Below are positions 1 through 40,588 of a stretch of DNA of 40,588 nucleotides, in pieces. A model generated the notes under the pieces. It saw nothing but the letters and a program-made list of their open reading frames with translations, searched no databases and had not been told where the DNA came from. The stretch spans positions 1 to 40,588 of the forward strand of contig JAQUYG010000002.1 of the NCBI GenBank assembly GCA_028691985.1, in the 5' to 3' direction. The stretch is from Minisyncoccota bacterium. Its GTDB lineage: Bacteria > Patescibacteriota > Minisyncoccia > JAHIHE01 > JAGLIN01. Both the position numbers and the translations under genes were made by a program. How positions within the stretch are numbered: position 1 is the stretch's first letter; each line of letters starts with the position of its first letter.

Positions 1-107
1 AGTAGCAGGTTTTCAACCTGCGCTGCTATCCTATGCGAATAGAACGGGCGATTGCGAAGGGTTTAGCGACTTAGGACGACCGCGCGCACAGGTTGAAACC
101 TGCTACT
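1..107. repeat. REP-like imperfect inverted repeat
   Basis: The left arm begins AGTAGCAGGTTTTCAACC and the right arm ends GGTTGAAACCTGCTACT; the arms are near-perfect reverse complements separated by about 65 bases. A related element with the same AGTAGCAGG start and CTACTCC end lies at 23072-23176, so this is a dispersed family resembling REP/BIME sequences. The left arm starts at base 1, so the element may extend beyond the window. No gene is visible in bases 1-408 apart from this repeat and the porB terminator. Confidence 0.6.
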
Positions 108-305
108 CCACGCATAAATTATGCATTATATTCGTTATGCTTAAAACTCTGACCCACTTACACTTCCCGAAGCATATTTTCATCCGAATATATCCGAATT
201 AAGTTTCCTCTATTGAGAGGAGAATCGAAATGAGGTAATATCGTATTATCTAACTAAAACAAGCAGTTTAAAGCGTAAATGTGCTAGCTGTTGATATAAT
301 AGAAC

Positions 306-331
306 AAAAAACCGCCTCTTTCGAAACGGCC
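306..331 (-). terminator. Rho-independent terminator after porB
   Basis: On the minus strand GCCGTTTC and GAGGCGGT pair around a GAAA tetraloop, followed by a run of six T. It lies about 80 bases beyond the porB stop codon and closes that transcript. Confidence 0.8.
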
Positions 332-408
332 TCAAGTATTCTAAATTTATAGAACTAAGCTTCTATTACCCCTCTCTCTTAAGAAGTAAGAAAGGAATAA
401 GCAAAAAA

Positions 409-1368
409 TTAATATCCGCATTCCTCTCTCTTTTTCAGCTTCTCAAATCTCTCATCCGTGTGCTTCTGGATTTCTTCTAGAAGTTTCTTGTTCTCCGGTT
501 TCAAAAGATGTTTGAATCTCTTTTGCATCTTAAACCACTCTTCAATCGGCACTTTTTCTTTTGGCACATAGTTCAGAACAAATTTTCCATCAACAACTTC
601 ATAAAGCGGCCAATAATTTGTTTCGACTGCCATCTTTGCAACCTGAACCGTCTGCGACGGATCAAATCCCCAGCTCCTTTGGCAAGGACTGATGAGATTT
701 ATAAACGATGGCCCCTCGGTCGCCATCGCCTTCTTCACTTTTGCCGTGAGGTCGGCGAAGTGCGCGATAGAAGATTGTGCAACAAAACCGAGATGATGAC
801 CTTCTATGATTGCCGGTAGATCTTTTCGATATTCATTCTTGCCTTGTTGCACTTTTCCCGCCACCGAAGTCGTAGTATGCGCTCCGCGCGGAGTAGCTCC
901 CGACCTCTGATTACCCGTATTCATATATGCACCATTATCATAACAAACATAAAGAAATTGATGCCCCCTTTCCAACGCCCCAGAAAGACTTTGCAATCCG
1001 ATATCATTGGTGCCACCGTCTCCACCGACCACCAGAAATTTCACATTCTTCGGCATTTTCTTTGCCCACTTCGGCCTGTCTTCCGGCTTTTTTTTCAGAA
1101 TCGTCTTATATGCCTCAATCACTCCGCTCGCAGTCGCCGAGGCATTCTCGAAAGCATTATGGATCCAAGGAGTTTTCCATGCAGTATAAGGATAAATCGT
1201 CGTTGCCACTTCCAGGCAACTGGTTGCATTGATAATGACCAAAGGTTCCTTGATTGCCGACAAGACAAATTTCAAATTAATCGGCTCAGCGCAACCGGCG
1301 CACAACCTGTGACCTGATGTAAGTCTTTCATTTTCTTGAAGATTTTTTACGATTTCTATTAGATTCAT
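409..1368 (-). CDS. porB: 2-oxoacid (pyruvate):ferredoxin oxidoreductase, beta subunit
   Basis: This is the thiamine-pyrophosphate-binding subunit of an enzyme that oxidatively decarboxylates pyruvate or a related 2-oxoacid to acyl-CoA and reduces ferredoxin. The 319 aa match the usual PorB length. Visible motifs are an N-terminal CAGCAEP, the TPP/Mg motif GGDGGTNDIG near residue 115, the YDNGAYMNTGNQRSG stretch, and SPCQRSWGF towards the end. ATG is the start; a TATAAT at 1395-1400 lies just upstream. The gene is alone: a terminator follows it and the upstream neighbour is a predicted small RNA, so the alpha, gamma and delta subunits must be encoded elsewhere. The exact 2-oxoacid cannot be told from sequence alone. 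Confidence 0.92.
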   Translation of the reverse strand: MNLIEIVKNLQENERLTSGHRLCAGCAEPINLKFVLSAIKEPLVIINATSCLEVATTIYPYTAWKTPWIHNAFENASATASGVIEAYKTILKKKPEDRPKWAKKMPKNVKFLVVGGDGGTNDIGLQSLSGALERGHQFLYVCYDNGAYMNTGNQRSGATPRGAHTTTSVAGKVQQGKNEYRKDLPAIIEGHHLGFVAQSSIAHFADLTAKVKKAMATEGPSFINLISPCQRSWGFDPSQTVQVAKMAVETNYWPLYEVVDGKFVLNYVPKEKVPIEEWFKMQKRFKHLLKPENKKLLEEIQKHTDERFEKLKKREECGY

Positions 1369-1417
1369 ATTTATGATTTTATTTTTACACTTTTATTATA
1401 TCACTTTTAAGACAAAA

Positions 1418-1523
1418 TAAAAAACCGGCAAAATTTTGCAGAGCCGGAAAGAAGCAAAAACAATTCGGGGAGAGAGTGTCCGAAACGCTCTTACTTCTTA
1501 GCCCTGCAAAATACTGCCGATTT
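1418..1523 (-). ncRNA. Predicted ~105-nt small RNA or porB leader element
   Basis: The minus strand carries a 16-position stem between 1504-1519 and 1426-1441 with one mismatch and one G-U. Inside it AAGAAG can pair with CTTCTT. It ends with GCCGG plus a T run, as a terminator does. A promoter-like pair (1530-1558) sits immediately upstream, so transcription would start at the foot of the stem. The G-U pair favours the minus strand; on the plus strand the same place is mismatched. It ends 50 bases before the porB start, so it could be a separate RNA or a porB attenuator. I do not recognise the family; the SRP signature was considered and rejected. Confidence 0.5.
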
Positions 1524-1529
1524 TTATAT

Positions 1530-1558
1530 ATTCTAGCCCGTTTACTTTTATCTGTAAA
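1530..1558 (-). promoter_or_regulatory. Sigma70-type promoter for the 1418-1523 RNA
   Basis: On the minus strand TTTACA (1553-1558) is followed after 17 bases by TAGAAT (1530-1535). The predicted start, around 1523, coincides with the base of the RNA stem. The rest of 1369-1755 holds no gene. Confidence 0.5.
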
Positions 1559-1755
1559 AATATGTTAAACACAAAATGTAATAATAATTGCTTTCACGAA
1601 AAAGAAACAACTTGAACTCTGCATCTTATCACAGTTTTTCGATTATGTCAAACATCAACCGCCTCACAACCATTTTTATGCTTATCAAACCCACAAAGAC
1701 TAAAATAAAACCAAAAAAAAGATGATCTCAACTAAGAGACCACACAGAAGTCTTT

Positions 1756-2004
1756 TTATTTCTTTAAAAACTTCATAAAAATTTTCACCGTTTCGGTGAA
1801 GGTCCTATCCTCTTCCCAGGCAAGCAGCTTAAAAAGAGCAATAAGCCCCATAATGAATATGGCTATGGCAAAAGAGGGTTTATGGAATTCTACCCCCAAA
1901 ATAAATACCACAGACATAAATACCGCCATTATTATTAATAATATAATAAACGACATTCTCCATTTTATGTTTTCCGTTTTTTTCACCCCCTTATATTTTT
2001 GCAT
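1756..2004 (-). CDS. Small two-helix membrane protein, hypothetical
   Basis: This 82-aa protein has a basic N terminus, then two hydrophobic segments at about residues 17-37 and 45-62, and a charged C-terminal tail rich in lysine. It is probably an inner-membrane protein with both ends in the cytoplasm. No family is recognised. It stands alone between the 1418-1523 RNA and a 530-base stretch without an intact gene. The ORF is AT-rich like its surroundings and could be lineage-specific. Confidence 0.55.
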   Translation of the reverse strand: MQKYKGVKKTENIKWRMSFIILLIIMAVFMSVVFILGVEFHKPSFAIAIFIMGLIALFKLLAWEEDRTFTETVKIFMKFLKK

Positions 2005-2199
2005 TGAATTTTAACATATAAATGCGCATGAGTCAAAGACAAAAATGCTATAAAAAATTCTATTACTTTCATATAACAAAATATTAGTTACCGAAGCTGC
2101 TCAGTAAAATATCCCTGCTATATGGCCTTACCTCCAAAAATAAAATCAAGCTAAAGCCGGAGGGTTTTAGAACCATCAACATTTTTACAGTCCTAATAA

Positions 2200-2372
2200 C
2201 TATTGCCCTTTTTTAAAAGTTATCACCGCTCCGATTAAAGCAACAAAAATAATAAAAAAGCCTTTGCTGGTGGAATCGTTTCAATCTCTGCTACAAACGG
2301 AATAACGAAAGGTAACACAAAATTCACAAAAGAGCATGCATTTCCTTTCAGACCCTCACCTCCCCTTATTTT
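2200..2372 (-). pseudogene. Frame-disrupted small membrane protein remnant, or -1 frameshift ORF
   Basis: An open frame on the minus strand encodes a hydrophobic stretch (FVNFVLPFVIPFVA) followed by EIETIPPAKAF and then runs to TAA at 2235-2237. A -1 shift at the T-TTT-TTA heptamer (2253-2259) instead continues FIIFVALIGAVITFKKGQ to a TAG at 2200, giving a second membrane helix with a basic tail. There is a GGGGAGGTGA Shine-Dalgarno-like stretch (2356-2365) but no in-frame ATG. It may be a decayed gene or a real frameshifting ORF. I see nothing else supportable in 2005-2540. Confidence 0.25.
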
Positions 2373-2540
2373 TTATTCGATCTTCTTTTTTATCAAAGAA
2401 ATTTCTTTAAAGAGTAAATGAAATATAAACTATGTTAGACATATAACCTATTGCTTGCACGATGAATATAAAAATAGACTTTTATCCCTTTATAAACTAG
2501 ACTTATAATAAGCTTAAAGATATATCGCAAATTTAATAAG

Positions 2541-3041
2541 ATGAAAAAAGATCAAAAAATTAGAATCGGCATATTTCTGGGCAGACTCCAGCCCCAGCAT
2601 CGCGGACATGAAAAAATGATAGAGCAGATTTTTAAAGAAAACGATAAGGTCGTATTTTGTATCGGATCGGCACAGCGAATAAGAAAATCTGACCCTGATT
2701 CCAAAAATAACCCCCTATCCAACAAGGAACGGATAAAGAGACTTAAGGAGTTCCTGGATAAGAAAAAATTCTCCAAACCCTACAAGATTTTCACCGCGAC
2801 TGACATCCAGCCCGAGTCAGCTTGGCCAGAACATCTAAAAAAAAGCTGTAATCTGACAGACAAGACCACAAACACCGTTTATTTCGGAGATCCTATTTCC
2901 AAAGAATACAGCAGCTATATGAGGAATGCTGGATTCGAACTCAAATTCATCGACAGAAAAAAATTCCTATACAGGACAAAGGCGAACACCTTGCACCGCA
3001 TATCTTCAGCCACGGAGATACGGAAGCTTGAGAACATATAA
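2541..3041 (+). CDS. nadM: NadM-type nicotinamide-nucleotide adenylyltransferase
   Basis: This nucleotidyltransferase probably joins NMN (or a related mononucleotide) to ATP to make NAD. The N terminus reads IGIFLGRLQPQHRGHEKMI, the GRxQPxHxGH form of the HxGH catalytic motif. The C terminus has ISSATEIR, matching the ISxTxIR ATP-binding signature. At 166 aa it has the length of the archaeal-type NadM family rather than the longer bacterial NadD. It is followed after 17 bases by NAD kinase in the same direction, which supports a role in NAD(P) synthesis. A TATAAT at 2504-2509 could be its -10 box. Other HxGH transferases cannot be excluded, so the substrate remains an inference. Confidence 0.8.
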   Translation: MKKDQKIRIGIFLGRLQPQHRGHEKMIEQIFKENDKVVFCIGSAQRIRKSDPDSKNNPLSNKERIKRLKEFLDKKKFSKPYKIFTATDIQPESAWPEHLKKSCNLTDKTTNTVYFGDPISKEYSSYMRNAGFELKFIDRKKFLYRTKANTLHRISSATEIRKLENI

Positions 3042-3058
3042 TCCTAAACATATAAGAA

Positions 3059-3838
3059 ATGATTGCCATTTTCTACAACTCTAAGACTAACCCGCAAAAT
3101 AAATCATATGCGCTAGAAATAGCGACTAAACTTGATCAATACAAAATAAAACATCTCCTGAATCCCGACGAAAAAGATTTAAAGAAAATTAATATGGCTT
3201 TCTCTGTCGGAGGCGACGGGACTGTACTTTATACTGCCAATCTCCTCGCCGATCAAAAAGTTCCGATCCTGGGGATAAATTTCGGCCATCGCGGATTCTT
3301 GTGCGAAATATCAAAAGACGAAATCGATAAAGCTCTTGAAAAAATCATCCAGAATAAATATAAGATTGAAGAAAAAACCCGTATTCAAGCGGAAATAAAA
3401 AAGCAGAAAAAAGAATCTGCAACGCTAGATGCCCTGAATGAGATTTCAATAGGTGGTATAAACCGCACCGTATACCTCGACCTACAGATAAAAACGCCAG
3501 AAAGAAATCTAAAAACCCATATCGCTGGCGACGGAATAATAGTTTCTACCCGTACCGGCTCAACTGCCTATAATATAAACGCAGGAGGACCCATACTGAT
3601 GACCGAAGCCCTCAGCCTCATCGCGAATAACGCCTTTTTCCAATCAGACTCATTACTTCCGATTGCTAAATCACTGATATTACCAGCAACCGCCAGCGTA
3701 TCTGTCACAGATTCCAGCCATAATTCTCTTAATCTGCCTTATGTAATAGCTGATGGACAAAAGGCAATCAAAATCAATAAAGAAGACAAGATCATAATCA
3801 GAAAGTCCCCGAGAAAAAACTACTTCGTAAAATTATAA
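3059..3838 (+). CDS. nadK: NAD kinase
   Basis: It phosphorylates NAD to NADP using ATP or polyphosphate. The diagnostic GGDGT motif (SVGGDGTVLYTANLL) is near residue 52. GINFGHRGFLCEI and the conserved GDGIIVSTRTGSTAYN block, with the glycine-rich loop GGPIL behind it, are all present. The length of 259 aa is normal. It sits 17 bases downstream of nadM and ends at a strong terminator, so the two genes form a compact NAD-to-NADP operon. Confidence 0.95.
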   Translation: MIAIFYNSKTNPQNKSYALEIATKLDQYKIKHLLNPDEKDLKKINMAFSVGGDGTVLYTANLLADQKVPILGINFGHRGFLCEISKDEIDKALEKIIQNKYKIEEKTRIQAEIKKQKKESATLDALNEISIGGINRTVYLDLQIKTPERNLKTHIAGDGIIVSTRTGSTAYNINAGGPILMTEALSLIANNAFFQSDSLLPIAKSLILPATASVSVTDSSHNSLNLPYVIADGQKAIKINKEDKIIIRKSPRKNYFVKL

Positions 3839-3860
3839 ACGATTAAAAAAGAAACATCAA

Positions 3861-3894
3861 AAATAATCCCAGCTATACTGGGGTTATTTTTTTA
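3861..3894. terminator. Bidirectional terminator between nadK and the convergent surface-protein gene
   Basis: AATAATCCCA and TGGGGTTATT form a ten-pair stem with one G-U, followed by seven T on the plus strand and preceded by A-rich sequence that could serve the opposite strand. It lies between two converging genes. Confidence 0.8.
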
Positions 3895-3909
3895 TATTAC
3901 AGTCAATTG

Positions 3910-5313
3910 TTAATTAAACTCTAAACTTTGTCCTATTTTCAAAAATTTCGCTTTTACTTCGTCACTGCTAGGAGGACTATTAATATCTATAATAACAAAA
4001 GTGTCCTCATTCTTATAAATTTTGGCAATGGCCCTAGAATCTTTTTCTTCATAATCCCAGTCAATAACAATTTTCTCATTACCCCACATATATAATTCAC
4101 ACCTTTCATCTCCCCCTATATTGTCATCACAATAAAAACTATCATAAATGCTCATATCCTCTCGTTCAGCACATCTGAAATTCAGAAAATATCCGCCTTG
4201 CATATGTATGGACATTTTACCAAACCAATAACCGGTATTTTCCCCAGTTTTATTAAAACCAACAGTTTCTGGAATTCTTACAGCAAAACCGCAGACCTCA
4301 TCTTCATAAAGCCGCCAATCTGACACACTGATCTCTTCTTCGCAATCTTGCGGGCAATTGCAGGCATCTTCCCCCGGACCACACTCCCCATTATTACATT
4401 TAGTGCAAACCACAGGACTTCTAGAGTAACATGTATTATCAAAAAACGCATAAGTTGCCGTTTTAGTCAACCCATCGCAGCAGTCTCTCCATTCAGAGGT
4501 AGGTAATGATAAATCTAAAGATGATATAGGTTCCCCTTCTTCAGCACAATTACCCACAGATTGTTCTAATGCAAAAATTTCAAAAGTATCAGAATAATAT
4601 ATCTTAGGACCACACGCACCAGAAGCCTTATCACAATTCGAAAGATCCCTCATGAGATTGTCAACAAGAACGATTCTATATTCACCTTCTTCATTCCCGA
4701 TCCATTCGGCACCAAAATTAACTTCATAATTAGAGGCTCCTCTGGGGACTTCCACATCTATAGGACTATAAAAAAACCATCCACCATTATTATCTATTCT
4801 TTCGACAAATGTACTTACATCCACATCGTTATCAATATAATAATCGATATTGTAATTAATTTTTACAATATCATTTTTATTATACTCTCGACTATTTGTC
4901 ACTAGAGACGCAGATCCTTGAGGACAAATTATTTCCATCTTAGAGCATTCACCTTCATATTTACGACAAGCATCGCTTGGATGAAAAGGACCGCAAGAAC
5001 CAGCAAGATCATTCCCATTATAATCCAAATAAGTAGCAGTGGTCTCCCATGCCCCTTCTGCATAGAGAAACAAATCTAAATCACAACGATATATCCATCT
5101 CGTACTTACATCTTTTTTACAATCATTAATAACCCAATCCGGCATATCCCAGGCAGGCTGAACATAATTCTTTTTCATTGAGAAAATACCATAAACATCT
5201 TTATAATCATAGCCTCTGTTACGCAAGCTCGCGTATAAAAGTAAAGCAAGAATCGATATCAATAAAAAAGTAATGATAGCAATGCCCATTTTCTTCAATA
5301 TATCTTCATTCAT
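3910..5313 (-). CDS. Membrane-anchored Cys-rich extracellular protein, hypothetical
   Basis: The 467-aa protein starts with one hydrophobic segment (about residues 8-29) after a short acidic and basic head, which fits a signal anchor with the rest outside. The exposed part has many cysteines, including CTKCNNGECGPGEDACNCPQDCE-type spacing near residue 300, typical of disulfide-rich secreted modules in Patescibacteria. A run around residues 150-230 has Ig-like character (KNDIVKINYNIDY, EGEYRIVLVDN). It has its own terminator and no partner gene. A structural or binding role at the cell surface is plausible, but the function is unknown. Confidence 0.7.
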   Translation of the reverse strand: MNEDILKKMGIAIITFLLISILALLLYASLRNRGYDYKDVYGIFSMKKNYVQPAWDMPDWVINDCKKDVSTRWIYRCDLDLFLYAEGAWETTATYLDYNGNDLAGSCGPFHPSDACRKYEGECSKMEIICPQGSASLVTNSREYNKNDIVKINYNIDYYIDNDVDVSTFVERIDNNGGWFFYSPIDVEVPRGASNYEVNFGAEWIGNEEGEYRIVLVDNLMRDLSNCDKASGACGPKIYYSDTFEIFALEQSVGNCAEEGEPISSLDLSLPTSEWRDCCDGLTKTATYAFFDNTCYSRSPVVCTKCNNGECGPGEDACNCPQDCEEEISVSDWRLYEDEVCGFAVRIPETVGFNKTGENTGYWFGKMSIHMQGGYFLNFRCAEREDMSIYDSFYCDDNIGGDERCELYMWGNEKIVIDWDYEEKDSRAIAKIYKNEDTFVIIDINSPPSSDEVKAKFLKIGQSLEFN

Positions 5314-5478
5314 ATCATATAGATATTAGATATAGAAATAATTCTCTATATTGATTATACAACAAGAAGGCAAAAAGCAAAAATATAAACCGAACCGCAT
5401 CATCGGTTATCCGATATCGTAATAAAATTGCTTTATATAAGACATTTTGATAGTATTTAATTATAGTAATACTTTTAT

Positions 5479-7014
5479 ATGATTTCAATCAATAAAAAGA
5501 ATCTTTATAGATATTTTTTCTACTTTTTCTTATTATCAATCCCCCTTCAAGGTAGAAAAGTTTTTCTGACGGAATATTCTTTCTATACCGGATCTTTTAC
5601 AGAATACGGAACTGTTTTTTTGTATATCTCAGACATATTCTTATCATTGAGTATATTATCTTTATGGCTGTTTAATAAAGATCTTATAAAAAAAGCTTTA
5701 TCTGAAATAAAAAAAGACAAGGGAATACAAAAAATATTATCCTATATAAGCATATTCTGTATTTGGCTTCTTATAAGCACTGCTATGAACAATGGTTTTT
5801 GGCAGATTTCTTTTTTTAGATCCTTGAAATATGCAGAAATGCTAGCCCTGATCTTATTAATTATTACAATCTTAAGCGAAAAGAAATATTTCATCTCATC
5901 CCTATATATCATAATAATTTCCGCATTTTTTCAAAGTATAATAGCCATATATCAGTTTATATTTCAAAAATCATTGTTTTTAGCCCCATTTCTTCATAAA
6001 ATATCTGGAGAAACAATCCTGTCTCAAGATGGATCTGGAGTAGCAAAGGTTATCTCATACAGCGGAGAAAAGCTTGTTAGAAGTTATGGTACCCTCCCCC
6101 ACCCTAATATCCTAGCCAGCTTCTTATTTTTCTCCTTTTTTATTTCATTATTCCTATATAAAGAACACAAATATCATTATTTGTCAAGTAGCATTTCCCC
6201 TAAAATAAAGCAAAAACAACACAAAAAACCTTTTAATTCACTGTTTTGGACATTGATTTTCTCTGCCCAACTTTTCGCATTAGCTTTCTCTTTTTCAAGA
6301 TCAGCCTGGATAGCCTTCTTTTTGTCATTATTAATCCTTATTACTCTTTTCTATAAAAAAATAATTGTTTCATGTGAAACAATTACAGGGATTTTAAATA
6401 AGAATAAAGAACTTTTCATATCTTTATTTTTCTTTATTATTCTAATATCCACAAACAGATACTTATTCATAAATCGTATTTTTCAAGATACAACTCATTC
6501 AAACATCAATGTCACTGAAAATTTTCTGCCCCAAAACAATACATTTAATGACAGGGTATTTTTTAATAATGTTTCACGTGAAACAATTCAGCACACCCCC
6601 ATCATAGGATCAGGGCCAGGAACTTCTATATTTCAGATAAAAGAATTTCTCACAACGCAAAACATAAATCATAACATTGAATCCTGGCAATTCCAGCCAG
6701 CTCATAATATTTTCTTATTGATATCGTCAGAGACAGGAATAATTGGGCTATTTATATTCTTATTAATAATAATAAGCACAGCACCTTATTCTTTCAAAAA
6801 TATTGTTTCACGTGAAACAATAGAGGAAGAGAAAACTCTAAAAAGAATCCTGCTCTGCATTTTAATAGGATTCATATTCTTAGGACTCTTTGATCATTAT
6901 TTTATAACTTCACAGCAAGGACAACTTATATTTTGGATAGTAATTGGACTATTGTTATTAAAAATCAAAGAAGACAATTGGGTAACGAGATTATTGAAAA
7001 GAATAAAAGAATAA
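5479..7014 (+). CDS. O-antigen ligase/polymerase-like (Wzy/WaaL) membrane protein
   Basis: This 511-aa protein has about ten to twelve hydrophobic segments and a long extracytoplasmic region around residues 330-410. The region contains RVFFNNVSRETIQHTPIIG followed by GSGPGTS and then QPAHNIFLLISSETGIIGL, the pattern of the Wzy_C/O-antigen ligase superfamily. Such enzymes join or polymerise lipid-linked glycans outside the membrane. Its partners could be the sugar-1-phosphate transferase at 20.3 kb and rmlD at 16.9 kb. Oddly, three parS sites lie within its frame, two giving the peptide VSRETI and one VSCETI. The start is the ATG at 5479; no strong Shine-Dalgarno is visible. Confidence 0.8.
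   Translation: MISINKKNLYRYFFYFFLLSIPLQGRKVFLTEYSFYTGSFTEYGTVFLYISDIFLSLSILSLWLFNKDLIKKALSEIKKDKGIQKILSYISIFCIWLLISTAMNNGFWQISFFRSLKYAEMLALILLIITILSEKKYFISSLYIIIISAFFQSIIAIYQFIFQKSLFLAPFLHKISGETILSQDGSGVAKVISYSGEKLVRSYGTLPHPNILASFLFFSFFISLFLYKEHKYHYLSSSISPKIKQKQHKKPFNSLFWTLIFSAQLFALAFSFSRSAWIAFFLSLLILITLFYKKIIVSCETITGILNKNKELFISLFFFIILISTNRYLFINRIFQDTTHSNINVTENFLPQNNTFNDRVFFNNVSRETIQHTPIIGSGPGTSIFQIKEFLTTQNINHNIESWQFQPAHNIFLLISSETGIIGLFIFLLIIISTAPYSFKNIVSRETIEEEKTLKRILLCILIGFIFLGLFDHYFITSQQGQLIFWIVIGLLLLKIKEDNWVTRLLKRIKE
6366..6381. other. parS-like ParB-binding site 1
   Basis: TGTTTCATGTGAAACA differs by one base from the 16-bp parS consensus TGTTTCACGTGAAACA known from Bacillus Spo0J/ParB. 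It is inside the Wzy-like gene and encodes V-S-C-E-T. Confidence 0.7.
6570..6585. other. parS ParB-binding site 2 (perfect)
   Basis: TGTTTCACGTGAAACA is an exact match to the palindromic parS consensus. It lies inside the Wzy-like gene and encodes V-S-R-E-T, 204 bases from site 1. Confidence 0.88.
6804..6819. other. parS ParB-binding site 3 (perfect)
   Basis: This is a second exact TGTTTCACGTGAAACA, 234 bases beyond site 2 and again in the same reading frame of the Wzy-like gene (V-S-R-E-T). Confidence 0.88.
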
Positions 7015-7040
7015 AGGGCCCAAAAATAACAATAAAAAAA

Positions 7041-7069
7041 CAAATGTTTCACATGAAACATTTGTTTTT
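7041..7069 (+). terminator. Terminator hairpin overlapping parS-like site 4
   Basis: CAAATGTTTCA pairs with TGAAACATTTG, followed by a T run. It would end the Wzy-like transcript, and its stem is built from a parS-like palindrome. Confidence 0.6.
7045..7060. other. parS-like ParB-binding site 4
   Basis: TGTTTCACATGAAACA has one mismatch to the parS consensus. It is 241 bases beyond site 3 and just outside the gene, in the loop-proximal part of the terminator-like hairpin at 7041-7069. Confidence 0.65.
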
Positions 7070-7225
7070 AAAAATTATGCTCTTTCGACTTATAATACAA
7101 ACTATACTTGATTTTTATATATTATAATTGTATAATATAACTATTATGCAACTTATAAGCGTTTTAGTCAAACAAACAACAAATCAATAAAAAAAGAAAG
7201 TCTTTGAAAACCTTCTCTTCGTATG

Positions 7226-7298
7226 TGGACCTGAGGAGACTCGAACTCCTGACCTCCTCCATGCCATGGAGGCGCTCTACCAACTAAGCTACAGGCCC
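7226..7298 (-). tRNA. tRNA-Ala (anticodon GGC)
   Basis: The minus strand folds as a complete cloverleaf: acceptor GGGCCTG with CAGGTCC, anticodon loop ATGGCAT, T-loop TTCGAGT. The G3-U70 pair, the identity element of alanine tRNA, is present. CCA is not encoded (the sequence after the discriminator A is CAT), so the CCA-adding enzyme encoded nearby is needed. Confidence 0.95.
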
Positions 7299-7440
7299 AA
7301 ATTACTTAAAGAGTATAACCTATTCTTGCAAAAAGTAAATAGATAAATGGTTAAAACACTTTTTCTGCTTTCTCTTTTTGTCTTATATAAAGGATTTTTT
7401 ACGATCCCAAAAAAAACGCTCGACAAAAATCTCACAAATG

Positions 7441-7512
7441 TGTCCCCGGCAGGAATCGAACCTGCATCTGAAGCTTAGGAGGCTTCCGTTCTATCCATTG
7501 AACTACGAGAAC
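7441..7512 (-). tRNA. tRNA-Arg (anticodon CCT)
   Basis: Acceptor GTTCTCG pairs with CGGGGAC (two G-U pairs). The anticodon stem GAAGC/GCTTC encloses loop CTCCTAA, giving anticodon CCU for AGG codons. CCA is not encoded. It lies 90 bases upstream of the cca gene, on the opposite strand. Confidence 0.95.
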
Positions 7513-7602
7513 CAGAATAGATAACATATTCAACTATAGCAAAACGAGCGCCAAAGTCAACCTGGGATTTGATAACTTCAAAATATGTGCTAGACTCAAA
7601 TT

Positions 7603-9045
7603 ATGAAAATACCCCAAGAAATACAATCTATAACCGAAAAACTCAGAAACGCCGGATTTGAAGCCTATATCGTAGGTGGATCCGTTCGGGATTTTTTGAT
7701 GAAAAAAACTCCCAAAGACTGGGATATGACAACTGACGCTGTGCCAGAAGAAATCCAAAAGATTTTTCCACATAGCTTCTACAATAATAATTTTGGTACC
7801 GTAACCGTCATTAACGAAGAAACAGCCGAAGAAAGCCTAAAAACCGTAGAGATTACGACCTATAGGACTGAGACAGAATATACAGACAGGAGACATCCTG
7901 ATAAAGTAAAATTCACACCTAGCCTTAGTGAAGATTTAAAACGCCGCGATTTCACGATAAATGCCATGGCGCTCAGGGAAAAAGACGAAAAACAAGAAGT
8001 TGTAGATTTATTCAACGGGAAAGATGATCTTGATAAGAAAATAATCCGCGCGGCAGGAAATCCAGACGAACGTTTCTCCGAAGACGCCCTTCGCATGCTT
8101 CGCGCTATCCGATTTGCTGTGCAACTAGACTTTAAAATAGAGGAAGCTACTTTTGGTTCAATCAAAAAAAACGCTTCACTCATTGAAAATATCTCCAAGG
8201 AAAGGATACGCGATGAATTCCAAAAGATGATACTCTCGAATAACCCCGCAAGAAGTATAGAGCTTCTGCAAGAATCCGGGATTTTGAAATTCGTGATACC
8301 CGAGCTAGAAGAAGGGATAGGAATGACACAGAACAGACATCACATTTACACAATTTATGAACATCTAATAAGAACATTAAGAGAATGCCCGAGTAAGAAA
8401 CTAGAAGTCAGACTGGCGGCACTCTTCCACGATATTGCCAAACCACAGACAAAAGCAGGAGAGGGGCAAGATAGTACTTTTTATAACCATGATTTCGTAG
8501 GAGCAAAAGTAACTGGAAAGATTCTAAGACGCCTTAAATTCTCAAACAAGACGATAGAAAATACTTCTCTCTTGGTCAAAAATCACATGTTCTACTATAA
8601 CACGGGCGAAGTTTCAGAAGCGGGAGTGAGAAGACTTATAAAGAGGGTAGGAAAAGAGAATCTTAAGGACCTTATGGATCTGCGCATCGCCGACAGATTA
8701 GGAAGCGGAACTCCTAAAGCAAAGCCCTATAAACTAAGACATCTGGAATACTTGATCGAGAAAGTAAGTAAAGATCCGATTTCTCCCAAGATGTTGAAGA
8801 TAAACGGAGAAGACATCATGAATCTCCTGGATATCCAGCCTGGTCCCAAGGTTGGAGCCATACTAAAAGTACTACTGGCAGAGATTATAGAAGATACAGA
8901 CAAAAACGATCGGGAACATCTGGAAGATAGAGTACGAGAGCTTTACGAATTATCATTAGAAGACATCAAAAAAAGCGAAAAGATAATAGAAGAAAAGAAA
9001 GAAGAAGAGGATTTGAAAGATAAAAACAAGTTTTGGGTGAAATAG
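7603..9045 (+). CDS. cca: CCA-adding tRNA nucleotidyltransferase with HD domain
   Basis: It adds or repairs the 3' CCA end of tRNAs without a nucleic acid template. The N-terminal class II head domain has VGGSVRDFLMKK and DWDMTT, whose aspartates bind metal; RRDFTINAMAL and RMLRAIRFA belong to the nucleotide-recognition region. A C-terminal HD domain is present with LAALFHDIAKP near residue 270. The 480 aa fit HD-containing bacterial enzymes, and the acidic lysine-rich tail is unremarkable. All four tRNA genes in the window lack CCA, so this enzyme is expected to be essential here. Two tRNA genes lie directly upstream on the other strand. Confidence 0.95.
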   Translation: MKIPQEIQSITEKLRNAGFEAYIVGGSVRDFLMKKTPKDWDMTTDAVPEEIQKIFPHSFYNNNFGTVTVINEETAEESLKTVEITTYRTETEYTDRRHPDKVKFTPSLSEDLKRRDFTINAMALREKDEKQEVVDLFNGKDDLDKKIIRAAGNPDERFSEDALRMLRAIRFAVQLDFKIEEATFGSIKKNASLIENISKERIRDEFQKMILSNNPARSIELLQESGILKFVIPELEEGIGMTQNRHHIYTIYEHLIRTLRECPSKKLEVRLAALFHDIAKPQTKAGEGQDSTFYNHDFVGAKVTGKILRRLKFSNKTIENTSLLVKNHMFYYNTGEVSEAGVRRLIKRVGKENLKDLMDLRIADRLGSGTPKAKPYKLRHLEYLIEKVSKDPISPKMLKINGEDIMNLLDIQPGPKVGAILKVLLAEIIEDTDKNDREHLEDRVRELYELSLEDIKKSEKIIEEKKEEEDLKDKNKFWVK

Positions 9046-9058
9046 TCCTAGTCTGATA

Positions 9059-9376
9059 TTAATCTACTTTTATACCTAATATCCTTATCTCCGCGATTGC
9101 CTTTTCTAGATCATCAAAGACTATCATATGATTTAGAAAAACGCCTTTATCCAAATGTACAGAAAGGACTTCTGTACATTTAGGACATTTTCCCCACCTA
9201 AGAACATCCCAAGAAATCCTACCTCCTAAATAACGCGTTTTCCTCATTTCCCTTATCTGATCAAAACCAAACAAGATTTTCACAAACCCTCCTAAAAAGG
9301 TTAACATTATACCTTCTTCCGTTATGTAGCTCTTGTAATTAAAAACATATCCTAAGTTAAGATCCGGAAATTTCAT
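9059..9376 (-). CDS. Hypothetical protein with a single CxxC
   Basis: This 105-aa protein has an N-terminal beta-rich stretch with YVFNYKSYITEEGIML and a hydrophobic FLGGFVKILFGF, then GKCPKCTEVL near residue 64. One CxxC pair alone is unlikely to hold zinc unless the protein dimerises. It could be a small PH-like or membrane-associated protein, but I do not recognise a family. It converges on cca, 13 bases from its stop. Confidence 0.5.
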   Translation of the reverse strand: MKFPDLNLGYVFNYKSYITEEGIMLTFLGGFVKILFGFDQIREMRKTRYLGGRISWDVLRWGKCPKCTEVLSVHLDKGVFLNHMIVFDDLEKAIAEIRILGIKVD

Positions 9377-9431
9377 AGTGTTAAAAAATAGTAATTAAAC
9401 TGTGATTAATTATATACCGAAATAATAGCCT

Positions 9432-9460
9432 TTGACAAAACACAAAAATAGGAGTACAAT
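9432..9460 (+). promoter_or_regulatory. Promoter of the secreted repeat protein gene
   Basis: TTGACA (9432-9437), 17 bases, then TACAAT (9455-9460). The implied leader is about 165 bases long and contains a weak GTGGC/GCTGC hairpin followed by a T-rich run at about 9483-9515, possibly an attenuator. The gap 9377-9630 holds no gene. Confidence 0.65.
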
Positions 9461-9630
9461 AGAGATATAAAAATAATAAAGGGTGGCTCACAAGGCTGCT
9501 TTTTATTTTTTTTCAAAAATTGTTCTTTCTGATTTGCCCTTTCTTTAACCATTTTAATAAAAACAAAAATATGTGAGATTAAAAGGTTCCTCTAGACATA
9601 AATTTTTAATTTTTTATTATTACCAATGAG

Positions 9631-11121
9631 ATGAAAAATATCAATAAAAGTTTTTTAGCTCTAGCTCTTTCTTCTGTAACGATATTCTTGGGCATTAATA
9701 GTGTTTTTGCAACGACAGACACTACAGATACTGAAACTTGTAGCAGCACTAATTGCTCTATCGCCACTGAAGAAGGAACCTCAATCGTAGATGAGGATGG
9801 GAAAATTGTTCCTTATTATGCTGATGTAGATAGTTGTACTAGCTCTGCGGGCAGAGTATATCCGACAACGAAAGAAGGATATGCCAATTGGTTCATCTGG
9901 GGAGGTTGCGCGAGAAACAAATATTATACTGTCACATCAGGAGAAGAAATCACCCTGAAGGTCAAGACTGATTCGTGCGCGAGTTGCATGTGCTATCATC
10001 CTAAATTCAACCTATACGAATTATCTTCTTCAGGCACATGGGAACTGAAAGAAGAGTATGATTTGCCAGCAGAAAAAGGTTATACAAAAACAATCAACTA
10101 CACACCAGATTCTTCCAAAGTAAGGATTGAAGCACTCAGTTGTTTCTATCTTGATATTTACAAAGTAGAAGCCGAAGAAGATCAAGAAGAGACCTCTATA
10201 GCCAAATGCATAGACTCTGATGGGATAAATTATTTCAAGAGAGGCTCTGTCTACGATACAGGACATCCCGGAACTTTTAATAATTCCGACAAATGTCTGT
10301 CCGATACTAAACTTTTAGAATATACTTGCAAAAATGATGCTTGGTATGCAACTTATTATGAATGCCCAGGCGAATGTAGCAAAGGGGTTTGTGTCGAAAA
10401 AGAACAGGAAGAAAACGCCGAAAAAGATGGAGATGAGGATAATGTCTCAAGTACACTTCCCGAAGGAACTCTCATAAAACTTCCAGATGATTCCAAAGTA
10501 TATGTAATTAAAAATGGAGAAAGAGTTTGGATTCGAACTTCTGATGAATTTAAAGCGCTCGGATATAAATGGCAGGATATAAAAACCGTTTCTGCCAACG
10601 AGATAAAACAAGTCAAAGAACGTATAAGAGAAGAAACAAAGCTTATCAAGGGCAAGAAAGATAAAAAAGTTTATAGGCTTGAAAACGGAAAACTAATTTG
10701 GGTGCCTACTGTAGCAGCTTTTAATGCGCAAGGACTCAAGTGGGAAGAAGTAGAAGAGGAAGAAGACACTGCCCTTGAACAATATGAGGAGAGCAGACTC
10801 GTTAAAGACGGTGAAGGCAATATCTATTACATCACCAATAACGGAAGAAAGAAACTTATAGTTAATATGGAGGTTTTTGAATCTTATCAAAATAAATTGG
10901 AAGATGTAGTAGAAGTGTCAGAGGAGGTTCTTGACTCAATGGAAGATGTTGAACTTGTAAGAGAGAAGGGGGACCCTAAAGTCTATAAGATTGAAAATGG
11001 ACAGAAAAAATGGATTAAGACCATCCAAGCCTTCCAAAGATTGGGGCTCAACTGGGAAGACATAGACACTGTGAACGAAACTGAAATTAATGCTTATGAA
11101 GAAGCTCAGGACATCGGATAA
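9631..11121 (+). CDS. Secreted protein with repeated YxIxNGxxxWI modules
   Basis: The 496-aa protein starts with a clear signal peptide (basic start, hydrophobic LALALSSVTIFLGINSVFA, cleavage near residue 27). The next 230 residues are cysteine-containing and possibly carbohydrate-binding in character. From about residue 275, three to four related modules follow, each with a lysine-rich KVYxIxNGxxxWI strand, then F-x-x-x-G-x-x-W-E-D/E-I/V. They appear as VYVIKNGERVWIRT, VYRLENGKLIWVPT, IYYITNNGRKKLIV and VYKIENGQKKWIKT. Modules of this type recur in Patescibacteria surface proteins and may bind the cell envelope; that role is inferred. No membrane anchor or sortase motif is present. Confidence 0.75.
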   Translation: MKNINKSFLALALSSVTIFLGINSVFATTDTTDTETCSSTNCSIATEEGTSIVDEDGKIVPYYADVDSCTSSAGRVYPTTKEGYANWFIWGGCARNKYYTVTSGEEITLKVKTDSCASCMCYHPKFNLYELSSSGTWELKEEYDLPAEKGYTKTINYTPDSSKVRIEALSCFYLDIYKVEAEEDQEETSIAKCIDSDGINYFKRGSVYDTGHPGTFNNSDKCLSDTKLLEYTCKNDAWYATYYECPGECSKGVCVEKEQEENAEKDGDEDNVSSTLPEGTLIKLPDDSKVYVIKNGERVWIRTSDEFKALGYKWQDIKTVSANEIKQVKERIREETKLIKGKKDKKVYRLENGKLIWVPTVAAFNAQGLKWEEVEEEEDTALEQYEESRLVKDGEGNIYYITNNGRKKLIVNMEVFESYQNKLEDVVEVSEEVLDSMEDVELVREKGDPKVYKIENGQKKWIKTIQAFQRLGLNWEDIDTVNETEINAYEEAQDIG

Positions 11122-11142
11122 ATATAAGGAACTTAATATAGA

Positions 11143-11172
11143 AAAACAGCTCTTCAAAAAGCTGTTTTTTCA
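11143..11172. terminator. Bidirectional terminator between the repeat protein and nth
   Basis: AAAACAGC and GCTGTTTT form the stem of a hairpin flanked by A and T runs, placed between two convergent genes. Confidence 0.75.
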
Positions 11173-11184
11173 TTTTACAGATTC

Positions 11185-11829
11185 TCATTTTTTAGGATCA
11201 GAAGCAGAGGAGCAAATTTTGCTGAGTTTGCAAATTTCACATTTGGGCTTTCGAGCGACACACACATTTCTACCATGCAAAATAAGTAGATTAGAAAATT
11301 CACCCCATTTTTTTCTCTCTATATTTTCCATTAATTCTTTTTCGATTTTTTTAGCATCCACGCCTGCGGCGATTCCGAGCAGATTGGAAAGCCTTATCAC
11401 ATGAGTGTCTACCGCAAGACCTTCGTTTTTACCGAAGGCTTCATAAAGAACCACATTAGCAGTCTTGCGCGCCACACCCGGAAGCGCTATCAAATCATCC
11501 ATATTATCTGGAACCCTGCCACCGAATTTATCAAAAATCACTTTGGAGGCGGCGATGATATTTTTTGCTTTGTTTCTATAAAATCCCGTAGGATGGATAT
11601 CCGACTCAAATTCTTTCAGATCCGCATTCGCAAAATCTTGAACGGTCTTATATTTCTTAAACAATTTTTCCGTTACGATATTAACTCGCTTGTCCGTGCA
11701 CTGCGCCGACAATATGGTCGCAACCAAAAGTTGATGAGGAGTTTCGAAACTAAGCTCAGTCCTGGGTTCTGGATATTCTCTTTCCAGAATAGAAATGATT
11801 TTCCCCATATGTATTTTCTTATTCTCCAT
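11185..11829 (-). CDS. nth: Endonuclease III (DNA glycosylase/AP lyase)
   Basis: It removes oxidised pyrimidines from DNA and cuts the abasic site, the first step in base-excision repair. The helix-hairpin-helix LPGVARKTANVV carries the catalytic lysine, and AVDTHVIRL the catalytic aspartate. The C-terminal iron-sulfur ligands follow the C-x6-C-x2-C-x5-C spacing (CVARKPKCEICKLSKIC). At 214 aa it has the usual length. ATG at 11829 is taken as the start; the ATG at 11808 would also keep the whole domain. UGA is the stop codon and falls right after the cluster, which supports normal use of UGA here. Confidence 0.95.
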   Translation of the reverse strand: MENKKIHMGKIISILEREYPEPRTELSFETPHQLLVATILSAQCTDKRVNIVTEKLFKKYKTVQDFANADLKEFESDIHPTGFYRNKAKNIIAASKVIFDKFGGRVPDNMDDLIALPGVARKTANVVLYEAFGKNEGLAVDTHVIRLSNLLGIAAGVDAKKIEKELMENIERKKWGEFSNLLILHGRNVCVARKPKCEICKLSKICSSASDPKK

Positions 11830-11952
11830 AGAATAAATTACGATTTATCTTAATTATAACCTCAAAATATCGACACACAAAATTATTTTTGCATCACGGA
11901 TAGAACCCAAGTCTATTTAAAAACCACTTCTCGCGCCTATCCTTATAACACA

Positions 11953-11976
11953 AAAAGAGCTCGGAAGCTCTTTGTT
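11953..11976 (-). terminator. Terminator after tRNA-Ala(CGC)
   Basis: On the minus strand AAAGAGCT and AGCTCTTTT flank a TCCG loop and end in T-rich sequence, ten bases past the tRNA. Confidence 0.75.
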
Positions 11977-11985
11977 TGTATCTTG

Positions 11986-12056
11986 TGGACCTGGCGAGAA
12001 TCGAACTCGCGCCTCCGCAATGCGAATGCGATGTAATACCACTTTACTACAGGCCC
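11986..12056 (-). tRNA. tRNA-Ala (anticodon CGC)
   Basis: The cloverleaf has acceptor GGGCCTG/CAGGTCC with the alanine G3-U70 pair, D-stem GTAA/TTAC, anticodon loop TTCGCAT and T-stem GCGAG/CTCGC. The anticodon CGC reads GCG codons. CCA is not encoded. The acceptor arm is identical to that of the tRNA-Ala at 7226, although the rest has diverged. Confidence 0.9.
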
Positions 12057-12122
12057 AGACAGTTACCCAAGCATTATACACGATTTATTAGAAAAATAAA
12101 GGGGGAAGAGACAATGTCATTT

Positions 12123-12737
12123 TTATAACGCCTGTTCAATAAAAACCACTGCTTCCATCATAAAAGGCGTGATATATGCCTCAATGAAAGCTGCCAACAA
12201 AAGCAAGGGGATGATAACCGTCACAGAAAATTCCAAGCCGCGTGCAAGTTCTGCCGTAAGATTCACTTTTCCTCCAAAGAGTTTCTTAAGTGCTGTCTTT
12301 CCGATGGAAAGACCGATTGCTGCCGAGATGAACATACAAGGAAGTTCAATTATTCCATGGGGGAGTATCCCAGAAAAAAGAAAAAACCAAGAAATCTGTT
12401 GGGTCAGGACTTGTGACATTAAACCGAGAATAAATCCATTGCTCAAAAGAAAAAATATAGAAAAAATCCCAGCAAACATTCCCATTGCAACCACTCTCAG
12501 CATTGCAACTGCATTATTTTCAAAAATAGAAGTAAACATCTGAAAAACCGTCTCATCTTGCATTGAATCGAAAAATTCATTTATCTCGTTCAGATATGCC
12601 TGAGTTTCAACAGGAAAATTCTGCGCAAAATAATAACCACCGAAAGTAGCCAAAAAAAACACGAAAACAGAAAACCAGATATGTCTCCTGATTTCATAAA
12701 GATACACAAAGGATTCTTCTATTTTTTTCTTAAACAT
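12123..12737 (-). CDS. SpoIIM/DUF95-family integral membrane protein
   Basis: This 204-aa protein has about five membrane segments. The segment GILPHGIIELPCMFISAAIG carries the PHGxxElp signature of the stage II sporulation protein M family. Outside endospore formers the family is widespread with no settled function; a role in membrane shaping or peptidoglycan remodelling is only suggested by analogy. tRNA-Ala follows about 65 bases downstream in the same direction and could be cotranscribed. Confidence 0.8.
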   Translation of the reverse strand: MFKKKIEESFVYLYEIRRHIWFSVFVFFLATFGGYYFAQNFPVETQAYLNEINEFFDSMQDETVFQMFTSIFENNAVAMLRVVAMGMFAGIFSIFFLLSNGFILGLMSQVLTQQISWFFLFSGILPHGIIELPCMFISAAIGLSIGKTALKKLFGGKVNLTAELARGLEFSVTVIIPLLLLAAFIEAYITPFMMEAVVFIEQAL

Positions 12738-12787
12738 GCGAATAATATTTTATAAGCTTAGTATATCATCTCAAGAAAAGATGGCAA

Positions 12788-12820
12788 AATAAAAAGGGGA
12801 TTGAATATTTTTCTTCCCCT
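12788..12820 (-). terminator. Terminator downstream of leuA
   Basis: On the minus strand AGGGGA pairs with TCCCCT over a 14-base loop, followed by a T-rich run. Between it and the leuA stop is AGGAGGTGA (12831-12839) directly before an ATG at 12829 that opens a 20-codon frame running through the hairpin. The perfect Shine-Dalgarno is striking, but the frame looks non-coding. Confidence 0.6.
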
Positions 12821-12871
12821 GTTTTTCATATCACCTCCTAATTATTGTTTTTTTGTTTCTTAGCTTTTTTC

Positions 12872-14413
12872 TTATTTTTTATACAGCAGGTTCATAGCGT
12901 TTACAAGGGCTTCTACAGAGGCCATAACGATGTCCGGGTTTGCGGACCGTGCTGTTACAATCCTGCCCTTTTCGTTTTCGAGACCTATGTACACATCGGC
13001 AAGAGCATCAGCTCCTCCCGTAATAGCATCGATCCTGAAATCCTGAAGTTTGAAGTGGTTGCTTTCTCCGAGGATATCCCTTACGGCGCTGAGGGCGGCG
13101 TCTACAGGGCCAACTCCGGTTTTTGCTGAAATGATTTCTTTTCCGTCGATATCAGCCTTGACCACAGCCGTAGGTGTTAGGATGTTTCCTGTCATGACGG
13201 ATACTTCTTTGAGCTTGATAAATTCTTCATCAGAGCTTGCTTTACCGAGCACGGCAGAGGCAACTGCATAGAGATCGACATCTGTTATCTGTTTACCTTT
13301 GTTTGCGATTTCTTTAATCCTGAGCACAATCTCGTCGAGCTGCTTTTCATTGGTTTTTATGCCAGCAGACTCAAGGGACTGTTTGACTGCATGTTTGCCT
13401 GTGTGCTTTCCAAGGACGATGCGCCGTCTGTGCCCGACCATTTCCGGGGTCATTATACCTGGTTCGAAGGTGTCGGATTTTTCAAGTACTCCCTGGCTGT
13501 GGATTCCCGATTCATGGGAGAAGGCGTTTTGGCCTACCACAGGAGTGTTCGGCGGTAGCCTAATTCCGGTGTAGTTTTCGACCATTTTCGAGGTTTCTAC
13601 AAGGTATTCTGTCCGGATATTGGTTTTTGCACCATAAATTGATGTCAGGCTCATCACTGTCTGGGCAAGGTCAGCATTTCCTGCTCTTTCTCCTATGCCG
13701 TTTATAGTGACCTGCACCTGAGATGCCCCGGCTTCAACTGCCATAAGGCTGTTTGCTACTGCAAGCCCGAAATCATTGTGGCAGTGTACGTCTATCGGAA
13801 TTGTTATTTCGGTTGCAATGTCTTTTATTTGTCTGTACATTGCAGATGGAACCATGATTCCGACAGTGTCTGGCACGTTAATGATATCGCAGCCTGCCTC
13901 CTGTACCGCCTTGAAAACCTCTATGAGATATGCAGGTTCGGTTCTGGTGGCATCCATTGCAGAAAACATTCACTTCAGCCCGTGGTCTTTGATGTACTGG
14001 ACAGCTTCCACGGCCAGCTCTATGACTTCTTCCTGGCTCTTTGTAATGGTATAGATCCGCTGTACATCCGAGGTCGGGACGAAGGTATGCACAAGGCCAA
14101 CATCACTTTCAAAACAGGCATCGATATCTTTTTTTAGTACACGAGCAAGCCCACATACTACGGTATCAAGCCCTGCATTAGAAATCGATTTTACGGATTC
14201 TTTATCTCCTTCTGAAGATATGGGAAATCCGGCTTCTATTATGTCTACCCCGAGTTTGTCGAGTTGATGAGCAATTTCCAGCTTCTGGGTAGAAGTCAGG
14301 GATACGCCCGGGGTTTGTTCTCCGTCACGCAATGTTGTGTCAAAAATAGTTACTTTTTTATTCTGCATGGGTTCAACATAAGATCGATCCCTTCTTTCAC
14401 TGAACACATCCAT
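12872..14413 (-). pseudogene. leuA: 2-isopropylmalate (or citramalate) synthase interrupted by one in-frame TGA
   Basis: The intact enzyme condenses acetyl-CoA with 2-oxoisovalerate (or pyruvate) at the start of leucine (or isoleucine) synthesis. The two open segments, 14413-13970 (147 codons) and 13969-12872 (365 codons), are in one frame, separated only by TGA at 13972-13970. Together they give a normal 513-codon LeuA. FDTTLRDGEQTPGVSL, the metal-binding HCHNDFGLAVANS and NGIGERAGNADL are present, as is the C-terminal allosteric domain with ITGGADALADVYI. The TGA falls between HGLK and MFSAMDATRTE, inside the barrel. An ATG follows the TGA directly, so reinitiation is possible. The gene is visibly GC-richer than its neighbours and resembles methanogen LeuA, suggesting transfer. 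GGAGG lies seven bases before the chosen ATG. A sequencing error cannot be excluded. Confidence 0.85.
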
Positions 14414-14571
14414 AAATTTTCCTCCGATTTCATTTCTTTTTATTTTTGTTTATTTCCGTTTTTTAATGTTCAATCGTCACCTTCTCGTTTTGTAATTTTT
14501 TACATTTTTGAAGATGACTTCTGCAAATAATATCTTACGCACAGAAGCTATCCTTAAAAATTTCAGACAAC

Positions 14572-14753
14572 AAAAAAACCTACCATCTGATATGGCTCAC
14601 TTTTGATTTCCTCGCGTTTAAAAAACGAGCTAACTCAAAAGCAAGCTAAACAAGTAGTAGGCTTAAGTTCAAAGCTAAAACACTATCGGCTTTCCGATTT
14701 GTCTCGACAGAAACAAATTGTGGATTAGATATGTTCATAACTTTGATTACTTG
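14572..14753 (-). ncRNA. Small RNA copy A (~180 nt), paralogue of 16257-16434
   Basis: On the minus strand a promoter (14759-14786) leads into a ~180-nt unit ending in CCTAC/GTAGG plus seven T. It contains a nine-pair hairpin ATTTGTTTC/GAGACAAAT, a small hairpin TCGG-AAAG-CCGA, and a distal arm GCT..CTTTTGA with TCAAAAG..AGC. Copy B shares the start CAAGT, the blocks TATGA and CACAAT, the CCTACTA foot at nearly the same distance (93 versus 94 bases), and the same hairpin with two compensatory changes. It lies about 160 bases upstream of leuA on the same strand, so it is either an independent RNA or a leuA leader ending in a terminator. The family is not recognised; 6S RNA was considered and rejected. 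Confidence 0.6.
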
Positions 14754-14758
14754 AATAG

Positions 14759-14786
14759 ATTTTAGCAGAAATAAAGGTTTTGTCAA
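14759..14786 (-). promoter_or_regulatory. Promoter of small RNA copy A
   Basis: On the minus strand TTGACA (14781-14786), 16 bases, TAAAAT (14759-14764). The predicted start falls at the conserved CAAGT. Confidence 0.7.
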
Positions 14787-14877
14787 CAAATAAAGAAGCA
14801 GGGAATTGATATCAGGAATCTTAACTACAAATCTTTTTTGTAATGCTCAATCTAGTTCAGCATATACATAATTTATC

Positions 14878-14963
14878 TGTCATTCTGAACGAAGTGAAGA
14901 ATCCCGTGAGAAAGCTCTGTAAAACTGAATATCGGGATCCTTCGGCTATGCCTCAGGATGACA
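14878..14963. repeat. Dispersed inverted repeat of the TCATTCTGAACGAAGTGAAG type
   Basis: The left arm TGTCATTCTGAACGAAGTG (continuing GAAGAATCCCG) pairs with the right arm CGGGATCCTTCGGC..CAGGATGACA. This sequence type is found as intergenic palindromes in many unrelated bacteria. It has no coding content here; the 70-codon frame over it is spurious. Confidence 0.65.
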
Positions 14964-15017
14964 CGCCAAATAGAACCCCTTCCACTTTGCTACAAAAAGA
15001 AAAAAGCCCAAACCATG

Positions 15018-15230
15018 TTAGGTTTGGGGAGGGAATATCTCTTTTCCTAATGTAGAAAAGATGTTATCAATAGCGGCAACCTCTTTTCCGCTTAAACCAA
15101 TAGTTGGATAAGAAACAACGAGTTCGTTTTCATAGCCAACATCAAGCACACTAATTTTCAATCCCATGTCTTTTGCCAATTCATTAGCAGCTTTTTCTTT
15201 CTCTCTTGGAATATTAATCCCAACTACCAT
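15018..15230 (-). CDS. Small hypothetical protein downstream of an attenuator-like leader
   Basis: A 70-aa product starts MVVGINIPREKEKAANE and has mixed charge, a predicted helix over residues 8-24 and a beta-like segment ISVLDVGYENELVVSY. An ATG seven codons further upstream exists, but the GGAGG at about 15240 spaces correctly only to the ATG at 15230, so that is chosen. No family is recognised. The leader at 15277-15350 suggests that its expression is conditional. Confidence 0.5.
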   Translation of the reverse strand: MVVGINIPREKEKAANELAKDMGLKISVLDVGYENELVVSYPTIGLSGKEVAAIDNIFSTLGKEIFPPQT

Positions 15231-15276
15231 CTGGAATTCCTCCAATATCAAATCTTTTTTTATTTTTATTTTAAAA

Positions 15277-15350
15277 CCCCGGCTTCGTAAAGTCGGGGCT
15301 TAACCTGGTAAAGTTTTTGATGCATCAAAAACCACCGGGCCAAGCCCCGA
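15277..15350 (-). promoter_or_regulatory. Attenuator-like leader: two mutually exclusive hairpins
   Basis: On the minus strand TCGGGGCTT (15342-15350) can pair with AAGCCCCGA (15293-15301), enclosing a long arm with a GTTTTTGATGCATCAAAAAC palindrome. The CCCCG of that same segment (15294-15298) can instead pair with CGGGG (15277-15281) to make a hairpin followed by TTTTAAAAT, a weak terminator. One segment shared between two alternative stems, placed before a Shine-Dalgarno, is the classic attenuator arrangement. Confidence 0.45.
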
Positions 15351-15422
15351 TAATAATAATGCTAATAATAATGTTTTGTGATTGATTGAGCATATATATA
15401 TAAACAAATTATTTTTAAATTT

Positions 15423-15454
15423 GTCTTTATTTTCTATTTTTTTAAAATAAAGAC
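15423..15454 (-). terminator. Hairpin at the stop codon of the 84-aa ORF
   Basis: GTCTTTATTTT and AAAATAAAGAC form a perfect 11-pair AT-rich stem. It overlaps the TAA of the upstream ORF and could end its transcript, although no strong T run follows on that strand. Confidence 0.4.
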
Positions 15455-15696
15455 TTTTTAGGAAGAGAAAAAACAACTCCTCCCATAACTACACTTGAAT
15501 ATAACCGAATATCGGTTTTTTTTACTCCTACGCCTCTTACATCTTTCACTATCTTTCTAATAAAATCACAGGGAACAACAAAGATTAAATTCCCAGACAA
15601 AGACACAGGTTCTATTCCCTCTTTTTTCATTAAACCAATTACTCTCTTCTTTTGTTTATTAGTTTTCGGATTAACACTGATTAACTTTTTTTCCAT
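15442..15696 (-). CDS. Small hypothetical protein (84 aa)
   Basis: The product is basic (MEKKLISVNPKTNKQKKRVI) with a central hydrophobic patch LSGNLIFVVPCDFI and a C-terminal SVVMGGVVFSLPKK. AGGAG sits seven to eight bases before the ATG, a good ribosome-binding site, so translation is likely. No recognised family. It shares orientation with the 70-aa ORF, and both lie between the two copies of the small RNA. Confidence 0.5.
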   Translation of the reverse strand: MEKKLISVNPKTNKQKKRVIGLMKKEGIEPVSLSGNLIFVVPCDFIRKIVKDVRGVGVKKTDIRLYSSVVMGGVVFSLPKKSLF

Positions 15697-15834
15697 ATCT
15701 TGTCACTCCTTTATTTTATGTCCAAAAACTTTTACCAATTGGCAAAATAAGCTTTTGAGACTTTGTTAAATATAATATCATATATTATGCAAAACAAAAA
15801 CTCAAAATTAATAATAAAATAGATTGGAGAAATT

Positions 15835-15909
15835 TTACAGTCCCATAGCTATTCCTACGAAAAGATTCATTTTTTCTGCAAATTTCCCTATTATTTCTTT
15901 AAAATTCAT
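15835..15909 (-). CDS. Candidate 24-residue amphipathic peptide
   Basis: The frame opens MNFKEIIGKFAEKMNLF and ends VGIAMGL, then TAA. Hydrophobic residues fall at three-to-four spacing, giving a possible amphipathic helix like those of small membrane peptides. GGGTGGGGGG lies about eight bases upstream and could act as a ribosome-binding site. A frame this short can occur by chance, and no homologue is known to me. Confidence 0.3.
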   Translation of the reverse strand: MNFKEIIGKFAEKMNLFVGIAMGL

Positions 15910-16016
15910 TTATAGCCCCCCACCCTCTTTTGATTTTTATAACCTTCCAATCCGTTTTTAATTGAAAGACTAATCTCTGCCTACAAAATAAATCTTTTGC
16001 AAAGCAGGGATTTAAA

Positions 16017-16168
16017 AGGTGAAACGCACATTCGATGACACAACCTTTTGAGTCATATCGTCTTTTCTTTGGTAATCAAAGACTAATCATCGAATGTTAT
16101 AAGAGTCCATTGTGCGGACTCAGGTCGCTTCCAGAGATGTTTGCTCTGGACGACATTTGCGTTCACCT
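16017..16168. ncRNA. Candidate structured RNA with a four-way junction
   Basis: AGGTGAAACGCA (16017-16028) pairs with TGCGTTCACCT (16158-16168) with one bulge. Inside are three helices: ACATTCGATGA/TCATCGAATGT (11 perfect pairs), GAGTCC/GGACTC with a seven-base loop, and GTCG..CCAGAG/CTCTGG..CGAC. A further nine-pair hairpin (15972-15980 with 16004-16012) lies just before it. Seven T follow at 16174-16180 on the plus strand. No start-to-stop coding frame explains these pairings. The strand is uncertain: the T run favours plus, while copy B lies upstream if it is read on minus. Family not recognised. Confidence 0.55.
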
Positions 16169-16198
16169 GATATTTTTTTAAAAAACTGTTTTTGTTTT

Positions 16199-16207
16199 TT
16201 ATCCACA
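16199..16207 (+). other. DnaA-box match TTATCCACA
   Basis: An exact match to the DnaA-box consensus in a gene-free, AT-rich stretch between the four-way-junction RNA and small RNA copy B. Confidence 0.3.
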
Positions 16208-16256
16208 TGCCAATAATTAGAATTGAGATAAGGGCAAAAAACAAATTTTAAGTAAC

Positions 16257-16434
16257 AAAAAACCTACTTCTATGAAGTGGCTTTCTTTTGGTTTGAACCA
16301 TGTTTTCTAACCCAAAAGAAAGCTACTTAACGACTAGTAGGGTAATAATCACAATCATAAACATACCGAAGGTTCGGTTGTTTTCAAAAACTTTACATTG
16401 TGAATTAAAAGTTGTCATAGATTTCATTAACTTG
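16257..16434 (-). ncRNA. Small RNA copy B (~178 nt), paralogue of 14572-14753
   Basis: On the minus strand a consensus promoter (16441-16468) starts a unit ending in CCTACT/AGTAGG plus six T. It has a 7-pair stem TCACAAT/ATTGTGA enclosing AAACA..CCGA-ACCT-TCGG..TGTTT, then a distal arm GCTTTCTTTTGG/CCAAAAGAAAGC of 12 perfect pairs (16280-16291 with 16312-16323). Conserved blocks and spacing match copy A. The overlapping plus and minus frames (16300-16557 and 16323-16526) are therefore not considered genes. Function unknown; two copies 1.5 kb apart suggest tandem duplication or independent insertion. Confidence 0.65.
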
Positions 16435-16440
16435 TACGCC

Positions 16441-16468
16441 ATTATAACAGCAGACGAAAAACTGTCAA
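16441..16468 (-). promoter_or_regulatory. Consensus promoter of small RNA copy B
   Basis: On the minus strand TTGACA (16463-16468), 16 bases, TATAAT (16441-16446): both hexamers are perfect. The predicted start is at the conserved CAAGT. A DnaA-box match lies about 60 bases upstream. Confidence 0.85.
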
Positions 16469-16528
16469 GAGATTTATATTTTGCCCATTTTAAAGCAAAA
16501 AGACTTCTTGTAAAGTATCCATTCAAAA

Positions 16529-16537
16529 GTTATCCAC
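16529..16537 (+). other. DnaA-box match TTATCCACA
   Basis: A second exact DnaA-box match, 330 bases from the one at 16199 and upstream of the copy B promoter. A third exact match at 21041-21049 is inside a coding gene, so chance matches do occur. Confidence 0.3.
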
Positions 16538-16577
16538 AGGAATTCGCGAGGTTTTAAGAAACTATAGTTACGGAATT

Positions 16578-16606
16578 CCGGATATTTTGGAGTACCAAAA
16601 TTCTGG
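16578..16606. repeat. Short intergenic inverted repeat
   Basis: CCGGATATTTTGG and CCAAAATTCTGG form a near-perfect hairpin with a four-base loop, followed by GGAATGACA, a sequence typical of dispersed palindromic repeats. No T run, so not a clear terminator. Confidence 0.45.
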
Positions 16607-16704
16607 AATGACAATGCCTTTAAAAAAGGGTTCTAAAATTCATAAAAAAAATCTTATTACCTTGTTAGTTGTATTACGGAAAATTTTTGTCTGAAATAGA
16701 ACCA

Positions 16705-16750
16705 GCGGGAACCGGTCTGGAGACCGGCTCCTACGCTCAGAGGTTCCCGC
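16705..16750. repeat. REP-like palindrome with nested hairpins
   Basis: GCGGGAACC (16705-16713) is the perfect reverse complement of GGTTCCCGC (16742-16750). Between them CCGGTCT/AGACCGG forms an inner hairpin. It is GC-rich in an AT-rich gap and resembles REP sequences. 16557-16889 has no gene apart from this, the hairpin at 16578 and the rmlD terminator. Confidence 0.6.
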
Positions 16751-16840
16751 GATGCAAAAGCTTACAATATTCCGTGTTTTAAGGTATCGAAATTCCAGAA
16801 TTAATGACAGAGAGAGATATCATGTCAAAAATAAAGTTAC

Positions 16841-16868
16841 AAAAAAAGAGGCTCATTGCCTCATTTTT
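16841..16868. terminator. Terminator after rmlD
   Basis: GAGGC-TCATT-GCCTC with seven A on one side and a T-rich run on the other, about 20 bases beyond the rmlD stop; it works on the minus strand and possibly both. Confidence 0.8.
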
Positions 16869-16889
16869 CTTTTAACTAAACAAGTTTCG

Positions 16890-17738
16890 CTATTCCTTGA
16901 TTCTCCCTGTTTCAATCAGATAAGCCCTCAATGCTTCCTCGTAAGACCTAAGCGGCGGGAGTTTTGTATTGATGAGCATAGAATAAGTCGGGCGTTTAGC
17001 GGCAGCGGCGAATTCTTCCGTTTTCACTGCCTGTACATTGGGATTAAATCCGGTCATTTCAAATATTTTCAAGGCAAAATCATACCAGTTACAAGTGTTT
17101 GAATTCGTAACATGATAGACCCCCGATTCGCGATTCTCCTCAATCATATCGCGCACCCGACAGGCGAGATCCTTGGCATAAGTCGGGCTTCCGAACTGAT
17201 CATTTACAACTTTCAAATCCTTACCTTCGCTCGCAAGACGGATCATCGTCTCCACAAAGTTCTTTCCAGACTTGCCGAAAAGCCATTGAGTTCTGATGAG
17301 ATAATGTCTCGGACCGATATCTTCAATCAGTTTCTCGGCTAACTTCTTAGACTTTCCATAGACGGTCGCAGGATTCTTAGTCGCATAATCCTCCTTATAC
17401 CCCATATGATTCTCGCCGTCAAAAACATAATCCGTACTAAAATGGACGAGAAGTGCGCCGTTATCTTTGCAGGCAGACGCCAAATAGCCCACTGCGTAAC
17501 CATTTATATTATAAACCAGGTCCGGCTCGCTCTCTGCCTGGTCAACGGCTGTATAGGCAGCAGCATTTATGATTGCGTCCGGTTTCATCTCGCTAATTTT
17601 TTTATTCACATCTTCCTTGTCAGTAATGTCCAACTCACCACGATCCCATAAAATAGTTTCGTATTTGCCCCTATCAGAGAATGCTTCGGCAAGTTCATGA
17701 CCAAGCATTCCGTTCGCACCTAAGATCAATATTTTCAT
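16890..17738 (-). CDS. rmlD: dTDP-4-dehydrorhamnose reductase
   Basis: It makes dTDP-L-rhamnose from dTDP-4-dehydrorhamnose using NAD(P)H, the last step of rhamnose precursor synthesis for surface glycans. The 282 aa show the Rossmann motif GANGMLGHEL at the N terminus, the substrate-domain sequence NAAAYTAVDQAE, HFSTDYVFDG, and the catalytic YGKSK after residue 125. SGVYHVTN and the C-terminal region are typical. The other rml genes (A, B, C) are not in this window. It lies just downstream of a pilin-module protein, and the sugar-phosphate transferase at 20.3 kb is a likely functional partner. Confidence 0.9.
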   Translation of the reverse strand: MKILILGANGMLGHELAEAFSDRGKYETILWDRGELDITDKEDVNKKISEMKPDAIINAAAYTAVDQAESEPDLVYNINGYAVGYLASACKDNGALLVHFSTDYVFDGENHMGYKEDYATKNPATVYGKSKKLAEKLIEDIGPRHYLIRTQWLFGKSGKNFVETMIRLASEGKDLKVVNDQFGSPTYAKDLACRVRDMIEENRESGVYHVTNSNTCNWYDFALKIFEMTGFNPNVQAVKTEEFAAAAKRPTYSMLINTKLPPLRSYEEALRAYLIETGRIKE

Positions 17739-17761
17739 TTTTTTAAATTACACATAAATTA

Positions 17762-19522
17762 TCAAACCGCAACATCTTCTATCGCTACCAAGATAGCATA
17801 AGAAATCATGATTATGACTAGCCCCATTAAAATATAAGTTATCATCTTTTTTGCTCTTGTTTGCATCTCCGGATTGTTTCCCACCGCCATATAATAAACT
17901 CCCGCAGCTACCAAAAGCAAAAAGGCCAGTCCTCCAGCATATCTCAGCAGTGTCAGGACAAGCTCATTGATGGCCTCGCCGACATCAGTGTCAAAATATT
18001 TTATTTTTTCCACGCATCCACTGCAATTAGAGCTGCAAATTTCTCCGTTAACAGGGCAGCTTTCACGATTATCAGGATCACAGACTTCACTTCCCGAAAC
18101 TACACCGTCTCCACAATAATCACCAGCACAACTTCCTCCTTCGCAATGTTGTCCGCTAAAGCAGGTTCCACAGCTTACACCGATTCCGCAAAAAGTATAA
18201 TCGCCGCAAGTATACCCTGATACAGAACATGAGCTCAAGCACTCACAGGCATTACAACCCGGATTACATGTCTCGCCAGAAGCGCAACCTAAAGAACCAT
18301 CACAAGCTTCTCCAGAATCTACGACTCCATTGCCACAATTATCTACACAAAGCCCAGCTATGCAAGAGCCTGCGGAACAACTTCCACATGACATGCTAAT
18401 ACCGCATAATTCATGTGTGCCACACTCAAACCCCTCGGTAGAACAAGTTATGGCACACTCGCAAGCGCTACAACCTGAATTACATATCTCGCCAGAAGCG
18501 CATCCATCATACCTATCACAGACCTCAGCTCCAGTCTTTATTCCATCATTACAGACAGAGGTAGGCTCTTCCGGATCCAGAGATACAGAAGGCTCGTTTG
18601 ATACATATTTCCTAACTAATAAATCGTCAACATATGTCCTTACTGAATTGACTTCCACACCATCCCCGTCATAGGCTCGAAATTGGATAGTAGGAGATGT
18701 TGGAGCAATTTCCCTTCTTGTCCAATTATAATATGAGCCTGTATTAGGCATTTCCGTATAAGAACCACCAAAACCATAGTAATAATGGGCTTGACTTGTC
18801 GGGTTTATATCATGATAATATACAGGATGAGGAGTAGAATAATAAAAAGTCACCTTATAAGAAGATCCTGAAACCCCAATATTTTTACTCACCGCATAAT
18901 CATCACCACAATTCGCATATATCACCAACGCACCACCTGATCTTCCGTGGATATCCTCACTCAAAGGAGCCGAACTGCTTCCCGTCGAATATATACCGGA
19001 TCCAATTATATACCCCCTCTTATCCCAATCAGAAGTGCAAGTTATATCTAAATTTCTTGCCACAGACCAACCAGAGTTAGAATCAAAACCATCATACATA
19101 ACGAAAGTCCCGGAACCGCTACTCGCGGAAGTGGCAGCTGAGTTACCATAATATGTATACACAGTAGAATTCGAGCTAGCTGCAAGAGAAAGGACTTTTA
19201 CCCAGATCTTAGTACTCGAAGTGTTACAACCGGACTCTATCCAATAACTAAGCTCGTTTGAAAGAGTACTGTCGATAAATCGCACATCTCCACAATCGCT
19301 TCTCATTTTACCCGATGAAATCAAAGATTGGGTATCTAAAGAAACCAGAATCTGATAATCAATCAAGTTGCTTCCGCTATTTTCTGACACTGAGATTTCT
19401 CTTCTGTAATCAAAATCAGAAACATTAAAAGCAGCAGAGGACAAATCAGAAGATAGAACGAAAAAAATAAAAAAAACGCACGAGAGAACAAGGCGCACAA
19501 TTTTCAAATGTTTGTTTTTCAT
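17762..19522 (-). CDS. DUF2341 / Cys-rich repeat surface protein with C-terminal pilin module
   Basis: About 586 aa from the ATG at 19522; an upstream TTG would add nine residues but leaves a poorer signal peptide. A signal peptide is followed by a DUF2341 region (FDYRREISVSENSGSN through TVYTYYGNSAATS), then a beta-rich segment. Next come cysteine repeats of the Myxococcus type, with CNDGIKTGAEVCD, CGNGVVDSGEACD and CGDGVVSGSEVCD. The last 65 residues form two hydrophobic helices with AAGVYYMAVGNNPEM and RAKKM between them, like the VirB2/TrbC type pilins. The protein is probably exported with the tail in the membrane or in a pilus, displaying the head outside. UGA is the stop. Confidence 0.8.
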   Translation of the reverse strand: MKNKHLKIVRLVLSCVFFIFFVLSSDLSSAAFNVSDFDYRREISVSENSGSNLIDYQILVSLDTQSLISSGKMRSDCGDVRFIDSTLSNELSYWIESGCNTSSTKIWVKVLSLAASSNSTVYTYYGNSAATSASSGSGTFVMYDGFDSNSGWSVARNLDITCTSDWDKRGYIIGSGIYSTGSSSAPLSEDIHGRSGGALVIYANCGDDYAVSKNIGVSGSSYKVTFYYSTPHPVYYHDINPTSQAHYYYGFGGSYTEMPNTGSYYNWTRREIAPTSPTIQFRAYDGDGVEVNSVRTYVDDLLVRKYVSNEPSVSLDPEEPTSVCNDGIKTGAEVCDRYDGCASGEICNSGCSACECAITCSTEGFECGTHELCGISMSCGSCSAGSCIAGLCVDNCGNGVVDSGEACDGSLGCASGETCNPGCNACECLSSCSVSGYTCGDYTFCGIGVSCGTCFSGQHCEGGSCAGDYCGDGVVSGSEVCDPDNRESCPVNGEICSSNCSGCVEKIKYFDTDVGEAINELVLTLLRYAGGLAFLLLVAAGVYYMAVGNNPEMQTRAKKMITYILMGLVIIMISYAILVAIEDVAV

Positions 19523-19696
19523 TGTTTTATATAAATAAGATGGCTTCAAGCAAATCTGTTATTGCTATATACAGAAACCTAAAAAATTCTATATTTTGGA
19601 GATATCGCTAGGAATATTTTTACTAAAAAAAGATTTAATAAGTATGACATACTCTCCACGCAAAGCAATACAAAAAATCTTCTATAAAAAATAAGG

Positions 19697-20143
19697 TCAT
19701 CTTACCAGCAGATTATCTATGACGGCAAGAATCGCATAGGAAAGTAGAATTACTACGATTCCCTCTATCGAAAACATGAGCATCTTTTTGGCCTTGACCT
19801 GCAGATCGGAATTTCCGCCTGAAACTATATAGAGGATGCCCGAAATAATCAGAGCTAGAAGAGCTACGCTCCCCGTGATACTTAAGATAAATTCTATCAG
19901 ATCTTCGACCCTATCCTTAACCAGCCTTCTGTTCCAAATAAGCCCTTTAATGCAGTTTCCACAACCAGCTTCACAAGTTTCTCCAATCGCGCAACTTGTA
20001 GGGGCGGCAATATCGCACACTTCTACACCATCAATAACTCCATCCCCGCATGCAGCCTGAACCGCAGCTGTCGAGACTGTAAAAAAGACAGTAAATAAAA
20101 ATGCAAAAACGAATATCTTTAACGCAACTTTTTCAAGCTTCAT
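19697..20143 (-). CDS. Short Cys-rich protein with C-terminal pilin module
   Basis: A 148-aa protein starting at the ATG at 20143 (a GTG ten codons earlier is possible). It has a signal peptide (FAFLFTVFFTVSTAAVQA), one CGDGVIDGVEVCD repeat like those in the gene next to it, and a C-terminal two-helix module with ISGILYIVSGGNSDL and KAKKML. It looks like a reduced version of the downstream gene at 17762, with one cysteine repeat in place of three. The two are separated by about 170 bases. Probably a pilin-like or membrane-displayed protein; UGA is its stop. Confidence 0.75.
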   Translation of the reverse strand: MKLEKVALKIFVFAFLFTVFFTVSTAAVQAACGDGVIDGVEVCDIAAPTSCAIGETCEAGCGNCIKGLIWNRRLVKDRVEDLIEFILSITGSVALLALIISGILYIVSGGNSDLQVKAKKMLMFSIEGIVVILLSYAILAVIDNLLVR

Positions 20144-20262
20144 ATTATGAGAAAATTTATAAAACCAGGCCACGACAGAAACCTTCAGTCCGATACGATT
20201 CCATTATACAACACAAGCGCAAATAAAAAAACAGCCCGTCAGGACCGTTCTTCTTGAAAGCA

Positions 20263-21669
20263 TTAGCAAGCGGACTTGTCTCCTTTGACAAATATAAAAA
20301 ATGTCTTGCTAAGAATGATCAAATCTAACACAAGCGACCAATTCTCAATATAATAAACATCTAACTTCACTTCTCGTTCAAATTCCAGATCCGAGCTACC
20401 ACTTACCTGCGACATTCCGGTAATTCCCGGCTTTATGGTCAGAAGCTTCTTATGCTGCTTCTCATATTGGGCCACCTCCTCCGGTTCATGCGGTCGCGGA
20501 CCGACCAAACTCATGTCGCCTTTTAGCACATTGAAAAGCTGTGGGAACTCATCCAGCCGCGTCTTGCGAAGAAGTTTACCGAAGCGAGTCACACGAGGAT
20601 CGTTCTTGAGTTTGAAAAGGGGACCTTCCCTTTCATTAAGTTTCTGAAATTTTTCACGAAGCGTCCCATCCGGATTATATTTCATCTGATGAGCGTTTCT
20701 GACCATAGAGCGAAATTTATAAAGCTCGAACTTCTTACCGCGTCCAATCCGTTCTAATTTCACAAAGACCGGACCAGCACTATCCAGTTTGACCCCTAGC
20801 GCAATCAACGCGAAGAAAGGGGATAATACCACAATTCCTATGAAAGAAAAGATGATATCGATAAATCTTTTTATAACCTTGCCCCATCCATCTAGAGGTG
20901 TCCTTTTCACCTCGATCAATGTCACATCAGAAATCGTTTCCATCTGAAAAAGCGCGGCTTGCGATTGGAACATATCTGGAACGAATTTAAAAACGATGTT
21001 CTTTTCACGGCAAAAATCTAAAAGGGATTGAATCTCATCTTTATCCACATCTGTCGAACAGAGGATTACTTCATCAACTCCTGGATCATTATGAAGTTTC
21101 TCCAAAAATTCAATATCAATTCTCCGCAACTTTCTGACTATCCGATATCCGAGAGTTCTGTTCCTATTTATTTCGTCCTGAATTGATTTTACCGCGCCAT
21201 TTCCGCCCACCAAAACCAACCGATGGAAACCGAATTTATATTTTCTTGCCACAAATCCCTGAATAAACCTGACAACTATACGCCCGAAAGATATAGTGAA
21301 GATTGCCATAAACCAGGAAGCAAAAAATATAAAACGCGAGGGGAATTCCTCTCGCGTTATAAAAATCATAAAAATAACAAACATAAAACCGGCAGATACT
21401 CCGGCGATCACCCTCAATGTCTCATTCCAAAATTTACGGACGCTTTTGAGGCTATAAAGTCCAAAAACCGCTAAAGCTCCAACAAAAATCGGCGCTATAA
21501 CAAAAACGATCTCCAAAAAAGATGCAAGGTCCATCTCGAAACCCACCGGTTTTAAGGCCTCCAACTGCGGCATAAAACGAACCTGATAAGCCAGGATCCC
21601 GGCAAAGATGATCATCAAAAAATCTATAGGCAATAAAATGACATTGAATAAGAGTTCGGACTTTTTCAT
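20263..21669 (-). CDS. Polyprenyl-phosphate sugar-1-phosphate transferase (WbaP/WcaJ type)
   Basis: It transfers a sugar-1-phosphate to a polyprenyl-phosphate carrier to start synthesis of a surface polysaccharide. The 468-aa protein has four N-terminal membrane helices, a nucleotide-binding-like middle domain (VLVGGNGAV), another helix (FIDIIFSFIGIVVLSP) and the conserved catalytic domain with KLERIGRGKKFELYKFRSM, KTRLDEFPQLFNVLKGDMS, VGPRPHEPEE and KPGITGMSQVSG. The ATG at 21669 is preferred over a TTG eight codons earlier. Rhamnose synthesis (rmlD) and the Wzy-like protein at 5.5 kb may belong to the same pathway. The sugar cannot be told. Confidence 0.9.
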   Translation of the reverse strand: MKKSELLFNVILLPIDFLMIIFAGILAYQVRFMPQLEALKPVGFEMDLASFLEIVFVIAPIFVGALAVFGLYSLKSVRKFWNETLRVIAGVSAGFMFVIFMIFITREEFPSRFIFFASWFMAIFTISFGRIVVRFIQGFVARKYKFGFHRLVLVGGNGAVKSIQDEINRNRTLGYRIVRKLRRIDIEFLEKLHNDPGVDEVILCSTDVDKDEIQSLLDFCREKNIVFKFVPDMFQSQAALFQMETISDVTLIEVKRTPLDGWGKVIKRFIDIIFSFIGIVVLSPFFALIALGVKLDSAGPVFVKLERIGRGKKFELYKFRSMVRNAHQMKYNPDGTLREKFQKLNEREGPLFKLKNDPRVTRFGKLLRKTRLDEFPQLFNVLKGDMSLVGPRPHEPEEVAQYEKQHKKLLTIKPGITGMSQVSGSSDLEFEREVKLDVYYIENWSLVLDLIILSKTFFIFVKGDKSAC

Positions 21670-21711
21670 AAAATGCCGTATATAAAAAATCAAGACTTAA
21701 AAACAAATTTC

Positions 21712-22100
21712 ACAGACCGTAAGCCGAATTCTGTTCCTCAAGAAATAAATTCCCCGAGGCGATAATCATCTATCTAGCTTTGCCGTCACCGACAAAGTCA
21801 AGCGAGCTACTTTTTCTTCCCGTCCGAAAACGGAAAGTTTGCTCTTGCACCAGGCAGGGTTTTCCACCGCTTGCCGTCACCGACAAGGGACAACTGTAGC
21901 CTCCAATAAATTGGAAACACCAATTGACTTTTCACCTTTGGGAAGCGAACTTCCTAGTATAGTCTCTGCGGCACTTTCCCTATCTTTTTGCTTGCGCGAA
22001 AGACGGTTGCCGTTAGCAACTGCCACGACACGCCCGAAGGCGAGGGTGTTCGGACTTTCCTCCTTGAAAAACGCGTCTCCAAGGCGATTATCCAGTCTGT
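21712..22100 (-). ncRNA. rnpB: RNase P RNA, class A-like
   Basis: This is the catalytic RNA that trims the 5' ends of tRNA precursors. The minus strand carries the conserved 5' block GGAGGAAAGTCCGAACACC, GGAAAACCCTGCCTGGTGCAAG-type P11-P12 sequence, and GCCGCAGAGAC. The 3' end reads ACAGAATTCGGCTTACGGT. The outermost ends AGACTGGATAATCGCC and ACGGTCTGTG fit the terminal helix. About 389 nt is a normal size. Short plus-strand frames over it are not genes. Ends are good to a few bases. Confidence 0.93.
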
Positions 22101-22221
22101 AAAATTTGCATTTAAGCTATATAAGTATATGAAATAATAGGTATTTTGTCAATGCTTTAGTGATATGTTAACAATTGACAAAAAAGAGAAAATGCGCTAT
22201 ACATAAAACAAAAAATAAAAG

Positions 22222-22671
22222 GTGATTAAACTGGGTAACCAAGAAGACCTTAACTATGCTAAATATGAATTTGACAGTGAATACGGAGAAGGGATGGTAG
22301 GAGCTCTGTTGTTGCGCTTATGGGGATTGAGTTGCTTTATAAGAGCAATATTCCTAGAAGCATCAGGAATTATCATCTCCCCAACTTATTTAAGCTTGAC
22401 ACTAGCTATCAAAGTGATAATTATCATATGGATATTAGCAATATTGATTAATATTGCTTTTAAAAACATAGTAGAACTAACATTATCACATACCGTTAAT
22501 ATTATGTTGATACTATTAATAAATATAATATTTGTAAGTCTAGTACCTGCCTTTGTGACATTACATGGTGGATTCTTCATTGAGTTAGTTTTTGCTATTA
22601 TTCTGGTAGCAATTTCTGATCTTTGTTACCATTATATAAACAAAACTATCAAAGGCGTTATTAAAAGATAA
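22222..22671 (+). CDS. Hypothetical membrane protein, four helices
   Basis: A 149-aa frame with a hydrophilic acidic start (QEDLNYAKYEFDSEYGEG), then four hydrophobic segments (about residues 28-48, 54-75, 85-105 and 115-135) and a basic end. The 22222 start is a GTG; an in-frame ATG at MVGALLLRLW (about 22294) with GGAG upstream is an alternative, which would shorten the protein by 24 residues. No family recognised. It lies right after rnpB in the opposite direction. Confidence 0.5.
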   Translation: MIKLGNQEDLNYAKYEFDSEYGEGMVGALLLRLWGLSCFIRAIFLEASGIIISPTYLSLTLAIKVIIIIWILAILINIAFKNIVELTLSHTVNIMLILLINIIFVSLVPAFVTLHGGFFIELVFAIILVAISDLCYHYINKTIKGVIKR

Positions 22672-22694
22672 TTAATAAAGAGAGAAAAATTATT

Positions 22695-22724
22695 AACCGC
22701 GAAAAACGAAATAAGCGGTTTTTT
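22695..22724. terminator. Terminator between two convergent hypothetical genes
   Basis: AACCGC pairs with GCGGTT across a 14-base loop, with six T following on the plus strand and A-rich sequence before it. Confidence 0.65.
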
Positions 22725-22738
22725 CTTGTCTAAAATTT

Positions 22739-23023
22739 TCATCTATACAAAACATCCCCAATCCTATCCGCCTCGTCCTCCACGACTTTGCCTTCATAAT
22801 CTCCACTATGCGCAGTTTCAGTTCCGTAACTGGGTCGTTTTTGGTCTAGATGGAGATTGAGAACATATTTTTCATCCAGCTCGTCGATGTAAATATGAAA
22901 ACGCGGATATCCGCCTACACCAAGTATATGGACATAACTATCATGGAACGGGGCATATCCACAACTTCGCATAAAAGAGATAATATTGGTCTTCAGTTCT
23001 GATTTTTTGATAGAGATTTTCAT
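22739..23023 (-). CDS. Hypothetical 94-aa protein
   Basis: A compact, charged protein with SCGYAPFHDSYVHILG, the aromatic GGYPRFHIYIDELD, and a C-terminal HSGDYEGKVVEDEADRI. The alternating hydrophobic pattern suggests a small alpha/beta fold without membrane segments or a signal peptide. I recall similar proteins in Parcubacteria-type genomes but no assigned function. UGA is the stop codon. Confidence 0.6.
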   Translation of the reverse strand: MKISIKKSELKTNIISFMRSCGYAPFHDSYVHILGVGGYPRFHIYIDELDEKYVLNLHLDQKRPSYGTETAHSGDYEGKVVEDEADRIGDVLYR

Positions 23024-23071
23024 AAAAAATAATTATTTATTTGATTATATTATAAAGCAAAATCGTAAAAT

Positions 23072-23176
23072 GGAGTAGCAGGATTTATCCCGCGCGGTTA
23101 TCCCAAACCGGAAATGCCCCGTACTCATTCGTTTCCATCGTATAGGGCAGCCACGCAGACCGAAGCCCGCTACTCC
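23072..23176. repeat. REP-like imperfect inverted repeat (same family as 1-107)
   Basis: The element starts GGAGTAGCAGG and ends CCCGCTACTCC, with GCGCGG and CCACGC-type inner arms. Its start and end match those of 1-107, including the following TTATCC. It lies between a hypothetical gene and recJ; 23024-23264 holds no other feature. Confidence 0.6.
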
Positions 23177-23264
23177 GCCCGACACTTCGCCTGCAATCGT
23201 TCAAAACCTTTTATTAATCCGGCACAATGGTATAATTAGCGTACTAGCAACTAAGAATCTTGAT

Positions 23265-25088
23265 ATGCAAAAACGCTGGACTACCCATAAAAAATATCCC
23301 GAGAACTTCGAGAAAGATTTTCCGGAATTTTCTCCGATTATGCTTCAGCTTCTCTGGGATCGCAATCTTCGTAATCAAACGACAATCGATGAATTTTTCA
23401 ATCCAGATTACGAGACTGATTTGCACGACCCATACCTGATGAAAGATATGGAAAAAGCGGTAACAAGAATTTTCGCAGCGCTCGAAAGCGAAGAAAAAAT
23501 TTTAGTTTATGGAGACTATGATGTTGATGGCGTAACTTCTTCAGCTGTCATTATAAACACGCTGGCTGAACTTAAAAGGCTCCTAAAAAACATCAGTCAA
23601 AAAAAAGCTGAAGATTTTCTTGATATTTATATTCCCGACCGCGAAAAAGAAGGATACGGCATCACGGAAAAAGCTATCTTGGAAATAGCTAAACGAAAAC
23701 CAAACCTGATTATCACGGTCGACTGCGGAGTTTCCAATGTCGAAAGTGTGGACGCGATCAATAACCTGAGCATTGAAGTGATCGTAACGGACCACCACCA
23801 TGTTCCCGAAAAAAGACCGGCAGCGTTTGCAATCATAAACCCGAAACAGCCGGACTGCGAATATCCTTTCAAATTATTGGCGGGGGTAGGGGTAGCCTTC
23901 AAGCTCGCACAAGGACTCCTTTTGCATCTTCAGAAAAACTACCCGGAAAAATTTGAGAAGATGAAACCGGGATTTGAAAAATGGCTTTTGGATTTGGTGG
24001 CGCTCGGCACCGTTGCCGATTGTGTCGATCTTCTAGGAGAAAACCGCACACTCACACAGTATGGACTCTTGGTTCTCAACAAGACTCAGAGAATCGGGAT
24101 AAAGAAGCTATTAGCAGTGGCGGGGATGGAAACAAACAAAAATGGAAAATCCGCCAAAGGGCAGCTTCTGGATGCCGGGCACATCGCTTTCAATCTGGCA
24201 CCGAGACTCAATGCTGCCGGGCGGATGGATCACGCCAATGTAGCTTACAAACTTTTAATGAGCGACGACAAGGATGAAGCACAAGAACTCGCTGAAAAAT
24301 TAGAAAAGAGTAACCAGACAAGACAACGGCTCACGGAAAAAATGATGGAAGAAGTTCGTGCGCGACTTGATAAGAAAAAAGCCCTCCCTAAAATCGTGAT
24401 TGAGAAAGGCGCAGATTGGAAGATCGGTCTTGTGGGACTCGTGGCGGGAAAACTCACGGAAGAATATTGTCGTCCTTTTCTAATCTTGCGCGAAGATGAA
24501 GATGGTATATGCGGAGGTTCGGGAAGAAGTATTCCGGCATTTAATCTCATTGAGGCGATTGAAAAATGCAAAGACCTCCTGACACAATTCGGAGGACACT
24601 CGCAAGCAGCCGGACTTAAGCTCAAGAAAAATTCCCTCAAGAAATTTGAGAAAAAAATGAACGAAATAGCAGAGGAGATTTTAACTGAAGAAGACCTCGT
24701 TCCCTCCATTGAAATTGATGCAGAAGTGCCGACAGAAAAAATAGACTGGGAGCTGCTGGACTCGCTGGAAAAATTCGGACCATTCGGCTTTGCAAATCGC
24801 AAACCGACTTTCCTCGTGAAAAATTTAGAAGTACACGAAATCAAAGCGGTCGGAAATGATAAGAACCATCTCAAAGTTTGTTTCATAACTACCTTAGAAA
24901 ACGAGGAGACAAAATATTTCCCGGCTATCGGTTTTCGCTTGGGACACCTTCTCGACGAAATGCCCGAAAGCAATACCGGGCTTCGTTGGGGAGACAAAGT
25001 GGATGTGGTTTTTCAATTAGAAGTCAATGAATGGAACGGGAACAGAGAATTGCAGATGAATGTGGTGGATGTGAAATTGTGCAAATAA
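23265..25088 (+). CDS. recJ: Single-stranded-DNA-specific exonuclease RecJ
   Basis: It degrades single-stranded DNA 5' to 3' in recombination and repair. The DHH-family motifs are in order: LVYGDYDVDGVTSSAVI (about residue 84), ITVDCGVSN, VTDHHHVPE (the DHH motif, near residue 176), and LVALGTVADCVDLLGENR. NLAPRLNAAGRMDHAN and the DHHA1 domain with FGGHSQAAG near residue 445 follow. The 607 aa and the C-terminal OB-like domain are usual for the family. It is likely monocistronic. Confidence 0.96.
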   Translation: MQKRWTTHKKYPENFEKDFPEFSPIMLQLLWDRNLRNQTTIDEFFNPDYETDLHDPYLMKDMEKAVTRIFAALESEEKILVYGDYDVDGVTSSAVIINTLAELKRLLKNISQKKAEDFLDIYIPDREKEGYGITEKAILEIAKRKPNLIITVDCGVSNVESVDAINNLSIEVIVTDHHHVPEKRPAAFAIINPKQPDCEYPFKLLAGVGVAFKLAQGLLLHLQKNYPEKFEKMKPGFEKWLLDLVALGTVADCVDLLGENRTLTQYGLLVLNKTQRIGIKKLLAVAGMETNKNGKSAKGQLLDAGHIAFNLAPRLNAAGRMDHANVAYKLLMSDDKDEAQELAEKLEKSNQTRQRLTEKMMEEVRARLDKKKALPKIVIEKGADWKIGLVGLVAGKLTEEYCRPFLILREDEDGICGGSGRSIPAFNLIEAIEKCKDLLTQFGGHSQAAGLKLKKNSLKKFEKKMNEIAEEILTEEDLVPSIEIDAEVPTEKIDWELLDSLEKFGPFGFANRKPTFLVKNLEVHEIKAVGNDKNHLKVCFITTLENEETKYFPAIGFRLGHLLDEMPESNTGLRWGDKVDVVFQLEVNEWNGNRELQMNVVDVKLCK

Positions 25089-25183
25089 GTTGTGAGAAAT
25101 GCATATGCCGCGCACAAATATCCGGCGATTTAAACCTTAATAAACACAATCGCTGCGTAATATTAAATCTATAAGTTAAAATC

Positions 25184-25234
25184 GTCCCCACACACCTCGT
25201 CGCCTCCAGCGCCACCCCTCTTAAAGAGGGGATT
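25184..25234 (-). repeat. Dispersed repeat R1
   Basis: GTCCCCACACACCTCGTCGC followed by CTCCAGCGCCACCCCTC and an AGAGGGG partner. It is nearly identical to R3 (26064-26113) and is the inverse of R2 (25579-25642). The CCCCTC..GAGGGG core is palindromic. The stretch 25089-25373 has no gene. Confidence 0.8.
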
Positions 25235-25373
25235 CTTAACACAAAATGCAAAAAACGGGATAGGGGATAATTCTGTTTTTTTATTTAACAAAATTAAATT
25301 ATTGTGACATAGTAAACAAAGAGAATATCAGGAAGAGCCTTTCTAAATTAATAGAAAAAATAATTTATAAAAT

Positions 25374-25577
25374 ATGCCCTTTAGAAGTATACAATCACCT
25401 GAAGATAAAAATGTCCTTAAAGCTATTAAAGAATTGCAAGGTTCCTTAGAAGACCTGAAAGAATCTTCTGACAAATCAAATAATTCCATGATCCAACTAA
25501 CAAGAATTCTAGTTATATTAACGATACTTTTATGTTGGCCAATTATAGAAGCTATAACAGACCACTTTGCTAAATAA
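25374..25577 (+). CDS. Small single-helix membrane protein between repeats R1 and R2
   Basis: A 67-aa frame with a heptad-like charged N-terminal part (KAIKELQGSLEDLKESSD) that could form a coiled coil, then one C-terminal membrane helix (RILVILTILLCWPIIEAI). A similar layout, short helical head plus membrane segment, is seen in the 69-aa ORF at 28455, which also ends in a copy of the repeat core. Function unknown. The repeat R2 begins immediately after its stop codon. Confidence 0.45.
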   Translation: MPFRSIQSPEDKNVLKAIKELQGSLEDLKESSDKSNNSMIQLTRILVILTILLCWPIIEAITDHFAK

Positions 25578-25578
25578 A

Positions 25579-25642
25579 TTCCCCTCTACAAGAGGGGTGG
25601 CGCCGATGTGGCTTTAGCCATATCGTTTGCGCGGGGTGTGTT
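25579..25642 (+). repeat. Dispersed repeat R2 (inverted relative to R1 and R3)
   Basis: TTCCCCTCTACAAGAGGGGT continues GGCGCC, has a 27-base insert (starting GATGTGGC), then CGGGGTGTGTT. It is the reverse complement of R1 and R3 apart from the insert. It stands directly before the DUF559 start codon, so it may hold that gene's leader. Confidence 0.75.
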
Positions 25643-25655
25643 AAAAACATCATCT

Positions 25656-26039
25656 ATGCGTAAAATCATTCCATACAACCCCAAACTGAAACAGCTGGCA
25701 AGAAATTTGAGAAATCACAGCACTTTGTCGGAAGTATTATTATGGGAACATTTAAAAAGCAAAAGAATGGAAGGATATGCTTTTCATAGACAAAAACCAA
25801 TTGGAAATTATATCGTTGACTTTTTTTGTAAAGACATGATGCTGGCAATCGAAATTGATGGCGTCAGTCACGATGAGAAATATTATTGTGACATAAAAAG
25901 ACAAAAGGATTTGGAAAAGTTCGGAGTCAGATTTTTGAGATATCAAGATATTGACATTAAGAGAAATACGGAAGGAGTATTGGCGAAAATTAAAAGATGG
26001 ACAGAGAAGCATAGTGACTCTTTGAGAGAAAATGTGTAA
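25656..26039 (+). CDS. DUF559 endonuclease-like protein (PD-(D/E)XK type)
   Basis: A 127-aa protein with the DUF559 pattern: RKIIPYNPKLKQLARNLR, STLSEVLLWEHLKSK, YAFHRQKPIGNYIVDFFC, then LAIEIDGVSH and GVRFLRYQDIDI. D in IVDFF and E-x-D in IEIDG fit a PD-(D/E)XK nuclease core related to Vsr mismatch endonucleases. The ATG at 25656 is chosen; the earlier ATG at 25608 translates repeat R2. The gene is bracketed by inverted repeats R2 and R3. Its substrate is not known; proteins of this family are frequently found near repeats, which hints at mobility. Confidence 0.85.
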   Translation: MRKIIPYNPKLKQLARNLRNHSTLSEVLLWEHLKSKRMEGYAFHRQKPIGNYIVDFFCKDMMLAIEIDGVSHDEKYYCDIKRQKDLEKFGVRFLRYQDIDIKRNTEGVLAKIKRWTEKHSDSLRENV

Positions 26040-26063
26040 AATAATACTGTATTGGAATATACC

Positions 26064-26113
26064 GTCCCCACACACCCCGTCGCTTCCAGCGCCACCCCTC
26101 TCGAGAGGGGAAT
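26064..26113 (-). repeat. Dispersed repeat R3
   Basis: GTCCCCACACACCCCGTCGC followed by TTCCAGCGCCACCCCTCTCG and AGAGGGGAA. It matches R1 in the same orientation and inverts R2. It supplies the first 31 codons of the longest frame of the next gene, so that extension is not real. Confidence 0.8.
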
Positions 26114-26144
26114 CAAATTCCCCGATAAAAAAACAAATAACAAA

Positions 26145-26846
26145 ATGGTCACCATAAAAAAATATTTTACGACCACCCAGCTAAAAATGATCGCGTTAGC
26201 GCTTATGTTTTTGGATCATATTTATGAGTTTTTTTCATATACTGGTTTAGCGCCCATTTTACTTACGATGCTGGGAAGATTATCACTGCCGCTTTTCATA
26301 TTCTGCACAGCTGAGGGATTTTACTATACCCACGACCGTAAAAAATACATATTTCGCCTTTTTGTATTTTTCCTACTCATGGAAATATTAAGATATTCTT
26401 TGGTTTATACTTTTCCTCGTCCAGATGGTTTTATAATACAAAATAATATCTTTGGATCGATACTGCTCACAGTTTTATCTATATATTGTATCGACCGGCT
26501 AAAAATCCACAAACAGGGGACGAAAGACCGGCTCCTATATTACATTATTTTGATAACCATAATGCCTTTGACACTATTTGTAGAAGGAGGCTGGTTTTTT
26601 ATTTTTCTCGGTATTATGCTGTATTACACTCGGGACAACAGGCTGGCACAAGCTGCCTGCTTCGTTGCGCTATGCTTAATTGTCTGGGCAAACAATGCGA
26701 GCATTCAATGGATGATGACATTCGCCGTATTATTTATAATGCTTTATAATGGCAAAAAAGGTGAAGGATATAAATACTTTTTTTATATTTTTTACCCCCT
26801 TCACATAGCACTGCTATATATACTCTCGGTCATACTCTATATATGA
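26145..26846 (+). CDS. TraX-family membrane protein
   Basis: A 233-aa protein from the ATG at 26145 with about six to seven membrane segments. The N-terminal LKMIALALMFLDHIYEFF, then LLTMLGRLSLPLFIFCTAEGF and NNIFGSILL are the TraX-like signature. TraX of the F plasmid acetylates pilin, and chromosomal relatives are acyltransferase-like membrane proteins of unsettled role. The nearby pilin-module genes make an involvement in surface protein modification conceivable, but that is speculation. TGA is its stop. Confidence 0.75.
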   Translation: MVTIKKYFTTTQLKMIALALMFLDHIYEFFSYTGLAPILLTMLGRLSLPLFIFCTAEGFYYTHDRKKYIFRLFVFFLLMEILRYSLVYTFPRPDGFIIQNNIFGSILLTVLSIYCIDRLKIHKQGTKDRLLYYIILITIMPLTLFVEGGWFFIFLGIMLYYTRDNRLAQAACFVALCLIVWANNASIQWMMTFAVLFIMLYNGKKGEGYKYFFYIFYPLHIALLYILSVILYI

Positions 26847-26913
26847 AACTAAAAAAATATTTCCCGAAACACAGGGAAACTTTGGTCTTATAAGACACTA
26901 ACCTTAAAAAACC

Positions 26914-28437
26914 ATGCTCTCCAAAATCAATTCATGTGCAGTAATCGGATTGGATTGCGAAAATGTTGAAGTGGAGGTAGATATCAGCCCCGGATTGGGC
27001 AATATTGTCGTAGTGGGCCTTCCGGACACAGCAGTACAAGAATCGAAAGAGCGCGTTAAGTCCGCCATCAAGAACAGCGGGGTGAACTATCCCACCACCC
27101 GCATTACCATTAATCTAGCACCAGCCGATATCAAGAAAGAAGGGCCTGCTTACGACCTACCGATTGCAGTCGGAATCCTTGCTGCCAGCAGGCAGATTGA
27201 AGCTGATTTGAGCGGGAGCCTTTTTGTCGGAGAACTCGCGCTTGATGGCAAGCTCCGCCATACCAATGGCATACTTCCCATCACAATTTACGCCCAAGAG
27301 AAAAAATATCAAAGGATTTTCGTTCCCAAAGTGGATGAATTCGAAGCAGGGTTAGTCGAAGGAATCGAAATTATACCGATTGAAAACCTCATCCAGCTCA
27401 TTTCCTTTCTGGAAGGCAAAGAAAAAATCGAACCTGCCCGAACTTTGGGACTGGGGAAGGTCAACGAAAAACCGAAATACTCCATCGATATGTCCTTCAT
27501 TAAAGGACAGGAGCATGTAAAAAGGGCGCTTGAAATCGCTGCCAGCGGGGGACATAATGTGCTGATGAGCGGACCTCCCGGAACCGGAAAGACGCTGCTT
27601 GCCCGTGCCGTGCCGACCATACTTCCGCAAATGACCAAGGAGGAAGCATTGGAAGTCACAAAAATTTACAGCATCGCCGGACTTCTCCCTTCAGACAAGC
27701 CCCTTATTACCACTCGGCCTTTTCGAACTCCGCACCACAGCGCCAGCGCACCGGCATTGGTCGGAGGAGGAGCCTTTCCTCGACCGGGAGAAATCAGCCT
27801 TTCACATCGCGGAGTATTATTTTTAGATGAACTCCCTGAATTTCCACGCACTATCTTAGAAAATCTGCGACAGCCACTGGAAGATGGCGTCGTTACCATC
27901 AGTCGCGCCCAAGGCACACTTACTTTTCCTGCCAATTTTACCCTGGTTGCCAGCATGAATCCCTGTCCTTGTGGCTATCTGAATGATCCCGAACATGACT
28001 GCTCCTGCTCACCCTCACAAATCATCAAATATCAAAAGAAAATTTCCGGACCGCTTCTGGACCGCATCGATCTCTATATCGAAGTGCCCCGCATCAAATT
28101 TGACAAACTTTCTAACGAAGAACTTGAGGAATCGTCAGATGAAATCCGCCAAAGAGTAGAATCAGCAAGAGTTATGCAGAAAGAACGGTTCCGAAAGAGC
28201 GGACTTATTTCCAATTCGGAGATGAATTCACAAGTCGTGAAAGAATTCTGCCAAGTAGATGAGGCGACCCTAAATCTCCTTAAAACTGCCGTCAGCCAAT
28301 TCAACCTTAGCGCCCGCTCCTATTATAAGATTCTCAAAGTCGCCCGAACCATCGCCGACTTGGAAAGAAAAGAGAGGATTGAAAGCAAACACATCGCCGA
28401 GGCACTACAATACCGACCAAGGCACAATACAATTTAA
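26914..28437 (+). CDS. comM: ComM/YifB-family Mg-chelatase-like AAA+ ATPase
   Basis: ComM is a hexameric branch-migration helicase that helps integrate DNA taken up during natural transformation. The protein has an N-terminal Lon-protease-like ChlI domain (INSCAVIGLDCENVEVEVDI to KEGPAYDLPIAV), Walker [16 protein letters not shown] near residue 223, Walker B GVLFLDELPEF, and the zinc-like NPCPCGYLN..CSCSP. The 507 aa and the C-terminal lid domain are standard. It lies directly after TraX. The link to DNA uptake is known for the family and not tested here. Confidence 0.93.
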   Translation: MLSKINSCAVIGLDCENVEVEVDISPGLGNIVVVGLPDTAVQESKERVKSAIKNSGVNYPTTRITINLAPADIKKEGPAYDLPIAVGILAASRQIEADLSGSLFVGELALDGKLRHTNGILPITIYAQEKKYQRIFVPKVDEFEAGLVEGIEIIPIENLIQLISFLEGKEKIEPARTLGLGKVNEKPKYSIDMSFIKGQEHVKRALEIAASGGHNVLMSGPPGTGKTLLARAVPTILPQMTKEEALEVTKIYSIAGLLPSDKPLITTRPFRTPHHSASAPALVGGGAFPRPGEISLSHRGVLFLDELPEFPRTILENLRQPLEDGVVTISRAQGTLTFPANFTLVASMNPCPCGYLNDPEHDCSCSPSQIIKYQKKISGPLLDRIDLYIEVPRIKFDKLSNEELEESSDEIRQRVESARVMQKERFRKSGLISNSEMNSQVVKEFCQVDEATLNLLKTAVSQFNLSARSYYKILKVARTIADLERKERIESKHIAEALQYRPRHNTI

Positions 28438-28454
28438 TAAATCAAGAAAATTAC

Positions 28455-28664
28455 ATGATTCAGGAAGAAGAAATTATTGAGCTTCTCAGACAAAACCAGG
28501 AACTCCTCGAAAAAACATACAAATCCGCCGAAAAGACCCGAAAATATTTTCTATATACTGCAATTATTACCGTGCTCGCTTTTTTGCTGCCGCTCATCGG
28601 GCTCATATTCATTATACCTTCATTTATCGACACCTATACGAACTCAACAAAAGGACTCCTCTAG
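28455..28664 (+). CDS. Small membrane protein whose stop lies in a repeat
   Basis: A 69-aa frame: an acidic and polar N-terminal helix (EEEIIELLRQNQELLEKTY) and one or two hydrophobic segments (FLYTAIITVLAFLLPLIGLIF). Its last codons run into the repeat core R4, which provides the TAG. It resembles the 67-aa ORF at 25374 in design though not in sequence. It starts 18 bases after comM and could be cotranscribed. Function unknown. Confidence 0.45.
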   Translation: MIQEEEIIELLRQNQELLEKTYKSAEKTRKYFLYTAIITVLAFLLPLIGLIFIIPSFIDTYTNSTKGLL

Positions 28665-28674
28665 AGAGGGGAAA
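28658..28674. repeat. Repeat core R4
   Basis: CCTCTAGAGAGGGGAAA matches the palindromic core of R1-R3 (CCCCTC..GAGGGG), but the long GTCCCCACACACC arm is missing. Probably a truncated copy. Confidence 0.5.
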
Positions 28675-28793
28675 TCCCACTATTTCGTTTGCATAAAATA
28701 AATTTGGCTGATATAATCCTAATATAAATGAGACTGTCTAGGGTTAGTCAGATTTCTTGTTTATGCCGATAAATCCGATAAGAGAAAGAAGAA

Positions 28794-30647
28794 ATGAAAA
28801 ATTTTAAAAAAAATTCACAAAATAGCCTATGGAAAAATCTGATTACCATAGTCCTGCTTTTTATTTTATTAACAAGTCTTTTCAGTTTTCTGGACACATC
28901 CAAAACAGCACCCAAAAAAGTGACCTTAGGTGAACTCGCACAATCCGTGTCAGAAGATGCTGTTGAAAGCGTTGAGATAAAAACGGGTGAGGACTTTCAA
29001 GATATTACGATCAAGCTTAAAGATGGAACAATAGAAACTGTCACAAAAGACAAAGAAACTTCGCTTGAAACCGTGCTTCGAGAAGATTATGGAGTGGCCC
29101 AAGAAAAGATTGTGGCTTTGACCATAAGCCGAGTCCAAAAATCTTCAGCGGAAGTGTGGGCAGCGGCTTTACTACCAACGATTATCACTTTGGCCTTTAT
29201 AGGATTTTTGCTTTATATAATGTTTGGTAAAGCCCAGCAAGCCAACACGCAGGCGATGTCCTTTGGAAAATCTACAGCGAGATTTTTCAAACCTGGCGAT
29301 GTAAAGAAAAAAATTTCATTCAAAGATGTTGCAGGAGCGAGAGAGGCAAAAGAAGAATTGCGCGAAGTTGTAGAGTTCTTGAAAAATCCAGAAAAATTTC
29401 AAAAGCTAGGAGCAAGAATTCCAAGAGGAGTTTTACTTCTAGGGGCACCAGGAACCGGAAAAACTCTGCTTGCTAAAGCCGTCGCCGGAGAAGCGGATGT
29501 GCCATTTTTTAATATATCTGGATCAGAATTTGTGGAGATGTTCGTCGGAGTCGGAGCTTCAAGAGTTCGAGATCTGTTTAAAAATGCCAAAAAAAATGCA
29601 CCAAGCATACTTTTCATAGATGAAATTGATGCTGTCGGAAGACACCGTGGCGCCGGCTTGGGCGGGGGGCATGACGAAAGAGAGCAGACTTTGAACCAAA
29701 TTCTCGTAGAGATGGATGGGTTTGATACCAAAGACAATGTGATCGTCATCGCCGCCACCAACAGGCCGGATGTTTTGGACCCAGCCCTCTTGAGACCGGG
29801 AAGATTTGACCGAAGAGTCATGATAGACCTACCCGACATCAAGGATAGGGAGGCAATCCTCAAGGTCCATGCCAAGAACAAGCCTATAGGAAAAGATATA
29901 AATCTTAAGAAAGTAGCACAAAGAACCCCTGGATTCTCAGGAGCCGATCTCTTTAATCTTCTCAACGAAGCTGCTATTTTAGCTGCCAAAAAAAATAAAG
30001 AGATAATCGAAAATGAAGAAGTCTTGGAATCCATAGAAAAGGTTCTGATGGGACCAGAAAGAAAAGGTAAAGTTTTTTTGGAAAAAGAGAAAAAGATAAC
30101 CGCCTACCATGAGGCCGGACACGCTTTAATCGGACACTTGCTTCCCAACACCGACCCGATACATAAGATTTCTATCGTATCTAGAGGCAGGGCCGCCGGC
30201 TACACCCTCAACCTTCCGCAAGAAGACCGGAACTTTCGCACCAAATCAGAATTTATCGATGAATTGGCAATGCTCATGGGCGGATATGCGGCCGAAAAAA
30301 TAATTTTTGAAGACCTTACAACCGGAGCAAGTAATGACCTTAAACGCGCCAGCGAACTTGCCAGAAGTATCATAACCAAATACGGCATGAGTGAAAAACT
30401 CGGACCAATCGTTTTTGGCGAGCACAGCGATACCGTATTTTTAGGAAAAGAAATTCACGAGCAAAGAAACTACAGCGAAAAAATTGCAGCAGCTATCGAT
30501 GAAGAAGTAGGAGTGTTCTTAAATGAAGCCCTTAAAACTGCAACTGAAATAATCGAAAAAAATAAAGATAAATTAGAAAAAATAACTAAGCGGCTTTTAG
30601 AAGTCGAGGTTATCGAAAAAGAAGAATTTGAAGCCCTGATGGCATAA
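28794..30647 (+). CDS. ftsH: ATP-dependent zinc metalloprotease FtsH
   Basis: FtsH is a membrane AAA+ protease that degrades damaged membrane proteins and some regulators. Two N-terminal membrane helices (about residues 16-33 and 124-145) flank an extracytoplasmic domain. The AAA domain has Walker [12 protein letters not shown] (217-224), Walker [16 protein letters not shown], and the SRH region [17 protein letters not shown]. The protease domain carries the zinc-binding HEAGH (near residue 438) and downstream [12 protein letters not shown] with the third ligand. The 617 aa match family length. Confidence 0.97.
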
Positions 30648-30684
30648 GACTACATAAATAAAGCAAGCATAAAAAAAATAAAAA

Positions 30685-31077
30685 ATGAACTCAAACAAAT
30701 TAAAAGAAGTAAAGGATGGAATTTTCTTAACTGGAATTTTTGTGTTCATTTTTCTGCCGCTATTTTCCACCGCCCTCGCATCAAGCTGCGACCCCAGTTT
30801 AGGAGTCGTCTGTAACCCTCTTTCATCAGGAGGGTCTGGAGTGGATACAGTAACAGAAGCTATTATTGTCATAATAAAGTTTCTATTATCCATAATCGGG
30901 CTCATTTCGATGTTATTTATAGTGATTGCAGGAATAAGATATATGATATCTGCTGGCAACGAAGAAAAAATAAGAGCTGCAAAAGAATCCTTTACTTCAG
31001 CTTTTTCCGGTATAGTACTGGCATTGATGGCGTATGGCATAATAACCGCGATTGAGGAGATTTTACAAGTTAATTAA
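30685..31077 (+). CDS. Small pilin-module protein
   Basis: A 130-aa protein with a signal peptide (LTGIFVFIFLPLFSTALA), a short cysteine-containing region (SSCDPSLGVVCNP) and the two-helix C-terminal module with VIAGIRYMISAGNEEKI and the AK pair following. This is close to the minimal form of the VirB2/TrbC-like T4SS pilin of Patescibacteria. It heads a run of four closely spaced genes ending at the terminator at 35023. It could be the major pilin, with the large proteins downstream as minor or tip subunits. That division of labour is inferred from size. Confidence 0.75.
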   Translation: MNSNKLKEVKDGIFLTGIFVFIFLPLFSTALASSCDPSLGVVCNPLSSGGSGVDTVTEAIIVIIKFLLSIIGLISMLFIVIAGIRYMISAGNEEKIRAAKESFTSAFSGIVLALMAYGIITAIEEILQVN

Positions 31078-31114
31078 CCTAAATTTCCCACATTTAAAAA
31101 ATAAAAATAAAAAT

Positions 31115-33010
31115 ATGCCGAAAAGATTGTTATTGTTTTTTCTTTTATGTCTATTTTGTATCAGTACTGTGAAAATAACACAAGAAGCAAAAGCTATATC
31201 CAACCTAGGTGATTATATAATAGTAAAGCTTGATGCCTCAGTTGGCAGCCCGAACATTTGGAAATTTAAGAAAGTAAGTGGGACATATGCAATTGACACC
31301 TATGAAAAATTTGCCATTACCTCTACATCAAGCGGCGATGGCGAATGTGCACTTTTCCTAGTTGATGAAAGAACTCTCGGTTGGGACTCGACATATATCG
31401 TATGGGCAGGAGACGGAGCTATTATAGACAATAATGGGAGCTCCTTATCAAGTGATATAGGGTCAAATTATACAAGTTGCTGTGATGACACCTCGACCAT
31501 AAATGCTAGCTGCGACATAGCCAATCCGACAAGTAGCAATTTAAGCTGCAACTGGGATTCCTGCGGCATTTCGAGTGGTTATACCTGCGCAAAAAATGTT
31601 TTCGAAGCAAACTATGGAAGTTCCGGCTGGAGTGATGGCGATACAAGTACAAACGACAGTGGATATACCAGCACTTCCGGCGTCAACTTATCTATCAGCG
31701 AAAACGCATACAAACCAAAAGTAGACATATTATGTGAAGGCGTATGGCACAGATGTGAACCTTCCGAAACTAGCTGCGGAGTATATTCTGGAAAATCCTA
31801 TGCTTGTAATAATGGCGACTGGACACTTTGCGAAGGAAGCACACCAAACTGCGTTACTGGTGCGTGTGTAGGAGCAACTGGCATAATCCTTTCTGTAAAC
31901 CCAGTAAGTTCTTCTATCGTCCCATCAGACACAGAAAGCTTTAATTTTCAAGTAGTAGACTCTTCAGGGAATCCGGTATCCGGAGCAAGCATTTCTGTGA
32001 CAAAAACCACTGGAAGTGGAACTATAACAAATATAGACTGCCCAACTAACTCAACTGGATATTGCGAATATGAATATTCCGCACCCGCTTCTACTACTAC
32101 AACAACCTACCAGGCAACAGCCACTAAAGATTCTCAGACAAGCAACACGGTAACATTCTCAATCTCTGTAAATTCATGTACAAGTGAACTAAAAATAGAA
32201 TTTGAAGAAGACAGCTATGATATCGGCGATACTCTTCAATATGAAGCAAGGATTCCACAATCCACTCTAGGACTTGATTATTATTCAGTATGTCTCTACA
32301 AAGATGGTTTTTCTGGAACCGAATGGGACGACATTATGATAAGCAGCATGACCGGACCAGTGATGGCCGATAGCGAAAATACAGTAACTGCTACCGAAAG
32401 CGATGTAGGAACTTGGATTATATCACTAGTAAACGGCATAGGATGTCCTTCAAGTCCGGATGGGTGTATGTCTTCTACCATTATTGTGGCATCAGAGACA
32501 ACTACACCATCGACTCCTCCGTCTTCAACGACAGAATATCAATGTACTTCCGATTGGGCAGTAACATCTTCCGGTACCATGGTAGACGAATGCTCCAATA
32601 TTTGCACAGAGGGATCTTGTACAGGCACATCTTGCCCTACAGGAGGAACTGCCACCTGCTCTACACCAGAAGAAGCTTGCGTGTGTAGCGGGGGTGGAGG
32701 AAGCACCCCTCCCTCAACGCCAGCCTCTTTTGCCGTCTGTGCTACCGACTCTTGGTTTTTCTGTAATACTCTCGCCGGAACAGTAGACAATATTGTCGAT
32801 GCTGGAGAAACGATGATACAAGCAATCCTCGGATTAATCGGAACCATCGCGCTTCTCTTTCTCATAATAGCTGGCATAATGTACATGACAGCGGCCGGAG
32901 AAGAAGAAAAAATAAAATCCGCAAAGAAGATAATCACTGGCGCTATAATAGGATTAGGGATATCTTTATTGGCATTCTCCCTACTGCAAACAATAATAGG
33001 TATCCTCTAA
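31115..33010 (+). CDS. Large Cys-rich/Ig-like surface protein with C-terminal pilin module
   Basis: 631 aa from the ATG at 31115; the longer frame overlaps the previous gene and lacks a signal peptide at its start, so it is rejected. The signal peptide (RLLLFFLLCLFCISTV) leads into a beta-rich region. A bacterial Ig-like domain follows (VNPVSSSIVPSDTESFNF to YQATATKDSQTSNTV), then Ser/Thr-rich linkers and cysteine pairs (STPEEACVCSGGGGS). The end has the two-helix module with IIAGIMYMTAAGEEEKI and SAKK. This is a long exposed adhesin-like arm fused to a pilin-type tail. Confidence 0.75.
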   Translation: MPKRLLLFFLLCLFCISTVKITQEAKAISNLGDYIIVKLDASVGSPNIWKFKKVSGTYAIDTYEKFAITSTSSGDGECALFLVDERTLGWDSTYIVWAGDGAIIDNNGSSLSSDIGSNYTSCCDDTSTINASCDIANPTSSNLSCNWDSCGISSGYTCAKNVFEANYGSSGWSDGDTSTNDSGYTSTSGVNLSISENAYKPKVDILCEGVWHRCEPSETSCGVYSGKSYACNNGDWTLCEGSTPNCVTGACVGATGIILSVNPVSSSIVPSDTESFNFQVVDSSGNPVSGASISVTKTTGSGTITNIDCPTNSTGYCEYEYSAPASTTTTTYQATATKDSQTSNTVTFSISVNSCTSELKIEFEEDSYDIGDTLQYEARIPQSTLGLDYYSVCLYKDGFSGTEWDDIMISSMTGPVMADSENTVTATESDVGTWIISLVNGIGCPSSPDGCMSSTIIVASETTTPSTPPSSTTEYQCTSDWAVTSSGTMVDECSNICTEGSCTGTSCPTGGTATCSTPEEACVCSGGGGSTPPSTPASFAVCATDSWFFCNTLAGTVDNIVDAGETMIQAILGLIGTIALLFLIIAGIMYMTAAGEEEKIKSAKKIITGAIIGLGISLLAFSLLQTIIGIL

Positions 33011-33040
33011 TAAAAAAGATTTTTGTCATAAAAAATAAAA

Positions 33041-33706
33041 ATGAACAAAAAAAATCTCATAAACATATTAGTAATAACATTACTTTCTGTTGTATTGATC
33101 GGACTGATATTCTTCAAGAAAGAAGGAGATGAGATAGTTCCGGAAAGCGAAGGAGGAGGAGAAGCTACTCAAGAAAATGGAGGAGAAGATAAAAACGAGG
33201 AAGAAAGAAGGGTAAGCCCCAAAGCGATAGAGAAGGAACAAGAAAATGGTCGATTGTTCGCAGAAAGTTTTATTGCTGCGTATAAGTCCTATACTAATGG
33301 GGACTTTTCCAGCACCGAATCGCTCTACTATATGATGACCGACGAATTCCAAGCGGAGGAAGCCACCCGCATCATGCGGTTAAGAGATACAACGCTCTCG
33401 CAGGAGCACAAAACCGTGGAAGCCGAAGTAATAAGCTCTTATGTAAATTATTTTGACTATCAATCAAAAGAGCTATTGATAAGGGCTCTTGTGAGGAAAA
33501 ATTTTTATAAGGGGGTTATAGTACCAAGCCCCACTCAGGAAAATAACGATGCCACAAAAATCATCAGAGCAGATGGAACGGAATATCAGGGCAATTTTCA
33601 AGATTTGCTATATGCAACCGAAGAAGAAGTTCTGGAAATTGTCGCAACCAAGCAAGCTAATGGATGGAGAATAGACAGTAGCACAACCATATCCATAACA
33701 GAATAA
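33041..33706 (+). CDS. Signal-anchored protein, hypothetical
   Basis: A 221-aa protein with one N-terminal membrane helix (LVITLLSVVLIGLIFF) and an acidic low-complexity linker (EGGGEATQENGGEDKNEEE). A folded domain follows with RLFAESFIAAYKSYTNGDF at its start and EVLEIVATKQANGWRID at its end. A single membrane anchor plus a NTF2-like domain is the plan of VirB8/TrbF-type assembly proteins, so a role in pilus or secretion assembly is a fair guess, but the sequence evidence is weak. It is 30 bases after the large pilin-module gene and two bases before the VWA gene, so an operon is likely. Confidence 0.6.
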   Translation: MNKKNLINILVITLLSVVLIGLIFFKKEGDEIVPESEGGGEATQENGGEDKNEEERRVSPKAIEKEQENGRLFAESFIAAYKSYTNGDFSSTESLYYMMTDEFQAEEATRIMRLRDTTLSQEHKTVEAEVISSYVNYFDYQSKELLIRALVRKNFYKGVIVPSPTQENNDATKIIRADGTEYQGNFQDLLYATEEEVLEIVATKQANGWRIDSSTTISITE

Positions 33707-33708
33707 AA

Positions 33709-34989
33709 ATGAAAATATCAATAATAAAAAAAAGGGTCTTATTAATAACTTGTTTTTGCTTGTTATTATTTTTTTTCAATAACAAATTTGCAGATTCAGC
33801 CTCGGCTGCCAGTCCTGCTTGTACTGGAACCGTAGATGTAGTTTTTTATATTGATACTTCAGGATCAATGAGTGTAGAGTGGACTACAGTTTGTGAAAAT
33901 ATTGCTTCCATAGCGTCAGGCATAGAGGCTAAAGGCAATACGGTAAATTATTATATTTATCAGCTGGGTTCATGTGGAGAGACAGGAAGCTGCGTCGATG
34001 GAACAATTGCCATGGACTGTGAAAGCTGGGGGCCTGCCACTACCTGGGTCGCTAATAATTATCCATGGTCAGCCGACAGCAAGAGAATTGCGGTTCCTAT
34101 GAGCGATGAATGTCCATATTTGGGAGATTCTTGCAACACATTAGATTCTGTCTCTATAACAGATGCTATCGCTGCTGCCAATGCAAATAATGTCATAGTA
34201 TCTCCCATAATAAGTACCGGTGGAGTACCTTATGCTCACGGGACTGATTTAGCTAGCTCAACAAATGGCACCATATCCAATGCTTCAACTTCAGCAGGAA
34301 TAGTTACCGCCATAACGACCCTAATAACTAATGAAATGGGCGACATAGACGGTGACGGTTCACTCAGTCCCGCCTGTGGCGGAGATGACTGCGACGATTC
34401 CAATGCATCAATTTTTCCAGGAGAAGCTTGTTATAATCAATGTTTTGACAAGGTTCTAATGGCCGGAACCTGCGTAGTATCAGGAACTGGGGAATGTATT
34501 TACGACACAGAAATTGCCACCTGTGAAAATATGGGTGATGTTTGCAAACTCGACAGCTGCAAGAAAATAGAAGGTGGAAATGATATATGCGTAGCGGATT
34601 TTAGTGATGAAGATTTCTGCGGGGGGCTCGTTCCCTGCGGAAGAATGATAGATGACCCTTCAACCACAGACATCGATGAAACCGGGGAATGCTCCTTTTG
34701 CCACCTAGCTCTTCTTGCCAATAATACGATGAAGTACCTTATAGGAATAGCTTCGACTTTAGCACTTTTAGCAATCATAATTGCCGGCCTCCTTTATGTA
34801 ACATCAGGAGAAAATGTTGAAAAAAGAACCCAGGCAAAAACATATTTATCAGCAATCATCAAGGGCTATGTCACTATATTCGCCGCCTGGCTCATTGTCG
34901 ACTTTGTATTATCTGTCTGGGGATTCATTGACCCAGTAGGCGGCTCTTGGGATGTCGTATGTGAATATCTCTATGTGCTCATGAGGTAG
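33709..34989 (+). CDS. VWA-domain surface protein with C-terminal pilin module
   Basis: A 426-aa protein with a signal peptide and then a von Willebrand A domain starting VDVVFYIDTSGSMSVEW, whose DTSGSM is the MIDAS metal site. IDGDGSLSPACGGDDCDD is a calcium- or copper-binding type loop. Cysteine pairs follow (CENMGDVCKLDSCKK). The last 80 residues are the pilin module with IIAGLLYVTSGENVEKR. VWA domains at pilus tips are known adhesins in other bacteria; this protein could play a similar part. Start codon two bases after the previous stop. Confidence 0.82.
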   Translation: MKISIIKKRVLLITCFCLLLFFFNNKFADSASAASPACTGTVDVVFYIDTSGSMSVEWTTVCENIASIASGIEAKGNTVNYYIYQLGSCGETGSCVDGTIAMDCESWGPATTWVANNYPWSADSKRIAVPMSDECPYLGDSCNTLDSVSITDAIAAANANNVIVSPIISTGGVPYAHGTDLASSTNGTISNASTSAGIVTAITTLITNEMGDIDGDGSLSPACGGDDCDDSNASIFPGEACYNQCFDKVLMAGTCVVSGTGECIYDTEIATCENMGDVCKLDSCKKIEGGNDICVADFSDEDFCGGLVPCGRMIDDPSTTDIDETGECSFCHLALLANNTMKYLIGIASTLALLAIIIAGLLYVTSGENVEKRTQAKTYLSAIIKGYVTIFAAWLIVDFVLSVWGFIDPVGGSWDVVCEYLYVLMR

Positions 34990-34996
34990 ATATAGC

Positions 34997-35025
34997 TTGA
35001 CCTTTCGTAGTTTTTTTAATAGAAT
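34997..35025 (+). promoter_or_regulatory. Promoter for tRNA-Ile overlapping the upstream terminator
   Basis: TTGACC (34997-35002), 17 bases, TAGAAT (35020-35025). Transcription would begin near 35032, so the RNA lacks most of the 5' arm of the terminator hairpin at 35023-35051 and would not be stopped by it. Confidence 0.6.
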
Positions 35026-35056
35026 AGTACTGTTATCTAAACAGTACTATTTTTTT
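35023..35056 (+). terminator. Terminator of the pilin-module operon
   Basis: AATAGTACTGT and ACAGTACTATT form 11 perfect pairs around a seven-base loop, followed by a T run up to 35056. Confidence 0.9.
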
Positions 35057-35057
35057 A

Positions 35058-35131
35058 GGGCTATTAGCTCAGTCGGTTAGAGCGCGATCCTTATAAGGTC
35101 GATGTCCCTGGTTCGAGTCCAGGATAGCCCA
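35058..35131 (+). tRNA. tRNA-Ile (anticodon TAT)
   Basis: Acceptor GGGCTAT/ATAGCCC, D-arm GCTCAGTCGGTTAGAGC, anticodon stem CGATC/GGTCG with loop CTTATAA, T-stem CCTGG/CCAGG. The anticodon UAU reads AUA. Most bacteria read AUA with a CAU tRNA modified to lysidine by TilS, so a UAU gene is uncommon. The body matches isoleucine tRNA. CCA is not encoded. Confidence 0.9.
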
Positions 35132-35142
35132 CATAAAATAAT

Positions 35143-35170
35143 AAAAAAGCGGGTTTAAACCCGCTTTTTT
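35143..35170. terminator. Bidirectional terminator after tRNA-Ile
   Basis: AAAAAGCGGGTTTAAACCCGCTTTTTT is a perfect palindromic hairpin with A and T runs on its two sides; it can serve the tRNA and the opposing solute-binding-protein gene. Confidence 0.9.
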
Positions 35171-35192
35171 ACTAATATATCAATGATTTTCT

Positions 35193-36545
35193 TTAGTTTA
35201 ATTCCTTTATTTGATTTTTAGCATCACTTATTGCAATCACAAGGTCTTTTTTGTCTTCATTATCCGTAGAAATTATAGAGTCTATCATTTTCATCAACAC
35301 TTCATCATTTTTTTTGTTCTCAGTATCTTCCCAGCTTTTGGCGGTAAACACCTGAGAAGCAAAAGGGGCCATTTGACTACCAGAGTCGCTTGATTGCTGT
35401 TTAGCTAGAGTTAAATTTGCAGCGGGACGATTCGCTTGTTCTAGATAAAGTCCAGCATTTTCCGCCTGCGCGGCAAAATAAATAAATTCCCAGGCAAGGC
35501 TTTCGCAACTTACACTGACCCCATCTTCCTTGGTACAACTGGCACCTTTGGCAACAACGGGAGTCCAATAACTCGCGTAGTTTAACCTATCCTTCATATA
35601 CTGTTGAGGCACTGCTGCTATGCCATAGTTTAAGTTCCCGCCGGTTTTATTTTCTATATTTTCTATCTCATATGAATAATTTATGCTCATCGCCGCCTTT
35701 CCTTGAGTAAAATAGTCTATAGAGTATTGCTGGTCTTCTGGGTCCCAAGTATAAAACCTGTTATCAGAATTAGCAAAATCTGTATAGAATTTTATGGCAG
35801 TCATAGCTTCGACAGTCGAGAAAGAAGCTAAATTATCTGGGTATAATTGAGAATTATTTTGCATAACCATAAGCATAATTACATCAGAGCTCCTATTGAC
35901 CATTTCGCCTCCGCCGATAGTAGCGCCCAGCCTATCTATTCCACCTTTCTCATTCATAATCGTAAGTTTCTCGACATAATCCGTAAATTCCTGCCAAGTT
36001 TTAGGCGCAGTAATATAACCGGCATTTAAAAACATGTCTTTGTTATAGTACAAAGCCAAGGTATCTATATATAAAGGAAGAGAATAAATCTCTCCCTCAA
36101 TAATCAAATCCTCAGAAGCCACTGGAGCAAAAGTATCCTCGAATTCGTTAATACTCATCATACTTTCCGGGGCTGCAATAATTCTGTTCCGATATTTCGG
36201 AATCCAGGTGTTGAAAGCAAGGAAGATATTAGGGCTTTCCTGATTTAACATCTTATCCAGAAGAACATCTTCATAAGTATACTTATCTAATTGCTCATAC
36301 CTCACCGACACATTGAGATTTCTCTTCTTCGCCTCGTATTTATTGAAGGCTGCAATAATTTCCTTCCAATATCCGGCACTATCCATAGCGCCTACGAATG
36401 TAAGCGCTACCTTTTTAGGTGCCTCTTCAGTATCACCTTTCTCCCAAGGACACTGAGAAAGTGGAGCGCAACCTACCGTAGACCAGCCCACGGCAAAAAT
36501 AACAATAAGTACGAGCAGAATCAACACTATTTTTCCCTTAGCCAT
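35193..36545 (-). CDS. ABC-type extracellular solute-binding lipoprotein (family 1)
   Basis: A 450-aa secreted binding protein with a hydrophobic N-terminal signal (VLILLVLIVIFAVGW) and a lipobox-like TVGCAPL, so it is probably lipidated and tethered outside. Family 1 features include LTFVGAMDSAGYWKEIIAAFN at the start of the mature part, the hinge region LPLYIDTLALYYNKDMF, and the C-terminal ANRPAANLTLAK. Ligands of the family are sugars and oligosaccharides. No permease or ATPase genes lie beside it in the window, so its transporter is elsewhere or it works alone. Confidence 0.85.
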   Translation of the reverse strand: MAKGKIVLILLVLIVIFAVGWSTVGCAPLSQCPWEKGDTEEAPKKVALTFVGAMDSAGYWKEIIAAFNKYEAKKRNLNVSVRYEQLDKYTYEDVLLDKMLNQESPNIFLAFNTWIPKYRNRIIAAPESMMSINEFEDTFAPVASEDLIIEGEIYSLPLYIDTLALYYNKDMFLNAGYITAPKTWQEFTDYVEKLTIMNEKGGIDRLGATIGGGEMVNRSSDVIMLMVMQNNSQLYPDNLASFSTVEAMTAIKFYTDFANSDNRFYTWDPEDQQYSIDYFTQGKAAMSINYSYEIENIENKTGGNLNYGIAAVPQQYMKDRLNYASYWTPVVAKGASCTKEDGVSVSCESLAWEFIYFAAQAENAGLYLEQANRPAANLTLAKQQSSDSGSQMAPFASQVFTAKSWEDTENKKNDEVLMKMIDSIISTDNEDKKDLVIAISDAKNQIKELN

Positions 36546-36596
36546 AATAAAAATTAATAAATAAAAATTCTATGAAAATTTACCGTATTTATTAAA

Positions 36597-37172
36597 TTAA
36601 ACAGATTCAAAGAGAAAGCCGTAATGGGTAGTGCCCGCAGGAATGCTTTTTACAACCTTAAACCCATTTCTTATCGCCATTTTTTTGACTTCCTCTTCGG
36701 ATACGCAATTTTCAAATTTCGGCCCTAATGGCACATTTTTCGGAATCCAGTCTATAATAACAACCCTACCATTCGGAGCAAGAATCCTTTTTGCCTCTTG
36801 AAAAACCGAATCACAATCACTACACTGAAAGATAATGTTTGCAAGAACGACCAGATTCACCGAACCATCTGGAATCTTAGTCCCTCCTACAACCTCTACA
36901 TTAGCCCTTATAGTTTCAACATTCAATATACCAAATAATTTACTTTGACTCTGGATGGATTCTATTGCCGAACTCAAAACATCAACCGCATAAACTTTAC
37001 CACTGTTCTTAAGCCGCCTTGCCATAGGTATCGTAAAATATCCAGCGCCACAACCCAAATCGGCAATTACCATTCCCTCATGAATCTCCAATTTATCAAT
37101 AACCTCTTCCTGATTCATAAAACCGCCGCTGCCCACTTTTTGCACAGGAACAGAGTTTTGTTGCTTTTCCAT
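36597..37172 (-). CDS. SAM-dependent class I methyltransferase
   Basis: A 191-aa methyltransferase with the SAM-binding GxGxG motif as ADLGCGAGYFTIPMA (about residues 37-51), VYAVDVLSSAI and a catalytic-region LVVLANIIFQ. The fold and length fit a small-molecule or protein methyltransferase of the Methyltransf_11/25/31 type. The target is unknown. It lies about 50 bases from the solute-binding-protein gene and 28 bases from the gyrA end, in the same direction as both. Confidence 0.85.
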   Translation of the reverse strand: MEKQQNSVPVQKVGSGGFMNQEEVIDKLEIHEGMVIADLGCGAGYFTIPMARRLKNSGKVYAVDVLSSAIESIQSQSKLFGILNVETIRANVEVVGGTKIPDGSVNLVVLANIIFQCSDCDSVFQEAKRILAPNGRVVIIDWIPKNVPLGPKFENCVSEEEVKKMAIRNGFKVVKSIPAGTTHYGFLFESV

Positions 37173-37200
37173 ATTTTTATAGATAAATTTTTTGAAAATC

Positions 37201-39687
37201 CTATATTGTTGTCGCGGAAGCGATTGAATCTCCTTGTCCGAGCCTCATGATTCTTACCCCCTGTGTTGCTCTTCCCGATTTAGCAACCGAACCGAAAGCG
37301 ATTCTTATAATTTGCCCTTTCCTAGAAATTATCAAGATGTCTTTTTTGAGGTCATCCTCACTGACTATGTAAGCCGAAACCAGTTTTCCTGTTTTTGCGT
37401 TGAGCACAGCCGTCTTTATCCCACTTCCACCTCTCTTCTGCACCTTGTAAAATTTAAGTTCACTAATCTTGCCAAATCCGTTCTCAGTAATAGAGAACAC
37501 GAATTCATTATTCTCTTGTCCTTTTTCGATAACACCCATTCCAACAACCTTCGATCCCGATTTAAGTCTGATAGCTGCAACGCCCGAAGCAGACCTTCCC
37601 ATAGACCTGATATCTTTCTCGCTAAAACGGATTGCCTGACCGTCGGAAGAAACAACCATAACTTCATCGTCTCCATCGCTGGTCTTTACCCAGATAAGAC
37701 TATCTTCTTTCTTCAAGCTTATAGCAATAAGCCCCGATCTTCTGACATTCTCAAACTCCTCGATATTTGTTTTCTTAATTATACCATTTCTCGTTGCCAT
37801 TACAAGAAATTTCTCTTTACCATTCTTGTTCAAAGAAATAACAGCACTGATTTTTTCTTCTGGTGAAAGTTGAAGGAAATTAATGATTGCCTGTCCTTTG
37901 CTAGTTCTACTAGCGGCAGGAATTTCATAGGCTTTTATCTGAAATACTCTCCCCAAATTTGTGAAAAATAGGATATTGCTGTGCGTATTAGTGATGAAGA
38001 AATGTTCAACCATATCTTCCTCCTTAATGTTTCCTCCCGTCACACCCTTGCCTCCTCGATGCTGAACATGATAATCACCAAGTTCCATCCGCTTAACATA
38101 ACCAGCCTTCGTGATAGAGATAACAACATCTTCTTTTGGCACCAGATCCTCCTGAGAAAAATCTCCTATCGCGTTTTTATAAACCCTGGTTCTTCTCTCG
38201 TCCGCATATTTCTCTTTCACCTCCGCCAAATCGTCTTTGATGATGCCCATAATTTTACTCCTGTCCCCAAGGATAGCCTCCAGTTCCGCAATCAACCTGC
38301 GCTTCTCGTCCAATTCGTCTTTGATCTTTTTCTGTTCCAACCCGGAAAGTGTTTGCAACCTCATTTCTAATATCGCTGCCGCCTGCAAATCGCTCAATTT
38401 GAATTTCCTCATAAGGTCGACATGTGCCTTCTCTTTGGTAGCAGCTTTCTTGATGGTCTGAATAACCTCATCGATATGATCAAGTGCCTTAGACAATCCC
38501 TCCAAAATATGAGCTCTCTCTTTGGCTTTATCCAACTCATACTGCGTTTTCCTTCGCACCACTTCTTCGCGGTGAATGATATAATATTCCAAAATAGCCT
38601 TGAGGTTCAATACCCGTGGCTGTAAACCATCGACTAACGCCAGCATATTGAGGTGAAATGCCTTCTGCAAATCTGTAAGCTTGTATAGTTGATTCAAAAT
38701 CTTCTTAGGGTACGCATCCGCCTTGAGATCAATAACGATACGCACTCCTTCCTTATTGGATTCATCACGCAAGTCTCGAATACCTTCGATTTTTTTGTCT
38801 TTTACCAGATCAGCCATCCTCTCAATCAGCACAGATTTGTTAACCTGATAAATCATTTCGGAAACGATAATCTGAAATTTTCCCTTCTTATCCTCCACAA
38901 TATCCACTTTGGCACGCATATCAATTTTGCCTTTTCCTGTCGCATACGCCTGTAAAATATCTTTCTGATTATAAATATATCCACCAGTAGGGAAGTCAGG
39001 ACCTTTAATAAACTGCGCCAAATCCTCAATGCTCGCATCAGGATGATCAACAAGATACACCGTAGCATCCACCACCTCGCCCAAATTGTGCGGAGGGATG
39101 TTGGTAGCCATACCGACTGCGATACCAACCGCACCATTAAGGAGCAACTGTGGTACTCTAGATGGCAATACTACCGGTTCCTTACGGCTCTTATCATAGT
39201 TATCAATAAAATCAACCGTATTCTTGTTAATATCATAGACCATTTCTTCGGCAATCGGCTTGAGTTTTGCCTCGGTATATCTCATAGCTGCTGCACTATC
39301 ACCATCCATTGAACCAAAATTTCCCTGACCGTTTACCAATTGGTAGCGCATCGAAAAATCCTGTGCCATTCTGACCATAGACTCATAAACAGCGGCATCA
39401 CCGTGAGGATGATATTTACCGAGAACCTCACCGACCACTGACGCCGATTTCTTAAATTTCGCCTGTGGACGCAAACCCATATCATGCATGGCATAAAGGA
39501 TCCTACGATGGACCGGTTTCAATCCGTCTCTCACATCTGGAAGCGCACGGGAAACGATAACGCTCATCGCATAGTCTAAATAGCACTGCTGCATTTCATC
39601 AACGATTGCGATATCTTGCACCTTTCCGACAGAACCCTCTACAAAATCACTCTTCTGAATATCCTTCTTCTCTGTATCTTTTTTCAT
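37201..39687 (-). CDS. gyrA: DNA gyrase subunit A
   Basis: It cuts and reseals DNA to introduce negative supercoils with GyrB. The N-terminal winged-helix region has [39 protein letters not shown], and the catalytic tyrosine in [11 protein letters not shown]. The C-terminal beta-pinwheel carries the GyrA-box-like [10 protein letters not shown], which supports gyrase rather than topoisomerase IV. The 828 aa are normal. In the quinolone-binding stretch the positions equal to E. coli Ser83 and Asp87 are Ala and Glu. GyrB is not in the window. Confidence 0.95.
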
Positions 39688-39745
39688 ATTATTTTTACAT
39701 TATTATTTTCTAAGCCAAAAACAAAAGCCAACCGACCTCATTGGC

Positions 39746-39778
39746 AAAAAAACGCAGCAAGCCATTTTTGACTTGCTC
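39746..39778 (-). terminator. Terminator after the PepSY/FTP-like gene
   Basis: On the minus strand AGCAAG pairs with CTTGCT, followed by GCG and seven T; it sits directly at the stop of the gene starting at 40539 and before gyrA. Confidence 0.7.
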
Positions 39779-39780
39779 TG

Positions 39781-40539
39781 TTATCCTTCCAATATATCAG
39801 ACTTTTCAACCGAAACCAATCCGCCATTCTTAGCACCGATTAAAGCTTCGTATTCAGTCATATCCTCTTCTTTCGCAAAAAAGATATCCCATACCAAGTA
39901 AAAAGCATTTTCATATTCCGTAACTGCCAAACCGCCATCTTCATACATATATCCGTCTTCGCCAATTCCTTTCTCTGCCAAGAGTACCGCCTCTTTGAGA
40001 GAAACCCTCGGCTCAATCTCAAGCTCGATTCCTTTTTTCAAATTATCTTCAAGTCGCAAAAATTCTCCACTCCTTTCATCAAAAATCAAAATGAGATAAC
40101 TATCTAAAACAGGAAGGTCCTTGTAAAAATGTCCATATTCCAAATAGATAGAATCCTCTTTTTTTTCTACTCCGACAAATTTCAAAAAAGAAAAATCTCC
40201 CGTTTCGCCAAAAATATCTTGCCCATCAAGATAGGCGCCTCCTGCTTCCTGCCAAGAGGAAAGATTTTTTTCTTCTTCACCCACCACCCCAATTTCTTCA
40301 GCCTTGCTCAAAATATCATCCAAATTCCAATTGCCGACAACTTCTGGCATTTCCGGAAGACTCGTAATGTCCACCCCCACGCCACCCAACTTATGCAGAC
40401 TACTGTTTACTCCCGCCAACCACACACAAAAAACCCCGAGCATAGAGACAATCACCAAAGGCCAGAGCAACCGCATCTGCTCCCTTTCTCTACGATCCTT
40501 GCTTATAACTTCTTTTATTTTTGATATTGTTTTTAACAT
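39781..40539 (-). CDS. Single-pass membrane protein with PepSY/FTP-like repeats, hypothetical
   Basis: A 252-aa protein (ATG at 40539; the TTG one codon before is not preferred) with a basic cytoplasmic head, one membrane helix (LLWPLVIVSMLGVFCVWLAG), and an extracytoplasmic region. SIYLEYGHFYKDLPVLDSYL followed by LILIFDERSG resembles the fungalysin/thermolysin propeptide (FTP) strand-helix pattern; LKEAVLLAEKGIG and FYLVWDIFF resemble a PepSY unit. Such domains inhibit or chaperone proteases. No protease is next to it. The function is inferred from weak pattern match. Confidence 0.6.
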   Translation of the reverse strand: MLKTISKIKEVISKDRREREQMRLLWPLVIVSMLGVFCVWLAGVNSSLHKLGGVGVDITSLPEMPEVVGNWNLDDILSKAEEIGVVGEEEKNLSSWQEAGGAYLDGQDIFGETGDFSFLKFVGVEKKEDSIYLEYGHFYKDLPVLDSYLILIFDERSGEFLRLEDNLKKGIELEIEPRVSLKEAVLLAEKGIGEDGYMYEDGGLAVTEYENAFYLVWDIFFAKEEDMTEYEALIGAKNGGLVSVEKSDILEG

Positions 40540-40588
40540 CAATTTATTTGCATCAAAATTATTTTCCCAGATCCATCAAAACATATTG

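Follow-up and report, generated by a model that had tools for sequence, protein, structure and literature searches.

The locus and its parS sites

The window, by which we mean the whole stretch of 40,588 bases that was analysed, is contig C11 of a 1.106-Mb assembly in 50 contigs. Its gene of interest, wzy, is predicted to encode a membrane ligase and contains three parS-like 16-mers, with a fourth just downstream. The features discussed here are as follows.

2541..3041, + strand: nicotinamide-nucleotide adenylyltransferase-like gene, a neighbour also kept at the locus on contig C2
3059..3838, + strand: NAD kinase gene, likewise kept at the C2 locus
5479..7014, + strand: O-antigen ligase gene (WaaL fold, PF04932 Wzy_C), 511 aa, host of parS sites 1-3
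6366..6381, no strand: parS site 1, one mismatch, TGTTTCATGTGAAACA; codes VSCETI and falls after residue 296, in a loop modelled with low confidence
6570..6585, no strand: parS site 2, exact; codes VSRETI, in a helix predicted with confidence, immediately ahead of the PxxGxGxG ligase motif
6804..6819, no strand: parS site 3, exact; codes VSRETI, in a low-confidence loop after residue 442
7036..7069, no strand: hairpin around parS site 4, 34 bases with 15 pairs, flanked by T-runs on both strands
7045..7060, no strand: parS site 4, one mismatch, TGTTTCACATGAAACA; 30 bp past the wzy stop codon
7225..7298, - strand: tRNA-Ala gene, convergent with wzy
7440..7512, - strand: tRNA-Arg gene
7603..9045, + strand: CCA tRNA nucleotidyltransferase gene (cca), repeatedly found next to parS clusters, at 16 loci of the class

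The product of the host gene is predicted to belong to the WaaL/Wzy_C ligases on the basis of its Wzy_C domain (Pfam match of 56 bits), its fold and its conserved motifs. The AlphaFold model (pLDDT 86.7) has WaaL (7tpg) as its sole significant PDB match, and the ligase motifs are invariant among orthologues. Resemblance to known members of the family (7tpg, PF04932) extends to the fold and to the PHPN, SR and QPxHN motifs, whereas the parS-encoded peptides, which occupy loops and one helix and form long inserts in some species, set the host-gene family apart. Two more ligase/polymerase-like membrane genes, without parS, lie near dnaA-rnpA-yidC in the same genome (L037:567-3451).

The four 16-mers, starting at 6366, 6570, 6804 and 7045, are separated by 204, 234 and 241 bp. 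Sites 2 and 3 are exact copies of the 16-bp consensus palindrome of chromosomal parS centromeres, and sites 1 and 4 carry one mismatch each, the deviation being confined to the central CG. A sequence-only reading of this DNA had described the same two exact and two one-mismatch copies, at coordinates that agree with ours, and had held that there was no further copy in the 40 kb and that the repetition was beyond chance. Both judgments are borne out: the window (40,588 bases) contains no fifth copy at up to three mismatches, and dinucleotide shuffles of it yield a mean of 0.25 parS-like copies and never four. A point absent from that reading is the in-frame embedding of the cluster within one gene, sites 1-3 all falling in a single reading frame of the ORF at 5479-7014, where they are read as V-S-R-E-T (VSCET at site 1).

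The central base altered in sites 1 and 4 is the position contacted by Arg173 of ParB (PMC7383237), and for this reason these two sites may be weak as ParB targets. The codons of site 2 are identical in other orders. Site 4 lies between wzy and the convergent tRNA-Ala gene, and its hairpin is a candidate two-way terminator.

Partition proteins and probable proximity to the origin

Both ParA and ParB are encoded in the genome. There are two ParB loci, one on contig C12 and one on the co-binned contig C10, each with ParB_N, HTH_ParB and ParB_C domains and an adjoining parA; lack of a ParB homologue was among the outcomes that the sequence-only reading had named as fatal to its proposal. The segments GKNRATVAN and TEGHARA of these ParBs hold the equivalents of Arg173 and Gly201, the residues that set recognition of parS rather than of Noc-binding sites (NBS) (PMC7383237). 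The specificity residues are of the parS type and not of the Noc type, in agreement with the earlier identification of the palindrome as the ParB target parS. Noc-binding sites were considered and rejected, since the ParBs have Arg and Gly in place of the Gln173/Arg201 equivalents and the sites themselves have the parS form; a match to the nucleoid_noc model in the genome scores under its cut-off. An SMC_N match is also present, its gene running into a stretch of N in contig C45, and an open frame of 23,226 aa at C45 was discarded as a gene because it is a run of N and not coding sequence. Of the 33 genomes examined, 4 gave no ParB_N match, and three of these carry parS (G016, G254 and G291); this is perhaps an effect of assembly or masking.

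A search of the whole assembly, excepting ~69 kb of C45 present as N, allowing up to two mismatches, found only nine further copies, all of them exact and all within 1.4 kb of the start of contig C2. This contig holds a second copy of the host gene, 52% identical and with the same neighbours. Compared with C11 and C12, contigs C2 (L005) and C10 (L039) form a collinear gene set at 52-85% protein identity, making two parAB loci. Because the genes of C11 and C12 are thus duplicated, diverged and in the same order, C2 and C10 probably come from a sibling species co-binned with the genome, despite an estimated contamination of 0.63%. The copies amount to one cluster per organism, and not to the even scatter over the genome that would have spoken against a centromere in the earlier reading.

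That reading had also placed the cluster close to oriC, a claim now supported through relatives. In the assembly itself dnaA is on a separate contig (C29), not joined to parS, and GC skew within the window tracks gene strand, the chromosome being in 50 contigs. Among class members with parS and dnaA on one contig, the two are 1.2-46 kb apart in every case (20/20). In G002, a genome of the same order, the parS-bearing wzy, parA, parB, dnaA and dnaN all lie inside 17 kb, and without dnaN the set fits into 15 kb. The single-contig genome G311 has its GC-skew sign switch at ~80 kb, its parS cluster at 84 kb and its dnaA gene at 51 kb, and the relation of parS to skew whose absence would have counted against the earlier reading is present there. 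From these relatives we infer that the cluster lies near oriC in this genome as well.

Conservation, codons and reading frames

Of the 18 genomes of the order, 14 carry a parS-like site, and in 13 of the 18 (13 of the 14 carriers) the cluster lies in, or starts in, the orthologue of the host gene. These orthologues hold 1-6 in-frame sites per gene, often with more just downstream. In the fourteenth carrier (G010) a sigma-factor-like ORF holds a single isolated site with a mismatch. In the four genomes without parS no host-gene orthologue is recoverable either, and a search of these four for the variants TGTTNCACGTGNAACA brought no rescue. Since the orthologue cannot be recovered there and contigs often break within the array (C2, G004:C117, G008:C60, G009:C136), the missing sites are likely to reflect assembly loss. 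One array, at 7659-9161 and flanks of L025 (G003), looks decayed, with only one- and two-mismatch sites in a genome where ParB is present.

Beyond the order, 80 loci were collected by a protein-alignment scan of named genomes, overwhelmingly Patescibacteria by title. Across them the density of parS-like sites is 0.84 per kb in the gene versus 0.02 per kb in the flanks (42-fold), and all sites outside the host gene are within 2.2 kb of it. Moranbacteria have up to 14 sites in the host gene, using both open frames; in one Moraniibacteriota genome a single 664-aa ORF contains 14 exact sites, in both stop-free frames and with an 87-bp two-site unit duplicated. In a tree computed with the parS codons masked, a clade joining this order and Moranbacteria, with moderate support, has 24 carriers among its 26 members, and Doudnabacteria form a separate group of carriers. 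About seven Doudna-like loci with one site each, the one-mismatch form TGTTTCA[GA]GTGGAACA, were rejected as a protein coincidence (VSGGT or VSSGT before RGYGTFPHPN) and are not to be counted among the 96.

Many other families of the class have parS between genes, or beside or inside yraN (UPF0102), the in-gene sites again being in frame. A yraN with in-frame parS occurs at L126, L132, L135, L136 and L151, making it a second recurrent host gene. The cca gene frequently neighbours clusters of both the wzy type and the yraN/intergenic type, and in two genomes of this order wzy adjoins yraN. Because these other clusters, in yraN or between genes, lie about as far from dnaA, it seems that the conserved feature is the near-origin position, with whichever gene occupies it hosting the sites; the ligase gene itself is not required for the placement of parS.

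The codons of the sites are fixed. In 13 orthologues VSRET is always written GTT-TCA-CGT-GAA-ACA, whereas CGT accounts for 7% of the remaining Arg codons of these genes; the joint chance is 0.0024 per site, and no VSRET-like peptide written in other codons was found. The exact TTTC..GAAA form uses frames f2 and f1, its third frame holding a stop (TGA), and the in-frame peptides are VSRET(I) or, in f1, MFHVK(Q/H). The CC..GG variant TGTTCCACGTGGAACA of L061 is stop-free in every frame, and all three frames are used there. Frame choice, as read from these sequences, follows stop avoidance rather than the peptide. Fixed codons, stop-avoiding frames and an array kept across the order together indicate that selection on DNA overrides protein sequence at the parS sites. 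The comparison points to an oriC-proximal centromere maintained within one coding sequence over deep divergence.

The flanks of the sites have a structure of their own. They are complementary past the 16-mer to ~9 bases, with differing arms and at coding and intergenic sites alike, and this complementarity is gone at 10-14 bases. Sites with at least seven extra pairs number 26, against 5.5 expected (maximum 13) from same-locus reshuffling. The longest example is a 46-bp perfect palindrome around parS in coding DNA (L036:5292-5337), and extended dyads with site-specific arms are seen at many loci, among them this one, L033:6888-6931, L152:4371-4561 and 7036-7069 of the window. Hairpin-templated mutation and a structural role are both possible explanations of these palindromes.

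A probable centromere within a gene: explanations and parallels

We consider it very probable that the cluster is an oriC-proximal ParABS centromere of Paceibacteria (Patescibacteria/CPR), lying in frame inside a functional-looking WaaL-type ligase gene. By homology with known ParB and ParA proteins, ParB dimers would load on the parS sites, clamp and slide, and ParA would move the ParB-parS complex. Selection on the DNA would keep the 16-mer in frames that avoid its TGA stop, and in consequence the protein would carry VSRET(I) or MFHVK(Q/H), mostly in loops. The likely cause of the embedding is that the centromere is tied to the vicinity of the origin, where a compact genome offers little intergenic space, so that sites are lost, gained and duplicated inside the gene that resides there. 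The array might affect the ligase or serve some tethering role; that the host gene is anything other than an accident of place is, in our estimation, very unlikely.

Several other explanations have to be weighed against this. Three sites of the window and nearly all those of the order share one frame and one peptide, as would be expected if VSRETI were a conserved motif of the ligase and the match to parS a by-product at the DNA level. We find this barely credible, as the codons are fixed, the rare CGT included, the same gene uses the f1 peptide MFHVK in other lineages and the third frame in L061, and identical sites are found outside the ORF. Moreover, the order members L035 and L036 have an unrelated peptide at site 2, and genuine protein coincidences look different (VSGGT beside PHPN). 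It is also highly improbable that the 16-mers, instead of forming a centromere, are copies of a palindromic repeat, mobile or interspersed, that happened to insert in the gene in the manner of the Rickettsia palindromic elements. The in-gene duplications (the 87-bp unit with two parS in L095 and 116 bp in L027), the ATTCCCGC..GCGGGAAT repeats near parS in L028 and flanks that often lengthen the palindrome, to the perfect 46 bp of L036, are what such an element might leave behind, but the copies form a single origin-proximal cluster per genome and are not interspersed, and the motif is the parS consensus in a genome that encodes a parS-type ParB.

If ParB served here chiefly to regulate the ligase, blocking or tuning wzy transcription from sites inside and downstream of the gene, the concentration of sites in a single envelope gene and the hairpin at its 3' end would be accounted for; in Pseudomonas aeruginosa, more ParB reportedly potentiates repression of the promoters beside parS3 and parS4 (PMC5521831). 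Such a role is very unlikely to be the main one, given that the sites are in the gene body, away from the promoter, and that the clusters of other families, housed in yraN or between genes, keep similar distances to dnaA, which leaves position as the common factor.

Sites for ParB within genes have precedent: in P. aeruginosa, 9 of 10 parS sites are within coding sequences (PMC4368675). The window cluster resembles these in its class of 16-bp palindrome, its proximity to oriC, its intragenic location and an Arg173/Gly201-type ParB. It differs in that 3-14 sites are gathered in one gene, in open frames and conserved across an order, that the same gene family hosts sites in other orders and that no other copy is seen in the genome. 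A further parallel is offered by the DNA uptake sequences of Neisseria and Pasteurellaceae, DNA-level signals within coding DNA (PMC2346458). Both are DNA-level motifs placed in genes and constraining them, the uptake sequences being genome-wide and the parS array single, local and centromere-like. Our literature search found no description of parS in CPR/Patescibacteria, nothing relevant on parS with O-antigen ligase or on the parS-encoded peptides, and no multi-site parS array kept in frame in one gene across an order. Intragenic parS is already known; what appears to be new is an in-frame array that a whole order keeps in a single host gene.

These results locate the chromosome centromere for a large group of uncultured bacteria and provide a clear case of a single stretch of DNA that would be both a centromere array and the coding sequence of a membrane enzyme. 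Its fixed codons, forbidden frame, in-gene duplications and 14-site genes constitute a natural experiment in centromere evolution versus protein constraint. On a practical level, parS clusters flag the origin region in fragmented CPR genomes. Palindromes of another kind are found at L028:2033-3840 (G006), where wzy has several of the ATTCCCGC..GCGGGAAT repeats in frame beside parS; they encode the peptides VIPAKAGIQ and WIPASAGMT, and similar repeats occur elsewhere in the same locus.
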